NCBI RefSeq assembly: GCF_013388945.1
Contig: NZ_JACAEH010000021.1
Location: 95,309 to 159,308 of the forward strand
Length of the DNA stretch: 64,000 bases
Direction of reading: 5' to 3'
Origin: Nitrososphaera sp.
Lineage (GTDB): Archaea > Thermoproteota > Nitrososphaeria > Nitrososphaerales > Nitrososphaeraceae
Both the position numbers and the translations under genes were made by a program. Shown here piece after piece: positions 1 through 64,000 of the stretch. Within the stretch, counting starts at the first letter, position 1. The number at the start of each line of letters is the position of its first letter. The notes beneath the pieces are model-generated. The model was not told where the DNA came from. It was given only the letters and a program-made list of their open reading frames with translations, and did not search any database.

Positions 1-119
1 GCGGATCCGCTCCCGGTGGGGCCTCAACTCGCACACAGAGTAAGGGATACTTGAACCTGTACAGCGAACCTAAAATGCGATGGCTGTGAGAGAGGACTGT
101 GGCGGCAGAGTCTCAGCTG

Positions 120-263
120 ATGTCTGCCCGGGGGAGGGCAAAACACTTCATCATCTGCGATTCCTGCTTCTGGTGCGCGTCGTTCATACAGGCAAGGTTC
201 CTAGGCTCGTGCCCTTCATGCAGGAGCCGGAGGCTGTCGCGCATGCAGGTCTATGCGCCGTAG
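120..263 (+). CDS. Small zinc-ribbon-like protein (47 aa)
   Basis: This ORF is too short for the ORF track. It starts at an ATG and encodes a basic 47-residue protein with two Cys-x2-Cys knuckles, CDSCFWC near residue 14 and CPSC near residue 32, which would bind one structural zinc. The pattern CDSCFWCAS followed by CPSC resembles small zinc-ribbon proteins I recall from Thaumarchaeota; that is memory, not a search. Its last 13 bases overlap the 3' end of the convergent pterin dehydratase gene. Function unknown, possibly nucleic-acid binding. Conserved Cys spacing is the main support. Confidence 0.5.
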   Translation: MSARGRAKHFIICDSCFWCASFIQARFLGSCPSCRSRRLSRMQVYAP

Positions 264-544
264 ATCTCGTTTATCTTTCTTGCAAGCGCCACGTCGTAGG
301 TGCTTATCTTGTTGCCGATGTCGTGCGTGACAAGATTTATGGTGACGCGGTTGTACACGTTTGACCACTCGGGGTGGTGCTCCATCCGCTCGGCCTCTAT
401 GGCGACGCGTGTCATGAACGCAAAGGCCTCTGAAAAGTCGCCAAACTCGCAAGTCCTTGCCAGCTTGCCGCCAGAGACGGACCAGCCCTTCAGGCCGGAC
501 AGCTCTTTCTCAAGCTCCTTCTTTGAAAGTTCCCGGCGTTCCAT
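251..544 (-). CDS. 4a-hydroxytetrahydrobiopterin dehydratase (PCD/DCoH)
   Basis: The 97-residue protein has the length of the pterin-4a-carbinolamine dehydratase family and carries its signature EHHPEWSNVYN around residue 55, followed by the conserved stretch VTINLVTHD. The two histidines of HHP are the catalytic residues in the family. The enzyme dehydrates 4a-hydroxy-tetrahydropterin to regenerate pterin cofactor. Archaeal copies often stand alone, as here, so the physiological pterin is unclear. The ATG start matches family N-termini. It lies downstream of, and on the same strand as, the large exported protein gene. Confidence 0.9.
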   Translation of the reverse strand: MERRELSKKELEKELSGLKGWSVSGGKLARTCEFGDFSEAFAFMTRVAIEAERMEHHPEWSNVYNRVTINLVTHDIGNKISTYDVALARKINEIYGA

Positions 545-565
545 GCGTCTTTTTCAGGGGCGCGC

Positions 566-1975
566 CTAATACGCTTTGCCCGCAAAAAATCCGCGGAACC
601 TGCCGTACGCGACCGCGCCTGCAATTCCAAGCGACGCCGCAAGTGCAGCTACCGGGAATTCGGGCACGACCTGTATGCTTGACTGGACGGACTCGTTTGT
701 GGCGTTTATCTTTTCCACGCTGACTGTGAACGAGCCCTGCGCGTCAAAGTTGACGTCCTGCGAAGACAGGCCTTCCGGCGTCGTCGAGCCGCCGCTCCTT
801 GATAGCTCGTTGCCGGCGTTGTCCCTTATCACAAGCTCGTACGTGGCTGCAGACACGGGGCTGCCCTGCTTGTCGGTTATCCTGACGCCAAAGGGAATCG
901 CCTGCTGCGGGAATATCTCCTCGGGGATGGTGAGGCTGACAGAATAGTTGGCAGACTCTGATGCCACCTGCATCACCTTTACCTCGCTTTCAGGATCGGG
1001 CGGGCTGAGCGCAAACACCGCTGCTTCAGGCGAGGCGTTGTCGGCCTTTATCCTGCCCTGCAGGTCCTCGAGGTTCTTCCTTGATATCGTAAAGTGTACT
1101 ACTGTCTCTTCCTCGCCATAGTTGTCGACAAACACTGGCACGCCAAAGCCATTGACAGTGCCTTTTAGCGACTCGCGGTCAAAGTCTGAAAGCTCTTTTG
1201 GTATGAACACTTCAGTGTGGAGCATTCCTATCCTTGTCGGCATGTCAGACTGCCAGTCAAAGGGCATGGAAAAGCTGATGGTCTTTGTCGCGTCGTCATA
1301 GTCAGACTCTGAAATAGCGCCGTAGTAGTTGCGCACCATTATGCTCTGGCTGCCAACCGGTATGGTCTCTTCCCTGCCCGGAGTTACCCAGATGTCGTAC
1401 TGCAGAGGCGGATCAACAAGAGTACGAGGACTCTTCTCAGTCCAGATTTCTATGAACAGGTTGTACAGGCCAGGTTCTGTGAACACAGGGCCTTCGACCA
1501 CTATGGGCTCGCCCCTGTTCCACACGCCGCCAAATATAGGCTCGGGATAGCCATAAGCCGTGACTTCTGCCGTGTCCTTGGGGACTATTTTCAGCTCGAC
1601 ATTGCCGTCTGGGTCGTAAAAGAATCCCTGGCCGCCGTACGAGTCGCCGCCACCGCCGGCGACGCTCTTTATCGGGATCTCGACGCCGTCCTTCTTGAAG
1701 AAGAACCTGTACGTGACTTCCTTGAAGTTCTCGTTTGTAGCCTCGTCAAAGAACCTTGCATTGATGAACACCGGCTCGCCGGCCGACGTCACGACCGGAG
1801 GGTCGAGCTTGACAAACATTGTGGCCTTCTTGCCTGAAAAGTCTGCAGAAGGAGCCTGCATGCCTCCGTGGGCAAACGCACCCGGCAGCGCCGGGATGGC
1901 AAGCATCATTGTTGCAAAAAATCCGAATGCAAAAACCGCGCGCAGGGAACTTCTCCCCATCGGGGTTGAAAACAT
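566..1975 (-). CDS. Exported protein with C-terminal PEF sorting-type signal
   Basis: This 469-residue protein begins with a signal peptide (hydrophobic stretch ending about AFAHGG, residue 37) and continues with beta-rich extracellular sequence. It ends in VVPEFPVAALAA, a hydrophobic helix and a short tail with basic residues. That tripartite end matches PEF/PEFG-CTERM sorting signals, recognised in Thaumarchaeota by an archaeosortase that cleaves and anchors surface proteins. The middle contains Ig-like or transport-accessory-like beta domains I cannot name. A TATA box lies about 25 nt upstream of the ATG, giving a leaderless transcript. Two other proteins in the window share the same tail. 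Surface location is inferred with good confidence; function is unknown. Confidence 0.8.
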   Translation of the reverse strand: MFSTPMGRSSLRAVFAFGFFATMMLAIPALPGAFAHGGMQAPSADFSGKKATMFVKLDPPVVTSAGEPVFINARFFDEATNENFKEVTYRFFFKKDGVEIPIKSVAGGGGDSYGGQGFFYDPDGNVELKIVPKDTAEVTAYGYPEPIFGGVWNRGEPIVVEGPVFTEPGLYNLFIEIWTEKSPRTLVDPPLQYDIWVTPGREETIPVGSQSIMVRNYYGAISESDYDDATKTISFSMPFDWQSDMPTRIGMLHTEVFIPKELSDFDRESLKGTVNGFGVPVFVDNYGEEETVVHFTISRKNLEDLQGRIKADNASPEAAVFALSPPDPESEVKVMQVASESANYSVSLTIPEEIFPQQAIPFGVRITDKQGSPVSAATYELVIRDNAGNELSRSGGSTTPEGLSSQDVNFDAQGSFTVSVEKINATNESVQSSIQVVPEFPVAALAASLGIAGAVAYGRFRGFFAGKAY

Positions 1976-1999
1976 CTCAAGCGTATTTTTCCCGCGCCG

Positions 2000-2008
2000 T
2001 ATATAATC
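2000..2008 (-). promoter_or_regulatory. TATA box for exported PEF protein
   Basis: On the minus strand the sequence reads TTATATAC, centred about 28 nt upstream of the ATG at 1975. This is the archaeal TATA spacing expected for a leaderless mRNA starting at or next to the start codon. Confidence 0.55.
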
Positions 2009-2068
2009 CTAATTTAGTTTCGCCAGTCGCTTGCAATTTATAAGGCCAGACAATCTTGCAAGAATAGC

Positions 2069-2143
2069 GGGCAAGTGGTCTAGCCTGGTTATGATACCGC
2101 TCTTACACAGCGGTGGTCGTTGGTTCGAATCCGACCTTGCCCA
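2069..2143 (+). tRNA. tRNA-Val (TAC)
   Basis: A cloverleaf folds with acceptor GGGCAAG/CTTGCCC and discriminator A. The anticodon stem is CCGCT/AGCGG with loop CTTACAC (anticodon TAC). The T-arm is GTTGG-TTCGAAT-CCGAC. No intron is seen and CCA is not encoded. Confidence 0.95.
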
Positions 2144-2196
2144 CTTTCTCGTCTTACAATCGGTAGGTTTACATCCCGAGCCGCCGTCGCGCGCAT

Positions 2197-2634
2197 GTGG
2201 CCCGGACCAGAATCATTGCCGGCGACAGGATAGCCGGCGCGATAGCAAGATTCCAGTCAAACATAAAGAAGAGCTGGTGCGCCTGCGTCGACTCGTCGAT
2301 TCCCGCTTTTTCGATGAGCGGCGAGATAAAGAAGGGCTATGTTGCTGCAAAAGGGCGCGGCGTCAAGATACGGTATGTCACAGAGATAACTGCAGATAAC
2401 CTGCCGCACTGCGAGGAATTAATGCGGTTTGTTGAGCTGCGCCACCTCGACGGCGTGAGGGGAAGTTTTGCAGTCAGCGAGGGCGAGTTTGTGGCCGGCA
2501 TCTCTGGCAGGTCTCGCCTCGAAAAACTCGTGTACAGCGACGTGCCAGAAGTGGTAGAGCACCAGCAGGACATCTTTGAGACGCTCTGGTCTGCAAGCAC
2601 GCCTGCAAAAGAGCGGATAAAGCAGCTGAAATAG
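2197..2634 (+). CDS. Stand-alone sensor-like domain protein
   Basis: The 145-residue product resembles, from memory, the N-terminal input domain of many Nitrososphaera sensor histidine kinases. Shared motifs are ACVDSS, an RGVKIRYVTEIT segment and a VELRHLDGVRGSF block, then IFETLW and a final ERIKQL. In those kinases the domain is followed by a histidine-kinase core. Here the ORF stops after the sensor domain, so it would act as a free ligand-binding or partner protein. The start is a GTG about 25 nt after a TATA-like GGTTTACAT, consistent with a leaderless mRNA, although the first 20 residues look irregular. Function is inferred; no DNA-binding or kinase domain is present. Confidence 0.65.
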   Translation: MARTRIIAGDRIAGAIARFQSNIKKSWCACVDSSIPAFSMSGEIKKGYVAAKGRGVKIRYVTEITADNLPHCEELMRFVELRHLDGVRGSFAVSEGEFVAGISGRSRLEKLVYSDVPEVVEHQQDIFETLWSASTPAKERIKQLK

Positions 2635-2655
2635 CCGCTCATTGTATAACCGCGC

Positions 2656-2841
2656 ATGCCAGTAATTCAGGTGACAATGAGCCAGGGCAGGACTGTAGAG
2701 CAAAAGCGCGAGCTTGTAAAGGTCCTGACAAGAGAAACTGCGCGGATACTGAATACAAAGGAGGAAGCCATCCGGATATTGATCTACGAAGTGCCGAAGG
2801 AAAACTGGGGCAACGCCGGCGTCCTCGGACTTGACATGTGA
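2656..2841 (+). CDS. 4-oxalocrotonate tautomerase family protein
   Basis: This 61-residue protein has the size and N-terminus of the 4-OT superfamily: MPVIQVTM, where removal of Met exposes the catalytic Pro1. The body QKRELVKVLTRETARIL and the end EVPKENWGNAG also match. These enzymes tautomerise enol-keto acids as small oligomers; the substrate cannot be told. It follows the sensor-domain gene by 21 nt and may be co-transcribed. Its TGA is directly next to the stop of the convergent membrane protein gene. Confidence 0.9.
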   Translation: MPVIQVTMSQGRTVEQKRELVKVLTRETARILNTKEEAIRILIYEVPKENWGNAGVLGLDM

Positions 2842-3378
2842 TCACCGGCGCCTGTCTGCTATTACCACGACGGTCCCGCCGATGAGCACCATGATGCCGG
2901 CGATGATGATTGCAAGGCCTGCAAGCACGCCACTGAATATCTGCGTGTCGATATCCTGCTCGCCAACGCCGGGTATCGCCCCAAACAGAACGTCGACTGT
3001 GGTGTCAGAGCCGCTCTGGTTGGTTATGACAAGCTGGTACATGCCCGGGACGGTGGGGTCTGTCGCCTGCGACATCGCCTCGGTAAACGTCGTTCCAAAT
3101 ATCTGGTCGCCGTCGGGGTCAAGCACCCTTGCGTTCATCTCGATGCCGCTGCCGCCGGATATGACTATTGTAAGAGGCTTGCTCGTGTCGGCGACTCCAA
3201 GCGTGACTGTCACGTCCTGGCCGGCGCCTAACGCCCTTCCCTGCAAGATTGTTGTGCGCTTCTGTATCTCTGTCGCAAGAGGCAGCGCCCAGACTACGGT
3301 GAGCACCAGGCCTGCGATGAATATCACGCCGCCTGCGATGAGCACGTAGTGGCCTCTTTTCAACAAGGATATCTGCAA
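2842..3378 (-). CDS. Two-TM membrane protein with extracytoplasmic domain
   Basis: The 178-residue protein has a transmembrane helix near residues 10-32 and a second near residues 147-170 ending in DRRR. Between them lies about 110 residues of beta-rich, presumably external sequence. Topology by the positive-inside rule puts both termini in the cytoplasm. I do not recognise a named family; this architecture is common among conserved thaumarchaeal membrane proteins. Its gene is convergent and stop-to-stop adjacent with the tautomerase gene. Function unknown. Confidence 0.7.
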   Translation of the reverse strand: MQISLLKRGHYVLIAGGVIFIAGLVLTVVWALPLATEIQKRTTILQGRALGAGQDVTVTLGVADTSKPLTIVISGGSGIEMNARVLDPDGDQIFGTTFTEAMSQATDPTVPGMYQLVITNQSGSDTTVDVLFGAIPGVGEQDIDTQIFSGVLAGLAIIIAGIMVLIGGTVVVIADRRR

Positions 3379-3408
3379 TCCATCTGTTATTAACCTAGTG
3401 AATCTTGC

Positions 3409-4758
3409 TTACGCGGAAAACTTCTCTAGTATTCTTGCCATGCACTTCGTGCACTTGTTCAAAAGGTCGATTCGCGCAAACTCGTTTGGCGAGTGGATCC
3501 TTGCAAACAGGTACGTGCTTCCGACAGAGATGCACGGCGCCTGCAGCACCTTGACAAACGAGTACATCGGGCCGGTGCCGGCAGACGACACGCTTGTCAC
3601 CGAACTTCCAAACGACTCTTCTGCCGCCTCTTGCACCATCTTCACAAATGGGTCTGAAAGCGGCGTCCTAGCGGCCGCCTCGCCGTGGATGAACCTCACC
3701 TCGATGTCGGAAAATCCCTTGTCCTTCAGGTGCTTTTTCAGCCGCGCAAGCTGCTTTTCAGGAACCATGCCGGGTATGAGCCTAAAGTCTATCTTGACCC
3801 GCGCCTTTGCAGGGAGCACGGTCTTTGCACCTTCCCCGATGTAGCCGGAGTCAAAGCCGGCGATGTTGCAAGTAGGCATCCCTACAAGCGCCTTTTTCAC
3901 GCCGGTGCCCTTGGCGTTGTTCACGAATTTTTTGACGCCATACTCCTGCTTGAACTCCTGCACGTCAAACGGCTCCTTTGCAATCGCCGCAAGCTCTTGC
4001 TTTGTAAACGGCCTTGCCTCCCGGTACCAGTCCTTTATCAGGACCCTGCCGTTTTTGTCGCGCATGGTCGAAAGCGCCTGCACCAGGCGCCATGCGGGGT
4101 TTTCAATGAGGACTGCCAGGCTAGAGTGCGCGTCCCTCACGGGGCCTGACGCCAAAAGTTCAACATACAGCAGTCCTTTCATGCCAAGCGATATCACCGG
4201 CCTCTCCTTTGCGTCGACGTAGCCGAATTCCCATATCACGCCGTCGCACGCAAGTTTTTCTTTGTACTTTTCAAGGTACTGCTCGACGTGCACGCTGCCG
4301 ATTTCTTCCTCGCCTTCGACCATGAACTTTACATTGCACGGCACGTCGCCGGTTGACTTCAGGCAATACTCGACTGCCTTTATCCTGGTTATCAGCTCGC
4401 CCTTGTCGTCTGCCGAGCCACGCCCAAAGATCTTGTTGCCGTCGACCTTGCCGGAGAACGGGTCGTCGTCCCACAGTTCCACCGGGTCTTCTGGCTGCAC
4501 GTCATAGTGGTTGTAAAACAACAGCGTCTTTGTCGGGTTTGCCCTCGACCTCACCTCGCCGTACACTATGGGCGGGATTGTCTTGTCGTCCAGGTACAGG
4601 ACTTCGGAATTTATCCCGGACCTCTGCATCATCGACGCCACGAGGTTTGCGCACTCGACGAGGCCTGTCTTTTTTGCAGACACGCTCGGCTGCTTGATGA
4701 GCGCCTGCAGGTCGGAAACGAGGCCGTCCATGCCGGCGTCGACGAGGGAGTCTATCAA
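3409..4758 (-). CDS. M20 family metallopeptidase (dipeptidase/deacylase)
   Basis: The 449-residue protein is a full-length M20 hydrolase. The first metal motif is FYNHYDVQPED (His84, Asp86). It is followed by GRGSADDKG (bridging Asp about 118) and EGEEEIGS (general base and metal Glu about 150-152), with later metal-ligand regions before the C-terminus. A dimerisation lid domain sits in the middle (GMKGLLYVELLASG onward). The closest subfamily is the carnosinase/CPG2-like dipeptidases, which split di- or N-acyl peptides in the cytoplasm using two zinc ions. The ATG start matches the family. The exact substrate cannot be assigned. Confidence 0.9.
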   Translation of the reverse strand: MIDSLVDAGMDGLVSDLQALIKQPSVSAKKTGLVECANLVASMMQRSGINSEVLYLDDKTIPPIVYGEVRSRANPTKTLLFYNHYDVQPEDPVELWDDDPFSGKVDGNKIFGRGSADDKGELITRIKAVEYCLKSTGDVPCNVKFMVEGEEEIGSVHVEQYLEKYKEKLACDGVIWEFGYVDAKERPVISLGMKGLLYVELLASGPVRDAHSSLAVLIENPAWRLVQALSTMRDKNGRVLIKDWYREARPFTKQELAAIAKEPFDVQEFKQEYGVKKFVNNAKGTGVKKALVGMPTCNIAGFDSGYIGEGAKTVLPAKARVKIDFRLIPGMVPEKQLARLKKHLKDKGFSDIEVRFIHGEAAARTPLSDPFVKMVQEAAEESFGSSVTSVSSAGTGPMYSFVKVLQAPCISVGSTYLFARIHSPNEFARIDLLNKCTKCMARILEKFSA

Positions 4759-4798
4759 CAGGCGTTAACATTTTGGCTGCGGAAATAAAGGTTGCTTT

Positions 4799-5221
4799 TC
4801 AGGGCGACACGCTTACCGTGCCCAGCATCCACGGCCACGGCTCCGTGTGTACGTGGTATTCGCCGGCTTTGCCAAACGTGCACCCAAACGACTCGCCCGG
4901 TCCGACGAGCTTTTCAGTCCCTGACGGTGTGACGTTTGCACTGTAACCCTGGGAGGGCTCGCATGCAGGCTCGATGACTATGTTGACGGCCACGACTTCC
5001 TTGTTTTCCCACAATACAAAGTCGCCGGCCTCTATGGACGCCGTGGCAGGCTCAAAGTTTGCCTCTGCCGCGGACGCGCCCTCCGGGATGGTTACTGCCT
5101 GCCCTTTCATAGAAGCTATCCTGTAGATTGGAGGCTCGTCGGCCCAGATGGCAAACACCGCGATAAACGCCGCCCCTGCGACAAGGCCTGCTGCAACCGG
5201 CGCGGCAACGTGCACAGTCAT
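4799..5221 (-). CDS. Membrane-anchored cupredoxin-like protein
   Basis: The 140-residue protein has an N-terminal hydrophobic anchor or signal (residues 5-26) and a plastocyanin-like beta-sandwich. The C-terminal copper loop is visible: Cys114, His123, His125 and Met132 in CTFGKAGEYHVHTEPWPWM. The upstream first histidine of type 1 copper sites is not obvious; Asn80 (VAVNIV) sits where HTV is usual, so the site may be altered. Thaumarchaea use many small blue-copper proteins in place of cytochromes for extracytoplasmic electron transfer, which fits this role, but copper binding should be regarded as probable only. Confidence 0.7.
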   Translation of the reverse strand: MTVHVAAPVAAGLVAGAAFIAVFAIWADEPPIYRIASMKGQAVTIPEGASAAEANFEPATASIEAGDFVLWENKEVVAVNIVIEPACEPSQGYSANVTPSGTEKLVGPGESFGCTFGKAGEYHVHTEPWPWMLGTVSVSP

Positions 5222-5259
5222 GATGCAAGGAATAAAGTAATGAACTTTTGTCCAGACAC

Positions 5260-5412
5260 TCAGGAGTCTGGCACGTTGAGAGTTATCCTGTCGTGGTAGC
5301 CGTAATAGATGTCAAGCCGCCTCTCTACGTCTGCAAACGCATAGTAGGCTACAAACACCGAAAATATGAGCGCCAGGATGGCAGGTATCAGGAGGAAAAG
5401 AAGCGCCGACAT
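5260..5412 (-). CDS. Small single-pass membrane protein (50 aa)
   Basis: This ORF is below the track cutoff. From an ATG it encodes an N-terminal transmembrane helix (residues 3-27, LLFLLIPAILALIFSVFVAYYAF) followed by a charged cytoplasmic-like tail (DVERRLDIYYGYHDRI) and a natural C-terminus. The abrupt hydrophobic to amphipathic pattern looks coding. It lies between two other minus-strand membrane or exported protein genes. No family recognised. Confidence 0.5.
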   Translation of the reverse strand: MSALLFLLIPAILALIFSVFVAYYAFADVERRLDIYYGYHDRITLNVPDS

Positions 5413-5456
5413 GCGGTACGCTTGCACGCCCGCAAATAAAAATTCATCTCCGGCTG

Positions 5457-5663
5457 TCAGGGGACGGGTATTCCGCCAAACAGGATTATCATCAGGACTA
5501 TAGCAATGACCACGGCTATTATGAGCGGTATCAGGAACCTAAAGATGGCAAGCGCGACTATCACTATTGCCGCTATTATCAGGAGGCTCATGGTCGAGCC
5601 TTCAAACGGCAGAATGTCCACCATCGCGACAAGCGACAGGATGAGCACCGCAAGCGAAAGCAT
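5457..5663 (-). CDS. Small hydrophobic membrane protein (68 aa)
   Basis: The product is almost wholly hydrophobic, with two or three predicted membrane helices (LSLAVLILSLVAMV, LLIIAAIVIVALAIF, LIIAVVIAIVLMIILF) and almost no charge. It resembles small thaumarchaeal or bacterial membrane proteins of unknown role. It precedes the 50-aa membrane protein gene on the same strand, so the two may be co-transcribed. Codon composition is compatible with a real gene, but low-complexity hydrophobic ORFs can be misleading. Confidence 0.5.
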   Translation of the reverse strand: MLSLAVLILSLVAMVDILPFEGSTMSLLIIAAIVIVALAIFRFLIPLIIAVVIAIVLMIILFGGIPVP

Positions 5664-5750
5664 GGCTTTTGCGGCACTTCACAGTTATGTCATTTAGCCA
5701 TTATGTAGGTCAGCTCTGGTATCTTGACCCGGCGGCGCCTCAAAACTGAA

Positions 5751-5760
5751 CTATTTATAA
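5751..5760 (+). promoter_or_regulatory. TATA box of acyl-CoA synthetase gene
   Basis: The sequence CTATTTATAA is centred about 28 nt upstream of the ATG at 5784. That is the spacing of a leaderless archaeal promoter and argues that translation starts at 5784, not at the upstream in-frame start reported in the ORF track, which precedes the box. Confidence 0.7.
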
Positions 5761-5783
5761 CCATCCAAGCTTTTTTCACCCTC

Positions 5784-7886
5784 ATGTCCAACTCGATCTT
5801 CTTCTCGCCCAAGTCGATAGCAGTCATCGGGGCCTCTGAAAAACCCGGAATCGGCAAGACCATATTTTCCAACATTGCAAAGCACTTCAAGGGAACGATA
5901 TACCCCATAACCCCTTCAAACCCGACGGTGGGCGGGCTTCAGGCCTACAAGAGCGTGCTAGACGTGCCTGCGAGCATCGACCTTGCAGTGGTCGCCGCGC
6001 CTAGCAGGTTCACGCCTGCAGTGATGGAAGAGGTCGGCAAGAAGGGAATCAAGGGCGCAATCATTGTCTCCGCCGGCTTCAAGGAAGTAGACGAGGTCGG
6101 CGCAAGGCTTGAAAAAGAAGTGGGCGAGATTTCAAAGAAATACGGAATCCGCGTAATCGGCCCTAACTGCCTTGGCATCATGAGCCTGTCAAAGAGCAAC
6201 ATGATGAACTCGACGTTCTTGAAGATAACGCCCAAGCAGGGCAGCATCGCGCTCGTCTCGCAGAGCGGCGCCATCTGCGCAGCCACAGTAGAGGACGCCG
6301 AGGCGCAGAACATCGGCTTTTCTAAAGTGATAAGCATGGGCAACAAGGTCGACATGGACGAAAGCGACGTGCTCGAGCTCTTGGCAGAGGACGAGGACAC
6401 GCGCGTGATTGTCATGTACCTTGAGGACATCCGCAACGCCCGGCGCTTCATGGACATCGCAAGGCGCATAACGACTGAAAAGAAAAAGCCGATAATCGTG
6501 CTAAAGTCGGGAAGGACCGCAGAGGGCGCAAAGGCAGCAGCGTCGCACACGGGCGCACTTGGAGGCTCTGACGCAAACTACGAGGCGGCGTTTGCCCAGT
6601 GCGGCGTCATCAGGGTGGACACGATGGGCGAGCTGTTCGACCTTGCCACAGCGTTCTCAAAACAGCCGCTGCCCGAAGGAGGTGTGGTCATAGTGTCAAA
6701 CGCCGGTGGCCCTGCCATCATCTCGACTGACGCCTGCTCAAAATACGGCCTAAAGATGGCAGACATATCGTCAATCCGCGATGAAATCGCAAAGGTGATA
6801 CCCGCGTACGGCTCGCCCCGCAACCCTGTGGACATCGTGGGCGACGCGGATTTCAACAGGTTTGACCAGGTGCTCTCGCTTGTCCTTGCGCACCCTGCAG
6901 TAGGCTCAGTCGTTACGATGTGCACGCCTTCTGCAACGCTAAACTACGACGACTTGGCGCGCGTGCTTGTAAAGATGTCTGCCAAATACCCGAACAAGAC
7001 CATGCTTGCGTCGCTCATGGGGCTTGCAGAGGGCGTGGAAAACCGCGCGATAATGTCTGAAGGCGGCGTTCCCTACTATTTGTATTCAGAGCCTGCGATA
7101 AGGACGCTCAAGGCCATGTACGAGTTCAAGGCATGGGTCGACGGCGCCAGGACAAAGGCGAGTACCCTGCAGTTCTCAAAGGACAAGCAAAAAGTCAAAA
7201 CGATATTTGACGAGGTGAAAAAGCAGGGCAGAAAGAACCTGCTCGAAGAAGAGGGCTATGAAGTATTGAAGGCGTACGGATTCCCGACGCCAAAGAGCAT
7301 CCTTGGCGCGACGGAGGAAGAGTGTGTCAAGGCCGCAAAAGAAATCGGCTATCCTGTTGTCATGAAGATAGCGTCGCCGGACATCATACACAAGTCAGAC
7401 GCGGGCGGCGTGCGCGTCGGCATAAAGGGCGACGACGAGCTTCGCGCGGCGTTTAGGGCAATAATTGAAAGCGCCAAAAAGTACAAGGCCGACGCGAAGA
7501 TAAAGGGCGTGCTTGTGCAGGAGATGGTCAAGGGCGCAAAAGAGACCATCCTTGGCGCAAGCCAGGACCCGACCTTTGGGCCTGTTATAATGTTCGGGCT
7601 TGGCGGCATTTACGTTGAGGTATTGAAGGACGTGGTGTTCCGCGTGGCGCCAATCGACGAGAGGGAGGCTGCAAAGATGGTCGGCTCGATAAAGACAATA
7701 AAGCTCTTGCAGGGGGTCAGGGGCGAAAGGCCATCTGACATGAAGGCTATTGCAGATTCATTGCAGCGGCTGTCGCAGCTGGTCGTCGACTTTCCCGAGA
7801 TAAAGGAGTTTGACATAAACCCGCTCCTTGTGCTCGAAGAAGGCAAGGGCGCCAGGGTTGTAGACGCCAGGATAATCCTGAGCTAG
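5784..7886 (+). CDS. ADP-forming acyl-CoA synthetase (3HP/4HB-type)
   Basis: The 700-residue protein is a single-chain NDP-forming acyl-CoA synthetase. It has an N-terminal CoA-binding Rossmann domain (SIAVIGASEKPGIGK), ligase domains with the phosphorylated-histidine motif ASHTGALGG (His about 255), and a C-terminal ATP-grasp domain from about residue 480 (EEEGYEVLKAYGFPTPK). Such enzymes convert an organic acid, CoA and ATP to acyl-CoA, ADP and phosphate. In Thaumarchaeota two homologues serve as 3-hydroxypropionyl-CoA and 4-hydroxybutyryl-CoA synthetases of the energy-efficient 3HP/4HB carbon fixation cycle. This gene is a strong candidate for one of them; I cannot decide which, and acetyl-CoA synthetase is a third option. 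The start is set by the TATA box. Confidence 0.88.
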   Translation: MSNSIFFSPKSIAVIGASEKPGIGKTIFSNIAKHFKGTIYPITPSNPTVGGLQAYKSVLDVPASIDLAVVAAPSRFTPAVMEEVGKKGIKGAIIVSAGFKEVDEVGARLEKEVGEISKKYGIRVIGPNCLGIMSLSKSNMMNSTFLKITPKQGSIALVSQSGAICAATVEDAEAQNIGFSKVISMGNKVDMDESDVLELLAEDEDTRVIVMYLEDIRNARRFMDIARRITTEKKKPIIVLKSGRTAEGAKAAASHTGALGGSDANYEAAFAQCGVIRVDTMGELFDLATAFSKQPLPEGGVVIVSNAGGPAIISTDACSKYGLKMADISSIRDEIAKVIPAYGSPRNPVDIVGDADFNRFDQVLSLVLAHPAVGSVVTMCTPSATLNYDDLARVLVKMSAKYPNKTMLASLMGLAEGVENRAIMSEGGVPYYLYSEPAIRTLKAMYEFKAWVDGARTKASTLQFSKDKQKVKTIFDEVKKQGRKNLLEEEGYEVLKAYGFPTPKSILGATEEECVKAAKEIGYPVVMKIASPDIIHKSDAGGVRVGIKGDDELRAAFRAIIESAKKYKADAKIKGVLVQEMVKGAKETILGASQDPTFGPVIMFGLGGIYVEVLKDVVFRVAPIDEREAAKMVGSIKTIKLLQGVRGERPSDMKAIADSLQRLSQLVVDFPEIKEFDINPLLVLEEGKGARVVDARIILS

Positions 7887-8578
7887 AGCTTGCTTCCGCA
7901 CTCTTCGCAGAACAGCGCGCCGGCCTCGTTCTGGTAGCCGCACGACGCGCACTTTGCAGCCACTGCCTTGCCCGCAGAACTCAGGAGAATAATGTCGCCT
8001 ATCTTTGAGATGCCGTTCCAGTCGACGTCCTTGGTTCCAGACTCTGAAGCAATCTTGAGCGATATCTGGGCGTTCCCGCCGACCCTGTGCAGGCCAATCT
8101 TCTCTACCTTGCCAACAAGCATGGCCTCGCTGTCGTAGGCAGACATGCCCACCAGCTGGTCGATTGCAACGAAACCTTCGGCTGTGGGCACGGTTGATTG
8201 AGCAGGGGCCAGCTTTTCTGCAGCCTTTGGCTGGGCCTTTGCAGGCGCCTGCTGGCCCGGCGCTTCAAACTTGCGGTACTGCGCTATTGTGGCGCTGCAG
8301 GTCTTGCACTTGTACTCACCCTTTTCCACAAGCGTAACTCCCTCGCCGAGGTCCTCGTTTGGGCTCTCGTATTTCAGGGCCGGCGCGCCCTCGTACTCTT
8401 TTTCGCACTTGTTGCAGAAGTACTTCGTGAACCTGTCCTCGTCGAGCCTGCCGATGCCGGCAAGGAACAGCTCCGGGCCTCCAAGGTTTGCCATTTTCTG
8501 CTCGTCGTCTGTAACCCTTGCAATCGCAAATCCGCCCGAGCCGCGCAACTTTTTCTCGGCCATGTCTTCTGCCATCAT
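7883..8578 (-). CDS. Zinc-ribbon protein with PRC-barrel-like domain
   Basis: The 231-residue protein carries three zinc-binding knuckle pairs: CNKCEKEY (about residue 55) with CKTC (about 92), and a C-terminal ribbon CASCGYQNEAGALFCEECG. Between them lies a proline/alanine/lysine linker and a domain with SAYDSEAMLVGKVEKIGL, which looks like a PRC-barrel or SH3-type beta-barrel. The N-terminal part mentions no known motif. Starts at MMAEDM or the second Met are equally possible; a TATA-like ATTTAAATA lies about 30 nt upstream. Its stop overlaps the synthetase stop by four bases. Function unknown, probably a cytoplasmic adaptor. Confidence 0.7.
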   Translation of the reverse strand: MMAEDMAEKKLRGSGGFAIARVTDDEQKMANLGGPELFLAGIGRLDEDRFTKYFCNKCEKEYEGAPALKYESPNEDLGEGVTLVEKGEYKCKTCSATIAQYRKFEAPGQQAPAKAQPKAAEKLAPAQSTVPTAEGFVAIDQLVGMSAYDSEAMLVGKVEKIGLHRVGGNAQISLKIASESGTKDVDWNGISKIGDIILLSSAGKAVAAKCASCGYQNEAGALFCEECGSKL

Positions 8579-8663
8579 GATGACAGTTTGCCGCCTGCTA
8601 GTTATTTAAATCGTGCTTGTGCCAAATAGCATTAAATTATGCCGAGTGCGAGCGTAACTGCGC

Positions 8664-8754
8664 GGGCCCGTAGCTCAGCCAGGTAGAGTACCGGACTTTT
8701 AACTCACTCGAGAAAGAAATCCGGTTGTCTCGGGTTCGAATCCCGACGGGCCCG
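8664..8754 (+). tRNA. tRNA-Lys (TTT), intron-containing
   Basis: Acceptor GGGCCCG/CGGGCCC pairs fully with discriminator G. The T-arm is TCGGG-TTCGAAT-CCCGA. The anticodon stem CCGGA/TCCGG encloses 24 nt instead of 7, which resolves to loop CTTTTAA (anticodon TTT) plus a 17-nt intron at the canonical position after base 37. CCA is not encoded. Confidence 0.93.
8702..8718 (+). other. Archaeal tRNA intron (17 nt)
   Basis: Seventeen extra bases lie between tRNA positions 37 and 38 of tRNA-Lys. The flanking sequence can form the bulge-helix-bulge cut by the archaeal splicing endonuclease. The exact boundary could slide by one base because of flanking A residues. Confidence 0.8.
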
Positions 8755-8819
8755 CTCACCTGATTGCAAAAACGGCAGAAACACGATGTTTTTAAGCTCA
8801 CGCCTGCAACCCTGCATGA

Positions 8820-10172
8820 ATGGGAAAAAAGCTGGCTGTCGCCATAGTTGCAATAGTCGCGATAGCCGGCCTTGTAGCTGTTTCAAAGATTCTGGGCGAC
8901 ATGAGGGCGGCGCAGCTGGAAGATGAAAATGCGCAGCCTGCCGTTGAAGAAAATGCTGCAGGCAATGATGCCGCAGTTTCAGAAACTGCCGCAATAGGAG
9001 ATACGGTAGTCTCAGAAACAAAAGAGTGCCCAAGGCCCCCGCCTGCGGCGCCCTTCCCGCCCGTTGCACAGGTCACAAAAGTGGCCGACGGGGACCGGGT
9101 GTCACTTGACGTAAAAGGGATAGAGTTCCCGGACGTCTTTGGGAGGCTTGGAGGGGACGACTTTGACATCGACCCCGACAACCCCGCCTGCTTCCCTGCA
9201 GTCATGGAACACGTGCTCGACGGGCCGTCCAGGGTCAACGCCAACCTGGTTGCAATTGCCCCTGCAGTGTTTTACGAGCAGATCCGGCCCACGCCCAAGT
9301 TTGCCCCATGGAACAACGACCTTTCGCTCACCGACACCGGCTACTATGCAAAGCTGGTCGGCGCGTTCAAGGCAGAGGGATTTCAGGTGATGCACACAGA
9401 GCAGGTCTCGCCCGGCTTTTACGGCACGCCGGAGGACTGGGCGATGCTTGACACAATGAAGCAGGACCCTGCGTGGTGGGACGCGTGGTTTGACGAGTGG
9501 GAAAAGTGGGTCGTGCCAAGGGCCGCGCTTGCAGAGGCAAACGATGTCGACGTTTTCGTGCTCGTGTCGTGGACTGACTCGACGTTCAGGCCCGACATCT
9601 ACCCTGACTATGATACCCGCTGGCGCGACATCATCGCAAAAGTGCGCGAGGTCTATTCCGGAGACGTCGGCGTTATCCTGTCAAACACCGCCCAGGAAAG
9701 TTTCACGTTTGCAGACGCAGTCGATGTCGTGGTAATAGGCTCTTTCAGCGGCTACCAGCTGAACATTCAGGCCGACGGCAAGAAGGTGATAAGCAACAGG
9801 AACAACCCGACGCTTGCAGAGTTGACAGAGGCATACGAGATTACTTTCGACCAGTCGGAGGGCAGGTTCCCTGCAAGCCTGCCGGTCTACTATGCGATAG
9901 GCGCAGTCAGCGCCGACGGCCAGGCGGGCTCCGAGGACGTCGAGGTGATACCTACGATTGATCCTGACTTTGAGGAGCAGGCGCTCTACTACGAGGCCCT
10001 GTTTGCAGCGCTTGAAGACGAGACGTGGGTCGACGGCCTGATAATCCAGAGGATGGACTGGTTTGACCAGTACGAGCGGTCTGCAGAGGTCTACTGGGAC
10101 GAGACCCGCAGCTCGTCGCCTCGAAGCAAGCCTGCAGAGAGCATCATGACGTTCTGGTATTCAGTGACCTGA
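8820..10172 (+). CDS. Secreted glycoside-hydrolase-like TIM-barrel protein
   Basis: The 450-residue protein has an N-terminal signal or anchor helix (LAVAIVAIVAIAGLVAV), an acidic linker rich in E and A, then a compact domain from about residue 95. Features such as APWNNDLSL, WDAWFDEWEKWV, VFVLVSWTDSTF and DGLIIQRMDWFDQYERS near the end, closed by SPRSKPAESIMTFWYS, resemble the beta/alpha-barrel and C-terminal signature of glycoside hydrolases of the beta-mannanase kind. The conserved acids of such enzymes could be in the aspartate/glutamate-rich strands, but I cannot assign the catalytic pair. It would act outside the membrane. Substrate unknown; a non-enzymatic role is possible. Confidence 0.6.
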   Translation: MGKKLAVAIVAIVAIAGLVAVSKILGDMRAAQLEDENAQPAVEENAAGNDAAVSETAAIGDTVVSETKECPRPPPAAPFPPVAQVTKVADGDRVSLDVKGIEFPDVFGRLGGDDFDIDPDNPACFPAVMEHVLDGPSRVNANLVAIAPAVFYEQIRPTPKFAPWNNDLSLTDTGYYAKLVGAFKAEGFQVMHTEQVSPGFYGTPEDWAMLDTMKQDPAWWDAWFDEWEKWVVPRAALAEANDVDVFVLVSWTDSTFRPDIYPDYDTRWRDIIAKVREVYSGDVGVILSNTAQESFTFADAVDVVVIGSFSGYQLNIQADGKKVISNRNNPTLAELTEAYEITFDQSEGRFPASLPVYYAIGAVSADGQAGSEDVEVIPTIDPDFEEQALYYEALFAALEDETWVDGLIIQRMDWFDQYERSAEVYWDETRSSSPRSKPAESIMTFWYSVT

Positions 10173-10184
10173 CCCTGCAGGGAA

Positions 10185-12962
10185 TCAGTCGTTCCAGAAT
10201 CCACGGGTGATAACGTACTGCTTTTCTGCCTCGTATATGCTGCGGTACACCTGCTCGTCGTCGATGTAGTTTCGCAGAATCCTTGCAGCCGTGTCGGCAC
10301 CCACGCCGTGCCCCGCCAGGACCACGAGCGCTTTTCTGCCAAAGTTGTTCACAAGCGACGCCACCTTCCATGCGCGCTCAAAGCGGTGGTTCTCCTCGTC
10401 GCTCAGTTTGCCGCCGGCAAGCCTGCGCTGTATCACCTTTGACATGTCATAGTCTGACCAGAACGTAGCGGTAACAAGTTTTGACCTGCACGACGGGCAT
10501 GTGATGACTTCTGGCACTTCCCTGGTTTCCATGACGCGCTCCCACTTGCCGCACCTGATGCAGACAAGCCTGTGCTTTGTCTTCTCAAGCCTCTCTTTCA
10601 CTAATTCTATAACACCCTTCTCGATGCTCTGCGGGGCTGCAGCCGACTTGGCAGAGTGCTCCATTATGGGCCGGGCCAAATCAGAGAATTTCGTGACTTC
10701 GAGCCAGTGGAGCTTTATCGTCCCGTCTTTTATGCCTGCAAGCACCCTCGCCGCGTGCGCCATGTCGTACTTGTCGTGCACAAGCTCGCGTATTGACTCG
10801 GAGCTGACAGGCGTCTTTGAGTACCTGTCGTATATCAGGCGCGCGGCTTTCTTGTCGTAGACTGCCTCCCTTGCAATCATACCAAACCTCTTTGCCACCA
10901 TCCAGACCTTCCAGTTTATCTGGTGCGTGCCTGAAAGCGAGGCTATTATCACAGGCTCCAGGTCGTACACGTCGTTGAGCGCGGCTTCAATCCTGCCCTT
11001 TGCCATCCTCGCGCTTGAGGTGAGCATTATCCTGTACGCGTCGGCCCTTGATTCTACGACGTAGCCGAGCTGCGACGAAAGTATCGTCGACAGAAGCGAC
11101 GCAAGCGTGTTGTTTGTCTTTGAGCCAAACGTAGAGTGGATGACAAGCATGTTCCTTGACGCCATGCTCTCGACCACGATGTTCTTGGAGTCGGGTATCA
11201 GCCCGAGCGCCTTTTGCGTGTCGTCCATGATGTCAGTCGACAGCTTGACATGACCTTTTGCGGCCTGGTCGCGGATTATCCCTACCTGCTCGGCAGTCTT
11301 GAAGTCGACAGGTATCATCTCGCCCACCCAGTACGGGATGTTGATTGCAGCCCCGCGCAAAGGCTCGACGTTTACCACCATCCTGCCCTCGTCGACTGCA
11401 AGCACGCGCCACTGCGAGCCCTTGAGGACGAAAACGTTGCCCCGCTCGCCATAGTCGCCCACAAACTGCTGGTCCAAAGTGCCAATCCTGCGCTTGCTTA
11501 TCGAGTCGACGACCTCGAACTTTAGCACGTGCGGTATCATCGACAAATTTTCAAAGTAGTACTTGTACGCCTTTATCTTGCGGCTGTACGTCCGAGATTC
11601 TCTGTCGTACTTTATCACGTGGTGACCTGCAAGTATGTCAAGGCAGCTTTCTACGTCTGACAGGCGGACTGCGCGGAACGGGTGCGCCCGCGTGACAAGG
11701 TCGTAGGCCCGGTCCACGCTCACGGGGTCGCGGGTCTGCATAGCAAGGCCCACCAAGTGGTGCGCCATTGCGTCAAGCGCCCCTTCGTGCATCTTTTGCT
11801 CCTCGATGGAGCCGTGCTTCATGCGGTTGATTATCGCCAGTGCCTCTATCTCGTCGTCGGGGTTGTTTGTCACCACAAGCCCCTTGGCAAACTCGCGCTG
11901 CTTGTGCCTGCTCCTGCCGATTCTCTGCATAAGTTTTGATACCTGTCTTGGCGAGCCGTAGTGTATGACAAGGTCTACCGCGCCTATGTCAAGTCCCAAT
12001 TCAAGCGAGCTTGTGCACACCACAATGCCGGCCTCGCCTGCGCGCAATGTGTGCTCTGTCTCTTCGCGCATCTCCTTTGACAGCGAGCCATGATGTATGT
12101 CGACTTTGATCTCGGACTGGTTGTTCAAGATGGTGCCGAGGTACTCTGCCTCGTCGCGGGTGTTCGTGAAGAGCAGGACCGAGCCTTCCACCTTGCTGCT
12201 TTTGACGTATTCCACGACAAAGTGCGCCACGTTGTTCAGCGACCCCTTGACGTACTTTACCTCGATGTCGTAGCCCCTTGCCGCTGTGTCTACTAGCACC
12301 GCGTGCTTTCTGCCGGCGCCTGCCACGAACTTGGCTGCCTCTTCAAGGTTGCCGACGGTGGCAGACAGCCCTATCCTTGTAAGTTCGTGATTAGAAGCTG
12401 CCTGCAATCTTTCCAGGCTTATCGACAAATGCGACCCTCGCTCTGAAGGCACCAGCTCGTGCACCTCGTCGACTATGACGTACCGCAAGCCTTTGAGCGC
12501 GGCAAGCATCTTTTCGTTTGTAAGCACCACTGCAAGCGACTCGGGCGTAGTTATCAGCACGTCGGGCGGGTTGTCGACTATTTTCTTTTTTGCCGCAGCT
12601 GTCGTGTCGCCGTGGCGTATCTCGACCCTGAGCCCTTCTGACTCGGCATACCTCACTATCCTCCTGAGAACGTCGTTGTTAAGCGCGCGAAGCGGAGTGA
12701 TGTAGATGGCGCGTATGCCGTTTTTTTCTTCCTGAGAAAGCGCGGTGAAAACAGGCATGACTGCGGCTTCTGTTTTTCCAGAACCTGTGGGCGCGACAAG
12801 CAGGCAGTTTACTTTTCTTGCAATTACCGGCAGGGCCTTTTCCTGTATCGTTGTTAGCCGGTCAAAACCTTCCCGGGCAAACTTTTCATTTACCCGCCTG
12901 TCCAGAGCCTTGCCTGTCTCCAGAAGGCTGGGATTGCTTGGCTCTTGAGCTTGTCTTTTCAT
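10185..12962 (-). CDS. lhr: Lhr-family DEAD/H-box helicase
   Basis: The 925-residue protein has all superfamily 2 helicase motifs: Q-motif region TTIQEKALP, Walker A APTGSGKT (residues 57-64), TPLRALNND, TTPESL, Walker B DEVH, SATVG, and the second RecA domain with QRIGRSRHK (motif VI). Length and C-terminal region match archaeal Lhr (large helicase-related), with a winged-helix and DUF1998-like or zinc-bearing end; a knuckle CIRCGKW...CPSCRSK appears near residue 810. Lhr proteins unwind DNA and RNA-DNA hybrids in repair. The ATG start is supported by N-terminal alignment but its first 25 residues overlap another ORF. Confidence 0.9.
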   Translation of the reverse strand: MKRQAQEPSNPSLLETGKALDRRVNEKFAREGFDRLTTIQEKALPVIARKVNCLLVAPTGSGKTEAAVMPVFTALSQEEKNGIRAIYITPLRALNNDVLRRIVRYAESEGLRVEIRHGDTTAAAKKKIVDNPPDVLITTPESLAVVLTNEKMLAALKGLRYVIVDEVHELVPSERGSHLSISLERLQAASNHELTRIGLSATVGNLEEAAKFVAGAGRKHAVLVDTAARGYDIEVKYVKGSLNNVAHFVVEYVKSSKVEGSVLLFTNTRDEAEYLGTILNNQSEIKVDIHHGSLSKEMREETEHTLRAGEAGIVVCTSSLELGLDIGAVDLVIHYGSPRQVSKLMQRIGRSRHKQREFAKGLVVTNNPDDEIEALAIINRMKHGSIEEQKMHEGALDAMAHHLVGLAMQTRDPVSVDRAYDLVTRAHPFRAVRLSDVESCLDILAGHHVIKYDRESRTYSRKIKAYKYYFENLSMIPHVLKFEVVDSISKRRIGTLDQQFVGDYGERGNVFVLKGSQWRVLAVDEGRMVVNVEPLRGAAINIPYWVGEMIPVDFKTAEQVGIIRDQAAKGHVKLSTDIMDDTQKALGLIPDSKNIVVESMASRNMLVIHSTFGSKTNNTLASLLSTILSSQLGYVVESRADAYRIMLTSSARMAKGRIEAALNDVYDLEPVIIASLSGTHQINWKVWMVAKRFGMIAREAVYDKKAARLIYDRYSKTPVSSESIRELVHDKYDMAHAARVLAGIKDGTIKLHWLEVTKFSDLARPIMEHSAKSAAAPQSIEKGVIELVKERLEKTKHRLVCIRCGKWERVMETREVPEVITCPSCRSKLVTATFWSDYDMSKVIQRRLAGGKLSDEENHRFERAWKVASLVNNFGRKALVVLAGHGVGADTAARILRNYIDDEQVYRSIYEAEKQYVITRGFWND

Positions 12963-13050
12963 AAACCATTACTGCAAACAGGCCGACCACGAACAAACCG
13001 ACCGCGACGTACACGTACGAGTCAAAGTTTGCGATAGCCTCGCCTACCAT
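12886..13050 (-). CDS. Possible small membrane protein overlapping lhr start
   Basis: From an ATG a 54-residue ORF encodes one clear membrane helix (YVYVAVGLFVVGLFAVMVY, residues 12-30) followed by a basic, polar tail. Its last 77 bases overlap the 5' end of the helicase gene in another frame. Hydrophobic segment placement and an ATG support it, but it has no recognised homologue and the overlap weakens the call. If real, translation of the helicase may be coupled to it. Confidence 0.35.
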   Translation of the reverse strand: MVGEAIANFDSYVYVAVGLFVVGLFAVMVYEKTSSRAKQSQPSGDRQGSGQAGK

Positions 13051-13153
13051 GCAGGACTACTTTGCCGTGCGTCCATAAATACATTCGTTTTGCGTTCCAA
13101 GGTGCGAAAATCGTATCTTAGCTTTATAAGCGATCTGAGGGGCGAAACGCTTT

Positions 13154-15376
13154 ATGCACACCAGATTAGCTAGTGGGGTTCTGCTGGCAGCCATCCTTGC
13201 ATTTTCAATAGCATCGATGGCAGTGGCAGCCCGGCCCGCATTCGCGCAGAGCGAGACCAAGGGCCAGTCTTGGAGTTCTATGAACACTTTGGCAGGCGAT
13301 GCCGAAAAGACTTTTGAAACGGACAAGGCAGGCGCTCTTGCCAAGCTCGACCAGGCGGAGGAAAAATACAACAGCGCTTTCCGCGCCACTGCGTTTGAAG
13401 TCGACAATGCAACTGGACAGGCGATGGACAAGGCGTTTGTCGACATGCGCGCCGCCATCAACTCTGGAAGCAAGATAGACGTCATGCTGAACAAGCAGGT
13501 GATAGACAAGCTCACCTACAAGGTGGCTTTCATGAAGATACAAAAGAGCCTGAGCGAGGCGACGTCCCAGCCACTGAGACAGGCAAAGGTGAACGAGGCC
13601 GCCGGGTGGTACACGGTCATGACGGTCAAGTTCAAGTACGACCAGACGCCGACAGAGTCGTCGCAGGCAATGGCAGCGCTGCAGGCCGACTCTAGCAAAC
13701 TTCAGGAGCTGACGCCTGTCATAATCGACGGCCTGAAGGCCCAGTTCCTGCTCAAGGTTCGTGAAGAAATTGTGGAGGCAGTAGGCGCGCTTGAAAAGAC
13801 GCCGGCCGACACGCTTAACGCGCAAAAGTTTACGCAGGAAGGGACGATGTACTACCGCACTTTGCAGCCCGACGTGGCGGCAAAGATAGGCGCCGAGGAC
13901 GAGGCGGAACTTTCGCACGAGCTTGACGAGCTGATGGAGGCGTCGGCAGCAGGCGACCTTGCAAAGGCGCAGGAAGTGGCTGCAGAGTTGAGCGCGCTCC
14001 TTGACGCGTACGAGGGCAAGGAATCGACAGGAATCGCAGGCGCGCTCAACACGATGAAGGACATGCTCACGCTTGTAGACGATGAATATTCTGCGGCGGT
14101 TGCAAACGGGCAGATAGTCGACCAGCAGGAATACGATGAAGCGGTGCTGTTCCTGGAGAGGGCGACTGACGCCTTTAACGGCGCCAGGTCTTCGCTAGAG
14201 GCGACAGGCTCGGCTGCGGCAGGCGAGCTGGAAGATGACCTTGCGACCATCGCGACTCTCGTGCAGGGCAAGGCCGACCCGTCTGAAGTGAGACAAGTGG
14301 TGCAGCACGCGCTTGCCGAAATAGAGACGATTCGCGCAGCGGCCGGCGGCAGCGCAGAATTTGCCGCCAACGTAGAGTTCATACGCGGCCACCTTGAAAA
14401 GGCGATAGAGAACAAGAACGCAAACAGGATACCGCTTGCAGCTGCGCACGCAGGCCACCCTGTGGAAGAGGTGTACTCGCTCATCACGGTGCCTCTGTCA
14501 AGCGCGGACGCAGAACTTGACGAGCAGCTCGACAGCGCGCTTGTAACGCTTGCAAACAGCATAGACACCCTGTCCGCATCGGAGGTTGAAAGCGCAGTCG
14601 CTGACATCAACGCGATGCTGGACGACGCGATGGCGGCAGTTGTCGGAAACGAGAGCAGCAAGCCAGAGTTTGGCGCGATGGTCGTGGTGTTGCTACTGCA
14701 GACAGCCGAGGTCGAGTACGGCGAGGCTGTCGCAAACGGCCAGATAGTCGAGGAGATAGAGTATCAGGACGCAAGCGCGTTCATGCACCGCGCAGTTGTG
14801 GTGTTTGAAGGCGTGAGGGGCGGAATGGACGAGCACGAGGCCGAAGAAATTGACGAGTTCTTTGCACAGCTCAATTCTGCAGTCTCTGCAAAGGCCGAGC
14901 CTGAACAAATAAACACGCTGCTTGGCGGCATAATCCACGAGCTTGACGAGGTGTTTGCGCTCGGCGTCGAGGACAGCGAGGAGCTCGACGGCTGGGGCTA
15001 CATCGACCACATCAAGGAGCTCCTGGACGAGGCAGTCGAGCACTACAAGGCAGGCAACGCTGCAGAAGCCCGGGCGCTTGCGATAGAGGCCTACCTTGAC
15101 AACTATGAGTTCATCGAGGCCGACATCGCCGAAGAGGACAGGCCGCTCATGGAAAAGGTAGAGATTGACATGAGAGTCGAGCTGGTCCAGATGATAGACC
15201 AGGGCAGGCCCGCGTCTGAAGTCGAGTCCCACGTCGAGCAGATAAAGACGGACCTTGAAGTCGCAAGGGCAGTGGTGACGCCCGAGTTCCCGGTCGCAGC
15301 AGTTGCAGCCGCGCTGGCAGTCGGCGGCGCCGTTGCCTACACAAGGTTCAGGACTTCCTTTGGCCGCAGGGCCTAA
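13154..15376 (+). CDS. Large helical exported protein with PEF sorting-type C-terminus
   Basis: The 740-residue protein has a signal peptide cleaved near AFAQSE (residue 32), a long acidic, alpha-helical mature part, and the C-terminal tail VVTPEFPVAAVAAALAV followed by a helix end and RFRTSFGRRA. The helical region contains related segments: VDDEYSAAVANGQIVDQQEYDEA (about 310) and VEYGEAVANGQIVEEIEYQDA (about 520), indicating internal duplication. A TATA box CTTTATAAG lies 30 nt upstream. Similar C-termini are processed by thaumarchaeal archaeosortase. Probably a surface-attached, coiled structural or binding protein; activity unknown. Confidence 0.8.
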   Translation: MHTRLASGVLLAAILAFSIASMAVAARPAFAQSETKGQSWSSMNTLAGDAEKTFETDKAGALAKLDQAEEKYNSAFRATAFEVDNATGQAMDKAFVDMRAAINSGSKIDVMLNKQVIDKLTYKVAFMKIQKSLSEATSQPLRQAKVNEAAGWYTVMTVKFKYDQTPTESSQAMAALQADSSKLQELTPVIIDGLKAQFLLKVREEIVEAVGALEKTPADTLNAQKFTQEGTMYYRTLQPDVAAKIGAEDEAELSHELDELMEASAAGDLAKAQEVAAELSALLDAYEGKESTGIAGALNTMKDMLTLVDDEYSAAVANGQIVDQQEYDEAVLFLERATDAFNGARSSLEATGSAAAGELEDDLATIATLVQGKADPSEVRQVVQHALAEIETIRAAAGGSAEFAANVEFIRGHLEKAIENKNANRIPLAAAHAGHPVEEVYSLITVPLSSADAELDEQLDSALVTLANSIDTLSASEVESAVADINAMLDDAMAAVVGNESSKPEFGAMVVVLLLQTAEVEYGEAVANGQIVEEIEYQDASAFMHRAVVVFEGVRGGMDEHEAEEIDEFFAQLNSAVSAKAEPEQINTLLGGIIHELDEVFALGVEDSEELDGWGYIDHIKELLDEAVEHYKAGNAAEARALAIEAYLDNYEFIEADIAEEDRPLMEKVEIDMRVELVQMIDQGRPASEVESHVEQIKTDLEVARAVVTPEFPVAAVAAALAVGGAVAYTRFRTSFGRRA

Positions 15377-15387
15377 AGGCCTCCTCA

Positions 15388-15395
15388 TTTTTTTT
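15388..15395 (+). terminator. Oligo-T transcription terminator
   Basis: Eight consecutive T residues follow the stop codon of the 740-residue protein gene, preceded by a short self-complementary GGCCTAAAGGCC. Archaeal RNA polymerase terminates at such T-runs. Confidence 0.5.
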
Positions 15396-15466
15396 CGCAC
15401 TGCAGTGCATTGGACAGGATACTGCATCCATAAATTTCAAAAACAAGCTCCCAATCACGGTTGACG

Positions 15467-15742
15467 ATGCAGAAAGCAATTGCAGTGTTGGCACTGGCAG
15501 CTGTCGTCGCGTCGATGGCAATTTCGGGCGCGCCGGCGTTTGCCCAGGATGATGAGAGGGAAGGCTTTGGCCTGACAGAGCGAGAGCGGGAAGGCGAGGA
15601 CGACGATAGAGGGTCCATCCTTGGCTCCGGCGTGGCTGGTCTGATCCTTGCCGGCACCGTTGCGGCAATTCTCGGAGTCGCAGGCTATGCGGGCTACAAG
15701 GTCTACCAGATAAAGAGGAAGGCAAAGCCAAAGGCGGCCTGA
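15467..15742 (+). CDS. Small exported protein with C-terminal TM helix
   Basis: The product (91 residues from the ATG) has a signal peptide (MQKAIAVLALAAVVASMAISG, cleavage near AFAQ), a very acidic and arginine-rich middle (DDEREGFGLTEREREGEDDDR), and a C-terminal membrane helix (VAGLILAGTVAAILGVAGYAGY) followed by a lysine-rich tail. An alternative TTG start lies two codons earlier. TATA-like CCATAAATT precedes it by about 30 nt. It is one base upstream of the di-heme-type membrane protein gene, so the two are probably an operon. No family recognised. Confidence 0.7.
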   Translation: MQKAIAVLALAAVVASMAISGAPAFAQDDEREGFGLTEREREGEDDDRGSILGSGVAGLILAGTVAAILGVAGYAGYKVYQIKRKAKPKAA

Positions 15743-15743
15743 A

Positions 15744-16214
15744 TTGAAGAGATTTTTTATCCTGGCGCTGCTGTTTGCACCTGCAGCGGCGTACGCAGAC
15801 GAAGGCGGCGCGGCAGCATCGCTTGGGTGGGTCGCGATAGGCGCAGGCGCGCTTGGCACCGTGCCTTTCATGCTTTACGTGCGCGTGAAAAAGCTGTCAG
15901 TCGCAACGCTTGGCGGCGGTGACGCGATAACAAGGGACCTCTCCCTGCAGCACCGGCCGATTCTGAACGCCCACATCGCGCTCAACCTGATAGGCTTTGC
16001 TGCCGGGGCCGCGCACGGGGTCGCCCTCATAAGGGGGCTTGACGCGATCTCGCTCTCGCTTGCGGTAGTGATGACAGTCCTGACTGCAAGCGGCATAGTG
16101 CTCAGGTTTTCTTCAAGGAACGCCAGGGTGTTTGCAAAGGTGCTCCACACCCAGATTGCAATGTCTGCATTGCTTGTAGTATTGATAGCGCTGCACGTGC
16201 TTGCTATGACTTGA
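15744..16214 (+). CDS. Four-TM cytochrome b-like membrane protein
   Basis: The 156-residue protein starts at TTG, one base after the previous stop. It has a signal-like first helix and three to four further helices. Histidines are spaced as in di-heme four-helix proteins: His77 and His91 in one helix (NAHIALN...AAHG), and His135 and His151 in another (LHTQIAM...IALH). This spacing suggests two stacked hemes, as in cytochrome b561 or ferric-reductase-like domains, moving electrons across the membrane. No flavin or NAD domain is attached. Its 3' end overlaps the convergent regulator gene by 11 bases; the neighbouring DtxR-like operator makes a link to iron attractive but unproven. Confidence 0.6.
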   Translation: MKRFFILALLFAPAAAYADEGGAAASLGWVAIGAGALGTVPFMLYVRVKKLSVATLGGGDAITRDLSLQHRPILNAHIALNLIGFAAGAAHGVALIRGLDAISLSLAVVMTVLTASGIVLRFSSRNARVFAKVLHTQIAMSALLVVLIALHVLAMT

Positions 16215-16545
16215 GCGAAATGCGCGCATCGTTTCTTTCAAAATGCAAGAACACCTGGTCGCGGGACAGGTTGAACTCCATCGACTTGACCCTGCTCCTG
16301 TAGTAGACGACCTTCCTGCCCTTGCCGTCAAGCTCTATCCTTTCGACAGACAGCAGGCCGGCCTCCTGGAGTTTCTTGATCTTTTTGTACGTTGAACTTA
16401 GCGGCAGCGAGTTTTCTGCAGACACCTGCGCGGCGGTCTTGGCGGCATCAATAGTTGACATTATTATCCTGTGCGAGACGCCGTCTGCAAGCTCTTGCAG
16501 GAGCGGCATCGCCACGTCGTGGCTGTCAAATGTGAGAGCGTTCAT
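16204..16545 (-). CDS. ArsR-like winged-helix transcriptional regulator
   Basis: The 113-residue protein (from ATG MNALTF; the track extends it to an upstream TTG) has a winged helix-turn-helix: DGVSHRIIMSTID, then AAKTAAQVSAENSLPLSSTYKKIKKLQEAGLLSVERI, followed by a wing with KGRKVVYYRSRV. It most resembles ArsR-type repressors lacking an obvious metal-binding CxC. It is preceded by a 28-bp palindrome of DtxR-box type between its TATA box and start codon, so its own expression is probably controlled by a metal-dependent DtxR/IdeR-family repressor. It would then be a second-tier regulator. Confidence 0.8.
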   Translation of the reverse strand: MNALTFDSHDVAMPLLQELADGVSHRIIMSTIDAAKTAAQVSAENSLPLSSTYKKIKKLQEAGLLSVERIELDGKGRKVVYYRSRVKSMEFNLSRDQVFLHFERNDARISLKS

Positions 16546-16552
16546 GGTCAAG

Positions 16553-16580
16553 TTAGGTAAGCCTAATTAGGCTAACCTAA
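16553..16580 (-). promoter_or_regulatory. DtxR/IdeR-type operator palindrome
   Basis: Two overlapping halves, TTAGGTAAGCCTAA and TTAGGCTAACCTAA, form a 28-bp near-perfect palindrome. The right half matches the known DtxR/IdeR box end (TAGGCTAACCTAA) exactly and the left half with one mismatch. It lies between the TATA box and ATG of the ArsR-like gene, where bound repressor would block RNA polymerase. Confidence 0.7.
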
Positions 16581-16586
16581 TCGGAC

Positions 16587-16595
16587 ATATTTAAA
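16587..16595 (-). promoter_or_regulatory. TATA box of ArsR-like regulator
   Basis: Minus strand TTTAAATAT lies seven bases upstream of the DtxR-like operator and about 46 nt from the ATG, placing the expected transcription start inside the operator. Confidence 0.55.
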
Positions 16596-16936
16596 CAATC
16601 TTGAGGGTACTGTTCTGATTTCGTCGGATTAGCTAACTGTCAAATTTTGTCGGGTGAGCCTTACGTTCAAAGTACATTTTGAAAAAGCCAAAGTTAATCT
16701 CGAATGCCTTTAACTCAAAAGGAAATTTCTTTCCCACTTTCCTTATAAAATTACAATACATGCGATTTGCTCTGTATGTATAATGGCAGAACGGGGTACG
16801 TGAACAGATAGGCGAAGATATAAGTAACTGGTAGCGTCGCTAGCCACGCATTAGACTTTCTTGGCCGCGTTTTGTATGATCGTTATCCATTTGTTTGTAC
16901 CCTCTATCTTTATTCCTGCAGCTCTATACGTGAATC
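16596..16936. other. Intergenic region, no gene seen
   Basis: About 340 bases between the ArsR-like gene and the CDF transporter stop hold no convincing ORF. A plus-strand TATA-like CCTTATAAAA at 16741-16750 could drive a short transcript, but nothing structured was recognised downstream. Confidence 0.4.
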
Positions 16937-18337
16937 CTAATCAGGCTCTGCGTGTATCGTCACTATCGAGCCGGGATACTTTTTCCTTATCTGCTTCTCG
17001 ATGTCAGTCACCCGCTCGTGCACCTGCTCTATCGTCGCCGGCCCCTCCTGCGAAAAGGTGCAGTCCACGTCTATCTTGAGCACATCGTCGTCCGTCCGGA
17101 AAGTCGCCACCCTTCCCACCTTCTTTATCTCCGGCGACGCAAGAACTATCTGCGCTATCGAGTTCTGCATCTCAATGTCTGCAAGGGGCTGCACGCCCGC
17201 AAGGCCCGGCATCAAAGGCTCCAGATGAACGGTAACGTCTGCGTCTTTCAGCTGGCCCTTTATCGATTCTTCAACGGCGCTTGCTATGGCGTGGGCCTCG
17301 CTCAGGGTAGCCGACCTGTTGACCTGGATGTGGAGCGACACTTCGATTCTTCCGGTTCCGCCCACCCTCGACGCGATGATGTTGTGCACGCCCTTGACGC
17401 CGCTCACGCGCGCAGCAGCGCGCTCTATAATCGACTCCATCGGCAGGTCGGGGCTGAAAACCGGCTCAAAGTGGACCGTGATGTTCTGCACGCTTGCCAT
17501 GCCAAGCGCCTGCGCGATGTTGTGCTCCACCTGCGCGCTTGTCTCGTGCGCTTTCTCAAAGCTGATGTCGGCCTTGAGGCTTATCGTGGCGTCGACAAAT
17601 ACCTCCCTGCCGACCCTGCGCATCTTGATGTCGCTGCAGCCAAGCACGCCCTCTGTTTCAATCGCCGCCTGCCTTACTTTTGCGACGAGCCGGGGCGGTA
17701 TGCTGTCTGTGAGCTCTACTGCGTTCTGGTAGGCAAACCTGCTGCTCAGGTACGCCAGGAACGCGCCAAGAACTATTGCAGCCGCCGCGTCGCCGGCGTA
17801 CACGCCGGTGGTCGCAAGCCACAGGCCGACAATCGCTACCGAAGTCGAGCCAAAGTCGGCTATAGCATGGTAAAGGTCTGCACGGAGCGTCGCCGCACCA
17901 GACTTTCTTGCCGCCCTGCCAAGGACTGTTATCCTCAAAACGTCGACTGCAAGCGTGTATGTCGCGGCTGCGAAGCCGATTGCGCCCGGGACTACGAGCG
18001 CGGTTGGCCCGCCGAATGCTATCCTGCCTGCCGCCTCGTAGATGAAAAGTATCGCAACGACAAATAATGCAGCACCTCCAATGAAACTCCCGATAGCCTC
18101 TATCTTGCCGTGGCCGTACGTGTGCTCGATGTCCCGGGGCTTGGACGCAAGCCTGACTGCTATTATCAGGATGCCGGTTACAACCGAGTCGAGCAGCGCG
18201 TGCGTGCTGTCCGTTAAAAGTGCAAGGCTGTTTGTTGCAATGCCTGCGACAAACTCAAAGACGAAAACCGAAGCAATGGCTACAAGCGATATCCGGAGGG
18301 CATTTCTCTTGAGCGCAAACTCGCCGGCTGCTGCCAC
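16937..18337 (-). CDS. Cation diffusion facilitator metal exporter with tandem ZT-dimer domains
   Basis: The 466-residue protein has six membrane helices carrying the CDF metal-site motifs TDSTHALLD (helix 2), YGHGKIEAIGS (loop) and DLYHAIADFGST (helix 5). The C-terminal half contains repeated cytoplasmic dimerisation domains, visible as related blocks: SDIKMRRVGREVFVDATISL, HNIIASRVGGTGRIEVSLHI and KKVGRVATFRTDDDVLKIDV, each followed by an H-x-H/E-P end such as VHFEP, VHLEP and HAEPD. Most CDFs have one such domain; three in tandem is unusual. It would export Zn, Mn, Co or Fe in exchange for protons. A TATA box CCTATATAG sits about 28 nt upstream of the ATG. Confidence 0.9.
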   Translation of the reverse strand: MAAAGEFALKRNALRISLVAIASVFVFEFVAGIATNSLALLTDSTHALLDSVVTGILIIAVRLASKPRDIEHTYGHGKIEAIGSFIGGAALFVVAILFIYEAAGRIAFGGPTALVVPGAIGFAAATYTLAVDVLRITVLGRAARKSGAATLRADLYHAIADFGSTSVAIVGLWLATTGVYAGDAAAAIVLGAFLAYLSSRFAYQNAVELTDSIPPRLVAKVRQAAIETEGVLGCSDIKMRRVGREVFVDATISLKADISFEKAHETSAQVEHNIAQALGMASVQNITVHFEPVFSPDLPMESIIERAAARVSGVKGVHNIIASRVGGTGRIEVSLHIQVNRSATLSEAHAIASAVEESIKGQLKDADVTVHLEPLMPGLAGVQPLADIEMQNSIAQIVLASPEIKKVGRVATFRTDDDVLKIDVDCTFSQEGPATIEQVHERVTDIEKQIRKKYPGSIVTIHAEPD

Positions 18338-18395
18338 GGCTCACCAGCTGATTGCAGAGTTGCTATATAGGTGTTTCAAAAATGTGGGAGGGAGC

Positions 18396-19301
18396 CTAGT
18401 TGGCTTCCACGTCGAGCCTGCCCTTGAGGCTCTTGTACCTGTTCCTGACAGTCACTTCAGTCACGCCTGCCGCCTCTGCGATGTCAGTCTGGGTCCTGTT
18501 CTCGCCCGTTGCAAGGCAGGACATGTAGAGCACCGACGCCGCAAGTCCCATCGGGTCCTTGCCTGCAGACATGCCTGATTCGACTACTTCGTGCATCAGG
18601 TTCATGGCGTGCCTCTTTGTCTTTTCAGACAGGCCGGCCTTGCTTGCCACCCTTACGATGCACTTCATCGGGTCTATCATGGGTATCTTCAGGTCAAGCT
18701 CCATCACTACGAGCCTGTACATCCTCGCCAGGTCCTTGCGCTTGACGTTGCTCGTCTCTGCGATGTCCTTGAGCGTCCTTGACATGCCAGTCTCGCGTAT
18801 CGCTATGTATAGAGCGGCTCCAAGCGTCGCAGATATCGTCCTTCCGCGCACAAGCCCGCGCTCCTGCGCCTTTCGGTAGATGTAGGCCGTCTTTTCGACG
18901 ACTGCGTCAGAGAGCGACAGCTTGTCCTTGAGCCTGTCAAGCTCCGAGAACGCCTGCCTCAGGTTCCTGTCAGTCGGCGTGTGGGCCTGCGTCCTAAAGT
19001 CCCACGCCCTGAGGCGGTCCATCGTGGATTTCATGACCCCCTCTATCCTCCGCCCGCTGGCGTCCTTGTCTGTCTTGGCAATGATTGTCGACAGGCCCAT
19101 GTCGTGGCGCGCAAGTGAGCTTGGGATCCCGGTCCTCGCCCTGTCGTCCGCCTCCTGCGAGGTGAACGCGCGCCACTCTGGGCGGGTCTCCTGGATCTTG
19201 TCAGATATCACCAGCCCGCAGTTCCGGCAAATAATCTCGCCAGACTCTGGGTCGGTGACGGTCCGATCGTGCTTGCATGGAGATACTAGAGATGTTTTCA
19301 T
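18396..19301 (-). CDS. tfb: Transcription initiation factor TFB
   Basis: The 301-residue protein has the N-terminal TFIIB zinc ribbon (Cys9, His11, Cys25, Cys28 in CKHD...ICRNCG), a B-finger/linker (RPEWRAFTSQE), and two cyclin-like repeats, the second ending in helix-turn-helix TQTDIAEAAGVTEVTVRNRYKSL that reads the BRE. It recruits RNA polymerase to TBP-bound promoters. The ORF track begins 26 codons upstream; MKTSLVSPCKH is preferred because it gives the family N-terminus and a short leader after TATA box TTATTTATAAG at about 19340-19350. Thaumarchaea usually have several TFBs, so this may be a specialised one. Confidence 0.93.
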   Translation of the reverse strand: MKTSLVSPCKHDRTVTDPESGEIICRNCGLVISDKIQETRPEWRAFTSQEADDRARTGIPSSLARHDMGLSTIIAKTDKDASGRRIEGVMKSTMDRLRAWDFRTQAHTPTDRNLRQAFSELDRLKDKLSLSDAVVEKTAYIYRKAQERGLVRGRTISATLGAALYIAIRETGMSRTLKDIAETSNVKRKDLARMYRLVVMELDLKIPMIDPMKCIVRVASKAGLSEKTKRHAMNLMHEVVESGMSAGKDPMGLAASVLYMSCLATGENRTQTDIAEAAGVTEVTVRNRYKSLKGRLDVEAN

Positions 19302-19591
19302 TTTTCCTCTAAAATCAATGTAATTCTCGTGTTCTTTGCTTATAAATAATGTGGAACAAAAAATAATTGCATTCGGCACTTGTACTATTCATAAAACCGA
19401 TCATAGACAGAAATTCATAGAAAAATTGCATGTTTTTCTCCTATACAGCCAGAAAATAGGCCGTTAACTTACTAATTGTTATCTGGTCCTTGCCTGATAC
19501 CGCGCAGGCCGGCCATTGATTTATGGAATTATTGTAGAAACCGTACCTCAAAACGATTAATCTAATATAATCAGGCAGGCCTTGAGAATTA

Positions 19592-20371
19592 GTGCAGAAA
19601 ACCGCCCTTTTGGTAATGACAGCTTTGCTCCTTCCAGCCGTCGCCTATGGGCAGTCCGGGCCTGTCTCGATACTCGACCTCAGGGTGAACCTGCAGGACG
19701 GCCAGGAGCAGGCCGAGACCGGAAGGCCAGTCTCTCTGCAATTGAACATGAGGGCAAACGAGCCTGTCTCGCTTGTATACATATTCCAGGTCAAGGACCC
19801 CGACGGGTACACCGCGCATATCTCGTTTGCGGCTGTAACGCTTGCTGCAGGCGACGAGCGCGCGTTTGCCTCGTCGTGGCTCCCCGAAAAGCAGGGGCGG
19901 CATGTGGTGGAGGCCTTTGTGTGGCAGAACTCGGCGTCGCCTGTGGCGTTGTCAACCGACGTGCCGCGAGTAGAACTTGACGTCGAGCAGGCGTCTTCGG
20001 TCACCTACTGCCTTGGCACAGCCGAGTGCTTTACGGGAACAGTCACAAAGGTGGTGGACGGCGCCACGCTTGATGTCGGAAGCATCAGGGTAAGGCTTGC
20101 GCTTGTCAACACGCCTGAAAGGGGCGACGCAGGATATCAAGAGGCGACCGCGTTCACGTCGCTTCTGTGCCCTGTCGGCTCGACGGTCCTTGTGGACGAG
20201 GACGACGGGCAGACGTCTGGCAGCTACGGCAGGATGGTTGCAAAGGTGTTCTGCGGAGGCAGGATACTGAACGCCGAGCTCTTGTACGCCGGCCACGCAG
20301 GCATGTACACGCAGTACTGCTCTGTTAGCGAGTTTGCCGCAGAATCGTGGGCTAGAGAGTACGGCTGCTAG
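19592..20371 (+). CDS. Secreted thermonuclease-like (SNase) protein
   Basis: The 259-residue protein has a signal peptide (cleavage near VAYGQS, residue 21), an Ig-like beta domain (about 25-130) and a C-terminal staphylococcal-nuclease domain. The domain shows TVTKVVDGATLDVGSIRVRL, then VNTPERGDAGYQEATAFTS, the Arg of YGRMVAKVF and LNAELLYAGHAG. The Asp, Arg, Glu and Arg set of calcium-dependent SNases appears conserved. It would degrade extracellular DNA or RNA, perhaps for phosphate or nucleotide scavenging. The GTG start is placed about 25 nt after TATA-like CTAATATAA. Confidence 0.85.
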   Translation: MQKTALLVMTALLLPAVAYGQSGPVSILDLRVNLQDGQEQAETGRPVSLQLNMRANEPVSLVYIFQVKDPDGYTAHISFAAVTLAAGDERAFASSWLPEKQGRHVVEAFVWQNSASPVALSTDVPRVELDVEQASSVTYCLGTAECFTGTVTKVVDGATLDVGSIRVRLALVNTPERGDAGYQEATAFTSLLCPVGSTVLVDEDDGQTSGSYGRMVAKVFCGGRILNAELLYAGHAGMYTQYCSVSEFAAESWAREYGC

Positions 20372-20775
20372 CGCAGGACGACCTGCACCTTTTTCCTTAC
20401 GTGCGCCCTTTCGACGGCGTCAAGGAACCTGGCAACGTCTTTTGGCCTCGTCTTTATCCTGCCGACGACGTTCACGGGCGAGTAGGGCAGTATCTTTTCC
20501 TTGCTCATGGGCGTGTGGCCGTAGAAAAAGCACAGCGCATTTCCTTCGGGCCAGTACGCCACGTCAAACAACTTTACTTCAGACTTGGCGTTCTCCTCGC
20601 CCGCCCTGACCGGCGTGGGCTCGGAGTAGAGCTCGTCGCCCCACCTCTCGATCGTCATTTTGATTGGCAGGCTCTCGATTATCGCCCTGACAGTCGCAGG
20701 CGAGTCTGCATCGTCAAGCTCTATCTGGGCGCTTTCGGCAAGCCCGGGGAAATCAAGCGCAACCAGTTTCTTCAT
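20368..20775 (-). CDS. Cyclophilin-like fold protein
   Basis: The 135-residue protein (from ATG MKKLVALDF; the track ORF starts 33 codons earlier inside hjc) matches the archaeal/bacterial cyclophilin-like family. Signatures are ELYSEPTPV, VAYWPEGNALCFFYGHTPMS and SPVNVVGRI. It has a cyclophilin-type beta-barrel but is not known to be a proline isomerase. The start overlaps the hjc stop by four bases, so the two are translationally coupled. Its stop overlaps that of the nuclease gene. Substrate unknown. Confidence 0.75.
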   Translation of the reverse strand: MKKLVALDFPGLAESAQIELDDADSPATVRAIIESLPIKMTIERWGDELYSEPTPVRAGEENAKSEVKLFDVAYWPEGNALCFFYGHTPMSKEKILPYSPVNVVGRIKTRPKDVARFLDAVERAHVRKKVQVVLR

Positions 20776-21275
20776 TTCTTTCTGCCGTTCCTGAAAGGCA
20801 TCGGCAGGTCTGGAAGCGCAAGCGCTACTGTCTTGCTTCCGTGCATCGCAAACGTCCTGCCGTCGTAGGTGCATTTCACAATGGGCAGCGGGTTTGCGCC
20901 CACAAGCTCGTCTGCCACCTTGTAGTATTCTATCAACTTTCTTTGTTCATAGACGGTCTTGTTCTTGCGGCGGAACCTCTTTTTGCTCATGAACTTGAAC
21001 GCAAATACGATGTGGCGCTCGCTGTACGCGCCAAACATCTCCCTTACAACTATGCAGCGCTCTATCTGGTCCTGCGGCACGTAGAGGATGTCGCTTGTCC
21101 CCGACTTTGCCTCGATTGTGAGGAGCACGCTTTTTTCGTTGTTTACTGCGACTATGTCCGGAAGGCCGGTCGACGAGCCGCCGAGCCTGCGCGCCTTCCA
21201 GTCGCCAAGCTCGTTAAAGCGCTCGACGAGCCCGTGCTCGAACGCGTAGCCCCTGCTCCGGCGGATGTTCCCCAA
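20772..21275 (-). CDS. hjc: Holliday junction resolvase Hjc-like nuclease
   Basis: The 167-residue protein has the N-terminal archaeal resolvase core: RRSRGYAFEHGLVERF with Glu13, then ARRLGGSSTGLPDIVAV with Asp40, and LTIEAKSG with Glu55 and Lys57. These are the metal-binding residues of Hjc. It cuts four-way DNA junctions during recombination and fork repair. The family averages about 120-150 residues; the last 50 residues here are an extension with an unusual YDGRTFAMHG segment. Upstream partner of the cyclophilin-like gene (ATGA-type overlap). Confidence 0.87.
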   Translation of the reverse strand: MGNIRRSRGYAFEHGLVERFNELGDWKARRLGGSSTGLPDIVAVNNEKSVLLTIEAKSGTSDILYVPQDQIERCIVVREMFGAYSERHIVFAFKFMSKKRFRRKNKTVYEQRKLIEYYKVADELVGANPLPIVKCTYDGRTFAMHGSKTVALALPDLPMPFRNGRKK

Positions 21276-21477
21276 GCCCGGTTAGCGTTTGTGCGCCCCA
21301 AAAATAAGGTTTGTCGCGCAAGTGGTTCTGTAAAAAAGATAACCCCTGTCTGACTGATTCGCTATGCGGCAAAACTAATAATTACACGCCCGGGCTGCCT
21401 TAAAAGAACTAATTCTGCGCACGAGATTGTTTTTTGCCTCCTGCCATCCTGCAAAATTGTATCATTTTTTCGTGCTC
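21276..21477. other. Intergenic region, no gene seen
   Basis: This AT-rich 200-base stretch between the divergent hjc and translin genes contains T-runs and no coding ORF. With the inverted repeat that follows, the whole gap is about 365 bases. Confidence 0.4.
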
Positions 21478-21502
21478 AAAATGTTACACGATGTAACATT
21501 TT
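21478..21502. repeat. Perfect inverted repeat (10-bp arms, 5-nt spacer)
   Basis: AAAATGTTAC and GTAACATTTT are exact reverse complements separated by ACGAT. It lies in the hjc/translin intergenic region, about 140 nt upstream of the translin start. It could be an operator or, read as RNA, a hairpin followed by Ts. Confidence 0.6.
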
Positions 21503-21640
21503 TCCACGCTCCGGTGGGCAGGAAAGGGGCCGGATCGGTTACGCCGCGAGCCCAATCTTGAATGTACAGAAGCATCGCGAGGCGGCTTTTTTTACAAAGC
21601 CCGCGCAAGTCTTTTATTGAAACGGATATCGATAAAGGCC

Positions 21641-22267
21641 ATGCCCGAGCTTGGCATACGGGGCTCGCTTGAAGCCATCGACGCGGACCTGAAGGACGTG
21701 CAGGAGCGCCGCGAGCAGCTGATAAAAGGCACTCGCGACGCGGTGATGCTCTGCAGCAAGTCGATTATCGCGCTCCACAGAGGCGAGATGGAAGCAGCAA
21801 AAAAGGACATGGAAGGCGCCAAGGCTATGCTCGACGAGTTTCGCGCCTCTGCTCAGGAGGACCTGAAAAAGTACGTCTCTGTCGCAGAGCAGGAGCTGGT
21901 GGAAGCGTATGCGCTAAAATCAGTGATGGAAGGCTCGGCCATACCCTCGATGGACGAGCTGAAGGTATCGGGGCCTGCGTACCTGACGGGGCTTTTAGAC
22001 TGCGTGGGCGAGATAAAGCGCCTCGTTTACGACAGCATGAGGGCCGGAAAGGGCCGGAGTGCCGAGTCGCTCTTTGCAGTCATGGAAGAGATATACGGCG
22101 CCATCTACCCGTTTGCAGTTTACGACAACGTAGTCGCCGGCCTGCGTAAAAAGCTGGACGTGGCAAGGATGCTGATTGAAGACGTGCGCGCGGCGGTGAC
22201 CGAAGAAAGCAGGAGGAAGGCGCTCATAGAGTCAGTCGGCAGGCTCGAAGACGGCATGAAGGGCTAA
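21641..22267 (+). CDS. Translin family protein
   Basis: The 208-residue all-helical protein resembles archaeal translin: IDADLKDVQERREQLIKGTRDAVMLCSKSIIALHRG at the start, GPAYLTGLLDCVGEIKRLV in the middle and PFAVYDNVVAGLRKKLDVARMLIEDVRAAVTE near the end. Translins form octameric barrels that bind and, in some lineages, cut small RNA or ssDNA. The ATG at 21641 is chosen over the track start because TATA-like CTTTTATTG is centred about 25 nt upstream, giving a leaderless mRNA. Confidence 0.8.
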   Translation: MPELGIRGSLEAIDADLKDVQERREQLIKGTRDAVMLCSKSIIALHRGEMEAAKKDMEGAKAMLDEFRASAQEDLKKYVSVAEQELVEAYALKSVMEGSAIPSMDELKVSGPAYLTGLLDCVGEIKRLVYDSMRAGKGRSAESLFAVMEEIYGAIYPFAVYDNVVAGLRKKLDVARMLIEDVRAAVTEESRRKALIESVGRLEDGMKG

Positions 22268-22315
22268 AGTGGAAGATTATTATGTGGTATCCAAAAAAGG
22301 GTATCGAGGGTAGTC

Positions 22316-22696
22316 TTGGAGGAACACGAGTTTTTCGCCGAGCTGTGCCAGCTTGCGCTTTCGACTGACAGGAATGTCCGGTTTGCAGGCGTGGTCGACG
22401 ACAGGGGCAAGCTCTTGACCGGGAGATACAGAAAGGACATCAAGCGCCCGCTTTACGAGTCGTCTGCAAAGACCGACGTCGAGACCAACATGTTTTACGC
22501 AAGCTACCAGTCGGTGACCCTCAACAAGACGTTCGAGTCGTCGCTGGGCCCGCTCAAATACCAGCTGTCCGAGTTTGACGACGTGAAGCTTTTGACGGTC
22601 CCGCTCACCGTCAGGGGCGACAGGTTCCTGTGCGTGTCCCTTGACCCGATGCCGTCGTGCCAGGTGACTGTCTCTAAACTGATGAAGAACATCTGA
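22316..22696 (+). CDS. Thaumarchaeal small conserved protein (paralogue A)
   Basis: The 126-residue protein starts at TTG and contains NVRFAGVVDDRGKLLTGRYRKDIKRPL, an alpha-beta profile like roadblock or profilin-type domains. The gene at 62062 encodes a paralogue with the same RFAGV...G.L...RYRKG pattern and matching end. Such proteins are, to my recollection, common and multi-copy in Nitrososphaera (DUF6659-like). Function unknown; a small signalling or scaffold domain is a guess. Confidence 0.7.
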   Translation: MEEHEFFAELCQLALSTDRNVRFAGVVDDRGKLLTGRYRKDIKRPLYESSAKTDVETNMFYASYQSVTLNKTFESSLGPLKYQLSEFDDVKLLTVPLTVRGDRFLCVSLDPMPSCQVTVSKLMKNI

Positions 22697-22737
22697 AAGG
22701 CAATCTTTAATTCCCTTATTTGACAATCGCTGTACGT

Positions 22738-23091
22738 ATGCCCCTTTCGTCTGCCGTGCTCATGAACATAGCAGGCTCAGAGTGGGCCATCATCATCCTC
22801 CTTGCGCTCATACTCATCTTTGGAACAAAGCGCCTGCCCCAGTTCTCAAGGACCATAGGCAGGGCCGTGGGCGAATACGAAAAGACCCGGGCAAGGTTCA
22901 GGCAGGAGATGGAAGAGGCCGCCGAGCAGGCAAAAAGGGAGGCCGGAATAAGCAAGGTCCCGAGGATTACGGGGCCGGTCGAGTCGGAGAGGCAAAAGCT
23001 GGAGATGATAGCCACCTCGCTTGGCATAGACTGCGCAGGCAAGAGCGACGACGAGCTGAGGTCGCTCATATCAAGAAAGATGAGCGCCTGA
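22738..23091 (+). CDS. tatA: Sec-independent translocase TatA/TatE-type subunit
   Basis: The 117-residue protein has a single membrane helix (AGSEWAIIILLALILIFGTKRLPQFSR), the TatA/B hallmark FG-x-KRLP hinge and an amphipathic helix GRAVGEYEKTRARFRQEMEEAA. TatA forms the channel exporting folded proteins with twin-arginine signals, relevant for cofactor-bearing exported proteins. The ATG at 22738 follows TATA-like TCTTTAATT by about 30 nt. The C-terminal 50 residues are a less usual extension. Confidence 0.9.
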   Translation: MPLSSAVLMNIAGSEWAIIILLALILIFGTKRLPQFSRTIGRAVGEYEKTRARFRQEMEEAAEQAKREAGISKVPRITGPVESERQKLEMIATSLGIDCAGKSDDELRSLISRKMSA

Positions 23092-23135
23092 CACCTTCTA
23101 ACACTTAAATACACTATCCCGCTAGCTTTGAGCCA

Positions 23136-24389
23136 ATGTCTCAGGCATTGAACCCGTTTGAGATGGCCCTCAAGCAGCTTGACGAAGTGGCGAAATTGAT
23201 AAAGCTGGACAAGGGGATGCACCAGGTACTTGCAAACCCAAAACGCGTCCTTATAGTCTCCATCCCTACTAAGATGGACAACGGCGAGATCAAGGTTTTC
23301 ACAGGTTTCAGGTCGCAGCACAACGACGCGCGCGGCCCGTACAAAGGCGGCATCCGCTACCACCCGCAGGTCACAATCGACGAAGTAAAAGCGCTGTCGA
23401 TGTGGATGACCTGGAAGTGCGCAGTAGCCGACATCCCGTACGGCGGCGGCAAAGGCGGCATCATCTGCAACCCGAAGGAGATGTCAAACGGCGAACTTGA
23501 AAGGATGACAAGGCGCTACGCGTACGGAATCGCCGACATCATAGGTCCACGGACTGACATCCCTGCGCCCGACGTGTACACGGGAGGCAAGGAGATGGCC
23601 TGGATAATGGACACTTATTCAGCACTGAAAGGCAACTACGGCCAGCCAGAGATTATCACCGGCAAGCCGCTCCCGATAGGAGGCTCGCTTGGCAGGAACG
23701 AGGCGACCGGCAGGGGCCTTTCGTTCACCGTGAGAGAGGCTGCCAAGAAACTGAAAATAAACATGAAGTCTGCGACCCTTGCAGTGCAGGGCTTTGGAAA
23801 CGCCGGCCAGTTTGCATCGCAGCTTGTAGAAGAGCAGGGCGCAAAGGCAATCGCAGCGTCTGACTCGAAGGGCGGCGTCTACAACAAGGCAGGCATTTCG
23901 ATAGCTGCGCTTCGCAAGCACAAGGAAAAGACCGGCTCCGTCGTAGGATTCCCCAGCGCAAAATCAATCAGCAACGAAGAATTACTGGAGCTTGACTGCA
24001 CAATCCTGATACCTGCCGCGCTTGAAAACCAGATAACGGGCAGAAACGCCAAGAACGTCAAGGCAAAGATCGTCGCAGAAGCGGCAAACGGCCCGACGAC
24101 TCCAGACGCTGATGAAGTTCTGTACAAGAACAAGACGCTTGTTATACCGGACATCCTGGCAAACGGCGGAGGCGTGACTGTCTCGTATTTCGAGTGGCTG
24201 CAGAACCTCAGGCGCGAGTACTGGACCGAGGACGAGGTCAACCAGAAGCTCGACAAGAACATCACAAAGGCGTTCCTTGACATCTACAAGACCCACGAGG
24301 ACTATCACGTCAACATGCGCAAGGCCTCGATGGTGCTTGCAGTGAACAGGGTCGTCGAGGCGACAAACATCCGCGGCCTGTGGCCGTAA
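23136..24389 (+). CDS. gdhA: Glutamate dehydrogenase (Glu/Leu/Phe/Val family)
   Basis: The 417-residue protein has the GDH signature: GGIRYHP, VADIPYGGGKGGI with the catalytic Lys, PAPDVYTGG, and a Rossmann domain starting AVQGFGNAGQFASQL. It interconverts 2-oxoglutarate plus ammonia and glutamate, a main ammonium assimilation route in an ammonia oxidiser. The final GLWP and motif NGPTTPDAD are standard. A TATA-like CTTAAATAC lies about 30 nt upstream of the ATG, consistent with leaderless transcription. NAD versus NADP preference cannot be read with certainty. Confidence 0.95.
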   Translation: MSQALNPFEMALKQLDEVAKLIKLDKGMHQVLANPKRVLIVSIPTKMDNGEIKVFTGFRSQHNDARGPYKGGIRYHPQVTIDEVKALSMWMTWKCAVADIPYGGGKGGIICNPKEMSNGELERMTRRYAYGIADIIGPRTDIPAPDVYTGGKEMAWIMDTYSALKGNYGQPEIITGKPLPIGGSLGRNEATGRGLSFTVREAAKKLKINMKSATLAVQGFGNAGQFASQLVEEQGAKAIAASDSKGGVYNKAGISIAALRKHKEKTGSVVGFPSAKSISNEELLELDCTILIPAALENQITGRNAKNVKAKIVAEAANGPTTPDADEVLYKNKTLVIPDILANGGGVTVSYFEWLQNLRREYWTEDEVNQKLDKNITKAFLDIYKTHEDYHVNMRKASMVLAVNRVVEATNIRGLWP

Positions 24390-24445
24390 CCTCTTACTTT
24401 TTTAGCCTACGCTATTCTAAAATCAAAAAGAGGAAAAAAGAAAGT

Positions 24446-24796
24446 TTACTCTGTGCTGAACGAGTGTCCGCACGAGCAACTCTTCGTCACGTTGGGGTTG
24501 TTTATCTTAAAGCCGGATCCCATCAGGCTCTCGACATAGTCGACGTTTGCGCCCTTCAGGTACCTCTGGCTGTAGCTGTCAACCAAGAGCTTGACGCCGT
24601 TCTGCTCCAGGACCGCGTCGTCCTCGTCCGGCTTTTCCTCAAAGCCCATGCCATAAGACAGGCCTGAACAGCCTCCGCCGGTCACGTAGACCCTGAGATA
24701 GAGGCCCGTGTTGCCCTCCTGCTTCATGAACTCGGCCACCTTCTCTGCGGCCTTGGGGGTTATCGTTATGCTCTGTGCGTGCTGAACGGATTCCAT
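24446..24796 (-). CDS. A-type iron-sulfur carrier (IscA/ErpA/HesB)
   Basis: The 116-residue protein has the three conserved cysteines of A-type carriers: Cys43 (GGGCSGLSYG), and Cys107 and Cys109 (KSCSCG) at the C-terminus. It holds and delivers [2Fe-2S] or [4Fe-4S] clusters to apo-proteins such as complex I subunits. The TATA-like TTATATTAAA box lies about 25 nt upstream of the ATG on the minus strand. Length and start match the family. Confidence 0.93.
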   Translation of the reverse strand: MESVQHAQSITITPKAAEKVAEFMKQEGNTGLYLRVYVTGGGCSGLSYGMGFEEKPDEDDAVLEQNGVKLLVDSYSQRYLKGANVDYVESLMGSGFKINNPNVTKSCSCGHSFSTE

Positions 24797-24829
24797 ACTG
24801 GGAAAACTTGCATTTTTTAATATAATAAG

Positions 24830-24856
24830 TTTTTCCCACTATAAAAAGTGGAAAAA
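24830..24856 (-). terminator. Hairpin downstream of FKBP gene
   Basis: TTTTTCCCACT and AGTGGAAAAA form an imperfect stem directly after the FKBP stop codon on the minus strand. Its A/T-rich arms could end transcription; it also overlaps the approach to the A-type carrier promoter. Confidence 0.4.
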
Positions 24857-24858
24857 GG

Positions 24859-25596
24859 TTACTTGGCTTCCGCCTTTGCCTCGGCCGGCTTGTCCTCTTT
24901 CTTCTCTGCCGGCTTGGGCGCAGAGTAGCTCTCGACAAACTTCAGGTTCTTGACGGCAGTCACGAACTTGAACACGTCGTTTGCAACCGCCCTCTTTATT
25001 ATCTGCAGGCCCTCTGCCATGTAGGTCTCTTCGGGAAGCTCGACTTCCAGGCTGTCGCCTGTCAGCTTGAACTTTACCTTCTCGTCCTCTATCGGGATCC
25101 TGCGCTTTATCAGGGCCGTCACCTTGTCGTTGTCGCTTTCAAGTTTTTTTGTCACGTTGACGTCGTAGATGAGTGTCTTGCCCGCAAGGCGGTGGTTGAA
25201 GTCAACTTGAAGTCTACCGGAGCCGATGTAGCGGATGATGCCGGTCCTGTCGTCAAGTTCCACGACATCGCCCACTTGCACTTCATCAGCCTTGTCGCCG
25301 AGCTTGCGCTGCGGGATCATCCTGACCTTGTTGGGGTCGCGCTCGCCAAAGCCCTTGTCAGGCGTTACTTCGACGTTCAGCTTGTCGCCGACGTTTGCCT
25401 TTGCCAATGCTTCATCAAGGCCCTTGAGAACCCACGCCTCGCCCACCGAGACGAGCCTCGGCTCGTACTTGCGGGTCGGGTCGTAGAGGTCTGTCTTTTT
25501 GGCCTCTTCTTCGCGCGTAGTCTCGAAAACTTCGTTAGTGTCCTTAACCTTGGCAGTGTAATCTACCAGAACGAGAGAACCCTTTTCAAATGGCAT
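24859..25596 (-). CDS. FKBP-type peptidyl-prolyl isomerase (SlyD-like long form)
   Basis: The 245-residue protein begins MPFEKGSLVLVDYTAKVKDTNEVFETT, then VGEAWVLKGLDEALAKANVGDKLNVEVTPDKGFGERD, the FKBP domain with inserted IF chaperone flap (KLGDKADEVQVGDVVEL...), and VDFNHRLAGKTLIYDVNV, typical of SlyD and archaeal FKBP26/29. A C-terminal domain of about 90 residues ends in a charged lysine/glutamate tail. It assists protein folding in the cytoplasm. Activity is well supported by family membership; client proteins are unknown. Confidence 0.93.
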   Translation of the reverse strand: MPFEKGSLVLVDYTAKVKDTNEVFETTREEEAKKTDLYDPTRKYEPRLVSVGEAWVLKGLDEALAKANVGDKLNVEVTPDKGFGERDPNKVRMIPQRKLGDKADEVQVGDVVELDDRTGIIRYIGSGRLQVDFNHRLAGKTLIYDVNVTKKLESDNDKVTALIKRRIPIEDEKVKFKLTGDSLEVELPEETYMAEGLQIIKRAVANDVFKFVTAVKNLKFVESYSAPKPAEKKEDKPAEAKAEAK

Positions 25597-25662
25597 GGAT
25601 TTCGTTCCCTTTTCAACCTTATATTATGATTACGAAGGTGCGGCTAGGAATCTGTCTTGCAT

Positions 25663-26004
25663 CTATGTGGTAAGTGATCTTTCCTCTGGCATCTGTTTGT
25701 GAACGCGTGTACTGGCTAAAGCCAAGACAAAGTCTTCTAGGGCAGTTCCAGATTTGCTTTCCTTGTTAAGTTTGTACATCTTTGATCGTCCTGATGTTCG
25801 TGTTTGAATTAATAGACCTGATTCAACCAATCTGGGAATCGTAGTTTGTGCATGTTTGAGTGATACTCCGGAATATCGAGCAATATCTGACTCAGAATAG
25901 TCGAATGCTTGCATGGTAGCAACGAAATCTAGAATCCTTGCAGTAGCATTGCCGGTAAACAACATTTCCAAAGGGCCTTGTTCCAGAACCTTGTCTTTCT
26001 GCAT
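25663..26004 (-). CDS. Winged-helix transcriptional regulator
   Basis: The 113-residue protein contains a winged helix: GNATARILDFVATMQAFDYSESDIARYSGVSLKHAQTTIPRLVESGLLIQTRTSGRSKMYKLN, with a clear recognition helix and wing. It resembles MarR/ArsR-like archaeal wHTH proteins. The gene and its surroundings are notably AT-richer than neighbours, which hints at transfer. Directly upstream of the ATG lies a 16-bp inverted repeat likely to be its own operator. Target unknown beyond possible autoregulation. Confidence 0.8.
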   Translation of the reverse strand: MQKDKVLEQGPLEMLFTGNATARILDFVATMQAFDYSESDIARYSGVSLKHAQTTIPRLVESGLLIQTRTSGRSKMYKLNKESKSGTALEDFVLALASTRVHKQMPEERSLTT

Positions 26005-26020
26005 AGGTAATGTATTACCT
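26005..26020 (-). promoter_or_regulatory. Palindromic operator at wHTH start
   Basis: AGGTAAT-GT-ATTACCT is a perfect 7+7 bp inverted repeat with a 2-nt spacer directly abutting the start codon of the wHTH gene. A TATA-like CTTTATTATT lies just upstream (about 26026-26035), so the site covers the expected transcription start. Autorepression is the simplest reading. Confidence 0.55.
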
Positions 26021-26110
26021 GTTACTAATAATAAAGCTTACCATTATACCAATACAAGCTTCCAATAAATGGGCTATAAAGCCTAGCTAATAATGTTATA
26101 CAACATCCAT

Positions 26111-26133
26111 ATTTACGTATTGAATTACGTAAT
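26111..26133 (+). promoter_or_regulatory. Paired TTACGTA-type sites before small HTH gene
   Basis: TTTACGTATT and ATTACGTAAT, two copies of a palindromic TTACGTAA-like element, lie 13 bp apart start to start. The second directly precedes and touches the TATA element AATATTTATA (26131-26140) of the gene at 26167, so a bound factor would act at the BRE/TATA region. Confidence 0.45.
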
Positions 26134-26166
26134 ATTTATATAGTTCGAAGCACATTTGCCCAACGC

Positions 26167-26415
26167 ATGGTGACTCCGATACAGCTTGACATTTTGAGAC
26201 GGCTGTATAACGATAACAAGATCGGAGGCTCTCACACAGCCATTGAAAATTTGAAAAAAGGCGTGCCTTCACACATGCGAGGTATGGTAGAAAAACAAGC
26301 AAAGGAGCTAATCAAATTGGGCTACATACTGCCCAAACCGACTAGCTATGGATTACAGGTATCCCTTAATCCGCGTATGATTCCGGACATTGAACGATTG
26401 CTGGGTATCAGTTGA
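26167..26415 (+). CDS. Small archaeal HTH-like protein (82 aa)
   Basis: The 82-residue basic protein reads IGGSHTAIENLKKGVPSHMRGMVEKQAKELIKLGYILPKPTSYGLQVSLNPRMI. This is the pattern of a widespread small archaeal winged-helix family (IENL-KG-P, then LI-GYI-PKPTSYG-QVSLNP). Probable DNA-binding protein. TATA box AATATTTATA lies about 30 nt upstream of the ATG, giving a leaderless mRNA. It is AT-rich like the wHTH gene opposite. Its 3' end overlaps the aminotransferase 3' end by eight bases. Confidence 0.7.
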   Translation: MVTPIQLDILRRLYNDNKIGGSHTAIENLKKGVPSHMRGMVEKQAKELIKLGYILPKPTSYGLQVSLNPRMIPDIERLLGIS

Positions 26416-27553
26416 GCCCCTTGAGCTTTTCAAGCGCCACAGACGTGGCTTCGGGGTTTGCCTTTACACCCAGCATGTTCATGGCCGACGCAATGGACGA
26501 CAGCGTCCTCATGACGTGGTACTTGCTGACCTCGCCCATCGAGCCCACCCTGAACACCTTGCCCTTCAGGTCGCCAAAGCCGCCGGCGACGAGCACCTTG
26601 AACTGCTCGCCAAGTAGCCCGCGGAATTTCTTGTCGTCCATGCCAGGCAAGTAGTTGACTGCAATGACGACGTTGCTCCTTGCGTCTTCCTTTGCAAACG
26701 GCGTAAGCCCCATCGCGTTCAGGCCTGCGTAGAACGCCTCTGCGCATATCCTGTGGCGCCTTATCCTGTTCTCCATGCCCTCTTCGAGTATGATGTTGAG
26801 CGCCTCGCGGAACGCATAGTACAGCGGGAGCGCAGGAGTGAACGGCGTCTCAAAGTGCTCTTCCTGGTACTTGAAGTAGCGCTTCAGGTTCAGGTAGCTG
26901 GTAGGCGGCGGGTTTTCCTGCATGTACTTTTTCGCCCTCGGGCTGACTGACACCGGCGACACGCCAGGCGGCGCCGCAAGCGCCTTTTGCGACGCAGTCA
27001 CGCACACGTCAATGTTCCACTTGTCGACTGGAAGCTCGTCGCCACCAAGTATCGACACCGAATCAGCGACAAAGAAGGCGCCCTTGCTTGACGCAAGCTG
27101 GCCCAGCTTGTCCATGTAGCGTATGGTAGTTCCGGTGGAAGTCTCGTTGTAAACAGCATAGACTGCCTTGATGTCCTTGTGCTGGTCAAAGGCCTTCTCA
27201 AACTCCTCGTAAGGCGGGTTCTGCCCAAACGGCGCCTTTATCCTGATTGCCTGGCCGCCCCAGCTGTCTATTAGGTCGGCAAGCCTCGTAGAGAACTCGC
27301 CGTTTACAGGGATGACCGCCTTGTCGCCTTTTTTGATAAGATTCACGACGGACGCCTCGACGGCGCCTGTGCCCGACGTTGTAAGCAGCACTACGTCGCC
27401 GGTGGTCTGGAAGACCTTCTGGGTCTTTTCAAATATCTCCTTGTACAACACACGAAAGTCGTCGCTTCGGTGGTTTATCACGGGTGCAAGCATCGCGTTC
27501 ATGACCCTGTTGGGAACGTTTGTAGGACCTGGTAGCATCACGAGGTATTCCAT
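26408..27553 (-). CDS. Class V aminotransferase (alanine/serine-glyoxylate type)
   Basis: The 381-residue PLP enzyme starts MEYLVMLPGPTNVP, has TTSGTGAVEASVVNL (PLP phosphate site), FFVADSVSILGG with the cofactor Asp, and VTASQKALAAPPG with the Schiff-base Lys190. These are features of alanine-glyoxylate/serine-pyruvate aminotransferases and of archaeal aspartate-type relatives. It transfers amino groups to glyoxylate or pyruvate; in an autotroph it may feed glycine, serine or coenzyme synthesis. The ATG start matches the family. Confidence 0.9.
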   Translation of the reverse strand: MEYLVMLPGPTNVPNRVMNAMLAPVINHRSDDFRVLYKEIFEKTQKVFQTTGDVVLLTTSGTGAVEASVVNLIKKGDKAVIPVNGEFSTRLADLIDSWGGQAIRIKAPFGQNPPYEEFEKAFDQHKDIKAVYAVYNETSTGTTIRYMDKLGQLASSKGAFFVADSVSILGGDELPVDKWNIDVCVTASQKALAAPPGVSPVSVSPRAKKYMQENPPPTSYLNLKRYFKYQEEHFETPFTPALPLYYAFREALNIILEEGMENRIRRHRICAEAFYAGLNAMGLTPFAKEDARSNVVIAVNYLPGMDDKKFRGLLGEQFKVLVAGGFGDLKGKVFRVGSMGEVSKYHVMRTLSSIASAMNMLGVKANPEATSVALEKLKGLN

Positions 27554-27586
27554 GTACGCTGAAAGGCACGCTGGCCGATATTTAAA

Positions 27587-28000
27587 TCAAGTCGGACTTG
27601 ATCCGTTCTTTTCCTCGTCCTCGTCGCCCAGCTTTTCGTCCAGTTTCTTCTGCAGCTCCTTGTAGTGCTCGTACTTTTTCGTCCACTTGTTGAGCACCAG
27701 CCACTGCCTGATTCCTACTCCGAGCCAGATGAGCGCGATTGCAAAGGGTATTATGCGCACCAGCCAAAAGTTGGGAGGCTCGGGTCTTTCAAAGCCGTCC
27801 GGTCCCCAAGGGGGGCGGTGCCCTGGAAACGGCCGGTCTATGACCGCAGACGTGACTGCAAACGTCAGCGGGATGACGACCATTATGGTTATCACCATCA
27901 GGATGAATGTCCTCTTTGTCCTGTTCAGCTGGTCGATGATGCCGTCCATTATCTTGAAGACATTCTCTCCAGACTCGTCTTTTTTCTCCGGCCCGCTCAC
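27587..28000 (-). CDS. Two-TM membrane protein
   Basis: The 137-residue protein starts at GTG and has two membrane helices (FILMVITIMVVIPLTFAVTSAVI about 32-55, and WLVRIIPFAIALIWLGVGIRQWLVL about 79-103) separated by a short proline/tryptophan-rich loop. It ends in a charged coiled-coil-like tail (KKYEHYKELQKKLDEKL). A TATA-like GTTTTTAAT sits about 25 nt upstream, and just beyond it lies one of three copies of the palindrome GTAACAAAGTTAC. No family recognised; resembles 2TM-domain proteins that associate with sensors. Confidence 0.65.
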   Translation of the reverse strand: MSGPEKKDESGENVFKIMDGIIDQLNRTKRTFILMVITIMVVIPLTFAVTSAVIDRPFPGHRPPWGPDGFERPEPPNFWLVRIIPFAIALIWLGVGIRQWLVLNKWTKKYEHYKELQKKLDEKLGDEDEEKNGSSPT

Positions 28001-28036
28001 GATCTTGGCTTCCCCCTTCGCATTAAAAACCCTGCA

Positions 28037-28049
28037 GTAACTTTGTTAC
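28037..28049 (-). promoter_or_regulatory. Palindrome copy 1 (GTAACAAAGTTAC)
   Basis: A 5-3-5 palindrome, read GTAACAAAGTTAC on the minus strand, lies about 6 nt upstream of the TATA element of the two-TM protein gene and 3 nt after the stop of the wHTH gene. Copies 2 and 3 precede two more genes within 1 kb, all in the same orientation relative to transcription. Confidence 0.6.
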
Positions 28050-28052
28050 GCG

Positions 28053-28346
28053 TCATGACTTTTCCTCTCCCCTCGGGAACAGCGACTCGTACGGCTCGAG
28101 CACTTCTCGCAGTATCATCCTGCCTCTCTCCGCCATCCTGTACTTGATTATGGTCTTGTTGCCCCATGCTTCTTCAAACCTCTCTATCAATTGTTTCTGC
28201 ACCATGTCGTCGAGTATTTCCTTGTGCTTGACGTTGTTCAGGCCGCAGTAGCTCATAAGCTTGCTCTGGTTCAGTTCGCCGTACTCGGACAGCTTGAGCA
28301 TGATGTCCTTTCTGATGTATATCCTGTCGCGGTATTCGTGGACCAA
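28053..28346 (-). CDS. Winged-helix regulator (candidate for palindrome regulon)
   Basis: The 97-residue protein (TTG start; an internal Met at residue 16 is possible) has the archaeal wHTH layout: IMLKLSEYGELNQSKLMSYCGLNNVKHKEILDDMVQKQLIERFEEAWGNKTIIKYRMAERGRMIL. This is the MarR/PadR-like family often seen in Thaumarchaeota. It sits in the middle of a locus where three promoters share GTAACAAAGTTAC, making it the natural candidate to bind that site, although no copy is found in front of its own gene. That link is inference. Confidence 0.75.
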   Translation of the reverse strand: MVHEYRDRIYIRKDIMLKLSEYGELNQSKLMSYCGLNNVKHKEILDDMVQKQLIERFEEAWGNKTIIKYRMAERGRMILREVLEPYESLFPRGEEKS

Positions 28347-28507
28347 CTTATCCTGGCGTCCCCGGTCCTCTCACATGCGCAGGGTGAACGTTGGTATGCA
28401 AAGACAGCAATATGAGACTCATGCCGTCGGCAAGCAGCATGTCCATCGCTAGCAACTAGCTACTACTTCCTAAAAGGACTTTTTGGTGCAGCCAGAATAA
28501 AGGTGTG

Positions 28508-28520
28508 GTAACAAAGTTAC
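28508..28520 (+). promoter_or_regulatory. Palindrome copy 2 (GTAACAAAGTTAC)
   Basis: An exact copy of the 13-bp palindrome lies 49 nt upstream of the ATG at 28570 and 20 nt before the TATA-like CTAAAATAG. The spacing to the start codon is identical to that of copy 3. Confidence 0.65.
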
Positions 28521-28569
28521 CTATCAAGGGTGAACAAGGCCTAAAATAGATCAGGTGCAAGATTGCGCC

Positions 28570-28944
28570 ATGACGAATTCGAGAATCAAAATCGCGCAGG
28601 CTCTTGCCGGCGCAACGCTGGCCCTGGGCCTGACCAACGCCCTGGCAAACCCACAGCTTCTCGTCGCAGGAATCGCTCCAGCAGTTGGCATAAGTACCAT
28701 AGTTCTTGCAGTCGCAGCGTTTGCCGTGTCGCTGAAGAGAAGGTCGTACCTGGTGGGCGGCATGCTTGCTGCCGGCGGCGTCGCTTTCATGGTGCCTGCA
28801 GTGATGGCGCTTGGAGACTTCTCTGTCATCGTGGTCCCAGGCCCCATACTTGTCGTAATCTTTGGGCTTCTCATATTCGGGCTCGGCGTCGCAAAGACAA
28901 TCGGGGCTGCAAGAAAGGCAATAGTGGCTACAGAAAGAATCTGA
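28570..28944 (+). CDS. Four-TM small membrane protein
   Basis: From the ATG at 28570, 25-30 nt after TATA-like CTAAAATAG, the 124-residue product has four hydrophobic helices (ALAGATLALGLTNAL, LVAGIAPAVGISTIVLAVAAFAVSL, GGMLAAGGVAFMVPAVMAL, VIVVPGPILVVIFGLLIFGLGV) with a short basic C-terminal tail. The track start is five codons earlier and would precede the expected transcription start. No family recognised. Shares the palindromic promoter element with its neighbours. Confidence 0.65.
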   Translation: MTNSRIKIAQALAGATLALGLTNALANPQLLVAGIAPAVGISTIVLAVAAFAVSLKRRSYLVGGMLAAGGVAFMVPAVMALGDFSVIVVPGPILVVIFGLLIFGLGVAKTIGAARKAIVATERI

Positions 28945-29029
28945 GTGGCTCGGCAGAAATGCCGGGCACATCCAATCTTTTTCTAGAACAAGATGCTAGC
29001 AGGCGAGCCGGCCTCGCTTTGAATATCTG

Positions 29030-29042
29030 GTAACAAAGTTAC
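29030..29042 (+). promoter_or_regulatory. Palindrome copy 3 (GTAACAAAGTTAC)
   Basis: A third exact copy lies 49 nt upstream of the ATG at 29092 and about 20 nt before the TATA-like TTAATATAA. Base-for-base identity with copy 2 at the same distance strongly suggests a common regulator. Confidence 0.65.
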
Positions 29043-29091
29043 GTGACAATGGTCGGCAACTGTTAATATAATTTCCATGCACTGAATATCA

Positions 29092-29598
29092 ATGGCAAAC
29101 GCAAGTTTCCTAAACAAGAAGGTGGCAGTAATAGCCATCCTTGCGGGCGGTCTGCTCACTGCCGTGCTTGTGGGCTCACTCGCAATCGCAAGCGCGCAGG
29201 AAGAAGAAGCCAAGAACGCCAGCGTGCCGCAGATAAACGGCACTGTGAACGTGAAAGATGCAGCAAGGAACTTTGTCAACGAAAACGTCAAGGTATCATT
29301 CGTTGACGCCGCGGCCACCGCGCAGGCGCAGGTCGAGGGCGGCAGGGTCCTTGGCGGCCACATCGGAGTCGTGCAGGGCTACCTTGTCTACAACTTTATC
29401 GTCACAGACGCCTCAGGCGAGAACGTCTACAAGGTCATAGTCGACGTGGGGAACGGAGAGGTCCTCCACAAGAGCGACGGCCAGCAGTTCGGCGCCATGA
29501 TGTTCGGCCACCGGGGCTTTGGTCCTGGCGGATTCGGGCAAGGCAAGCACTTTGGCGGCTGGGCGATGAACCCGCAGGGAATGGGCTGGAACAACTAG
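29092..29598 (+). CDS. Exported PepSY-domain protein
   Basis: The 168-residue protein has a signal or anchor helix (VAVIAILAGGLLTAVLVGSLAIASAQ, residues 11-36) and a PepSY-like domain: NFVNENVKVSFVDAAATAQAQV, GYLVYNFIVTDASGENVYKVIVDVGNGEVLHKSD. PepSY modules bind or inhibit proteases and occur in secreted and membrane proteins. The C-terminus is glycine/phenylalanine/histidine-rich (GHRGFGPGGFGQGKHFGGW), possibly metal-binding. A TATA box about 25 nt upstream makes a leaderless mRNA. Confidence 0.75.
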   Translation: MANASFLNKKVAVIAILAGGLLTAVLVGSLAIASAQEEEAKNASVPQINGTVNVKDAARNFVNENVKVSFVDAAATAQAQVEGGRVLGGHIGVVQGYLVYNFIVTDASGENVYKVIVDVGNGEVLHKSDGQQFGAMMFGHRGFGPGGFGQGKHFGGWAMNPQGMGWNN

Positions 29599-29642
29599 CC
29601 CTCTCCTAACTTTTTCTTAACGTTTTATAATGCAGCCAAACA

Positions 29643-30716
29643 ATGCAAGGCGTGAAAGAGCGCCGCGCAAGGCTCATTCAAAATGCCGCAAAGGCAGGAT
29701 GCAATGCCGTCGCAGCGTTTGAGCCTGAAAACGTGTTTTACCTGACCGGGTTCTGGGGCGAGGCCATAGCAGTCTGCACGGACGCAGGAACGAAACTGAT
29801 TGCGCCCCGGCTGGAATTTTCAAGGGCAGAGCAGTCCTCTGTTGACTGCGAGGTGGTCCCGACAGAGCGCGGTAGCGAATTCCTCTCGGCCTTTGTCTCT
29901 CACATCAAGGGCAAAAAGGCCTGCGCCGACATCCAGGATTACGGTACGGTGGAACAGGTGCGCAAGCTCGGGGCCGACATTACTGTGGACACCGAGCCGT
30001 TCTTCCAGACGCGCCGGATCAAAGACGACGCCGAGATCAAAGTCATAACAAAGGCGTCGCACATTCTCGATAAACTGTACGAAGTCTGCGCCGGCGTGAT
30101 AAAGGCAGGCATGTCAGAGCGCGACCTGCAGGCCCGGCTCATCTACGAGGCCATGAAGATGGGCGCAAACCCGCCGTCCTACAAATCAACGCTCAACCCG
30201 CTGATAATAGCAGGCGGCCCAAACGGGGCGCTTCCACACGCAGAAGTCACGGGCCGGAAATTCCGCAAAAAAGACATGATAGTTGTGGACCTGACTCTCA
30301 GGCACAAGGGGTACATCGCCGACGCGACGAGGACCTTTGCGCTTGGCAGGCCGGCCGAAGAAGCGGCGCGCGTATATGAAATCGTGAGAGAATCGCAAAA
30401 GGCCGGCCTTGACGCGGCAAGGGCGGGCGCGACCACCGGGCAGGTCGACGAGGCGTGCCGGGACCTGATAAGGGGGCAGGGGTACGAGAAGTACTTCATC
30501 CACTCAACAGGCCACGGAATAGGCCTTGACGTGCACGAGCCCCCCTGGCTTAGGCCAAACAGCGACGAGGTCCTGAAAGAAAGGATGGCAGTCACAGTCG
30601 AGCCCGGCATCTACCTTGCAGGCAAGTTCGGCGTCAGGATAGAGGACAGCATCATCGTGACTGCAGGCAGGCCCAAGGTCCTGAACAGGTACACAAAAGA
30701 TCTGGTAGTGCTGTAG
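29643..30716 (+). CDS. M24 family Xaa-Pro aminopeptidase/dipeptidase
   Basis: The 357-residue protein has an N-terminal creatinase-like domain (about 1-125) and a C-terminal pita-bread metallopeptidase with the five metal ligands in order: Asp and Asp in VVDLTLRHKGYIADATRTF, His in HSTGHGIGLDVHEPP, Glu in VEPGIYL and Glu in RIEDSIIV. It removes N-terminal residues before proline or splits X-Pro dipeptides with two Mn/Co ions in the cytoplasm. Full length; the ATG start agrees with the family. Confidence 0.93.
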   Translation: MQGVKERRARLIQNAAKAGCNAVAAFEPENVFYLTGFWGEAIAVCTDAGTKLIAPRLEFSRAEQSSVDCEVVPTERGSEFLSAFVSHIKGKKACADIQDYGTVEQVRKLGADITVDTEPFFQTRRIKDDAEIKVITKASHILDKLYEVCAGVIKAGMSERDLQARLIYEAMKMGANPPSYKSTLNPLIIAGGPNGALPHAEVTGRKFRKKDMIVVDLTLRHKGYIADATRTFALGRPAEEAARVYEIVRESQKAGLDAARAGATTGQVDEACRDLIRGQGYEKYFIHSTGHGIGLDVHEPPWLRPNSDEVLKERMAVTVEPGIYLAGKFGVRIEDSIIVTAGRPKVLNRYTKDLVVL

Positions 30717-30761
30717 TCAGGCATCACAATAGTAATGAGCATGTAATGCCTGCTATGGCTT

Positions 30762-31793
30762 GTGAAAGCCGCCCTTGCGGCGATCGCCTTTGCGGCTGGA
30801 ATTATTGCGATGCCGCTTTCTGCCAGCGCGCAGTCCTATGAAGAGCGGCTCTGGTTCTACCCGGAGGTCCCGACGGAAAAGAGCACCGTGGTGGCAAAGG
30901 TGTCGCTTGCGGCGCCCACGCCCTGCCACAGCGTGGAGCTGCAGGGCGTCGATATCTCGGGAAACGACATATCTGTTAATGTACAAGTCACGCCGCCTGC
31001 CGAGGGCACCGTCTGCATACAGGTCCTGAAAGGGCACACGCTTGAATACGAGATAGGCCGGCTTGACGCCAACTTGTACAACGCCCGGCTCTACGTCAAC
31101 GGCGAGATGAAGACCTCGGCACAGTTTCGCGTGATTGAAGGCGACGTGGCGGTACTGGCAACAGGCAGGTATTCCGACCAGACCGGCAGCACGCTGGTGG
31201 GCGAGGTGCGAAACGAAGGGGACAGCCCGCTTGAGCTGGTCCAGGCAGACATACTCTTTTTCCGCGGAGAGGAGCTTGGGTGGAGGGAAGAGCACACCTT
31301 CATCACAATTGCGGTGCTCATGCCCGGCACGACCTCCGGCTTTAGCTTTCCGCTGCTCGACGAAACGAGCCAGAACGCAGAATACGCAGTCAGGGTTGAC
31401 ACGTACAGGGTCGCCGGGCCAAAGGAGTCTGCCCTACAGCTGACAGTCGAGCCCGTGCAGGACGCCGGCGCCATAAGAGGTACGGTCCACAACAGCGCAG
31501 ACCTGCCCGCCACGCAGGTCAAAATAGTGTGCGCCGTCTACGACGCGCAGGGCAGAATAGTGGACTCGGTATTTGATTATACGGACCCTGTGGACATTGC
31601 AGCAGGGCAGAGCGCGGGTTTTGAGACGCCGGCAAGCAGGACTGCCGGGAATTTCACGGCAAGCTGCAACTGCGAGTCGACTGAATTTTCGGCAAGCTCG
31701 GTGCAGGTGGTGCCCGAATTCCCGGTGGCAATGCTAGTGCTGGCCGGCTCACTTGCCGGGCTTGCCTTTTACAGACTCCGCGACAAGCTCTAG
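30762..31793 (+). CDS. Exported protein with FxLYD-like domain and PEF sorting-type tail
   Basis: The 343-residue protein (GTG start) has a signal peptide (cleavage near ASAQSY, residue 24), two beta-sandwich regions and the C-terminal tail VQVVPEFPVAMLVLAGSLAGLAFYRLRDKL. The segment GEVRNEGDSPLELVQADILFFRGEELG resembles the FxLYD adhesion/lipoprotein module, and a second copy may be IRGTVHNSADLPATQVKIVCAVYDAQGRIV. The tail makes it the third PEF-type surface protein of the window. Its 3' end overlaps the convergent coaBC gene by 45 bases. Confidence 0.78.
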   Translation: MKAALAAIAFAAGIIAMPLSASAQSYEERLWFYPEVPTEKSTVVAKVSLAAPTPCHSVELQGVDISGNDISVNVQVTPPAEGTVCIQVLKGHTLEYEIGRLDANLYNARLYVNGEMKTSAQFRVIEGDVAVLATGRYSDQTGSTLVGEVRNEGDSPLELVQADILFFRGEELGWREEHTFITIAVLMPGTTSGFSFPLLDETSQNAEYAVRVDTYRVAGPKESALQLTVEPVQDAGAIRGTVHNSADLPATQVKIVCAVYDAQGRIVDSVFDYTDPVDIAAGQSAGFETPASRTAGNFTASCNCESTEFSASSVQVVPEFPVAMLVLAGSLAGLAFYRLRDKL

Positions 31794-32999
31794 GACCTTT
31801 TTTGCGGCTGCCTGCTTGCTGCCAAGAGGCACGTGGACGACTGCCTTTTCTTTGTCGACTATCCACACCTCCGTCGTGTCCGAGCCTGCTGCAGAGCCCT
31901 TCCTTGCAAGGTCGTTTGCCACCACGAGGTCGGCCTTGCACTCCTTCAGCTTTTTGAAAGCCTTTTCCACGAGCGCCGGTTCAGAATCGCCGTAGCCTGC
32001 CTTGAACGCGACCAGGAACACGCCGCTGTCTATTTTTTTCACCTCGTCGACTATTTTCCGGGTGGGGACAAGCGACAGCTTCAATCCTCCCGACCTCGTG
32101 TCTATCTTCCTGGCAGACTTGCTCGAAGGCTTGAAATCTGCAACTGCGGCTGCCATTATCAGCGCGTCGTAGCCTTGCTTCAACTCTGAAACTACCGCGT
32201 CGCGCATCTCGTCGCCAGTCCTGACCCTGATTATTCTGGAAGCGGAAGGCGTCTCCGTGCCGTGGCCGTATACAAGCGTCACCTGCGCGCCCATGCCCTC
32301 TGCCGCCCTTGCGATTGCCATTCCCATCTTGCCCGAGCTTGCGTTTGTGACGACGCGGATAGGGTCTATCTGCTCTGCCGTGCTCCCGGCAGTCACCAGA
32401 ATCTTCCTTCCGGCAAGCGGTCCCGCCTTGCCAATGGCTGCAATTGTTGCCTTTAGCACTGCTTCTGGCTCGGCCACCTTGGCCTTGCCCTCTTCAATGG
32501 TGGGCTCGACAAACGTGGCGCGCTTTTTCAGCCTCTCGACGTTTTGCTGTATGAACTCGTTTCCGTACATCGCCTCGTGCATTGCCGGCGCTATTATGAC
32601 AGGTATCTTTGACCCGAGCGCGACGCTCAACACCGATGTCACGGGCGTGTCGTCGATGCCGGACGCGGCCTTGCCTATCGTGTTTGCGGTGCACGGATAC
32701 ACGACTATCAGGTCGGACATGTTGTAGTCTGCAAGCGCGACGTGCTCGAGCCTGCCTGTAAGTCTGGTGACGACTTCGTTGCCGGTGGCCCACTCCATCA
32801 TGTCTGCGTGCAGGAGCGTGGACGACGTGGACTGGCTCATGACGGCGTGCACGTCAGCGCCGTGGCGCATCAGAAGTCTTGCAAGGTCGATTGCGCGGTA
32901 GGCTGCGACGCTTCCTGTTATGCACAGCACAACCTTCTTGCCGGCAAGCTCGCTTCCGTCAGAACCCGTGATGTCCTTGGATGGATGCGCGCCCCTCAT
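31749..32999 (-). CDS. coaBC: CoaBC (PPC synthetase / decarboxylase)
   Basis: The 416-residue bifunctional protein has an N-terminal flavoprotein CoaC domain (KVVLCITGSVAAYRAIDLA, active-site His in LEHVALADY, PCTANTIGKAASGI, PAMHEAMY) and a C-terminal CoaB domain (ILVTAGSTAEQIDPIRVVTNASSGKMG, AAVADFKP). It ligates cysteine to 4'-phosphopantothenate and decarboxylates the product to 4'-phosphopantetheine. The ATG at 32999 overlaps the panB stop by four bases; the track's longer start lies inside panB. Last gene of the CoA operon. Confidence 0.93.
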   Translation of the reverse strand: MRGAHPSKDITGSDGSELAGKKVVLCITGSVAAYRAIDLARLLMRHGADVHAVMSQSTSSTLLHADMMEWATGNEVVTRLTGRLEHVALADYNMSDLIVVYPCTANTIGKAASGIDDTPVTSVLSVALGSKIPVIIAPAMHEAMYGNEFIQQNVERLKKRATFVEPTIEEGKAKVAEPEAVLKATIAAIGKAGPLAGRKILVTAGSTAEQIDPIRVVTNASSGKMGMAIARAAEGMGAQVTLVYGHGTETPSASRIIRVRTGDEMRDAVVSELKQGYDALIMAAAVADFKPSSKSARKIDTRSGGLKLSLVPTRKIVDEVKKIDSGVFLVAFKAGYGDSEPALVEKAFKKLKECKADLVVANDLARKGSAAGSDTTEVWIVDKEKAVVHVPLGSKQAAAKKVLELVAESVKGKPGK

Positions 33000-33841
33000 T
33001 TCTTGCGCCCCATCTTTGCCGCCTCGTTTGCATCCATGTGGAAAGTGTTCTGGTCGCCGGGGAACTTGCCTGCCTTGACTTCCTGCGCGTAGCTTGCAAC
33101 TGCGTCGAGGATGGGCTTGGCAAGCTCTGCGTAGCGCTTGACGAACCTTGGCTTGATGTCCTCGTAAATCCCAAGCAGGTCGTGAAGCACGAGCACCTGC
33201 CCGTCGCACCCGGGGCCGGAGCCTATCCCTATTGTGGGCACCGACACCTTCTTTGTTATCATCTCTGCGGCCTCGCTTGCGACCATTTCAAGCACTATTG
33301 AAAACACGCCGGCGTTTTCAAGCGCCTTGGCGTCGTGGAAAAGCCGAACTGCAGCGTCTGCGGTCCTGCCCTGCAGCTTGTAGCCTTCCCAGAGCGACGA
33401 CGTCTGCGGCTTTAAGCCGATGTGGCCCATGACGGGCACGCCTGCCTCCACTATCGCACTGACCTTGTCTGCTATCTCTGCGCCGCCTTCGAGCTTGACT
33501 GCGTCGCAGCCGGCTTTGATGAACCTGATGGCGTTTTCCACCGCCATGCTCGTGCTTGGCTGGTACGAGCCAAACGGCATGTCGCCCACTATCATGGCCC
33601 TCTTGGCACCCCTTGACACCGCGCCGCAGAACATCAGCATCTCTGACATTTCAACGGGCACAGTGCTTGGGTGTCCGAGCACCACCATGCCCGCGCTGTC
33701 GCCAACAAGCAGGACGTCGACTCCCGCCCTGTCGCATATCAACGACGTGGAATAGTCGTACGCTGTGAGCACCGCTATCTTCTCACTGCCCTTCATCGAC
33801 GCAAGGTCGCTGACGCTGACCTTCTTTTTCTGCTGCGTCAC
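32996..33841 (-). CDS. panB: 3-methyl-2-oxobutanoate hydroxymethyltransferase (PanB)
   Basis: The 281-residue protein has the family blocks KIAVLTAYDYSTSLICDRAGVDVLLVGDSAGMV, GDMPFGSYQPS, AVKLEGG, VMGHIGLKPQ and VLVLHDLLGI. It makes ketopantoate from 2-oxoisovalerate using methylene-tetrahydropterin. Mg-binding residues (Asp of GDS and DMPFGSY) are present. The GTG start shares GTGA with the stop of a reading frame that continues the upstream phosphopantothenate synthetase gene. Confidence 0.95.
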   Translation of the reverse strand: MTQQKKKVSVSDLASMKGSEKIAVLTAYDYSTSLICDRAGVDVLLVGDSAGMVVLGHPSTVPVEMSEMLMFCGAVSRGAKRAMIVGDMPFGSYQPSTSMAVENAIRFIKAGCDAVKLEGGAEIADKVSAIVEAGVPVMGHIGLKPQTSSLWEGYKLQGRTADAAVRLFHDAKALENAGVFSIVLEMVASEAAEMITKKVSVPTIGIGSGPGCDGQVLVLHDLLGIYEDIKPRFVKRYAELAKPILDAVASYAQEVKAGKFPGDQNTFHMDANEAAKMGRKK

Positions 33842-33924
33842 TTTGCTCCGCTCCTTATGCTTGCGAGCGACTGGTCAAGGTTTTCCTCGTTGTCGAAAAG
33901 TTCCACAATCTGCCGCAGCGTCTT
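33838..33924 (-). pseudogene. Continuation of PPS reading frame after in-frame TAA
   Basis: After the TAA that ends the PPS ORF, the same frame stays open for 28 codons (KTLRQIVELFDNEENLDQS...) and ends at a TGA that overlaps the panB GTG start by four bases. The sequence looks coding and resembles the C-terminal tail I would expect for PPS. A single-base change would remove the stop. It may be lost, read through, or the result of a sequencing error. Confidence 0.5.
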
Positions 33925-34578
33925 TTAGTCCTTGCCCTTCAGTGCACTTACTTTCTGCACCAGCGCCGGCATGACCCTGACGAGGTTGTCCACTATGGTG
34001 ATATTTGCGGCCCTGGCGGTCCTCGAGAGCGGGTTGAGGTCTACTGTTATGACGCTCTTGCCCATCTTTGCCAGAGCCTCGGTCCTGTCGCCGTCTTCAA
34101 GCGGCACGAAAACCGTGTCAGCGACAAGTATCCCTTCCGGGTCCACGCGCCTGCGTTCGCTTGAAAGCTCGGGTATCCTGGCAGACGCTTTTTCGCCGAC
34201 GCCCAGGACCTGTCTTGCTCCGTGCCTTTCAAGCTCGGCCTTTATGGCGCGCTCGCGCTCTTCTGTCCTGTAGAAAAGGTTGACCTCTATTTTCGCGCCG
34301 GTAATGTCTGCAAGTTCCACAATCTCTTTTGCGCACAGCGCTGCAGCATTGCCGTTTACAGACAGCACCGCGTTTTTTGATATCAGCAGTAGCGCCGCCG
34401 CTGCCCTGACGGCACTCTCTGCCATCTCGGTGGTCTTTTCGCCAAGCAGATAATCAAAAGCCTCGCCCCTGCCGTGCGCAATCAGGCCCTCTGCCACCAC
34501 GATGTTGCGCTTGAATCCGTCGACGAGCTTTTCCCGGGTCATGAGGGACGCTGCCCTCGGGTGGTCGTCCGGTATCAT
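33925..34578 (-). CDS. 4-phosphopantoate-beta-alanine ligase (PPS)
   Basis: The 217-residue protein matches archaeal phosphopantothenate synthetase: [19 protein letters not shown] at the start, [52 protein letters not shown], and [20 protein letters not shown]. It condenses 4-phosphopantoate with beta-alanine, replacing bacterial PanC in archaeal CoA synthesis. It lies three bases after the pantoate kinase gene. It appears about 28 residues shorter than expected because of an in-frame TAA followed by continued coding-like sequence. Confidence 0.87.
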
Positions 34579-34581
34579 CGC

Positions 34582-35505
34582 CTAGAGGACCCGCGCCCCT
34601 CTGCCGTCGATTCCGCAGACAAGGAGCGTGCCTTCAAATCCCTGCAGGACCTTTGCGGCCTCTCCTGCCATGCCCTCCGGAACTATTGTGAAAACCGTCT
34701 GGCCGAATAGCGCGATGCCGCACCTGAATCCCGCCGACTTTAATGCCATTACAGGGCCGGCGCACCTGCCTTTTTCAAGGCCGAGCGTCTGCGCAAACTC
34801 GAAAGACATGTCGAGGAAATCTTCGACCTTCCTTGACTCTGAAAGCCGTGCAAGCATCCTGCCGCCAAGCCCGTTTATCTCGTCCATCCTCCCCGCCAGA
34901 AACGCCTTTGTAGATATCGGCGCCATGCACAGCACGACTGCCTTGTAGCCGTCAAGCGGGACCGTGTCGACGGTGCCGACGCCGGGTGCGCCTGCGGCTC
35001 TTCGCATCTCAAAGCCGCCGGAGTACTCTGCAATCACGGTGCCAAGCCCTGTCTTGCAGGCGACCTCTGCCATGTGGGCCACCTGTGCAGCTTTTGCCAT
35101 GTCAAACCCGGTGCCAAGCGCCTCGTTGAGCGCATAGCTCAGGCTGAGCGCGGCCGCGCCGCTTGAACCCAGGCCGTACCCGACTGGTATGCCTATTTCA
35201 TGCTCGACCTTTACAAAGCACGGCACGTCGACGTTTCTCATGTAATAGTCGACGACCCATTGTGAGACCTCGGCCTCGCTCGGCTTTGCAGCCTTGCCGT
35301 TTATCCGGATCTTTGAGCCAGGCTTGCCGGAATAGACATAAACTGTCGTCTCGATGCCTCTGTCAATTGAAAACCCCGCGCCCCTCGACCCCCTGTAAAG
35401 CGGGTCTGTCCCCTGGCCGTGCGGGATTTCAAAAAAGCCGGTGATGTGGCCGGGCGAGAACGCCTTGGCTACAGCTAGAGGTGCCGTAACCAGTGTCGAT
35501 GCCAT
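34582..35505 (-). CDS. Pantoate kinase (GHMP family)
   Basis: The 307-residue GHMP kinase starts APLAVAKAFSPGHITGFFEI, has the ATP-binding motif GIPVGYGLGSSGAAALSL and the C-terminal GRCAGPVMALKSAGFRCGIALFGQTVF. This pattern and its position just upstream of PPS identify archaeal pantoate kinase, which phosphorylates pantoate before ligation to beta-alanine. First gene of the CoA operon PoK-PPS-panB-coaBC. A minus-strand TATA element about 25 nt upstream of the ATG indicates a leaderless mRNA. Confidence 0.92.
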   Translation of the reverse strand: MASTLVTAPLAVAKAFSPGHITGFFEIPHGQGTDPLYRGSRGAGFSIDRGIETTVYVYSGKPGSKIRINGKAAKPSEAEVSQWVVDYYMRNVDVPCFVKVEHEIGIPVGYGLGSSGAAALSLSYALNEALGTGFDMAKAAQVAHMAEVACKTGLGTVIAEYSGGFEMRRAAGAPGVGTVDTVPLDGYKAVVLCMAPISTKAFLAGRMDEINGLGGRMLARLSESRKVEDFLDMSFEFAQTLGLEKGRCAGPVMALKSAGFRCGIALFGQTVFTIVPEGMAGEAAKVLQGFEGTLLVCGIDGRGARVL

Positions 35506-35525
35506 CAGCTGTTTATAAGGCGCAG

Positions 35526-35558
35526 AATATATAATAATAATGTTTAATTAGTTTAAAT
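35526..35558. promoter_or_regulatory. Divergent promoter, pantoate kinase / PhoU-like gene
   Basis: The 68-base gap holds a minus-strand TATA (read TTATATATTC, about 35526-35535) for the CoA operon and a plus-strand TATA-like TTAGTTTAAATG (about 35548-35560) for the PhoU-like gene, each near 25 nt from its start codon. Confidence 0.55.
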
Positions 35559-35573
35559 GCCTTTATACTAGTT

Positions 35574-36584
35574 ATGACGAGGTACGCAAGGCGCCTTCAG
35601 CAGATTGGAAGCAGCATACTTGTATCTCTGCCAAGTGAGTGGATAAAGAGCAACAAGCTGGAAAAAGGTAGCATAGTCCCGGTGGACGTCAACCGCGACA
35701 ACACGCTTTCCATCTTTCCGTCAGAATCGGATGCAGAGCACACCAAGGAAGCTGCAATACAGTACTCGCCGGCGTCGATGGACTCGCTTGTAAACCAGGT
35801 CTACGGCGCCTACCTTCTGGGCTACGACGTCATCCGCGTGCGGGCGTCCGGCTCGATATCTTACGAAGACGCCGAGCGCTTCAAGCGCGCGATGCGCAAG
35901 CTCGTCGGGCTTGAAATTGTGGAAGAAGATGGCAGGAACATCACGTCGCAGTTCCTGCTTGACCCGAACACGCTTGACGCCGAAAAGATTCTGCGCCGGC
36001 TAAACTCGCTTGTCGCCGGCATGTTCCGCGAGACCATGGAGGCAATCCGCGCAAGGCAGAACACCGTGCGCAAGTCGATTGATGCACGAGACGACGAGGT
36101 GGACCGCCAGTATTTCCTACTTGTCCGGCTTATCCGGAGCGCCATGATGGACCAGAAACTTGCAGGCAAGCTCAACCTGAGCAACATCGACATACTTGAC
36201 TACAGGATTGCCGCAAACCTGCTTGAAGGCGCAGGCGACTACATCGTCGACCTTGCGTCGCTCCAGAACTTTTCACACATCGACTTTATCGACAAGTTCG
36301 TGCAGGCAGGCGAGCTTGTGGAAAAGATGCAGGAAAAGGCGGTAGCCGCCTACATTGGCAAAAACAGGTCAGAATCGATTGCCGTGCTCGACCTTTACGG
36401 CAAGTTCACAGAGGTGATGAACTCGGTAAAGGCCATGTCGGCAGCAGAAAAGGGCAGGAGCGCCGAGTCGACTGTGGCAGTTCTCAACCTCACGTATTCG
36501 ATGGACAGGATAGCGAAGTGCTGGGTGGACGTGGCAGATTTGGTGAAGCCGGTGCACCTGGTGGAGCCTCTGAAAAACGACTAG
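35574..36584 (+). CDS. PhoU-like regulator with AbrB-type N-terminal domain
   Basis: The 336-residue protein begins with a SpoVT/AbrB-like DNA-binding beta domain (TRYARRLQQIGSSILVSLPSEWIKSNKLEKGSIV), then a linker and a helical PhoU domain pair from about residue 125 (LNSLVAGMFRETMEAIRARQ..., MAPPING EGAGDYIVDLASLQNF as the conserved second repeat). This combination is typical of archaeal phosphate-uptake regulators that sense or modulate phosphate transport. No pst genes are next to it, so its target is elsewhere or it is global. Divergent from the CoA operon. Confidence 0.87.
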   Translation: MTRYARRLQQIGSSILVSLPSEWIKSNKLEKGSIVPVDVNRDNTLSIFPSESDAEHTKEAAIQYSPASMDSLVNQVYGAYLLGYDVIRVRASGSISYEDAERFKRAMRKLVGLEIVEEDGRNITSQFLLDPNTLDAEKILRRLNSLVAGMFRETMEAIRARQNTVRKSIDARDDEVDRQYFLLVRLIRSAMMDQKLAGKLNLSNIDILDYRIAANLLEGAGDYIVDLASLQNFSHIDFIDKFVQAGELVEKMQEKAVAAYIGKNRSESIAVLDLYGKFTEVMNSVKAMSAAEKGRSAESTVAVLNLTYSMDRIAKCWVDVADLVKPVHLVEPLKND

Positions 36585-37546
36585 CCGACGATTAGGCCCT
36601 TGGGGTCTATCTCAACTTCAAAGGCGGCAAAGCCGGCGGCCTTTATTCCTGCAGCTATGCGCTCGCTGTCCTCCTTGTTTGCCGCAAGTGCTATTATCGC
36701 GCCACCGCCGCCGGCGCCGGTCATCTTGGCGCCAAGCGCGCCAGAGCGTCTTGCGACATCAATCAGCTCGTCTGCCTTTTCGTGCGACACACCCAGCCTC
36801 TCAAGCAAGAGCTGGCTCTCGTTCATGAGAACTCCAAGCTGGTCTATATTTCCAGAGCCAAGCGCCGCAAGTGCCTGGTTGCAGATGTCTTTAGCTTGCG
36901 ACATCAGGCCGCCAAACGCCATCTGGTTTGCCTCCTTCAGCTTGCGCACGCTTGACACCAGCTCGCCCGTGTTGTGCTTTATGCCCGTGTCGCCTATGAC
37001 AAGTGAAAGCTTGCTCTTTGCGTCCACCTTCTTGAATCCGCCGCCCCTGCTGTAGTGGATGAGCCCGCCAAACGTGCTCACGTAGCAGTCGGCGCCAGAA
37101 GAGTTCTTGTGGATTATGCGCTCAGCCTCTATTGCGCTTTCGCATATCTTTTTCTTGTCCGGCCTGCCAAGGAGCGACTCGATTGCCGCAATGGTGGCGA
37201 CAAGCGAGGCCGCCGACGAGCCGAGCCCCACGCCGTAGGGGATGTCGGACTTTATCGTTATCTCGAGGCCGGTCTTTTGCTTCCTTGCGTCAAGCGCGTG
37301 CTTTGCGGCAAAATACAGGGGGTCGAGCGCGCTGCGGGCGTTCACGCCCTCTATCAGCTTGAAGGTCGAGCCCTCAAACTCGCCGGCTGCGATGTCTGAC
37401 TTTATCGTGACCTTGCCTTCCCTGACCTTTCTGGCAGACACTGTTATGCGCCTGTCAATCGAAGCAAGTATCGCCGGGTTGCCGTACACGACGAAATGCT
37501 CGCCAAACAGTATTATCTTTGCCGGAGCCGACGCCCTGCCCTTCAT
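36581..37546 (-). CDS. mvk: Mevalonate kinase
   Basis: The 321-residue GHMP kinase has APAKIILFGEHFVVYGNPAI (substrate/ATP N-terminal motif), IPYGVGLGSSAASLVATIAAI (P-loop), and KMTGAGGGGAIIAL (C-terminal glycine motif). It phosphorylates mevalonate in the archaeal isoprenoid pathway for membrane lipids. The start at 37546 gives an ATGA overlap with the upstream MEMO gene; the track start lies 48 codons inside that gene. Last gene of rpoN-eno-uS2-MEMO-mvk. Confidence 0.95.
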   Translation of the reverse strand: MKGRASAPAKIILFGEHFVVYGNPAILASIDRRITVSARKVREGKVTIKSDIAAGEFEGSTFKLIEGVNARSALDPLYFAAKHALDARKQKTGLEITIKSDIPYGVGLGSSAASLVATIAAIESLLGRPDKKKICESAIEAERIIHKNSSGADCYVSTFGGLIHYSRGGGFKKVDAKSKLSLVIGDTGIKHNTGELVSSVRKLKEANQMAFGGLMSQAKDICNQALAALGSGNIDQLGVLMNESQLLLERLGVSHEKADELIDVARRSGALGAKMTGAGGGGAIIALAANKEDSERIAAGIKAAGFAAFEVEIDPKGLIVG

Positions 37547-38391
37547 ACAAACACCACCGATGAATACCCCACCACTGCGCTTGTGTCCCCCGTAACGTCG
37601 CCGCTGGTCGCATATTTGAGCAGTTCGCCCCTCGTCGCGCCGAGGCTCTTTGCAGCCACCATTATCGACGCTATCGCCCCGTAGCCGCACGCCGACACGT
37701 CCATCCTCTCAAGGACGCTGTAGAATTTCGGGACGTTCAGCTCGAGCATCGTGCTTATCAGCTCGCTGTCCTTCTTGTGCGCAGACTCGTTTGGCTCGTA
37801 GTGCGTCAGGTCCGACGATGCTATCAGGACCGTGTCGTCGCTTTCTGCCGCCGTGTCGGCTATCGCCTTTCCAAGGTCGTAGGCCGTGTCGATGTCCTGC
37901 ATCATCAGGATGACCGGAACGATGGTGAACTGGTCGCGGATGTACTGCAAGAACGGCAGCTGCACTTCAAGGCAGTGGTCGCGGCTGTGCGCCATGTCGT
38001 CAAAGTCAACTATTCCTGACCTCTTTGCCATCCCCTCAGCCCACTGACCGTTCACCTCGACCTGCCCAAGCGGCGTCTCCCACACGCCGCCTTTCATAGT
38101 GGCGACGCCGGAGCCAATGCCGTAGTGATTCGGGCCCACGATTACTGCGTTTGAAAACTCGTGCGAGGAAATCTGGTAGTACCCGTTTGCAGCAACGGCG
38201 CCAGAATACATGTAGCCTGCGTGCGGCGTCACCATGCCGTATATCTTGCGCTCAGTCAGGGAAGGCGGGGGCATGCCGGGGCCGAACTTGCGGTTGCGAA
38301 AAGACTGGTCGATGGTGGTGCGAAGCTCGGAAGGATTGGAAGGGTAAAACATGCCGGCGACTGCCGGCGGGCGTCTTGCGGGTTTTGTCAA
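37543..38391 (-). CDS. MEMO1/AmmeMemoRadiSam protein B family
   Basis: The 282-residue protein has the MEMO pattern: RPPAVAGMFYPSNPSEL, VTPHAGYMYSGAVAANGY with the metal-like His, VGPNHYGIG and SSDLTHYEPNE. The fold is that of class III dioxygenases; catalysis in archaea is unproven. It starts at TTG (TTGA overlap with the uS2 stop) and is conserved at this operon position in archaea next to mevalonate kinase. Role unknown. Confidence 0.9.
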   Translation of the reverse strand: MTKPARRPPAVAGMFYPSNPSELRTTIDQSFRNRKFGPGMPPPSLTERKIYGMVTPHAGYMYSGAVAANGYYQISSHEFSNAVIVGPNHYGIGSGVATMKGGVWETPLGQVEVNGQWAEGMAKRSGIVDFDDMAHSRDHCLEVQLPFLQYIRDQFTIVPVILMMQDIDTAYDLGKAIADTAAESDDTVLIASSDLTHYEPNESAHKKDSELISTMLELNVPKFYSVLERMDVSACGYGAIASIMVAAKSLGATRGELLKYATSGDVTGDTSAVVGYSSVVFV

Positions 38392-39083
38392 GATATTTCC
38401 TCGACTAACTTTGTCTCAAAGTCGTCGATTGATATCTTCATCTCGCTGTCGGACTTAATCTTGCCCTGCTTCTTCAGGACTTCCCTTGCCAAAAGCCAGT
38501 AGGTGGTCGCAAGCGCCTTTCTGCCCCTGTTGTTGGCAGGGATTGTCAGGTCGACCTTTGATGTCACGTTGTCGCTGTTTGCAATCGCGATCACAGGCAC
38601 GCCTGCCCTCGTCGCCTCGATGACTGCCTGCTGGTCCGCCTGCGGGTCTGTGACTACCACTATCTCCGGCTCCATGTAGCCTGGAAGCGACGGGTTGGTG
38701 AATGTGCCTGGCATGAACCTTCCGAGAATCCTTGTCGCGCCTGTCAGCTCACAGAACTTTTCCACCGGCGTCTTGCCGTATTCCCTTGCAGACGTCACTG
38801 CTACTTTTGAGATGTCGGCCCTGCCGATGAACTTGGCAGCCACGTCGATTCTTGCAAGCGTCTTGCTGATGTCAAGTATGTACAGGCCCTCGGGGTTTGC
38901 GCGCACGATAAAGGGCGCCATGAACTTCGTCTTGACCGGCGTTCCTACCCTGATTCCTGTAGAGAGTATCATCTTTTCTAAATTGTCAGTGTCAATGGAC
39001 TCCTGACCTTCCGGGCTTTCAACCACGGAAGTCTCTTCTACGCTGGCCTCCTCGGCCGGCGAGGCCTGTTCGGGATCGCTCAT
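38388..39083 (-). CDS. rps2: 30S ribosomal protein uS2
   Basis: The 231-residue protein has an acidic N-terminal extension of about 35 residues, then the uS2 core: GTPVKTKFMAPFIVRANPEGLYILDISKT, GRFMPGTFTNP, PEIVVVTDPQADQQAVIEA, GVPVIAIANSDN and IPANNRGRKALATTYWLLAREVL. Part of the small subunit neck. It shares ATGA overlap with the enolase stop. The clustering rpoN-eno-rps2 is a classical archaeal arrangement. Confidence 0.96.
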   Translation of the reverse strand: MSDPEQASPAEEASVEETSVVESPEGQESIDTDNLEKMILSTGIRVGTPVKTKFMAPFIVRANPEGLYILDISKTLARIDVAAKFIGRADISKVAVTSAREYGKTPVEKFCELTGATRILGRFMPGTFTNPSLPGYMEPEIVVVTDPQADQQAVIEATRAGVPVIAIANSDNVTSKVDLTIPANNRGRKALATTYWLLAREVLKKQGKIKSDSEMKISIDDFETKLVEEIS

Positions 39084-40330
39084 ATTGCAGGGGTCAGTTC
39101 GGCCATACCAGCTATTAAATCATACTCTGACATGCGCACAAGCTCGTTTAGCTTGGCAATGCGCTCGCCGCCTAGCACGCCCGTCTTTATCATCTTCGAG
39201 CCCGTGGCGACTGCAATGTGCGCGATGTGCGAGTCGACAGACTCGCCGGACCTGTGCGACGTTATGATGCCAATGTTGTTCTTTTTGCATTCCTTTGCAA
39301 ATTCAAGCGCGTCGTAGAGACTGCCTGCCTGGTTCACCTTCAGGATTGCGCCAGAGCACGCGCCATAGCCCACCGCCTTTTTGACCATGCCCGCGTTTGT
39401 CACGAGCATGTCGTCGCCTGTCACAAGCATACCCCTGTTCTTTTTGGTCAGGACGGCCATGCTCTCAAAGTCGCCTTCGTGCACAGGGTCTTCTGCATAC
39501 ACCAGCTTGTAGTCTGCAATCAGCCTGTTTGCAAACTCTATCTGCTCACCCGTGTCGCGCTTTATCCCCTGCCTTGCATAATTGTAGACGTTGTTCTGCT
39601 CGTCCCAGAACGAAGAGGACGCAAAGTCTATGCCAAGGGCCATGTCCTTTCCCAGCCTGTAGCCGCAGTTTTCCACGGCCTTTTGCGCTATCTCTAGCGC
39701 CTTGTCGTTTGTCACGTTTGGCGCCCACGCCCCCTCGTCGCCCCTGCCGTACGTGAACCTGCTGTCGATGGACTCGATTACCTTTCTCGTCTCCTTGTGC
39801 AGGTTGAAATTCATCTCAAGGGCTTGGACGATGTTCTTGGCGCCGACCGGGCAGGCAAGTATCTCCTGGATGTCCGGCGTGCCGGGGCCCGCGTGCGCAC
39901 CCCCGCCGATTATGTTGCCTAGCGGGAACGGAAAATGATAGGGCTTTTTCGGGTTCAGCAGCCTGAAAAGCGGCGCGCCCTTTGCCCTTGCCGCCGCGTC
40001 GACTGCAGCGATGCTGAGCGCGTACGCGACAGAGCCACCTATTTTAGAATAATTGTCTGTCTTGTCTATCCTGCGCAAAACGTCGTATACTGCCTTTGGG
40101 TCGGAAGCGTCAAGGCCGAGAAACTTGCGCCTGTTTGCGTTAAAGGCTGCAAGCGCCTTTTCCGGCCTGTTGTCGGGAAAGCTCTGCGCCTCCAGCTTGC
40201 CGACGCTAGCTCCTGAGGGCGCGCACGCCCTGCCTGAAAATTTCCTGTCAACGGTTACATCGACTTCGATTGTCTTGCTACCGCGGCTGTTGAAAATTAT
40301 CCTCGCACCAAGGGATGTTATGGAAGGCAA
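39080..40330 (-). CDS. eno: Enolase (phosphopyruvate hydratase)
   Basis: The 416-residue protein carries ARIIFNSRGSKTIEVDV, APSGASVGK, GGGAHAGPGTPDIQEIL, YAEDPVHEGDFESM with metal Glu/Asp, TGDDMLVTN and SHRSGESVDSHIAHIAV. It interconverts 2-phosphoglycerate and phosphoenolpyruvate in gluconeogenesis. The ATG start is family-typical. Lies 29 nt downstream of rpoN. Catalytic Lys regions are present and the protein seems complete. Confidence 0.95.
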   Translation of the reverse strand: MPSITSLGARIIFNSRGSKTIEVDVTVDRKFSGRACAPSGASVGKLEAQSFPDNRPEKALAAFNANRRKFLGLDASDPKAVYDVLRRIDKTDNYSKIGGSVAYALSIAAVDAAARAKGAPLFRLLNPKKPYHFPFPLGNIIGGGAHAGPGTPDIQEILACPVGAKNIVQALEMNFNLHKETRKVIESIDSRFTYGRGDEGAWAPNVTNDKALEIAQKAVENCGYRLGKDMALGIDFASSSFWDEQNNVYNYARQGIKRDTGEQIEFANRLIADYKLVYAEDPVHEGDFESMAVLTKKNRGMLVTGDDMLVTNAGMVKKAVGYGACSGAILKVNQAGSLYDALEFAKECKKNNIGIITSHRSGESVDSHIAHIAVATGSKMIKTGVLGGERIAKLNELVRMSEYDLIAGMAELTPAI

Positions 40331-40358
40331 CAGTTCTTTTGCGCGGGAGGTCGTTATT

Positions 40359-40595
40359 TTACTCTATCTCGGTCTGTATTTCAGACATCCTGCGCCTGAG
40401 AGCCTCGTAGTAGGGGATTATCTGGTAGATTGTCTCAACGCTTGATATGAACATGCGCCTGCAGCAGTAGCGCTTGATGCCAAGCGAGTCCATGACTTTC
40501 GCCGGGTCCTCTCCTGACTTTACGCGGTCAGAGTACTGGCCGTGCTTGTCGGCTATGAGCGCGCCGCAGGTGAAACAACGCACTGGAATAAGCAT
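40359..40595 (-). CDS. rpoN: DNA-directed RNA polymerase subunit N (Rpb10)
   Basis: The 78-residue protein starts [17 protein letters not shown] and contains ...[14 protein letters not shown], the invariant Rpb10 zinc motif CFTCG/RYCCRRM. It is a small assembly subunit of archaeal RNA polymerase. The track ORF begins 19 codons earlier; the family start [11 protein letters not shown] and a minus-strand TATA (TTTTTATAAG, about 40618-40627) fix the ATG at 40595. First gene of the operon. Confidence 0.95.
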
Positions 40596-40681
40596 CTGCA
40601 ATTGCTGGCTACGCTGGCTTATAAAAACCATTGCAGCGCAAGTAATATTCAAATTAGCGGAGCAAAAGCGTGTAGTCTGGA

Positions 40682-40766
40682 GCGGGAGTCGCCCAGCCTG
40701 GTCAAAGGCGTAAGACTGAGGCTCTTATCCCGAAGGGGTTCGTGGGTTCAAATCCCATCTCCCGCA
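40682..40766 (+). tRNA. tRNA-Leu (GAG)
   Basis: Acceptor GCGGGAG/CTCCCGC with discriminator A, anticodon stem TAAGA/TCTTA with loop CTGAGGC (anticodon GAG), a long variable arm CCCGAAGGGG typical of tRNA-Leu, and T-arm GTGGG-TTCAAAT-CCCAT. CCA is encoded directly after (40767-40769). Confidence 0.93.
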
Positions 40767-40820
40767 CCATCTTACTTTTACAGTATAGGATGAAAAATGA
40801 AAAAAGAGAGAGCCTGTGCC

Positions 40821-41582
40821 CTACTCGACTGTGACTTTTCCGACCATCGTCGGGTGGAGCATGCAGAAGTAGTCAAAGGTTCCCTTCTTGTCGAACTTGA
40901 AGGAATACTCTTTCTTTGGCGCAAGCGTCTTTGAGTCGAACAGCTTGCCTGCGTCCTTGTCAGTAGTCTTGCCCGAAGTCACCGTGTGGATTGCCGTGTC
41001 GACGTTCTTCCAGGTGACCGTCGTTCCGGCCTTGACCTTGACCGGGGTTGGCTTGTAGGACTTGTCTTTGAGGTTTGTCGCGCCCTTGACTATCTCGACG
41101 ACTGTACTTGTCGTCTTGGCTGGCGTCGTGGTGTTCTTGCTTGTGGAACTGCTCGGGGCAGAGCCGCCCGCCGCCGGAGCGTTCTTGTCTACCACTACTT
41201 TTCCGACCATCGCCGGGTGTAGCATGCAATAATAGTCAAAAGTGCCGGCAGTCTTGAACGTGAACTTGAATTCCTTCTTTGGCGCAAGCGTCTTTGAGTC
41301 AAACGCCTTGCCCGAGCTCTTGTCTGCAGTACCTTTGCCGGATGTCACCGTGTGTATTGCAGTATCAACGTTCTTCCACACTACTGTCGTGCCGGGCTGT
41401 ACCTTGACAGGGTTTGGCGAGTAAGCCTTGTCCTTCAGGTTTGTCGCGCCTTTCACTATCTCTACAGTTACAGTCTTGCCTGCCTGTGCGTATGCCTCTG
41501 TAGCGGAACCAAGAGCTGAAGCAAAAACAAGTCCCGATACCAGCATGGCCGCCATAACCGCTATGGCCACCGTCCTGTTCAT
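40821..41582 (-). CDS. Exported tandem two-domain blue copper protein
   Basis: The 253-residue protein has a signal peptide (cleavage near AYAQAG, residue 33) and two plastocyanin-like domains. Type 1 copper ligands are complete in both: His77, Cys119, His122, Met125, and His199, Cys240, His243, Met246. Each domain begins VEIVKGATNLKDK.Y.P.PVKV and ends FDY.CMLHP.MVGKV.V, so the gene is a recent-looking tandem duplication joined by a Ser/Thr/Ala linker. Such proteins shuttle electrons outside the membrane of ammonia-oxidising archaea. Expected to be abundant and copper-dependent. Confidence 0.92.
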   Translation of the reverse strand: MNRTVAIAVMAAMLVSGLVFASALGSATEAYAQAGKTVTVEIVKGATNLKDKAYSPNPVKVQPGTTVVWKNVDTAIHTVTSGKGTADKSSGKAFDSKTLAPKKEFKFTFKTAGTFDYYCMLHPAMVGKVVVDKNAPAAGGSAPSSSTSKNTTTPAKTTSTVVEIVKGATNLKDKSYKPTPVKVKAGTTVTWKNVDTAIHTVTSGKTTDKDAGKLFDSKTLAPKKEYSFKFDKKGTFDYFCMLHPTMVGKVTVE

Positions 41583-41643
41583 TACAGGCGCTATTTGAGG
41601 CAGGGGATATAATATCGTTAGTAAACATTGCTCAGTAGGATTC

Positions 41644-41772
41644 TTACTCGAACTTTTTCATTACCTGGTAGTGGGGCGAGGTCTTGTGCCTGTCGGTGCA
41701 CTTGCTGCAGAACGATTCATAGCCGTACTTTTTGTGGCAGGAGCAGTCGCAGACCTTGTGGGCTTCCGACAA
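41644..41772 (-). CDS. Small Cys-rich protein (42 aa)
   Basis: Below the track cutoff. From a TTG the protein has five cysteines in CDCSC and CSKC, plus several His, and ends MKKFE. A TATA-like TTTAAATAA on the minus strand lies about 25 nt upstream of this TTG, matching a leaderless start. The Cys pattern suggests a zinc-binding mini-domain. Divergent from the ferritin-like gene. Family not recognised. Confidence 0.5.
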   Translation of the reverse strand: MSEAHKVCDCSCHKKYGYESFCSKCTDRHKTSPHYQVMKKFE

Positions 41773-41849
41773 CCGCCAACATGATTGCCAGATTGTTATT
41801 TAAACATAGGCGCATCATTCTTTTATTGGTGTGCTCATAATGGCTTTGC

Positions 41850-42266
41850 ATGGACAGCCGCCTGAAGGCGCTTGAAAGAAAGCAAAAGCTGTATTCGCTT
41901 TTGAAGGATCAACACGACGCCGAGATAAAGGAGCTTATGCACTACATGTCCGCGCTGCCGGTTGTCGAGAACAACCTCGTGCGCAGCTACCTGCACACTC
42001 TTCTGAGCGACGGCCTCAGACACATCGAGTACATATCAAGCATCATGGCCGACATCGAGGGCGCCACGGGAAGCTCCATCCTGACCAAGAAGGGCATTGC
42101 GGCGTCGATGGAGGGCGAGAAGGCATCTCGAGATGCGCTGCTAAAATGCGCCGAGATGGCCGACGACCCGGAAACTGCCGCCTTGCTGAAGAGCGTGAGC
42201 GTCGACGAGGAACACCACATACGGATACTGGAGCATTTGTCAGAGCTTGTCGAGTCAGCCAAATGA
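41850..42266 (+). CDS. Ferritin-like/rubrerythrin-like four-helix protein
   Basis: The 138-residue all-helical protein has features of a ferritin-like diiron bundle: HDAEIKELMHYM, SDGLRHIEYISSIM, EKASRDALLKCAEM and VDEEHHIRILEHL. The Glu/His residues in the first and last helices suggest a metal site like that of rubrerythrin or DUF2202-type proteins, but spacing is not canonical. It may handle iron or peroxide. It neighbours the peroxiredoxin gene convergently (12-base overlap), which fits an oxidative-stress role. Confidence 0.6.
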   Translation: MDSRLKALERKQKLYSLLKDQHDAEIKELMHYMSALPVVENNLVRSYLHTLLSDGLRHIEYISSIMADIEGATGSSILTKKGIAASMEGEKASRDALLKCAEMADDPETAALLKSVSVDEEHHIRILEHLSELVESAK

Positions 42267-42719
42267 CTCGAGCACTTCTTTGCTGTGCCCCGCCGGCCTG
42301 ACCTTTGAAAACACCCTGATTATCCTGCCCGACTTGTCGACAAGAAATGTTGTTCTTATGACGCCCATGAATTCCCTGCCCATGAAACTTTTCATCCCGT
42401 ACACGCCGTACTTTTTTGCGACCTCCTTTTCAGTGTCGGCTACAAGCGGGTAGGGCATGCCCATCTTGCTTCGAAACTTGTCATGCGACTCTTCGCTGTC
42501 GGGGCTTATGCCTACTATCTCTATGCCTGCCTTTGCAAACTTGTCATAGTCCCTGCTGAATTCGGCGGCCTCTGTGGTACAGCCGGGCGTAAAGTCCTTG
42601 GGGTAGAAATACACGACCGCGTTCTTTTTGCCCTTGAGGTCCGAGAGCCGAAAGACCTTGCCCTTTGCGTCTCTCATGGAAAAATCGGGCGCGTCGCTTC
42701 CTTCAGAAATTGCAGGCAT
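42255..42719 (-). CDS. bcp: Peroxiredoxin (Bcp/PrxQ type)
   Basis: The 154-residue protein has the thioredoxin-fold peroxidase motif YFYPKDFTPGCTTEAAEF, with peroxidatic Cys47 and no Cys at position 52 where PrxQ usually has the resolving Cys, so it is a 1-Cys variant. Later motifs GISPDSEESHDKF and GVIRTTFLVDKSGRI are standard. It reduces hydrogen and lipid peroxides with an external thiol. Cytosolic; ATG start matches. Confidence 0.92.
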   Translation of the reverse strand: MPAISEGSDAPDFSMRDAKGKVFRLSDLKGKKNAVVYFYPKDFTPGCTTEAAEFSRDYDKFAKAGIEIVGISPDSEESHDKFRSKMGMPYPLVADTEKEVAKKYGVYGMKSFMGREFMGVIRTTFLVDKSGRIIRVFSKVRPAGHSKEVLESFG

Positions 42720-42780
42720 CGCCTTGTTGTAGCAGGTGAAGCGTAAAAAACTTTATTCCCTCTGCATTTATCTGCCATTG

Positions 42781-44244
42781 GTGTCAAGCGTCGCAATAGT
42801 CAAGCGCGCACTTGCTCACGGCGACAGTACCGCCATAATCGAAGCCGGGCGCTCCTATTCATACAGGGAGCTGTACGGGCAGTCGCTGCGCGTTACACGA
42901 TTCTTGCTTTCTAAAAATGGCGGCGACCTTGCAGGCGCAAGGGTGGGATTCATCGTACCGCCGGGCTTTTCGTACGCCGCCGTCCAGTGGGGGATATGGA
43001 GCGCCGGCGGCATCGCCGTCCCGCTGACGGTGATGTACCCCAAGGCCGAGCTCGAATACATCGTCAACGACTGCAGCATCTCGACTGTTATTGCACACGA
43101 CAGCCTGCGCGATAGAGTGCCATCAGTTGCAAATCTCTATTTTGTCTCTGAAGCCTCTCTCGACACAGACCTGCAATTGCCTCAAATCGACAAGGACAGG
43201 CCGGCGATGATACTGTATACGAGCGGGACGACCAGCAGGCCCAAGGGCGTCGTGACCACGCACGCCAACATAGAGAGCCAGGTGACGACGCTTGTGTGGG
43301 CGTGGGGCTGGACCAAAAACGACCATACGCTGCTTGTGCTTCCGCTGCACCACGTCCACGGGCTGGTAAACGTGCTTTCGTGCGCGCTGTGGGCCGGCGC
43401 AAAGTGCGAAGTGCTCCCGAAATTTGACGCAAAGGCCACCTGGTCTGCATTTGCGCGGGGCGAAATCACGGTGTTCATGGCAGTGCCTACAATCTATTCA
43501 AAGCTGATTGCAGAATGGGAGTCGTCGCCTGACAAAAAGACGCTGTCGGCAGGCTGCAGAAAAATGCGCCTGATGGTCTCCGGCTCTGCCGCCCTTCCAG
43601 TGTCGACGCTTGAAAAATGGAAGAAGATATCCGGCCACACGATAATGGAGAGGTACGGAATGACTGAGACGGGAATGACCCTCTCAAACCCGCTTGTAGG
43701 CGTCAGGGTGCCGGGGTCGGTAGGCTCGCCTCTTCCAGGCGTGCAGGTCAGGCTTGCCGGCGACGACGGCAAGTCTGTGCCCGAGGGCGAGCCCGGGGAA
43801 ATACAGGTCAAGAGCGCCGGCGTGTTCAAGGAGTACTGGAACCGGCCCGACGCCACAAAGCAGGCGTTCACGCCAGACGAGTGGTTCTGCACTGGCGACG
43901 TGGCGGTCAGGGAAAACGATGTCTACAGGATTCTTGGGAGAAAGAGCGTCGACATCATCAAGACAGGTGGTTATAAAGTGTCGGCGCTTGAAATCGAAGA
44001 GGCGCTGCGCACGCACCCGGCAGTATCTGACTGCGCGGTGGTGGGCGTCGACGACAAGGTGTGGGGACAGAAGGTGTGCGCCGCGGTGATTGCCAAGAAG
44101 CAAATAGAGCCTACGTCCCTCAGGTCGTGGGCAAAGGAGAGGCTTGCGCCCTACAAGGTCCCGGTCGAGATAAAGATTGTTGACGAACTGCCGAGAAACG
44201 CGCTTGGCAAGCCCGTCAAGCCTGAAGTAGCCAGGATGTTCTAG
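42781..44244 (+). CDS. AMP-forming acyl-CoA synthetase/ligase
   Basis: The 487-residue protein is an ANL-family enzyme: P-loop MILYTSGTTSRPKGVV, GAKCEVLPKFD, ERYGMTETGMTLSNP, WFCTGDVAVRENDVYRILGRKSVDIIKTGGYKVSALEIEEALR and C-terminal catalytic Lys in PRNALGKPVKPEV. The profile is closest to malonyl-CoA/medium acyl ligases (MatB-like), but substrate is uncertain. The GTG at 42781, not the track's ATG at 42736, is likely the start, because TATA-like ACTTTATTCC lies about 25 nt before it. Confidence 0.85.
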   Translation: MSSVAIVKRALAHGDSTAIIEAGRSYSYRELYGQSLRVTRFLLSKNGGDLAGARVGFIVPPGFSYAAVQWGIWSAGGIAVPLTVMYPKAELEYIVNDCSISTVIAHDSLRDRVPSVANLYFVSEASLDTDLQLPQIDKDRPAMILYTSGTTSRPKGVVTTHANIESQVTTLVWAWGWTKNDHTLLVLPLHHVHGLVNVLSCALWAGAKCEVLPKFDAKATWSAFARGEITVFMAVPTIYSKLIAEWESSPDKKTLSAGCRKMRLMVSGSAALPVSTLEKWKKISGHTIMERYGMTETGMTLSNPLVGVRVPGSVGSPLPGVQVRLAGDDGKSVPEGEPGEIQVKSAGVFKEYWNRPDATKQAFTPDEWFCTGDVAVRENDVYRILGRKSVDIIKTGGYKVSALEIEEALRTHPAVSDCAVVGVDDKVWGQKVCAAVIAKKQIEPTSLRSWAKERLAPYKVPVEIKIVDELPRNALGKPVKPEVARMF

Positions 44245-45230
44245 CCGAACACGAATGTGTAGAACGCAAAGTTGTCAGACCGGGGGATTATCTCTATTTC
44301 GTGGACCTCTGGCTTCTCTGTCTTTGCAAGGTTGTGCATGAACGACCAGTTGATGTCGACCATGCTTGCATTCCCTTCAAGCCTTGCGTCCTTGCCAAGC
44401 TGTTCCTTTGAAAGCGGGTTGCCGTCGAGCTTTATTTCGCACCTGCCGGGCCTGCCGTCTGACGTCCCTATTATTCCATGAACCTTCCTTGCCGAGTTGT
44501 ACTTCATGATTATTGCCGGGGTCTCCTTGCCTCCGGGCGCTACCTGGACCCTTTCACGCTGCCATATCCACTTTCCTCTCAGGTACACGCTGTTGTCAAA
44601 GTGCGTTCCAGAATCCACAGCAACGGCCGGCTCGTCTGGCCGGAAAGTCTGGTTGCTTCCAAACCTGCGCATGCGGGAATAGCCGACGCATATTTCAGGC
44701 GCGATGCCTGCGTAGTGCATGCCATAAGTGTCGAAGATCTCGTCGCCGGGGTTCCTGTCGTCAAAGTCCTGCGCCTTGTGGCCGGCTTCTTCGAGGAGCT
44801 CTGCTACCACCGGCTCAAACTCGGTGATGTCGCCGTAGCCGGCGTGCTCGTAGCGCACAAAGCCTTCGACGTCGATGAGCACGTGCTTTGGCCAGTACGT
44901 GTTGCCGTACGCCTCCCATGTCTTGTTTGAAGTGTCAAACGCGTTTGGCAGTTTGATGTTGTAGCGCCCAAGCGCCTTGCGTATGTTGTCGTGGTCCGTC
45001 GCAAACTCGTATTCAGCAGAGTGCGCCTGAACCACCTGCAGACTGTCGCCGTATTTTTCCTGCAGGCGCCTCAATATCGGGACCGTGCGCAGGCAGAATA
45101 TGCACGTGTAAGTCCAGCAGTCAAGCACCACGACCTTGCCCCTGAGCGACTTTATCGAGAGGGGCTGCGAGTTTGCCCAGCCTGTTATCCCCTTGAAATC
45201 GGGCGCCGGCTCTGCCGGTATCAGCTGCAT
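44241..45230 (-). CDS. Thioredoxin-like protein with C-terminal beta domain (DipZ/TlpA-like)
   Basis: The 329-residue protein starts MQLIPAEPAPDF and has a TlpA-type thioredoxin domain with CxxC: WTYTCIFCLRTVP (Cys43, Cys46). Residues 190-329 form a beta-rich domain (YSRMRRFGSNQTFRPDEP... to the end) seen in DipZ and NHL-type thiol-disulfide proteins. No signal peptide is visible, so it probably acts in the cytoplasm. The track start is 58 codons upstream and would cross the divergent promoter. Overlaps the end of the acyl-CoA ligase gene by four bases. Confidence 0.85.
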   Translation of the reverse strand: MQLIPAEPAPDFKGITGWANSQPLSIKSLRGKVVVLDCWTYTCIFCLRTVPILRRLQEKYGDSLQVVQAHSAEYEFATDHDNIRKALGRYNIKLPNAFDTSNKTWEAYGNTYWPKHVLIDVEGFVRYEHAGYGDITEFEPVVAELLEEAGHKAQDFDDRNPGDEIFDTYGMHYAGIAPEICVGYSRMRRFGSNQTFRPDEPAVAVDSGTHFDNSVYLRGKWIWQRERVQVAPGGKETPAIIMKYNSARKVHGIIGTSDGRPGRCEIKLDGNPLSKEQLGKDARLEGNASMVDINWSFMHNLAKTEKPEVHEIEIIPRSDNFAFYTFVFG

Positions 45231-45250
45231 GGCGTTTCTGCCATGAAAAC

Positions 45251-45260
45251 AGGATATAAC
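45251..45260. promoter_or_regulatory. Shared TATA between divergent leaderless genes
   Basis: The only TATA-like element (AGGATATAAC) in the 46-base gap lies about 26 nt from the ATG of the thioredoxin-like gene and about 21 nt from the ATG of the Cys-rich miniprotein. Its ATAT core is nearly symmetrical, so one box may serve both directions. Confidence 0.5.
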
Positions 45261-45276
45261 TGTTAGATTTTTTAGA

Positions 45277-45417
45277 ATGAACCGCAGAATCAAAGGCATG
45301 AAGTGCGCCGACTGCAACTGCACGCCGCAGGAATGCCTGGAATCAAGTTCTGCAACGGAATGCCCAAACTGCACGCTTGACGTATGCTGTTGCTGGCAGG
45401 CCATCCACTACAAATAG
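45277..45417 (+). CDS. Cysteine-rich miniprotein (46 aa)
   Basis: Below the track cutoff. It encodes nine cysteines in 46 residues (CADCNC, C, CPNC, CCC), two basic stretches at the N-terminus and an ATG start 20 nt after a TATA-like box. This is a metallothionein-like or zinc-binding layout. It lies between the thioredoxin-like gene (divergent) and the SDR gene 21 nt downstream. No family recognised. Coding is supported by Cys density and promoter position. Confidence 0.55.
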   Translation: MNRRIKGMKCADCNCTPQECLESSSATECPNCTLDVCCCWQAIHYK

Positions 45418-45438
45418 CCCGCAGTCGTTTATTGCGGC

Positions 45439-46128
45439 ATGCCGGCGGCTATAGTTACCGGAAGCGGCAGGGGAATCGGCAAAGAAACAGCGCTTATGCT
45501 TGCGAGAAGGGGCATGGACGTCGCCGTCTGCTCGAGGACCAAGAGCGAGGTGGACAGGGCAGTCGACGAGATAAAGAAAATTCGCGCCGGCGTGCTTGGC
45601 ATGAAATGCGACGTGGGCGACGCCTCTGATGCCGACAAACTTGTAGAAGCTACAGTCAAGCGGTTTGGCTCAGTCGACGTGCTTGTGAACAATGCCGGCG
45701 TTGCAATACTAAAGCAACTCGTGGACACGACGGAGCAAGAGTGGGACGAGACCATGAACTCGAACCTGAAAAGCGCGTTTCTGTGCTCAAAAGTGGTCCT
45801 TCCTTACATGCTGGAGCAAAAGTCGGGCGTGATTGTAAACGTCAGCTCGGGCGCAGGCAAGTCGGGCTTTGAAAATTTGTCGGCGTACTGCGCAAGCAAG
45901 TTTGGCATGATGGGGCTCACGGAGAGCCTCGCATGGGAGGTGGCCTCGACTAGGATAAGGGTGATGGCGATATGTCCCGGCGACGTGGACACTGCCATGC
46001 AGGAAATAGACCCTGCCTACCACAGGGCAAACAGGGCAAGGATGCTCACGGCAGGGCAGGTTGCAGAAAAGATAGTGGAGATGATCTTTGATAACAGATA
46101 CCGCAACGGCCAGTCAGTAGACATTTAA
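45439..46128 (+). CDS. Short-chain dehydrogenase/reductase (FabG-like)
   Basis: The 229-residue SDR has the NAD(P) motif VTGSGRGIG at residues 6-14, the NNAG motif, Ser in NVSSGAG and the catalytic YCASK near residue 150, then the PGDVDTAM loop. It probably reduces a keto group or oxidises an alcohol; substrate unknown. Complete with family-typical ATG start. It may be co-transcribed with the Cys-rich miniprotein and the cupin gene downstream. Confidence 0.88.
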   Translation: MPAAIVTGSGRGIGKETALMLARRGMDVAVCSRTKSEVDRAVDEIKKIRAGVLGMKCDVGDASDADKLVEATVKRFGSVDVLVNNAGVAILKQLVDTTEQEWDETMNSNLKSAFLCSKVVLPYMLEQKSGVIVNVSSGAGKSGFENLSAYCASKFGMMGLTESLAWEVASTRIRVMAICPGDVDTAMQEIDPAYHRANRARMLTAGQVAEKIVEMIFDNRYRNGQSVDI

Positions 46129-46150
46129 CAGCCGCACCTGAATAACGGCC

Positions 46151-46558
46151 ATGCACAAGGGCAGTATAAGCGACATCAAACCCGACACTTCGATGCTCCA
46201 GTATTTCGTCGGCTCTGTGGAGATAAAGAAGATGGTGACAGAGGCGGCAAGCAAGGAAGTCGAGGCGTACCTCGTCACATTCTCAAACGGCGCAAGGACA
46301 AAGCTGCACTACCACGAGACCGACCAGGTACTGATTGCCACAAAGGGCAAGGGAATAGTGGTCCTGCAGAGCAAGGTCAAGATGGAAGGCGACAATGTTG
46401 CTAAAGTCAGCATGGACGAGTCGTTTGCGATGAGCGAGGGCGACTTTGTCTGCGTGCCTGCCTACGTGTGGCACTGGCACGGAGCAGCCAGGGGCGAGGA
46501 CTTTGCGCACCTGCAGGTGAAAAAGCCCGGCAAGACTGCCTGGCTTGAAAACACATAA
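46151..46558 (+). CDS. Cupin-domain protein
   Basis: The 135-residue protein has a conserved cupin: TKLHYHETDQVLIATKGKGIVVL (metal motif HYHETDQ) and a second motif EGDFVCVPAYVWHWHGA. It should bind a metal ion. Single-domain cupins can be enzymes or binding proteins; the function cannot be read. It lies 22 nt downstream of the SDR gene and 26 nt before the flavoprotein gene, suggesting an operon. Confidence 0.85.
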   Translation: MHKGSISDIKPDTSMLQYFVGSVEIKKMVTEAASKEVEAYLVTFSNGARTKLHYHETDQVLIATKGKGIVVLQSKVKMEGDNVAKVSMDESFAMSEGDFVCVPAYVWHWHGAARGEDFAHLQVKKPGKTAWLENT

Positions 46559-46584
46559 TTTGACGGGCGCGCCCTTGCAGCACG

Positions 46585-47781
46585 TTGGAGAAGAGGTTTG
46601 ACGTCGCAGTCATTGGGGGCGGGCCGGCGGGGCTTTCTGCGGCCTGGGCCGCGGCAAAGGCCGGCGCAAGCGTGGTGCTCTTTGAAAAGGACGAGGCCAT
46701 AGCCCACAGCGTGAGGACGTCTGGCGTCAGCTGGATAGACTCGATGGACAGGCTCGGCATACCTCCGCACCTCTACAACCCTGTCTCAAGCTACCAGTTT
46801 GTCTCGCCTTCAAACGAGGTCACGATTTCAGGCTCAGCGCCAAAGTCGTGCGTGCTTGACGTGCGGGCCACCTACCAGCACCTTGCGTTCCTTGCCGCGG
46901 AAGCTGGGGCGCAGATAATGGTCAAAAGCAACGCCATCAATATTGCACGCGACGGAAACAGGGTGACAGGCGTCAGAGCAAGCACGCCTGCCGGCGACCT
47001 CGACGTCAGGTGCGCGCTCGTGATAGACGCAAGCGGCTTTTCGACTGCAGCAGGCAGGAAGGCCGGCCTTGCAGGCGAGTGGCGCCGCTACGGCGTCGGC
47101 GCCGAGTACGAGTGCTACTGCGACCACGTCGACAGCTCAATGTGGACGCTCATGGTCGGCCAACAGTATTCGGAGGCCGGCTACGCCTGGGTGTTCCCTC
47201 TCTCAAAAAACCGTGCAAGGATTGGAGTCGGCATCGGCCGGCCCGAGTCGCAGGCAGACCCTCTTGACCGGCTCCATTTCATACTTGAAAAACGGTTGAA
47301 GCCGCTTGATAGGCTTGGCAGGATACAGCCAGTCGAACTGCACTATGGATTCATCCCGAATGAAGGCGTGCGCGCAAGCTCTGTGTCTGACGGGCTGTTG
47401 CTCGTCGGCGACTCTGCTGGGCAGGCAAACCCGCTCGTGCTTGAAGGCATACGCTATGCGATAGAGTTTGGCAGGCTTGCCGGCGATATCGGAGCCCGGT
47501 CGATAGCGCAGGGCTCAACAAAAGAGTCGCTTGCAGAATACGAAAAGGCCTGGAAGGGCCGCGTCGCGTCCAAGATAACGTCTGCGCTGAAAGTGCAGTC
47601 GCGCTGGATAGGGCTCTCAGACGAGCAGTGGGACAAAGAGATAGAGATACTGCGCGACATGACCGCAGACGAGTTTCTGGACTTTATCAAGGCCGAGTTC
47701 ACGGCCACAAAGATGATGAAGCTTGCGCTCCACCACCCGAAACTGGCGGCGCGGCAGCTGTTTGACATGGTCCTGAAATGA
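46585..47781 (+). CDS. Geranylgeranyl reductase-family flavoprotein
   Basis: The 398-residue protein has the FAD Rossmann motif DVAVIGGGPAGLSAAWAAAKAGASVVLFEK, the GGR-type middle block YGVGAEYECYC, and DGLLLVGDSAGQANPLVLEGIRYAIEFGR. Archaeal members saturate geranylgeranyl chains of lipids or quinones. It starts at TTG. Position before the complex I operon suggests a role in quinone or lipid saturation, as inference. Confidence 0.85.
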   Translation: MEKRFDVAVIGGGPAGLSAAWAAAKAGASVVLFEKDEAIAHSVRTSGVSWIDSMDRLGIPPHLYNPVSSYQFVSPSNEVTISGSAPKSCVLDVRATYQHLAFLAAEAGAQIMVKSNAINIARDGNRVTGVRASTPAGDLDVRCALVIDASGFSTAAGRKAGLAGEWRRYGVGAEYECYCDHVDSSMWTLMVGQQYSEAGYAWVFPLSKNRARIGVGIGRPESQADPLDRLHFILEKRLKPLDRLGRIQPVELHYGFIPNEGVRASSVSDGLLLVGDSAGQANPLVLEGIRYAIEFGRLAGDIGARSIAQGSTKESLAEYEKAWKGRVASKITSALKVQSRWIGLSDEQWDKEIEILRDMTADEFLDFIKAEFTATKMMKLALHHPKLAARQLFDMVLK

Positions 47782-47813
47782 AATTTTACGCTTGCTTGGC
47801 AAATCTCGTTAAG

Positions 47814-47822
47814 TTTTTATAT
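47814..47822 (+). promoter_or_regulatory. TATA box of complex I operon
   Basis: TTTTTATAT is centred about 28 nt upstream of the TTG start of nuoA, placing transcription initiation at the start codon. Confidence 0.6.
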
Positions 47823-47846
47823 CTTCGTTAAACCAGCACAGGTGAC

Positions 47847-48221
47847 TTGGCTGGAGAGACCGCTGCAGACTTTACTCCAATCCTTTACATGCTGGGTTTC
47901 GGTCTCGTAGCCTCTGTGCCCGCGCTCATTTTGTCAAGACTTTTGTCGCCGAGGCGCCGGTACAACCCCGTCAAGTTCCTGCCGATGGAGTGCGGACAGA
48001 TGCCCACAGGCGAAGGCCGCTCGCATTTCATGATGCAGTATTACGCTTACATACTCATGTTCGTCGTCTTTGACGTCATGTCCATCTTTTTATACGCGTG
48101 GGGCTCGGCGCTTTTCAACATCCCCCGGACTGCGACGCTGCCGATAATCGCATTTCTGGGGATAATGTTTGCCGCGATGGGCTACGCGCTGTACCTTGCA
48201 GGGAGGAAGGGGATCTGGTAA
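47847..48221 (+). CDS. nuoA: Complex I subunit NuoA
   Basis: The 124-residue protein has three membrane helices and the NuoA signature PVKFLPMECGQMPTGEGRSHFMMQYYAY (conserved Cys-Gly and RF-like motif) followed by MFVVFDVMSIFLYAW. TTG start close after a TATA box. It forms part of the quinone-site/membrane arm junction. First gene of the nuoABCDHIJKMLN operon, which lacks nuoEFG, so electrons must come from ferredoxin or another donor, or the complex runs in reverse. Confidence 0.9.
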   Translation: MAGETAADFTPILYMLGFGLVASVPALILSRLLSPRRRYNPVKFLPMECGQMPTGEGRSHFMMQYYAYILMFVVFDVMSIFLYAWGSALFNIPRTATLPIIAFLGIMFAAMGYALYLAGRKGIW

Positions 48222-48283
48222 TGCTAGCAGGTTTTAAATACGATCAAAGAGCTGACAAGGTCAGGGAGGGGTTGCGCGCGTGA
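48221..48283 (+). CDS. Possible 20-aa peptide bridging nuoA and nuoB
   Basis: An ATG overlapping the nuoA TAA (TAATG) opens a 20-codon frame, MLAGFKYDQRADKVREGLRA, whose TGA overlaps the nuoB GTG (GTGA). Both overlaps are the coupling type used throughout the operon. It may be a translational-coupling leader or a minimal protein. Confidence 0.35.
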   Translation: MLAGFKYDQRADKVREGLRA

Positions 48284-48795
48284 ACAAGGAACTGGTAAGC
48301 CCTACCAACTTCAACGTCTTTGTGACAAAGCTCTCCGACGTGCTCGTCAGGGCGCTCGACAAGCCGCTTGGCTACGCCATAAACTGGGGAAGGGTGTGGT
48401 CGCTGTGGCCCGTGCACCTTGAGACGGCCTGTTGCAGCGTCGAGTTCGGCGCGGCTTCAAGCCCGAGGTACGACGTCGAGAGGTTCGGCATCATCGAGGC
48501 GTTCGGGTCGCTCCGCATGTGCGACCTGATAGTGGTGCAGGGGACTGTCACGAGGAAGATGGCGCCCCGGCTCAGGATGGTCTACGACCAGATGCCCGAG
48601 CCGAAATACGTCATAGCGATGGGGGCGTGCGCAATCACTGGCGGACTGTACATAGACTCGTACAACGTCCTTCCGGGAGTCGACGGCATAGTGCCAGTCG
48701 ACGTGTACGTTCCGGGATGCCCGCCAAGACCGGAGACGCTTATCCAGGGCTGCATGCTGCTACAGGAAAAGATCAAAAGGTCAAAGATAAAGTAG
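48280..48795 (+). CDS. nuoB: Complex I subunit NuoB
   Basis: The 171-residue protein has the N2 cluster cysteines: LETACCSVEFGAA, MGACAITGG and VPGCPPRPETLIQG. It holds the last [4Fe-4S] cluster before quinone. GTG start. One base separates it from nuoC. Fold and residues are complete. Confidence 0.96.
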   Translation: MNKELVSPTNFNVFVTKLSDVLVRALDKPLGYAINWGRVWSLWPVHLETACCSVEFGAASSPRYDVERFGIIEAFGSLRMCDLIVVQGTVTRKMAPRLRMVYDQMPEPKYVIAMGACAITGGLYIDSYNVLPGVDGIVPVDVYVPGCPPRPETLIQGCMLLQEKIKRSKIK

Positions 48796-48796
48796 C

Positions 48797-49420
48797 ATGA
48801 GCAGCGATAAAGAAGAGCAGAAACAGAAGGCGGCCAAGGCCGCAGGCGCAGAAAAACCCGCAGCCAAGCCAGCGCCAACTCCAAAACCCGCAGCGCCGCC
48901 GGCAGCCAAGCCGCCAGCTGCAGCAGCGCCGCCTGCAAAGGAACCAGAGCCGCCAGCGTTTGAGAAGGGCCTTGCACAGGAGCTCGTCTCAAAGTTCGGC
49001 GACGCAGTAAAGATTGTCTACATAAAGCCGGTCAGGATAAAGGTGGAAACAGCGCCTTCAAGCATAGTCGAAGTCGCAACATACTTGCGCGACAGCATGG
49101 GCTTTGATCACGCCGAGTCTGCTTCCGGCACCGACTACCTGAAGGAAAATCACATTGAAGTCAACTACCACCTCGGCTCGTATACGCGCGAGGACCTTCT
49201 TGCACACATCATGGTGCTCACGACAAAGGCAAACCGGGACGACCCGCGCCTGCCGTCGCTTGTCCGCGTTTATCCAAGCGTCGAGTACCACGAGCGCGAG
49301 ACGTTTGAGATGCTTGGCGTGTACTTTGAGGGGCACCCGAGGATGGAGCGGTTCTTGCTTCCGGAGGACTGGGCCGACATTCCGCCGCTTCGCAAGGATT
49401 TCAGGATAAAGGGGAGATAG
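48797..49420 (+). CDS. nuoC: Complex I subunit NuoC, with Pro/Ala-rich N-terminal extension
   Basis: The 207-residue protein has the NuoC core from about residue 60 (LVSKFGDAVKIVYIKPVRI ... GTDYLKENHIEVNYHLGSY ... YPSVEYHERETFEMLGVYFEGHPRMERFLLPEDW). The first 55 residues are lysine/glutamate then Ala/Pro-rich (KPAPTPKPAAPPAAKPPAAAAPP), an extension not in typical NuoC. It joins nuoD in the peripheral arm. Confidence 0.93.
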   Translation: MSSDKEEQKQKAAKAAGAEKPAAKPAPTPKPAAPPAAKPPAAAAPPAKEPEPPAFEKGLAQELVSKFGDAVKIVYIKPVRIKVETAPSSIVEVATYLRDSMGFDHAESASGTDYLKENHIEVNYHLGSYTREDLLAHIMVLTTKANRDDPRLPSLVRVYPSVEYHERETFEMLGVYFEGHPRMERFLLPEDWADIPPLRKDFRIKGR

Positions 49421-49421
49421 C

Positions 49422-50582
49422 ATGGCAACGCTTGAAGAAAAGATAGAAGAGACAAGAAGGCTGGGCCTGCAGGTGGTCAAGGAGACCGAAGAAGACCGCC
49501 TGATGACGCTGTCAATAGGCCCCCAGCATCCGGGTTCGGGCCACTTCCGCTTCACCGTCAAGGTCGACGGCGACTACATCGTCTACTGCGACCCTGACCC
49601 CGGCTACGTGCACCGTGGCGAGGAAAAGATGTGCGAGTACCGAAACGTCATCCAGAACATCCCGCACCTTGAAAGGCCGGTCATTCATGATTCAACAAAC
49701 GTCACCTACTCGTACAGCCTCGCTGTCGAGGACCTGATGGGAATCCAGGTTCCGCGCAGGGGCCAGTTCATCCGCGCAATCGCGTCGGAGATGAACCGGC
49801 AGGTCTACACGCTCTACTGGCTTGCAATCTATGGCATCTTCCTTGGACACTCTACCATGTTCATGTGGCCGGCTGGCGACCGCGAGCTTTTCATCGACCT
49901 CCTCGAGAGGCTGACAGGCGCGAGGGTAACGCACGCCTACAACATCCCCGGCGGCGTGAGAAACGACATGCCGGAAGGCTTCAAGCAAAGGTGCCTCGAC
50001 CACATCAACTACTTCGAGAAGCGCCTGAAAGAGTACGAGGACATTTTCTACAACATGCCGCTTTTCAGGCAGAGGACGGAAGGCGTTGCCGTCCTGTCAA
50101 AGGAGGACGCGGTGAAGCTTGGAGTCACAGGCTCGGTGCTGCGCGCTTCCGGCGTTCCCTACGACATACGCAAGGTCGAGCCCTACGACGTTTACAACGA
50201 GATTGATTTCAAAGTGCAGTACATGAAGACGGGCGACTCGTTTGCCCGCTCGTACGTCCCGTTCCTTGACATGAAAGAGTCGTGCCACATCATGCGCCAG
50301 CTTCTGGACAAGATGCCCCAGTCAGGCGAGGTCCGCACCAAGCTCCAGCCAAACCCCAAGGGGCCTGCAGGCGAGGCGTACAGGCGCGTCGAGTCCGGTC
50401 GCGGGGCGCTTGGCTATCACATCGTGAGCGATGGCACGCCAAAACCATATAGAGTGAAGATATCGGTGGGCTCGTTCCGCAACATGCTAGCCCTTCCGTT
50501 CCTGCTTGTTGGCAACAAGCTTGCAGACATGCCTGCCGTGTACTGGTCTCTGAACTACTGGCCCGTGGAGGCTGACAGGTAA
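49422..50582 (+). CDS. nuoD: Complex I subunit NuoD (49 kDa)
   Basis: The 386-residue protein has SIGPQHPGSGHFRFTVKVDGDYIVYCDPDPGYVHRGEEKM, the quinone-site His/Tyr region, ... and SIGSFRNM-like ending (KISVGSFRNMLALPFLLVGNKLAD). It forms the quinone-binding chamber with NuoB. Starts one base after nuoC; stop overlaps the nuoH ATG by one base. Confidence 0.95.
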   Translation: MATLEEKIEETRRLGLQVVKETEEDRLMTLSIGPQHPGSGHFRFTVKVDGDYIVYCDPDPGYVHRGEEKMCEYRNVIQNIPHLERPVIHDSTNVTYSYSLAVEDLMGIQVPRRGQFIRAIASEMNRQVYTLYWLAIYGIFLGHSTMFMWPAGDRELFIDLLERLTGARVTHAYNIPGGVRNDMPEGFKQRCLDHINYFEKRLKEYEDIFYNMPLFRQRTEGVAVLSKEDAVKLGVTGSVLRASGVPYDIRKVEPYDVYNEIDFKVQYMKTGDSFARSYVPFLDMKESCHIMRQLLDKMPQSGEVRTKLQPNPKGPAGEAYRRVESGRGALGYHIVSDGTPKPYRVKISVGSFRNMLALPFLLVGNKLADMPAVYWSLNYWPVEADR

Positions 50583-51850
50583 TGGCGTCGTACATCGAGT
50601 CGTTCAGGTTCGGCGAGTTCATTGGAAGCGTACTGTGGCTGGTATTCTGGATACTCATCATATTCTCGCTCGTAGGCCTGCCGCTCCTGTTCATCGTGCT
50701 GTTCTACGTGCCGCTGCCGCCGCTTGGCGACGAGCCGCTGACCCCGTACCTCTTCTTGACTATGATAGTCGACCCGACGCGCACTATTCCGATAATCAAG
50801 TACATGATCCACACAGACCTGTTCAGGGTGGCCGCGTTCCCCGGCTTTACCTACGCCGCGCTGTTTGCGGCAGTCACGATATTTGTGGAGCGCAAGTTCC
50901 TCGCCAAGATGCAGCTGCGCTACGGGCCGCTGTACGTCGGCAAGATAGAGGGCTGGCTCCAGCTCGCAGCCGACGGGCTAAAGCTGATATCAAAGGAGAT
51001 AATCGTCCCTGCCGCGGCAGACAAGCCCATATTCTGGGCCGCGCCAATAGCGTTTGTCTCAGTCGCAGCGGCTGCAGCTGCCCTCATACCGGTGGCACCC
51101 GGCTGGGTGGTGGCCGACATCGACGTGGGCATAATCGCGGTCTTTGCGATATTCGGATTCTTCCCGCTCATTGCGCTCCTGTTCTCGTGGGCGTCAAACA
51201 GCAAGTACCCGTTCATCGGTGGCTTGCGGGCGCTGCACCAGATAATCGCATTTGAGATCCCGTTCATAATATCGGCGCTTTCAGTCGTCATACTCGCAGG
51301 AACTCTGAACCTGACGGGAATCGTCGAGTCGCAGATAGCCTCGTACTGGTTCGTGTTCTTCCTCCCGATAAGCGCATTCGTGTTCTACCTGTCGTCGCTT
51401 GCAGAGCTTGAAAGGATCCCGTTCGACCTTCCAGAGGCAGAGAGCGAGATTGTCGCAGGCTGGATAACCGAGACGTCAGGCATGATCTACGGCCTGATAC
51501 AGCTTGGCACGTACCTGAAACTGTACGCGCTGGCCGCGCTGTTTGTCGTGCTGTTCCTCGGCGGCTGGTCGGGACCAATAATATTCCCGCAGGAAATCAT
51601 CCCCGGCTACACCGGCGAAAAGATCTACAACCCCGTCACGCTGTCTGCCATATTCTGGTTCACGATAAAGACCTTTGGTGTGATAATGCTGATGCTTCTG
51701 CCTAGAGGTATAAGCCCGCGTATCAGGATAGACATCTTGCTTCACACAGGCTGGTACAAGCTGATAGTGTTGTCTTTCATCAACATGTTCGTCGCCCTTG
51801 CACTAATATATGGCGGCATACTTGGTCCGGAGGGGCTGCTTGTCAGATGA
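50582..51850 (+). CDS. nuoH: Complex I subunit NuoH
   Basis: The 422-residue membrane protein has about eight helices and NuoH motifs: VERKFLAKMQLRYGPLYVG, ALHQIIAFEIP, LAELERIPFDLPEAESEIVAGW and RIDILLHTGWYKL. It links the quinone site to the proton pumps. Starts with ATG overlapping the nuoD stop. Confidence 0.95.
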   Translation: MASYIESFRFGEFIGSVLWLVFWILIIFSLVGLPLLFIVLFYVPLPPLGDEPLTPYLFLTMIVDPTRTIPIIKYMIHTDLFRVAAFPGFTYAALFAAVTIFVERKFLAKMQLRYGPLYVGKIEGWLQLAADGLKLISKEIIVPAAADKPIFWAAPIAFVSVAAAAAALIPVAPGWVVADIDVGIIAVFAIFGFFPLIALLFSWASNSKYPFIGGLRALHQIIAFEIPFIISALSVVILAGTLNLTGIVESQIASYWFVFFLPISAFVFYLSSLAELERIPFDLPEAESEIVAGWITETSGMIYGLIQLGTYLKLYALAALFVVLFLGGWSGPIIFPQEIIPGYTGEKIYNPVTLSAIFWFTIKTFGVIMLMLLPRGISPRIRIDILLHTGWYKLIVLSFINMFVALALIYGGILGPEGLLVR

Positions 51851-52344
51851 GTACGGCTTCTGGTTTCATCAAGGCAATCGAGTCCGGCTCAAAGCACCTC
51901 GTCATACGCCGCTTTACATTCAGATACCCTGAGCAAAAGCTGCGCTTTGTGGGCGACGGCTACCAGTTCGACCCGAAAAAAGGCGTCGGCATCGCGGGCT
52001 ACCGCGGCCGGCACATACTGATGCACGACAAGTGCACCGGCTGCCAGCTGTGCGCAATCGCGTGCGAGGGAATCGCCGAGGCAATCGGCATGGTAAAGGT
52101 GGACGAGAACTGGAAGCAGAACAAGAAGAGCATCATGCCCCAGATAGACTATGGCAAGTGCGTGTTCTGTGGATTATGTGTGGACGCCTGCCCGTTTTAC
52201 GCTCTTTTCATGACAAACGACTACGAGCTCTCCTCTTTCACTAAGGAGCACCTGATATACACGCCGCAGCAGCTCGAGGTCAAGCCGAAATACGACGGCA
52301 GCATCGAGCTGATAATAACGGACAGGGGAGCAACACATGGTTGA
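51847..52344 (+). CDS. nuoI: Complex I subunit NuoI (two [4Fe-4S])
   Basis: The 165-residue protein carries two ferredoxin motifs: CTGCQLCAIAC and CVFCGLCVDACPFYAL, for clusters N6a and N6b. The first motif ends in CEG instead of CP, a small deviation. It transfers electrons to NuoB. ATGA overlap with nuoH; eight-base overlap with nuoJ. Confidence 0.94.
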   Translation: MSTASGFIKAIESGSKHLVIRRFTFRYPEQKLRFVGDGYQFDPKKGVGIAGYRGRHILMHDKCTGCQLCAIACEGIAEAIGMVKVDENWKQNKKSIMPQIDYGKCVFCGLCVDACPFYALFMTNDYELSSFTKEHLIYTPQQLEVKPKYDGSIELIITDRGATHG

Positions 52345-52855
52345 CCCGATATTCGTGGGCCTTGCCGTGCTGACGGTGGGCTCTGCCATAGTGGCGCTTG
52401 ATACAAAGGAGCTCATCTACGGCGCCATCGGCCTTGCGATATCGATGCTTGGAATCGCCGGCTTTTTCCTGCTTCTGGACGCGCCCTTTGTCGCGATGTT
52501 CCAGATTGCAGTGTATGTCGGCGCAGTCGCGGTGCTCATAATATTCGCAGTCATGCTCGTGCGCACCCAGGCGCTCTTTACCGTCAGGGAGGACAAGGGC
52601 AGAAAGGCCGCCGGCATAATACTGATGCTTTTCATCATGGGCGGGCTTGGAGCCACGCTTTTGATATCGGGACTGAACACGCCGGGCAGCTTTACCGCGC
52701 CGCCGGTCGACATCATGGCAATCGGCCAGGAAATGCTGACCTACTACTCGCCGACGCTGATAGTGATGGGCCTGGTGCTTGCCGGCGCAGTCATTGCAGC
52801 TCTTGCGCTTGCGCGCAGGGAGGATGTGGAGCAAAAAGATGAACGAGCTAGTTGA
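52337..52855 (+). CDS. nuoJ: Complex I subunit NuoJ
   Basis: The 172-residue protein has about five membrane helices, including the conserved NuoJ segment FQIAVYVGAVAVLIIFAVMLVRT. It belongs to the membrane arm. Overlaps nuoI by 8 and nuoK by 17 bases, which suggests coupled translation. Confidence 0.9.
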   Translation: MVDPIFVGLAVLTVGSAIVALDTKELIYGAIGLAISMLGIAGFFLLLDAPFVAMFQIAVYVGAVAVLIIFAVMLVRTQALFTVREDKGRKAAGIILMLFIMGGLGATLLISGLNTPGSFTAPPVDIMAIGQEMLTYYSPTLIVMGLVLAGAVIAALALARREDVEQKDERAS

Positions 52856-53141
52856 CTTTCTCATAGTCTCAGTGGTGCTCGTCGCAGTCGGCATCTACGG
52901 GCTGGTGGTCAAGCGCAACGCCATCAGGATGCTAATTTCAATAGAGATTATCGCCAACGCAGCCAACCTCAACCTCGTGGCCTTTTCCCGGTATACAGGC
53001 AACATCCAGGGACAGGTCTTTGCGCTATTTTCAATAGCTATAGCCGCGGCCGAAGTCGCAATTGGCCTTGGTCTCATCATAGTGGCGTACAGGCTGTACA
53101 AGGAAATCGACGTGGCAGAATTCAGGAGCATGAAGGGCTGA
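52839..53141 (+). CDS. nuoK: Complex I subunit NuoK
   Basis: The 100-residue protein has three helices with the conserved Glu residues of the proton route in LISIEIIANAANLN and AAAEVAIGLGLI. The ATG at 52839 is chosen; the track's start is upstream inside nuoJ. Family length fits exactly. Confidence 0.93.
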   Translation: MNELVDFLIVSVVLVAVGIYGLVVKRNAIRMLISIEIIANAANLNLVAFSRYTGNIQGQVFALFSIAIAAAEVAIGLGLIIVAYRLYKEIDVAEFRSMKG

Positions 53142-53148
53142 AAGCACA

Positions 53149-54837
53149 ATGGCAGAGTCGTTTTTCCTTTTGGCAGCGACATTCATACCCCTGCTGCTTG
53201 CGCCCGTCGCCTACTTTGTAGGCAAGAAATCAGGCGCCGGCACGGTTACCTGGTTCTCTTTCGGCGTGCTCGCAGTATCTACAGGGCTGCTGGCGCTTCC
53301 CGCGCTTGCGCTGCAGGGAGGCATGTCCGCTTACGTCGAGTCGTACCAGTGGAGCCAGTTTGGCAACTTTGGGCTGCGCCTTGACGGGCTGAGCCTGCCC
53401 TTTGCCATGATAATCTACATCCTGTGCACGGTGCTTGCAATCTACTCCAAGCCGTACATGATCCACAAGATAATGGAGGACATGCCCGGCGCAAGTCGCC
53501 ACGAAAACCCCGGCCACGGCGGCCAGGTGACGCTTACTGCAGACCAGCAGAGCTACGTCAACCACCACATGGGGCTCTACTTTGCGCTATATCTCGCGTT
53601 TTCGATGGGCATGTTCGGCACCGTGCTTGCCACCAACGTCATCGAGTTCTACGTGTTCTTTGAGCTGATGCTCGTGCCCTCGTTCTTCCTAGTCGCGTTC
53701 TACGGCTACGGCGCAAGGCGCAGAATCGCCCTCATGTTCTTCTTCTGGACCCACGTCGGAGCAGTCGTCCTGCTGTTGAGCCTGCTTACCATGGGCTTTT
53801 TCGCCGGCGGCTTTGACTTTGACACGATAAGGGCAAACGCCCACCTGATACCACAGGAATGGCTTGCGCTCATCATATTCGGGCTCGTCGCAGGGCTTGG
53901 CGTAAAACTGGCCGCGTTCCTGCTTCACATCTGGCTGCCGTACGCGCACGCAGAAGCCCCGACGCCGGTGTCGGCGCTCCTGTCGCCGGCGATGATCGGC
54001 ATCGGAGCCTACGGCCTGCTCAGGCTCTGGCTCGAGCTTTTGACCGGCAGCTACGAGCAGTACAGCCTCTACATCAACATGTGGGGCCTTGCGACCATAA
54101 TCTACGGAGGCGCCATGGCGCTGATGCAGGACGACATCAAGAAAGTCCTCGCTTACTCTTCAATCAGCCAGATGGGCTACATCCTGTTCGGCCTCGGCTC
54201 CGAGAGCGTGCTTGGCATCACGGGCGCTACCATGCTCTACGTGACGCACGGGCTTGGCAAAGCTGTGCTCTTCATGATGGCCGGCTCTATCATACTCCAG
54301 ACCGGCACAAGGAGCATGAGCAAGCTGGGAGGCCTTGCTGGCAAGATGCCATACACCGCTGTCATTGCAATGATAGGCGCGCTCACGATAATGGGCGTCC
54401 CGCCTACAAGCGGCTTTATGGCAGAGTGGACCATGTTCAACGGCGTCCTGCAAACAGCTGCAAACGACGGCGACTGGTTCAGGAGCGCGATGTTCGGCTT
54501 TGGCATCATGGGCACCATCCTGACTTCTGCCTACATACTCTGGATGATAAAGCGCATCTTCTTTGGCAAGATACCCGAAGAGATGGCGCACGTAAAGGAG
54601 GCAAGCCCGTACGTGACTGCCACGATGGCGGCTTTTGCCGCGCTCTCGCTCATAATAGGCGTCTACCCAGACCTGTTCCTGGCTCCTGTCTCGGACTATG
54701 TCCAGGGCATGTTTGCCGACTACCCCGGCGTGCTCCCGATACCCGAAGGGTCGGGCCTGATAGAGCCGGCAGAAGGAAGCTCGGTGGGGCTTGAAGAAGG
54801 TTTGTCCGTTGGAGCGGAGGCCGGAGGGAATCACTGA
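53149..54837 (+). CDS. nuoM: Complex I antiporter subunit NuoM
   Basis: The 562-residue protein has about 14 helices and antiporter motifs: FYVFFELMLVPSFFLVAFYG with the key Glu, GVKLAAFLLHIWLPYAHAEAPTPVSALLSP, and KKVLAYSSISQMGYILFG. It is one of three proton-pumping modules. The C-terminal 50 residues are acidic and less conserved. Its last base overlaps the nuoL ATG (TGATG). Confidence 0.93.
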   Translation: MAESFFLLAATFIPLLLAPVAYFVGKKSGAGTVTWFSFGVLAVSTGLLALPALALQGGMSAYVESYQWSQFGNFGLRLDGLSLPFAMIIYILCTVLAIYSKPYMIHKIMEDMPGASRHENPGHGGQVTLTADQQSYVNHHMGLYFALYLAFSMGMFGTVLATNVIEFYVFFELMLVPSFFLVAFYGYGARRRIALMFFFWTHVGAVVLLLSLLTMGFFAGGFDFDTIRANAHLIPQEWLALIIFGLVAGLGVKLAAFLLHIWLPYAHAEAPTPVSALLSPAMIGIGAYGLLRLWLELLTGSYEQYSLYINMWGLATIIYGGAMALMQDDIKKVLAYSSISQMGYILFGLGSESVLGITGATMLYVTHGLGKAVLFMMAGSIILQTGTRSMSKLGGLAGKMPYTAVIAMIGALTIMGVPPTSGFMAEWTMFNGVLQTAANDGDWFRSAMFGFGIMGTILTSAYILWMIKRIFFGKIPEEMAHVKEASPYVTATMAAFAALSLIIGVYPDLFLAPVSDYVQGMFADYPGVLPIPEGSGLIEPAEGSSVGLEEGLSVGAEAGGNH

Positions 54838-56870
54838 TGGTGACAGAGTTTTTCGACGCTATCAACGTCTGGCTGATATGGATACTGCCGTTTGCCGGCG
54901 CCGCCATAATCCCTGCGATAGCCAAGGGGAGCAAGAGCGCTCGCAACTACATAGCCGTGGGCTTTGCGCTTGCAAGCGCCGCGTCGGCTGCGACTCTGAT
55001 ACCGACGGCCCTTGCCGGCCACGAAGTGCACAGCCAGGTGTCGTGGATATCCGCGCTTGACCTGAAGGCAGGCGTGCTTGCCGACCCGCTGGCAATAATC
55101 ATGACCAACCTGGTCGCCTGGATCTCTTTCCTCATCATGGTATACTCGCTTGGCTACATGCACGGCGACCGCGATCTTACGCGGTACTGGTTTTTCATGC
55201 TCTTCTTCATAGGCTCGATGCAGCTTATCGTCATATCGGACAACCTGCTCATGGTCTTCTTTGGGTGGGAGGGCGTGGGCCTTGCGTCGTATGCGCTCAT
55301 CGGGTTCTGGTACCACGACAGGAAGAAGGACTACGTCGGAGTCGAGGGCCACCGCGCAGGCGGAATAGCAATGTGGACCGCGCCGACTCACGCCGGCATG
55401 AAGGCGTTCCTCATGACAAAGGCAGGCGACGTGATGATGCTTGCCGGCATGTTCTTGATATTTGCCTATGCAGGCACGTTCGGGTTCAAGGAGCTCCTTG
55501 CCGACCAAGGCTGGGCGCAGGCGATGGCTGCAGAGAACCTGCTCGTCCCTGCAGCGGTTTTGTTGTTTGGCGGCGCAGTTGGAAAATCGGCGCAGTTCCC
55601 GCTCAACGAGTGGCTCCTTGAGGCCATGACCGGCCCGACTTCTGTTTCAGCATTGATACACGCTGCGACGATGGTAAAGGCCGGCGTCTTCCTCGTTGCG
55701 AGGATAGGCCCGCTGTTCTTTGCGCTCTCGGCGCTCAACACGGGCCAGTTCTTTGAAGTGGTCGCATGGACGGGCGCGATAACCGCGTTCCTGCTTGCAA
55801 CCCAGGCGCTTGTAAGCCCCGAGATAAAGAAGGTGCTCGCCTATTCCACGGGCTCCCAGATAGGCTACATGATGATGGCCCTTGGCATCGCCGGCATCTC
55901 ACTAAACTACGTCGACGGCTACACCGCTGGCTTTTTCCACCTGATGAGCCACGCCATGTTCAAGGCATCGCTGTTCATGGGCGCAGGTGCAGTACTGCAT
56001 ACGGTGCATTCCCGCTTTATGACTGACATGGGCGGCCTGAAAAAGTACATGCCCAAGACGTACATGTTCATGCTGCTCGCTGCGTTGTCATTGGCAGGCG
56101 CCCCGCTCTTCACGTCGGGATTCTGGAGCAAGGACGCCATATTTGCAGCAGTGCTCGAGTCAGGATACTCGCAGGCGATGCCGCTCTTTATCATGGCAGT
56201 AGTAGTCGCAGTCATGACCGCGTTCTACACCTTCAGGATGATAGGCATGACCTTCTTTGGCGGCAAGAGCAAGCACGTCGAAAAGATAGAGCACGAGGGC
56301 CACCACGTCCACGAGGTGGGCGCGGTCATGTGGGTGCCCTTTGGCATACTTGCGGTTGCGACTATAATAGTGGGCGTCTCGGGCTTTTTGTTCGAAGAAC
56401 AGTTGCACCACCTGTTCGAGGAATATCTGGGCGAGTCGTTTGGCATCCACGAAGCAGCGCCTGCGACAGAGCGCGTGTTCCTCAACCTGAACCCGGTGGC
56501 AGCAGCCGCGTCGTTTGGCGCGTTCGGAGTCGGGGCGGCGCTTGGCTACGTGTTCTACATCGCACGCAAAGCCGACCCTGCGGCAATTGGCAGGAACATC
56601 GTCACCCGCGGAATCTGGACCTTCCTCTACAACAGGTGGTACCTGAACACCGCGCTTTACTGGGGCGGAGTCATCGGGCCTATGGCGATATACCGCTTCA
56701 TCTGGCGCTACTTTGAAAGCACTATAATCGACGGCATCAACCCTGCGTTCCAGGGCGCCATGACGTACATGTCGAGGTGGGTCAAGGGCAGCCAGACTGG
56801 AATTACCCAGACGTACCTGTTCGTGTTCGGGGCCGGCATCCTGATAGTGGTGATGCTCCTCCTCTTGTAG
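54837..56870 (+). CDS. nuoL: Complex I antiporter subunit NuoL
   Basis: The 677-residue protein has FFGWEGVGLASYALIGFWY, GKSAQFPLNEWLLEAMTGPTSVSALIHAATMVKAGVFL and KKVLAYSTGSQIGYMMMALG, hallmarks of NuoL. The long amphipathic C-terminal helix that spans the membrane arm is expected after residue 540. Order M before L is the archaeal arrangement. Fully open frame. Confidence 0.94.
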   Translation: MVTEFFDAINVWLIWILPFAGAAIIPAIAKGSKSARNYIAVGFALASAASAATLIPTALAGHEVHSQVSWISALDLKAGVLADPLAIIMTNLVAWISFLIMVYSLGYMHGDRDLTRYWFFMLFFIGSMQLIVISDNLLMVFFGWEGVGLASYALIGFWYHDRKKDYVGVEGHRAGGIAMWTAPTHAGMKAFLMTKAGDVMMLAGMFLIFAYAGTFGFKELLADQGWAQAMAAENLLVPAAVLLFGGAVGKSAQFPLNEWLLEAMTGPTSVSALIHAATMVKAGVFLVARIGPLFFALSALNTGQFFEVVAWTGAITAFLLATQALVSPEIKKVLAYSTGSQIGYMMMALGIAGISLNYVDGYTAGFFHLMSHAMFKASLFMGAGAVLHTVHSRFMTDMGGLKKYMPKTYMFMLLAALSLAGAPLFTSGFWSKDAIFAAVLESGYSQAMPLFIMAVVVAVMTAFYTFRMIGMTFFGGKSKHVEKIEHEGHHVHEVGAVMWVPFGILAVATIIVGVSGFLFEEQLHHLFEEYLGESFGIHEAAPATERVFLNLNPVAAAASFGAFGVGAALGYVFYIARKADPAAIGRNIVTRGIWTFLYNRWYLNTALYWGGVIGPMAIYRFIWRYFESTIIDGINPAFQGAMTYMSRWVKGSQTGITQTYLFVFGAGILIVVMLLLL

Positions 56871-56880
56871 GGTGATAGAA

Positions 56881-58395
56881 ATGGTGGACCTGACATCTAC
56901 TCCAATACTCGTGACGGTGATACTGGGCGTGGTAGGCCTTGCCATACCCGCCATTGACGCCGGCAGGCGCGAGCGCGGCATCGACAGGAACAAGCTGTAC
57001 AGCGCAATAGCGTTTGGCGCGCTCGCAGTCGCCATGGGCATAGTCATCTTCAAGGTGTTCACCGGCGAGGTGCTACCTGCTGTCGCGTTCTCCGAAGGGG
57101 TGCTCGTGGACGACCTGTTCGGCTCGTTCTTTGCAATCGCCCTGTTGCTAGTGTCGCTCATGATGACCGCGTCGTCGTGGAACTACTGGAAGGGGCGCAG
57201 CAACCCGGCGGCGTACTACTCGCTCATCCTGCTTTCAAGCATCGGCATGGTGCTCATAGCGTATTCCACGGACCTTGTGATGCTGCTTGTCGCGTGGGAA
57301 TTGATGTCACTTCCTACTTATGCGCTTGCAGGCTTTGCCAAGCGCGACCCCGTGTCAAACGAGGCAGCAATAAAGTATTTCATGTTCGGCGCGCTCTCGT
57401 CGGCGCTCATCGTCTTTGCGATAGGACTTGTCTACGGCATGACAGGCACCACTAACATCGGCGACTCTGTCAGGGCAATGACAAACCTCGACGCGTCGAT
57501 GATGCCCGTCGGGCTTCTTGCAGTAGCACTGTTCATCGCGGGCTTTGGCTTCAAGATGGGCCTCGTGCCTTTCCACATGTGGCTCCCGGACGCCTACGAG
57601 GGCTCGCCTGCGACCATCGGCGGGCTTTTGGCCGCAGGAACAAAGAAGGCTGGCTTTGCAGCCGCGCTTCGAGTCATCGTGCTCGGCATGTTTGCCTTAA
57701 ACGCCGACTGGACGCTCACTCTTGCGATACTTGCGGTCTTTACGATGACGATTGGCAACATCGGTGCGATAATGCAGAGGAGCGTGCCGAGGATACTTGC
57801 CTACTCGTCGATTGCGCAGGCAGGGTACATCATGATAGGCATCGCACTTGCGCCCTATTCGGACCAGGCGCTTTCAGGCTCGCTCTTCCACATCATCAAC
57901 CACGCAGTCATGAAGTCTGCGGGATTCATCGCAGTCGCCGCAGTAGCGGTGGGGCTTTCCGCGTACAGCCTCGAAAAGTACCGCGGCCTTGCAAAGCGCA
58001 TGCCGATAACAGCTATAGTGCTTTCGATTTCACTGCTCTCGCTTGCAGGCGTGCCTCCGCTCAACGGATTCTGGAGCAAGCTGGTGCTCTTTGGCGCTGC
58101 TATAAACGCCGGCCCGCTTGTAGAGTGGGGCCCGTGGCTTGCAATCGCGGGAGTTCTGAACAGCGCGCTCTCGCTTGGCTACTACGCCTGGATAATGAGA
58201 AAGATGTACATGGAAGAGGGGCCGGACATGAGCAAAGTCAAAGAACCGCGCGCAATAGTGGCGGTGCTCGTGTTTGCACTCGTGTTCATGGTGGGCTTTG
58301 GCATCTGGCACGCTCCGTTGCTGGAATTTGCGTCGCAGGCCGTTCCCGACCTGAGCTTTATGAGCGGTGCTGCGCCCGGGCCTCTTGGCAGGTAG
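56881..58395 (+). CDS. nuoN: Complex I antiporter subunit NuoN
   Basis: The 504-residue protein has LVAWELMSLPTYALAGFAK, GLVPFHMWLPDAYEGSPATIGGLLAAGTKKAGFAA and RILAYSSIAQAGYIMIGIAL, the NuoN pattern. A GGTGAT Shine-Dalgarno-like sequence precedes the ATG at 56881, favouring it over the GTG at 56872 in the track. Last gene of the complex I operon. Confidence 0.92.
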   Translation: MVDLTSTPILVTVILGVVGLAIPAIDAGRRERGIDRNKLYSAIAFGALAVAMGIVIFKVFTGEVLPAVAFSEGVLVDDLFGSFFAIALLLVSLMMTASSWNYWKGRSNPAAYYSLILLSSIGMVLIAYSTDLVMLLVAWELMSLPTYALAGFAKRDPVSNEAAIKYFMFGALSSALIVFAIGLVYGMTGTTNIGDSVRAMTNLDASMMPVGLLAVALFIAGFGFKMGLVPFHMWLPDAYEGSPATIGGLLAAGTKKAGFAAALRVIVLGMFALNADWTLTLAILAVFTMTIGNIGAIMQRSVPRILAYSSIAQAGYIMIGIALAPYSDQALSGSLFHIINHAVMKSAGFIAVAAVAVGLSAYSLEKYRGLAKRMPITAIVLSISLLSLAGVPPLNGFWSKLVLFGAAINAGPLVEWGPWLAIAGVLNSALSLGYYAWIMRKMYMEEGPDMSKVKEPRAIVAVLVFALVFMVGFGIWHAPLLEFASQAVPDLSFMSGAAPGPLGR

Positions 58396-58424
58396 ATTAT
58401 TAGTCCAGACTGCGAACTAGTACC

Positions 58425-58970
58425 GTGTCAGAGCCTGTCACTGTAATCGTAACCAGAACTGCCAAGGCCGGCAAGCTGGCCGAGTTTGAGCGGTGGATGG
58501 AAGGCATCATCCACGCCGCCATGCAGTTTGAGGGCTTTATGGGCATAAACGTGATTAGGCCACAGGACCCCACCCGGCCAGAGTACGTCATCATCTTCCG
58601 CTTTGACACCTACGAGAACCTGGCAAAGTGGGAAAACTCTGAAGTGCGCCGGGAATGGGCGGAGAAGAGCCGTGCAGTGGTCGAAGGCGAGGCCAAAATA
58701 GAGCGCAGGACAGGCCTGGAATTCTGGTTCACGCCAAGGCCGGGCTTGCCGGCGCCGCCGAGGCACAAGATGGCAATCGTGCTCGTCGCGGTCCTCTCGT
58801 CGCTTCTGGCAACAGTGGTGCCCCTGATTCAACTTGCGATGCAGGACCTGCACCCTGCCCTAAGGCTCGTCATAGGCGTCGCAATAATGGTGCTCCTCAT
58901 GACATACGTCGTGATGCCAGCTGTCACCAGAATCTTGCGTCCGTGGCTGTACAAGAAAGAATTTCTCTAG
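58425..58970 (+). CDS. Monooxygenase-domain (ABM) membrane protein
   Basis: The 181-residue protein has an N-terminal antibiotic-biosynthesis-monooxygenase-like ferredoxin-fold domain (PVTVIVTRTAKAGKLAEFERWMEGIIHAAMQFEGFMGINVIRPQ, FRFDTYENLAKWENSEVRREW) and two C-terminal membrane helices (MAIVLVAVLSSLLATVVPLIQL, LVIGVAIMVLLMTYVVMPAV). Known relatives attach the ABM domain to the membrane; activity unknown. GTG start about 25 nt after TATA-like GATTATTAG. Stop overlaps the convergent GGPPS stop. Confidence 0.8.
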   Translation: MSEPVTVIVTRTAKAGKLAEFERWMEGIIHAAMQFEGFMGINVIRPQDPTRPEYVIIFRFDTYENLAKWENSEVRREWAEKSRAVVEGEAKIERRTGLEFWFTPRPGLPAPPRHKMAIVLVAVLSSLLATVVPLIQLAMQDLHPALRLVIGVAIMVLLMTYVVMPAVTRILRPWLYKKEFL

Positions 58971-59857
58971 ATCTGCACCGACGCAAGGTCGGTCAAAAGC
59001 TCAAGGTGGCGCACGGTGCTTCCTGCGCCGCGCACCTTTTTCAGCTCCTCCTTTGCCTTTGCAGAGTACGACTTGTACAGCTTTTCCATCCTGTCCACAA
59101 ACTCTGCTGACTTGTCGTTCTGCTTTACAAGCATGTTGAACAGCTTGTCCTCGTTGTTCCAGTCTATCAAGTCGTCGTGTATCTGGTACGCGACGCCCAG
59201 GAGCTGGCCGAAAGACGTCATTGCGCGCACCTGCTCCTCGGTGCCCTCGCCCAGGATGGCGCCTATTCTTGCCGACGCCCGAAAGAGCGACGCGGTCTTG
59301 TGCTCCAGCACCTTGATGTAGTCGTCCTCGGTTATCTGCGGGGCCTTGTTGAGGCGTATCTCCATCATCTCGCCCTCGCTCATGCGCGTGGCCGCGTTTG
59401 AAAGCTCGTTTACCACAAGCGGGTTTTTCAGCTTCGAGCCGATGTCAAGTATGACCCCGAGCACGAAATCAGCGGTCAGTATGCTGCTGTTGTAGCCGTA
59501 TTTCACATGAAAAGACGGCTTGCCCCTGCGCGTGTTCTCCTCGTCGATGATGTCGTCGTGGATTATGGATTCAGTGTGCAGGAGCTCGATTGCCGAAGCT
59601 GCCATGTACGAGTCGCCGTTTGCCTTCTTGCCGGAAATGGCTTCAGCCGACAGCACAAGGATGAGCGGCCTTATGCGCTTGCCGCCCTCGCAGGCGTAGC
59701 GCAGTGGCGCGTGGAACTCGGACCACGAGTAGAGGTCAAGCTCGCGCTTTAGCGCGTCCTCGATGTGGGCGAGGTACTCGCCGCAAAAGTCAGTCAACGG
59801 GTTGGCCTCTATGTTTCTCCTGCCCAAAAGCCAGCTTCTTCCTTGAGGGTAGTCCAT
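58967..59857 (-). CDS. Polyprenyl (geranylgeranyl) diphosphate synthase
   Basis: The 296-residue protein has the first Asp-rich motif HDDIIDEENTRRG and the second motif IHDDLIDW, both intact, plus GGKRIRPLILVL. It condenses IPP with allylic diphosphates to make C20 chains for archaeal lipids (chain length inferred, not read). It forms, with mevalonate kinase and the GGR-like flavoprotein in this window, part of isoprenoid lipid synthesis. Confidence 0.93.
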   Translation of the reverse strand: MDYPQGRSWLLGRRNIEANPLTDFCGEYLAHIEDALKRELDLYSWSEFHAPLRYACEGGKRIRPLILVLSAEAISGKKANGDSYMAASAIELLHTESIIHDDIIDEENTRRGKPSFHVKYGYNSSILTADFVLGVILDIGSKLKNPLVVNELSNAATRMSEGEMMEIRLNKAPQITEDDYIKVLEHKTASLFRASARIGAILGEGTEEQVRAMTSFGQLLGVAYQIHDDLIDWNNEDKLFNMLVKQNDKSAEFVDRMEKLYKSYSAKAKEELKKVRGAGSTVRHLELLTDLASVQI

Positions 59858-59917
59858 TCCGTGACCATATTAATTTACTGCTTGGCAGGAAAAGTGCCCA
59901 GGAAAGGTCATTTCAAG

Positions 59918-60151
59918 TTAGCCCTTGAACCCGACCATCGTGTCGGTGTTCAGCAGGTTCCCGAGCCCTCTTATCGCAGATATCGCGGCGGTGAATTTCT
60001 CGACAGAATCTGACTCTATCTTGGCTACAAGCTGGTACGTCTTGTCCAGCTTGTATGCGTACGAAACAGCCGGCACCTCTCTAATCTTTTTCAAGAGCTC
60101 GTCTTGCCGGCCTTCAACACACTCGATGAACATGAACCCTACCGGTATCAA
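59918..60151 (-). CDS. Stand-alone Lrp/AsnC ligand-binding (RAM) domain protein
   Basis: The 77-residue protein matches the C-terminal ligand-binding domain of Lrp/AsnC regulators without the DNA-binding part: GFMFIECVEGRQDELLKKIREVPAVSYAYKLDKTYQLVAKIE and LLNTDTMVGF. Such domains bind amino acids or act as dimer partners. TTG start; a later ATG at residue 7 is possible. Operator or partner unknown. Confidence 0.8.
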   Translation of the reverse strand: MIPVGFMFIECVEGRQDELLKKIREVPAVSYAYKLDKTYQLVAKIESDSVEKFTAAISAIRGLGNLLNTDTMVGFKG

Positions 60152-60200
60152 CCCAGCCGTGTAGAAATCTCATCGAATTTTAGTGCTTCTAAGGAAATGG

Positions 60201-60276
60201 TGCTCCGGCCGGGATTTGAACCCGGGATCTGCGACTCGAAAGGCCACAATGCTTGACCGGACTACACCACCGGAGC
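60201..60276 (-). tRNA. tRNA-Glu (TTC)
   Basis: Read on the minus strand: acceptor GCTCCGG/CCGGAGC with discriminator A, anticodon stem GTGGC/GTCGC with loop CTTTCGA (anticodon TTC), and T-arm CCGGG-TTCAAAT-CCCGG. An encoded CCA follows (60198-60200). No intron. Confidence 0.92.
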
Positions 60277-60357
60277 ACTTGCGATTTGAGCGTTCCTGTT
60301 CACATAAAATCCTTACCTTTGAAAACGTTTTATTACGGCGCCTGAATTGTGTACCGC

Positions 60358-61017
60358 ATGGAAAACAGTCTTGTCGAGAGGATCGACGCCGAGGTTGAAA
60401 AGCGCAGCCTGCTAAAGCACCCGTTCTACCAGATGTGGTCGGAGGGCAAGCTTACAGTCGATCACCTGCAGGGCTACTCCAAGGAATACTTCCAGCTCGT
60501 AAAGGCAGTCCCAACCTTTGTCCAGAACATCGCGTCTTTCAACACCGACGCTACCATTGCCCCGGAAATAGAGGGCAACATGAAGGAGGAGTCGGAGCAC
60601 GTCGAGCCGTGGACCCGGTTTGCAAGAGCCCTGGGCGTCCCGCTTGACGAGCTGACAAACTATGCCGGCGCTTCCAAAACAAACGAGGCTGTGGCGAAAA
60701 TCATGGCGCTCTCAAGGGGCTCGTTTGAAGAGGCAGTGGCAGCAATGTACGCCTTCGAGTCTGAACTGCCAAAGATAAGCCGGAGCAAGATAGATGGCCT
60801 TGTAAAGTTCTACGGCCTTGACGGCAAGGACGCGCTGAACTACTTTGAGATCCATGAAGAGGCCGACATCCGACACGCGCAGACCTGGCGCAGCATACTG
60901 GCCTCGCTTCCCGCAGACAGGCAGGAAAGGGCGTTTGCCGCGGCGGTCGAGTCGCTCAAGGCGCAAAACCTTCTGCTTGATTCGGTGCAGGAAAAATACG
61001 TCGGCGTCTATTGCTGA
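60358..61017 (+). CDS. TenA/PqqC/CADD-like iron-type oxygenase-fold protein
   Basis: The 219-residue all-helical protein resembles the heme-oxygenase-like fold of TenA, PqqC and chlamydial CADD: HPFYQMWSEGKLTVDHLQGYSKEYFQLVKAVPTF, EEESEHVEPWTRFARALGVP-like repeat region (KEESEHVEPW), and EIHEEADIRHAQTW. The spaced His/Glu residues (EESEH, HEEADIRH) look like a diiron ligand set, as in CADD, rather than thiaminase. The ATG at 60358 is preferred; TATA-like GTTTTATTA lies about 27 nt upstream. Substrate unknown, para-aminobenzoate-type chemistry possible. Confidence 0.75.
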   Translation: MENSLVERIDAEVEKRSLLKHPFYQMWSEGKLTVDHLQGYSKEYFQLVKAVPTFVQNIASFNTDATIAPEIEGNMKEESEHVEPWTRFARALGVPLDELTNYAGASKTNEAVAKIMALSRGSFEEAVAAMYAFESELPKISRSKIDGLVKFYGLDGKDALNYFEIHEEADIRHAQTWRSILASLPADRQERAFAAAVESLKAQNLLLDSVQEKYVGVYC

Positions 61018-61058
61018 ACAAACCTTTATACATACTAGTCAGAATTTTTGCATTGCGT

Positions 61059-61133
61059 GGGCCCATAGCTCAGCCTGGTTAGAGCGACCGGCTCATAACC
61101 GGTCGGCCAAGGGTCCGAATCCCTTTGGGCCCA
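61059..61133 (+). tRNA. tRNA-Met (CAT)
   Basis: Acceptor GGGCCCA/TGGGCCC with discriminator A, anticodon stem ACCGG/CCGGT with loop CTCATAA (anticodon CAT), and T-arm AGGGT-CCGAATC-like. CCA is encoded (61134-61136). The acceptor does not look like the initiator (AGCGGG); it is elongator Met or, if modified, tRNA-Ile2. Confidence 0.9.
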
Positions 61134-61149
61134 CCATTGTCCACGCTTC

Positions 61150-61320
61150 CTAATGGCGCTTCTCTACCCTTACAAAACTGTCAAGTATCTTCTGGGCGTT
61201 CTGCGGCTGGGCCCGGAGCACTTCCCTCATTATGGTCTGCACCTGTTCAAGGTTGTAGTAATACTCGCCTTTCTTGAACCAGATGTCGCCTTTGAGGTTG
61301 AAAAGCTCGTGGACTTGCAC
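61150..61320 (-). CDS. Small conserved-looking protein (56 aa)
   Basis: Below the track cutoff. A GTG-started 56-residue protein, MQVHELFNLKGDIWFKKGEYYYNLEQV..., has a normal amphipathic composition and ends at TAG. A minus-strand TATA-like ACAATAAAT lies about 25 nt upstream, giving a leaderless start. It lies between tRNA-Met and the NTF2-like gene. No family recognised. Confidence 0.6.
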   Translation of the reverse strand: MQVHELFNLKGDIWFKKGEYYYNLEQVQTIMREVLRAQPQNAQKILDSFVRVEKRH

Positions 61321-61392
61321 GCAGAAAAATCAGGGCCGCTATTTATTGTCATGATCACTTTTCTCCATCCTGAAAATCCGCCCGGTTCCACA

Positions 61393-61767
61393 TCAGAGAA
61401 ACTTTATCCTGAGCGACTTTATCCTCCTGACATGGCCGTCGCCCTTCTTGCCCTCTCCAGCCTCTTTTACGAAATTGAAGGTGAACCTGCCCCGCAAGGT
61501 GGTCCCGCGCTCAAACGTGACCAGAGCGGTTGTTTCGTCGTCGCTGCCGTCTTCAAACCTGATATCACGCTTTAGACCGGCATTTGCCATGAGGACAATC
61601 TTGAGAAAGCTCTCTATTGCCTCCTTGCCGCGCAGCCCTTCTTTCTCGTTGCTGAAAGGCTCGTACACCACCGGCTCGTCGTCGGTAAACAGGTCGAGGA
61701 TGCCGTCTGCATCCTTCTTTGTTATCAGGTCAAAATAGCGGCGGACTGTCTCCTGCCCCGTCAGCAT
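61393..61767 (-). CDS. SnoaL/NTF2-like fold protein
   Basis: The 124-residue protein has the NTF2-like cone fold pattern: ETVRRYFDLITKKDADGILDLFTDDEPVVYEPFS, EAIESFLKIVL and a strand-rich second half ending RIKSLRIKFL. Could be a lyase/isomerase or binding protein. The ATG is at 61767. A minus-strand TATA-like CTTAAATAG (about 61837-61845) with an upstream TGCACTGTACAC element, also found before amoA, precedes it. Confidence 0.75.
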   Translation of the reverse strand: MLTGQETVRRYFDLITKKDADGILDLFTDDEPVVYEPFSNEKEGLRGKEAIESFLKIVLMANAGLKRDIRFEDGSDDETTALVTFERGTTLRGRFTFNFVKEAGEGKKGDGHVRRIKSLRIKFL

Positions 61768-61849
61768 TGACTCTACACCTGTCTCCTAGGTGCCATCCTG
61801 AAGAATACACCGCGACGCGACGGATTGTTTTATTCTATTTAAGGAGGGT

Positions 61850-61861
61850 GTGTACAGTGCA
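61850..61861 (-). promoter_or_regulatory. TGCASTGTACAC element, copy 1
   Basis: Read on the minus strand, TGCACTGTACAC lies four bases before the TATA-like CTTAAATA that precedes the NTF2-like gene. One of four copies in 1.6 kb; the others are at 61909, 62454 and 63393, and copy 4 is upstream of amoA. Confidence 0.55.
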
Positions 61862-61908
61862 CGGCAAGAATTGGGAGCCCGCGTCTAGTGTCGAATGCAG
61901 GTCTGCCA

Positions 61909-61920
61909 TGCAGTGTACAC
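61909..61920 (+). promoter_or_regulatory. TGCASTGTACAC element, copy 2
   Basis: Exact TGCAGTGTACAC, six bases before a TATA-like CTTAAGTG at 61927. The TATA is weak and the downstream gene starts about 135 bases later, so its role is less sure than copies 3 and 4. Confidence 0.5.
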
Positions 61921-62061
61921 GCGCTGCTTAAGTGCAATGAGACGCAAGCCGGCAGAGTAGGCAGATAGACATGGTGCAACTGGCCCTGCCCCGCGGCTCT
62001 CTTCTCCCAATGGCCGGCCGCTCTATGTGGGCAGGGCCCTCCACCTCGACTGTCCTGGGAT

Positions 62062-62445
62062 GTGCAAACTTTGTTGTCTGAGTTTTGCAGGCAGGTCCTC
62101 GAGCTTGACCCCGGCATAAGGTTTGCAGGAGTCGCCAACAAAAATGGCCGGCTTGCAGCCGCGCGGTACCGCAAGGGCGTGGTTCCGCTGCTAGACAAGA
62201 GCCGGCTAGAGCTCTCAGTCGTCCAGTCGGCAATCAGGTTCAATACAAGGGAAAGCTTTGAGCAGGAGCTTGGAAAGGCGCTTTATACGATAACGACCTA
62301 TGAAAGAGTGAAGCGGGCCACCGTCCCCATCCACGACGACAAGAAAAGGCTGCTCTTGGTTTCGTTTGACATAACTGCAAGGCCGGGTCCCATCATAAGA
62401 AAAAAGATACTGCCGCTCATAGAAGAAAAACTCCGCGGGGCCTGA
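62062..62445 (+). CDS. Thaumarchaeal small conserved protein (paralogue B)
   Basis: The 127-residue protein (GTG start) is a paralogue of the gene at 22316: RFAGVANKNGRLAAARYRKGVVPLLDKSR and a matching C-terminal half (ERVKRATVPIHDDKKRLLLVSFDITARPG). Both look like roadblock or profilin-type domains of unknown function, with duplicates common in Nitrososphaera by recollection. The GTG start is provisional. The upstream copy 2 element may drive it. Confidence 0.65.
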   Translation: MQTLLSEFCRQVLELDPGIRFAGVANKNGRLAAARYRKGVVPLLDKSRLELSVVQSAIRFNTRESFEQELGKALYTITTYERVKRATVPIHDDKKRLLLVSFDITARPGPIIRKKILPLIEEKLRGA

Positions 62446-62453
62446 TTTTGCAA

Positions 62454-62465
62454 CGCACTGTACAC
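62454..62465 (+). promoter_or_regulatory. TGCASTGTACAC element, copy 3
   Basis: CGCACTGTACAC (one base from the consensus) lies six bases before TATA-like GATAAATA at 62472, which is 30 nt upstream of the small membrane protein ATG at 62503. The same spacing is seen before amoA. Confidence 0.55.
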
Positions 62466-62502
62466 TTGGTGGATAAATAATCAGCTGCACAATCGCATGG
62501 CG

Positions 62503-62703
62503 ATGGGCAGAATAAACGGCGAAAACGTCGCAGGCGCGGCGTTCCTTGTCTTTTCAGGACTGTTTCTTGCGGCAAGCATGGTAAACCCCGTGATCGCCTC
62601 TGTGAGGGTGGTCTTTTACGTGCTGGTCGCGGCAGGCATAGCTCTCCTGTTCCTTGGCTACAGGACCTACCGGCACGAGCAGCAGGTCGCAGTGATAGAA
62701 TGA
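62503..62703 (+). CDS. Small two-TM membrane protein
   Basis: The 66-residue protein (ATG at 62503 or 62497) has two membrane helices: VAGAAFLVFSGLFLAASMV and VVFYVLVAAGIALLFLGY, and a short basic tail. Starting at 62503 fits the TATA-like GATAAATA 30 nt upstream, the same distance as in amoA. Family not recognised. Its promoter carries the TGCASTGTACAC element. Confidence 0.6.
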   Translation: MGRINGENVAGAAFLVFSGLFLAASMVNPVIASVRVVFYVLVAAGIALLFLGYRTYRHEQQVAVIE

Positions 62704-62785
62704 TTTTAAAATGCACTGAAATTCCTTGCAGAGAATTACAATGCAGTCTCACTTTTTATTAACATGCTCCCGGGCAAGCCCTGAC

Positions 62786-63130
62786 ATGTCCATCGAAGTT
62801 GTAAAAGCTTATGATGAAGTCGTCGCGCAGCTGCAGGAAAGACACAGAAACGTCGACCCGTTCCTGCTGTTAAAATCGTCGATGCTCACGCGCAAATACC
62901 CCCAAGAGAAAAAGCAGAGGTTCTGGCTGAGCGTCCAGTACCAGCACGATGCAAGCGAGGAAGAGGTATCGCGCAGGATACAGCACATGGTCGGCCTGAT
63001 ACCTGTAAGCCACGGCCACGGGCGCTATGAGATAGTGCTTCAGACCGGTCTTGACACCGTGCTTGCGATGGCGAGCCTTGACGGCATCGACACTGTCGCA
63101 GGCGAGGTCTACCCGAACGCGTACGGCTAG
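62786..63130 (+). CDS. Conserved-looking hypothetical protein (114 aa)
   Basis: The 114-residue protein (ATG at 62786; the track extends 20 codons upstream of a TATA-like TTTTTATTAA) is hydrophilic with an alpha-beta profile: VVKAYDEVVAQLQERHRNVDPFLLLKSSM, EEEVSRRIQHMVGLIPVSHGHGRYEIVLQTGLDTVLAMAS. I do not recognise a family. Position two genes upstream of amoA suggests a link to the amo region only by proximity. Confidence 0.65.
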   Translation: MSIEVVKAYDEVVAQLQERHRNVDPFLLLKSSMLTRKYPQEKKQRFWLSVQYQHDASEEEVSRRIQHMVGLIPVSHGHGRYEIVLQTGLDTVLAMASLDGIDTVAGEVYPNAYG

Positions 63131-63333
63131 TCGTCTTCTCTGCGCGTCACGCCTATCACAAGAAAGTCGCGCAGCTCCAGGTCCACGCGCTTGCCTATCA
63201 GGGGCCTGAGCTTGCCGAGGTTTACTTCTTTTTCGCACTCATAGTCTTCCTCCACGGATCTGCGGAGGATCCTTACAGTCTTGCTTTTTGCGTCGACTGA
63301 AACCAGCCTGCCTCTTGCGCCTGAAAGTATCAT
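63127..63333 (-). CDS. Small basic hypothetical protein (68 aa)
   Basis: The 68-residue basic protein (ILSGARGRLVSVDAKSKTVRILRRSVEEDYECEKEVNLGKLRPLIGKRVDLELRDFLVIGV) has an SH3/OB-like beta pattern. Could be a small nucleic-acid-binding protein. Its stop overlaps the preceding hypothetical protein stop by four bases and it is divergent from amoA. No family recognised. Confidence 0.6.
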   Translation of the reverse strand: MILSGARGRLVSVDAKSKTVRILRRSVEEDYECEKEVNLGKLRPLIGKRVDLELRDFLVIGVTRREDD

Positions 63334-63392
63334 GCGTCATGCGCTGGAAGAGCCGGAATAAAGCCTTAACAGATGTGAAGGGAAAAATGCAA

Positions 63393-63404
63393 TGCAGTGT
63401 ACAC
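63393..63404 (+). promoter_or_regulatory. TGCASTGTACAC element, copy 4 (amoA promoter)
   Basis: Exact TGCAGTGTACAC, six bases before TATA-like CTTATATT at 63411-63418, which is 30 nt before the amoA ATG. Its core GTGTACAC is itself palindromic, as expected for a dimeric regulator. Confidence 0.6.
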
Positions 63405-63410
63405 CCGCAA

Positions 63411-63419
63411 CTTATATTG
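63411..63419 (+). promoter_or_regulatory. amoA TATA box
   Basis: CTTATATTG is centred about 26 nt upstream of the ATG at 63441, so transcription should begin at or very near the start codon. Confidence 0.6.
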
Positions 63420-63440
63420 TACCTTCCGGCGGAAGAGGTA

Positions 63441-64000
63441 ATGGTTTGGCTAAGACGTACGACACACTACCTCTTCATGGTGGTGGTGGCAGTCAACGGA
63501 ACACTGCTGACCATCAACACAGGAGACTACCTGTTCTACACAGACTGGATGTGGACATCCTTCGTGGTATTCTCAGTCGGCCAATCTACGATGCTTTTGG
63601 TCGGTGCGATATACTACATGCTGTTCACAGGCGTACCAGGAACGGCCACGTACTATGCAACCATCATAACCATCTACACGTGGGTTGCAAAGGGCGCGTG
63701 GTTTGCGCTGGGCTACCCATACGACTTCATCGTATCGCCTGTGTGGATACCATCCGCGATGCTGTTGGACCTCACGTACTGGGCGACAAGACGCAACAAG
63801 CACGCTGCCATACTCATTGGCGGTTCGCTGGTTGGCCTATCCTTCCCGCTGTTCAACATGGTCAACCTGCTACTGGTGCGCGACCCGCTTGAGGTAGCCT
63901 TCAAGTATCCGAGACCGACGCTGCCAGCGTACATGACGCCTATAGAGCCCCAGGTAGGTAAGTTCTACAACTCGCCTGTCGCTCTGGGATCTGGAGCTGG
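63441..64000 (+). CDS. amoA: Ammonia monooxygenase subunit A (AmoA), 3'-truncated by window
   Basis: The frame is open from ATG 63441 to the window end, giving 186 of about 216 residues: MVWLRRTTHYLF, NGTLLTINTGDYLFYTDW, TYYATIITIYTWVAKGAWFALGYPYDF, and TPIEPQVGKFYNSPVALG. This is archaeal AmoA, with several membrane helices. The ORF track omits it because it lacks a stop; the two ORFs listed there overlap it in other frames. AmoA is part of the membrane copper monooxygenase that oxidises ammonia to hydroxylamine. The amoB/amoC neighbours lie outside the window. Confidence 0.97.
   Translation, partial: MVWLRRTTHYLFMVVVAVNGTLLTINTGDYLFYTDWMWTSFVVFSVGQSTMLLVGAIYYMLFTGVPGTATYYATIITIYTWVAKGAWFALGYPYDFIVSPVWIPSAMLLDLTYWATRRNKHAAILIGGSLVGLSFPLFNMVNLLLVRDPLEVAFKYPRPTLPAYMTPIEPQVGKFYNSPVALGSGA

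Follow-up and report, generated by a model that had tools for sequence, protein, structure and literature searches.

Which protein recognizes the 28-bp near-palindrome in front of the ArsR-like regulator gene of this ammonia-oxidising archaeon of the soil type, and to which metal does it respond? The element, TTAGGTAAGCCTAATTAGGCTAACCTAA, was read directly at positions 16553-16580 of the window (the whole stretch of 64,000 nucleotides that was analysed, G000:C15:95309-159308; the source genome comprises 1.99 Mb and is 99% complete). Iron may limit ammonia-oxidising archaea, yet little has been written on how they regulate their iron genes; neither DtxR nor any other regulator turned up in a text search of a study on iron in these archaea. 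Judged from its sequence and context, the element is very probably an operator for an iron-dependent repressor of the DtxR/IdeR family, with the protein encoded at G000:C28:24523 as the best candidate, which would repress the ArsR-like gene under iron.

Architecture of the probable operator and its promoter

All but two of the 28 positions of the element are self-complementary, and it lies, as the preliminary description had stated, between a TATA box and an ATG: the TATA box TTTAAATA of the regulator gene is located at 16588-16595 on the minus strand and the start codon at 16545. It is better described as a tandem operator of two head-to-tail, abutting TTAGG-N4-CCTAA palindromes of 14 bp than as one long palindrome; the latter description was dropped because the N4 spacers drift within each 14-bp unit. 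The promoter-distal unit TTAGGTAAGCCTAA (16553-16566) has the same sequence as the FTR1 operator of the source genome. The TATA-proximal unit TTAGGCTAACCTAA (16567-16580) reads TTAGGTTAGCCTAA on the minus strand and is thereby identical to positions 1-14 of the DtxR consensus (PMC8464063). The order on the minus strand is TTTAAATA, 7 bp, TTAGGTTAGCCTAA, the abutting TTAGGCTTACCTAA, another 7 bp and ATG; in relatives, TATA usually abuts the operator. The window thus contains two exact copies of the one-dimer core, arranged with a 14-bp period instead of as the classical 19-bp overlapping two-dimer palindrome, and no further TTAGGN4CCTAA, either exact or with one mismatch, was found in its 64 kb. 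The one-dimer site TTAGGNNNNCCTAA has been proposed as the consensus for IdeR/DtxR; a single IdeR dimer binds half of the 19-bp box, and a designed half site exhibited an apparent KD of 78 nM (PMC8464063).

Distances were counted from the six-base core of TATA to the beginning of the box, which lies 9-17 bp downstream in the FTR1 promoters, 16-18 bp downstream in the promoters of a hydantoinase gene and 2-9 bp downstream in those of the ArsR-like gene and of an RNA candidate described below; in tandem boxes, the first unit is placed against TATA. In archaea, RNA synthesis as a rule begins some 25 bp from TATA, so that the expected start is overlapped by the single boxes and, in most tandem boxes, by the second unit. 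The 7-bp gap in the promoter of the ArsR-like gene of the window puts this start close to where its two units meet. Repression through an obstruction of TBP/TFB and polymerase would be in keeping with this geometry.

A different arrangement was observed at the ferritin genes of two relatives, G015 (L106:3036-3049) and G014 (L099:3038-3051), which carry the box upstream of TATA, not downstream. Such a position would be compatible with iron-dependent activation as in corynebacteria (PMC1382209).

The proposed iron regulon and its candidate repressor

A pattern search of the source genome yielded seven exact copies of TTAGGN4CCTAA in five places and six copies with one mismatch, against three and 36, respectively, for the reversed control. 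As 1.4 exact 14-mers were expected from base composition, the genome-wide count of single sites is only moderate evidence; the 28-mer is unique within the genome. The other TTAGGCTAACCTAA-like sites for which the preliminary description proposed to search were indeed found, before an FTR1 iron permease and further genes. The FTR1 permease, which has a secreted N-terminal part, matches PF03239 (E=1e-15) and has its box at G000:C1:34591. Besides the ArsR-like gene on contig C15 with its tandem box, a hydantoinase/oxoprolinase-family gene (G000:C30:12108, L129) and a non-coding RNA candidate (G000:C31:126521, tandem box) are preceded by the motif, and the gene of a 134-aa HTH regulator lies near a DtxR box of ambiguous TATA geometry (G000:C17:30060, L130). 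The homologue of the latter gene in G022 (G022:C98:6681, L115) also has a box, and with a box nearby in two genomes this protein is possibly another second-tier regulator.

The set extends to the relatives, which belong to one family and order; their gene content suggests ammonia-oxidising archaea of the Nitrososphaera type. The box precedes FTR1 in the source genome and in nine tabulated relatives, and the hydantoinase gene in the source genome and eight further genomes; judging by these promoters, the latter gene is a conserved regulon member. Secreted FTR1-N-like proteins of relatives are also encoded behind the box. DtxR genes themselves are frequently nearby: the box is found before a FeoA-fused DtxR with a FeoB operon (G027), before FTR1 followed by DtxR (G027 and G022) and before DtxR genes (G038 and G039). 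In G018, the box, the ArsR-like gene and a DtxR gene follow each other in one direction, the two genes being 75 bp apart. Among the matches listed, an exact box is found within 3 kb of at least ten DtxR-family genes, whereas 0.57 such genes were expected (P about 6e-10, an approximate value).

The source genome encodes two DtxR-family proteins, with PF01325 and PF02742 above the cut-off, and the repressor gene that the preliminary description presupposed is therefore present. One of them (G000:C28:11302) passes the MntR cut-off, the other (G000:C28:24523) is of the iron type. The pattern C-G-I-E-H-H is invariant in five homologues of the iron-type protein (that of the source genome and the box-linked ones of G004, G018, G015 and G027). 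Its Cys, which is followed by the E/H ligands, is aligned to a Glu of MntR and presumably corresponds to the iron ligand C102 of DtxR.

Iron and manganese had initially been named side by side as the possible signal. The MntR-type protein could be the binder and the control thus exerted by manganese, considering that similar proteins occur in most relatives and that in G007 an MntR-type gene is located 430 bp from a box. However, the genes of the regulon are iron genes (FTR1, FeoB, ferritin), and the DtxR proteins beside a box that were typed by alignment (in G004, G015, G018 and G027) are all of the Cys-containing iron type. We consider manganese control improbable, and control by iron through the iron-type DtxR is favoured as the best reading.

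Conservation of the box

Of the 300 genomes of the class that were searched, 13 contain the exact 28-bp tandem pattern, with 22 occurrences in total, and none contains its reversed control. Together with conservation upstream of orthologues, this count is strong evidence for the box. The double box is located directly upstream of the ArsR-like gene in all ten genomes with the closest orthologues, the source genome included. Both units are exact in nine of these promoters, eight with the 14-bp period and that of G018 with 17 bp, a 3-bp insert separating the units; in the tenth, that of G022, one mismatch is present. The TATA sequence GTTTAAATA, TTAGG and CCTAA are nearly fixed in these promoters, with free variation at the four spacer positions, which is the signature of a protein operator.

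With all close orthologues carrying the box, the ArsR-like protein might bind the palindromes before its own gene, as operators beside small winged-helix genes are often autoregulatory. Yet the more distant ArsR-like homologues are without the box, whereas FTR1, FeoB and DtxR genes have it in genomes that lack a close ArsR-like relative (the best match in G027 has E = 4e-4), and the motif matches the DtxR consensus; autoregulation is very unlikely. A chance palindrome, or a protein-free hairpin or terminator formed by the 5' leader, is largely refuted and next to negligible: folding of such a 28-bp palindrome at the RNA level is conceivable, but TTAGG and CCTAA are kept in a fixed 14-bp register while the spacers drift, the boxes lie over expected start sites or, at the ferritin genes, upstream of TATA in DNA expected to stay untranscribed, and the controls gave 0 against 22. 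The assignment to the DtxR family is supported in that the motif is a one-dimer site, iron genes form the regulon, DtxR genes are present and the site is kept upstream of orthologues.

The ArsR-like regulator and its neighbourhood

The regulator gene (16204-16545, minus strand) encodes a single-domain winged-helix protein of 113 aa with an ArsR/SmtB-like fold. The start in the list of open reading frames is TTG at 16551; ATG at 16545 was preferred, as MN-LTFD is common to the closest orthologues from this codon onwards. The original designation as ArsR-like holds for the fold: the folds nearest to the AF2 model (pLDDT 83) in a Foldseek comparison were Phr, PH1932, NolR and SmtB. It does not extend to the cysteines or to the family score. 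The 113-aa protein has no cysteine and so none of the cysteine metal ligands of ArsR, NCBIfam HTH_metalloreg gives no match, and the cut-off of the curated ArsR family is not reached; scores in ArsR and HTH families are weak, only HTH_20 being just above the cut-off. These features suggest that the protein is probably not a metal sensor but an iron-regulated effector.

The neighbourhood of the gene appears to be iron-related. The product of the convergent gene at 15744-16214 (plus strand), regarded earlier as a di-heme-type membrane protein, is a small membrane protein with a weak resemblance to cytochrome b561/DUF4405; the adjacency is kept in one relative (G007), and a haem protein is possible. 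A secreted repeat protein of 740 aa (13154-15376, plus strand) shows homology to the FTR1 permease whose gene carries the box, namely to its extracytoplasmic N-terminal part, and a homologue of this secreted protein is encoded near the ArsR-like gene in several relatives. On the plus strand between 13154 and 16214, genes of the FTR1-N-like secreted protein, a small membrane protein and the b561-like protein form an apparent operon, for which a role in reductive iron uptake is conceivable. In the source genome this operon has no DtxR box in front of it, and no shared second-tier operator was seen by eye upstream of the FTR1-N-like genes without a box. The proposed link to a CDF exporter was abandoned: this neighbour is not conserved, and no CDF gene was found in the stretches examined around the orthologues.

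A non-coding RNA candidate

Directly behind the tandem box on contig C31, a candidate non-coding RNA with a terminator-like hairpin was found on the minus strand (G000:C31:126374-126520; L128:2862-3021). The box is followed by AGGAAG-CTGGC-TTGGCATCTACCAGCAAG and then by a GC-rich hairpin with compensatory changes. Homologues with a tandem or single box are present at L093, L097, L101, L145, L174 and L176. A covariance model from which the box was left out recovers the five training copies, a second copy in G007 (E=2e-6) that abuts a one-mismatch box, and a weak match in G023 (E=0.6) with an exact box three bases upstream. A two-base insertion in the G015 copy argues against coding. No Rfam family matches the candidate, and complementary sites for its GCTGGTAGATGCCAA region gave no convincing start-codon target in four genomes. 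The C31 element is possibly an iron-regulated small RNA in archaea, which would be an unexpected member of an iron-response gene set alongside an iron importer.

Another conserved stretch was noticed behind TATA and a single DtxR box in G014 (L094:2999-3130) and G015 (L103:2975-3100). It is located upstream of a SUI1-like gene, has CTRYTGGCATCA in common with the C31 candidate and may represent either a leader or another small RNA.

Discussion

From the box, its promoter geometry and conservation, the membership of the regulon and the presence of the repressor gene, all of which can be read in the sequences, we infer DtxR binding, iron dependence, repression and the existence of second-tier targets. 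When iron is plentiful, Fe(II)-loaded DtxR dimers would occupy both abutting 14-bp palindromes. As the dimers would cover the interval from TATA to the start codon, the expected transcription start included, the ArsR-like gene would be off. As iron falls, the dimers would leave and the small winged-helix protein would be made, which would probably adjust a second gene set as an effector of iron starvation, in the manner of RipA or of the DtxR-controlled ArsR-family regulators of corynebacteria. The two-tier cascade of the preliminary description is thus plausible, with the targets of the ArsR-like protein as its presumed second tier. With some hesitation, we suggest that the iron-type DtxR may control two second-tier regulators via the tandem operator, the winged-helix protein and the C31 RNA, which together might constitute a system for sparing iron in archaea, in which the RNA would play the part of RyhB or IsrR. 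The operator, the repressor and the gene list are now concrete and testable in cultured Nitrososphaera.

DtxR-family regulons of archaea (Idr1/Idr2, SirR, TroR) were reportedly described by Leyn and Rodionov in 2015 (cited in PMC11349517), and the present system is similar in that proteins of this family would govern iron genes. The closest solved folds to the predicted model, the heat-shock regulator Phr (2p4w) and PH1932 (1uly/2cwe), also belong to archaeal ArsR-fold proteins, but these are longer, share about 20-26% identity with the regulator and are not known to be under iron control.

The bacterial IdeR half-site is present in archaea, in a tandem register and on regulator genes. As in the actinobacterial DtxR/IdeR boxes (19-bp TTAGGTTAGSCTAACCTAA), the archaeal 14-bp unit is exactly TTAGGNNNNCCTAA, and in both cases the targets comprise genes for iron importers, for ferritin and for additional regulators. 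The actinobacterial units overlap with a 5-bp offset, whereas the archaeal ones abut with a 14-bp period in a TATA promoter. Corynebacterial DtxR controls RipA and the ArsR-family regulators cg0527 and cg3082, and the cg0527 orthologues of two other corynebacteria (DIP0415 and CE0466) also have predicted DtxR sites (PMC1382209). The archaeal system seems to resemble RipA and cg0527/DIP0415/CE0466 in placing an iron-dependent DtxR over a small ArsR-type regulator, with the site inside the promoter, in a hierarchical iron network. In contrast to the cg0527 system, the archaeal regulator has no cysteine, resembles archaeal winged-helix proteins and is served by other promoter machinery. Since the control of an ArsR-like regulator by DtxR is known in corynebacteria, the archaeal tandem operator appears to be a variant of this bacterial logic.

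What the first reader, a model, noticed from the sequence alone, without database searches (positions are those of the whole stretch)
61850..63404. A 12-bp element (TGCASTGTACAC) at fixed distance from TATA boxes, including that of amoA
Four copies occur in 1.6 kb: before the NTF2-like gene (61850, minus), at 61909, before a small membrane protein (62454) and before amoA (63393). Three have exactly 6 bp, one 4 bp, between the element and a TATA-like octamer, and in two the octamer begins about 30 nt before the ATG. The GTGTACAC core is palindromic. It is a candidate regulatory site linking amoA to neighbouring uncharacterised genes, occupying the BRE-proximal activator or repressor position.
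Basis: partly seen in the sequence, partly recalled or inferred. Interest (0 to 1): 0.78.

Follow-up and report, generated by a model that had tools for sequence, protein, structure and literature searches.

The report
Shared promoter switch of ammonia-oxidising archaea
The short DNA word is real: it is half of a 25-base palindrome that sits at a fixed distance from the start signal of many stress-type genes and small RNA-like genes in ammonia-oxidising archaea, but it is not a general amoA switch, because only one extra copy of amoA in this genome carries it.

Summary
The 12-mer is the TATA-proximal half of a 25-bp palindrome, about GWNTRCASTGCA-W-TGCASTGYANWC. Among 194 sites in Nitrososphaera, TATA-like pentamers pile up 7-9 bp after the element, and ATG about 30 nt after TATA, as in leaderless mRNAs. 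Divergent genes often share one palindrome. Targets resemble a stress/persistence regulon: Usp, CBS, Hsp20, ADH, nitroreductase, a NirK-like protein, SnoaL/NTF2-like proteins, small HTH proteins and ORF-less hairpins. In Nitrosopumilaceae 29 of 30 genes for an ArsR-like winged-helix protein, chosen by protein similarity, carry the element at the same spacing: the best regulator candidate there.

The amoA link is local. The element lies only at a second amoA copy; canonical amoA promoters of this genome and of its relatives lack it, as do amoC and both ammonium transporters. Most likely it is a dimeric-activator site upstream of the BRE. Binding, direction of control and signal are untested.

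The parts
61850..61866 (-).
   Evidence: 23.2 bits
61836..61843 (-). TATA octamer CTTAAATA, 6 bp from copy 1
   Evidence: TATA score 8.9
61393..61767 (-). SnoaL_2/NTF2-like protein (PF12680), target of copy 1; ATG 76 nt after the TATA start
   Evidence: 14 of 17 related loci in the genus have the element upstream
61904..61920 (+). Element copy 2 (TGCCATGCAGTGTACAC)
   Evidence: 26.3 bits
61927..61934 (+). TATA-like octamer CTTAAGTG, 6 bp from copy 2
61952..62060 (+). Predicted ORF-less structured RNA or structured leader of the DUF6659-like gene (62062-62445): stem 61982-61991/62029-62038
   Evidence: 77% identical to the homologous N. viennensis transcript region; the 10 stem pairs are kept, two with compensatory changes; the whole fold alone is no better than shuffles
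62449..62465 (+). Element copy 3 (TGCAACGCACTGTACAC)
   Evidence: 24.4 bits
62472..62479 (+). TATA octamer GATAAATA, 6 bp from copy 3
62503..62703 (+). Small membrane protein MGRINGENVAG..., target of copy 3 (likely leaderless, ATG 31 nt after the TATA start)
   Evidence: orthologues carry the element at the same place
63388..63404 (+). Element copy 4 (TGCAATGCAGTGTACAC, exact consensus)
   Evidence: 28.3 bits
63411..63418 (+). TATA octamer CTTATATT, 6 bp from copy 4
63441..63998 (+). amoA, second copy (amoA2), cut by the contig end; ATG 30 nt after the TATA start
   Evidence: PF12942 E 9e-109; the other copy is on C12

Best explanation
The 12-mer is the TATA-proximal half-site of a 25-bp palindromic operator (about GWNTRCASTGCA-W-TGCASTGYANWC), conserved in ammonia-oxidising Nitrososphaeria. 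A dimeric winged-helix regulator probably binds it; its proximal half abuts the BRE position, exactly 6 bp from the TATA octamer, and it most likely recruits TFB/TBP to promoters with no A-rich BRE. One palindrome between divergent genes can serve both. In Nitrososphaera it governs a scattered, partly clustered regulon of stress/redox/persistence genes and ORF-less hairpin transcripts; the window's second amoA copy belongs to it, canonical amoA does not. Shown: palindrome, spacing, conservation, target list, ATG position. Inferred: protein binding, activation rather than repression, and the stress signal.
For: Nine of nine exact matches have TATA at 6 bp. Extended motif <=3 mismatches: 167 sites in 7 genomes against 18 for the reversed pattern. 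TATA-like pentamers start at offsets 7-9 in 98 cases among 194 sites, against 0-4 at other offsets; ATG at columns 52-54 in 75, background about 4 per column; mirror half visible (G at -8 in 90/140, T at -5 in 99/140). Divergent pairs with sites on both strands offset by 8 bp. Orthologues keep the site. In Nitrosopumilaceae 29 of 30 ArsR-like winged-helix genes chosen by protein carry it at the same spacing (background about 0.016 per 35-bp stretch). Target families. The spacer is not A-rich (A 0.21 against 0.29 in a small control set). Position rule: TrmB-family motifs upstream of BRE/TATA activate, downstream repress (PMC4158304; OxsR in PMC9426492).
Against: No binding, expression or start-site data. 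The winged-helix family with the site is not found at E<=1e-20 in Nitrososphaera, whose 27-38% homologues lack the site, so the regulator in this genus is unidentified. The A difference in the spacer is small. The stress reading rests on family names. The PWM was trained on sites it then counted, although columns and spacing were tallied from element matches alone.
Confidence: 0.7

Rival explanations
1. Repressor operator: the same dimer binds the palindrome and blocks TFB access, so the genes are off until a ligand releases it.
For: The proximal half abuts the BRE, so a bound dimer could hinder TFB; many archaeal winged-helix regulators repress, and the closest fold of the candidate is the heat-shock regulator Phr (2p4w, TM 0.74). 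The candidate's own gene carries the site, as autorepressors do.
Against: Repressor sites usually overlap or follow TATA/start, and upstream sites activate (PMC4158304). The rigid 6-bp spacing to TATA is not needed for repression.
Confidence: 0.2
2. Extended core-promoter element read by a particular TFB/TBP paralogue (sigma-like promoter class) rather than by a separate regulator.
For: Invariant spacing to TATA, non-A-rich BRE position, two sub-classes of the element (TGTACAC and TGCANWC) with different target types.
Against: A 25-bp palindrome with a mirrored far half and shared bidirectional sites fit a dimer better than a TFB; a winged-helix gene carries the site almost invariantly in a sister family. 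Not tested directly.
Confidence: 0.1
3. Dedicated amoA/ammonia switch.
For: An exact consensus site with a perfect TATA lies before one amoA copy; a NirK-like gene and a P-II gene also carry sites.
Against: Absent from canonical amoA promoters in the genus and family sets examined, from the other amoA copy here, and from amoC and both Amt loci; most targets are Usp/CBS/NTF2-type or ORF-less.
Confidence: 0.04
4. Chance repeats or mobile-repeat copies without regulatory function.
For: Copies cluster in 20-30 kb islands.
Against: Reversed-pattern controls near zero, fixed TATA and ATG registers, and most copies share no flanking sequence beyond the promoter.
Confidence: 0.01

Closest known systems
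TGM (TATCAC-N5-GTGATA) of Thermococcales with Tgr/TrmBL1 (PMC4158304)
   Same: Palindromic site shared by a dispersed metabolic regulon; upstream of BRE/TATA at activated promoters; read by a winged-helix regulator
   Different: Unrelated sequence; TGM also occurs downstream of TATA in repressed genes, whereas here the upstream position at a fixed 6 bp is the rule
OxsR of Haloferax volcanii (PMC9426492)
   Same: Single winged-helix regulator, semi-palindromic motif upstream of BRE/TATA, stress regulon
   Different: CG-rich motif; here TGCA-based. The Nitrosopumilaceae candidate has an invariant Cys28, but equivalence to OxsR C24 was not tested
N. viennensis motifs of the 2020 copper-limitation study (PMC7785015)
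   Same: Upstream motifs shared between co-regulated genes in the same genus
   Different: Their consensus TTCSGSMTTTGWACYANT and RATTTAAABATAGATTTAAATAATAAS do not resemble this palindrome
DosR/OsdR dormancy regulons of Actinobacteria (PMC5069765; composition partly from general knowledge)
   Same: Similar target types: Usp, CBS, Hsp20, nitroreductase; palindromic operator
   Different: Different domain of life and operator; no DosR-type response regulator was looked for

Membership tests
Archaeal upstream activator site (TGM/OxsR type) | Palindromic or repeat motif shared by several promoters | tested here: met
Archaeal upstream activator site (TGM/OxsR type) | Lies directly upstream of BRE/TATA | tested here: met
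   6 bp to the TATA octamer
Archaeal upstream activator site (TGM/OxsR type) | Bound by a regulator and needed for activation | not testable with these tools
   needs footprint and reporter or mutant
amoA regulatory element | Conserved at amoA promoters of relatives | tested here: not met
ArsR/TrmB-type winged-helix regulators (candidate protein of Nitrosopumilaceae) | Pfam profile over its cut-off | tested here: not met
   HTH_20 23.1 of 27 bits, TrmB 21 of 25.6 bits
ArsR/TrmB-type winged-helix regulators (candidate protein of Nitrosopumilaceae) | Winged-helix fold | tested here: met
   model pLDDT 78.9; best match Phr 2p4w, TM 0.74; ArsR/SmtB proteins follow
DosR-type dormancy regulon | Target families Usp, Hsp20, CBS, nitroreductase, ADH together | tested here: met
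   (composition only)
DosR-type dormancy regulon | DosR/DosS two-component pair and hypoxia/NO response | not tested
   no search made; needs expression data

The most novel reading that the evidence does not exclude
The same promoter element drives a family of hairpin RNAs, and one of them, next to the second amoA copy, is an antisense regulator of amoA. Its 5' arm pairs with the start-codon region of canonical amoA mRNA over 16-19 positions in two genomes, and its other arm repeats the first bases of amoA2 (GGTTTGGCTAAGAC). A stress regulator would then tune ammonia oxidation through an RNA and a spare amoA.
Probability: 0.15. Interest if true: 0.85.

Novelty: new member of a known kind. Interest (0 to 1): 0.62.

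Why it matters
Almost nothing is known of gene regulation in ammonia-oxidising archaea. A 2023 study found no obvious shared promoter motif for the amo genes of N. viennensis (PMC10030591). Here is an operator found across two families of these archaea, with an exact register to TATA, a target list and, in one family, a regulator gene that almost always carries the site. It gives a ready set of promoters for start-site mapping, pull-down and reporter tests, and warns that amoA copies within one genome may be controlled differently.

Tried and rejected
Rfam scan of the loci with the amoA-like hairpin: only a tRNA. First idea that the element is amoA-specific: dropped. Idea that the Nitrosopumilaceae winged-helix protein is the regulator in Nitrososphaera as well: no homologue at E<=1e-20 in the genus and the weak homologues lack the site. 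My early note that canonical amoA follows amoC was wrong; it follows a 306-aa ORF and a small membrane-protein ORF. GTGTACAC as the palindrome: replaced by the longer one after the mirror-column count. Whole-fold energy of the 61952-62060 RNA: not below shuffles, so only the covarying stem is claimed. A PDB sequence search with the candidate found nothing. Six literature searches for the motif, the regulon or a second amoA gave no earlier description, in an open-access library only.

Full report
OBSERVATION. All have exactly 6 bp to an A/T-rich octamer: CTTAAATA, CTTAAGTG, GATAAATA and CTTATATT. The 4-bp case becomes 6 bp when the octamer is read as GATAAATA. No further copy with <=1 mismatch lies in the other 62 kb, and Markov-simulated windows give 0.05 sites of this strength per 64 kb, none with TATA. 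In the whole genome (1.99 Mb, 31 contigs) GCASTGTACAC occurs 9 times, the reversed pattern never, and all nine are followed at 6 bp by a TATA-like octamer.

THE ELEMENT IS LONGER. Contexts show a 5' extension TGCANN. With TGCAATGCASTGTACAC at <=3 mismatches, seven Nitrososphaera genomes give 167 sites against 18 for the reversed pattern. The TGTACAC end is one variant; TGCANWC is the commoner one across the genus. Counting columns of sites chosen by the element alone: TATA-like pentamers start 7-9 bases after the element in 98 cases among 194 sites and hardly elsewhere; ATG stands at columns 52-54 in 75, about 30 nt after the TATA start, as for leaderless mRNAs; and the upstream flank mirrors the element (G at -8 in 90 of 140, T at -5 in 99, purine at -4 in 104). 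Many divergent gene pairs share one palindrome, with hits on both strands offset by 8 bp and a TATA on each side.

DISTRIBUTION. In 300 genomes of the class, TGCAWTGCASTGYANWC with <=1 mismatch occurs 14-37 times in the more complete Nitrososphaera genomes with control 0 (one at 95% completeness has 8), a few times per genome in other Nitrososphaeraceae and in Nitrosopumilaceae, and close to the control level in most other families of the class. G014, G015 and G011 are taken to be N. viennensis, N. evergladensis and N. gargensis from their sizes only (2,527,938; 2,954,373; 2,833,868 bp). Sites cluster in islands of 20-30 kb there.

TARGETS. In this genome: Usp, CBS-domain proteins, ADH, HSP20, nitroreductase, M50 peptidase, pyruvate:ferredoxin oxidoreductase subunit, P-II (weak site), rubrerythrin-like, SnoaL/NTF2-like, small HTH proteins, and a multicopper protein closest to copper nitrite reductase (TIGR02376 E 1e-36, below the curated cut-off). 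Orthology supports function: 14 of 17 NTF2-like loci and 5 of 5 orthologues of the small membrane protein have the element with TATA upstream (one of the five weak, 10.5 bits), while 7 distant paralogues of the latter have none.

ORF-LESS TARGETS. Several sites, mostly of the TGTACAC type (15 of 29 ORF-less against 8 of 73 for other types, Fisher p 3e-5; loci were partly chosen by that type, and the ORF call is crude), precede stretches without ORF that fold into long GC-rich hairpins. The one in the window (61952-62060) is 77% identical to its N. viennensis counterpart; ten stem pairs are kept, two by compensatory change. It could be a separate RNA or the leader of the DUF6659-like gene.

AMOA. 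Canonical amoA promoters in the genus and family mostly carry an A-rich BRE and TTTATATA, and lack the element. This genome has two amoA copies: C12 (no element) and C15, the window copy, which has it. Two relatives, G012 and G007, also have a second amoA; there the element lies about 75 bp upstream but on the opposite strand, before a hairpin RNA. In N. viennensis the window's neighbourhood (DUF6659-like and MILSGARG ORFs, four exact elements) has no amoA, so amoA2 probably joined an existing element-rich site; this is inference. C15 and C12 both end inside amoA; the C27 continuation (VPMAALGAKL) matches second copies and C29 (VPIAALGAKL) a canonical one, so C15 likely joins C27, which carries an element and the hairpin RNA (inferred). 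amoC and both ammonium transporter loci have no element.

REGULATOR. In Nitrosopumilaceae many sites lie between a cupredoxin and a 110-115-aa winged-helix gene. Taking 30 such genes by protein profile rather than by motif, 29 have the element and TATA at the same spacing with ATG 29-31 nt (in four, by the start chosen, 20 nt) after TATA; the background rate is about 0.016 per 35-bp stretch, although orthologues are not independent. The model (pLDDT 78.9 for the best, the five models vary) is closest to Phr of Pyrococcus furiosus and ArsR/SmtB proteins. The protein has no homologue at E<=1e-20 in Nitrososphaera. Candidates there are the small HTH proteins whose own genes carry the element.

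MECHANISM. Upstream placement, rigid spacing and lack of an A-rich BRE favour recruitment of TFB/TBP by a dimer, as proposed for Tgr/TrmBL1 and OxsR when their motif lies upstream of BRE/TATA (PMC4158304; PMC9426492). The spacer argument is weak: A 0.21 against 0.29 in 49 control promoters. Direction of control and signal are not shown.

LEAD. The hairpin RNA near amoA2 holds GGTTTGGCTAAGAC, identical to the amoA2 start, and a 5' arm that pairs with the canonical amoA start: duplex energy below all 1000 shuffles in G000 and G007, not in G012 (92 of 1000), and 12 of 1103 other ORF starts pair as well in G000. An inverted duplication of the amoA start explains it equally well.

NOVELTY. The kind (palindromic upstream site, winged-helix regulator) is known in archaea; this site and regulon were not found described in the open literature searched.

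Noticed in passing
L007 minus strand (G000 C27 end); L032 around 4800-4920 minus; L033 minus: Hairpin RNA behind an element promoter holds GGTTTGGCTAAGAC, identical to the start of the second amoA copy, and an arm that pairs with the canonical amoA start codon region.
   Followed up: partly
window 63441-64000 (contig end) and G000 C12, C27, C29: Two amoA copies; both contigs break at the same repeat inside amoA, so the 3' end of the window copy is not assembled.
   Followed up: partly
L228-L229, L231-L232, L234-L236, L239-L240: Islands of 20-30 kb in which many genes each have the palindrome promoter: Usp, CBS, ADH, NTF2-like, small zinc-ribbon-like proteins.
   Followed up: partly
L252-L255, L260-L264, L323-L352: Nitrosopumilaceae winged-helix gene with near-invariant element, in several genomes divergent from a cupredoxin gene; invariant Cys28.
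   Followed up: partly
L141, L142, L144, L146, L149, L151, L155: Several different hairpin families follow element promoters, four elements within 2 kb in N. viennensis at 2.102-2.105 Mb.
   Followed up: partly
window 8664-8755: ARAGORN calls a tRNA-like gene with a four-base anticodon (taac), perhaps an intron-containing or degenerate tRNA.
   Followed up: no
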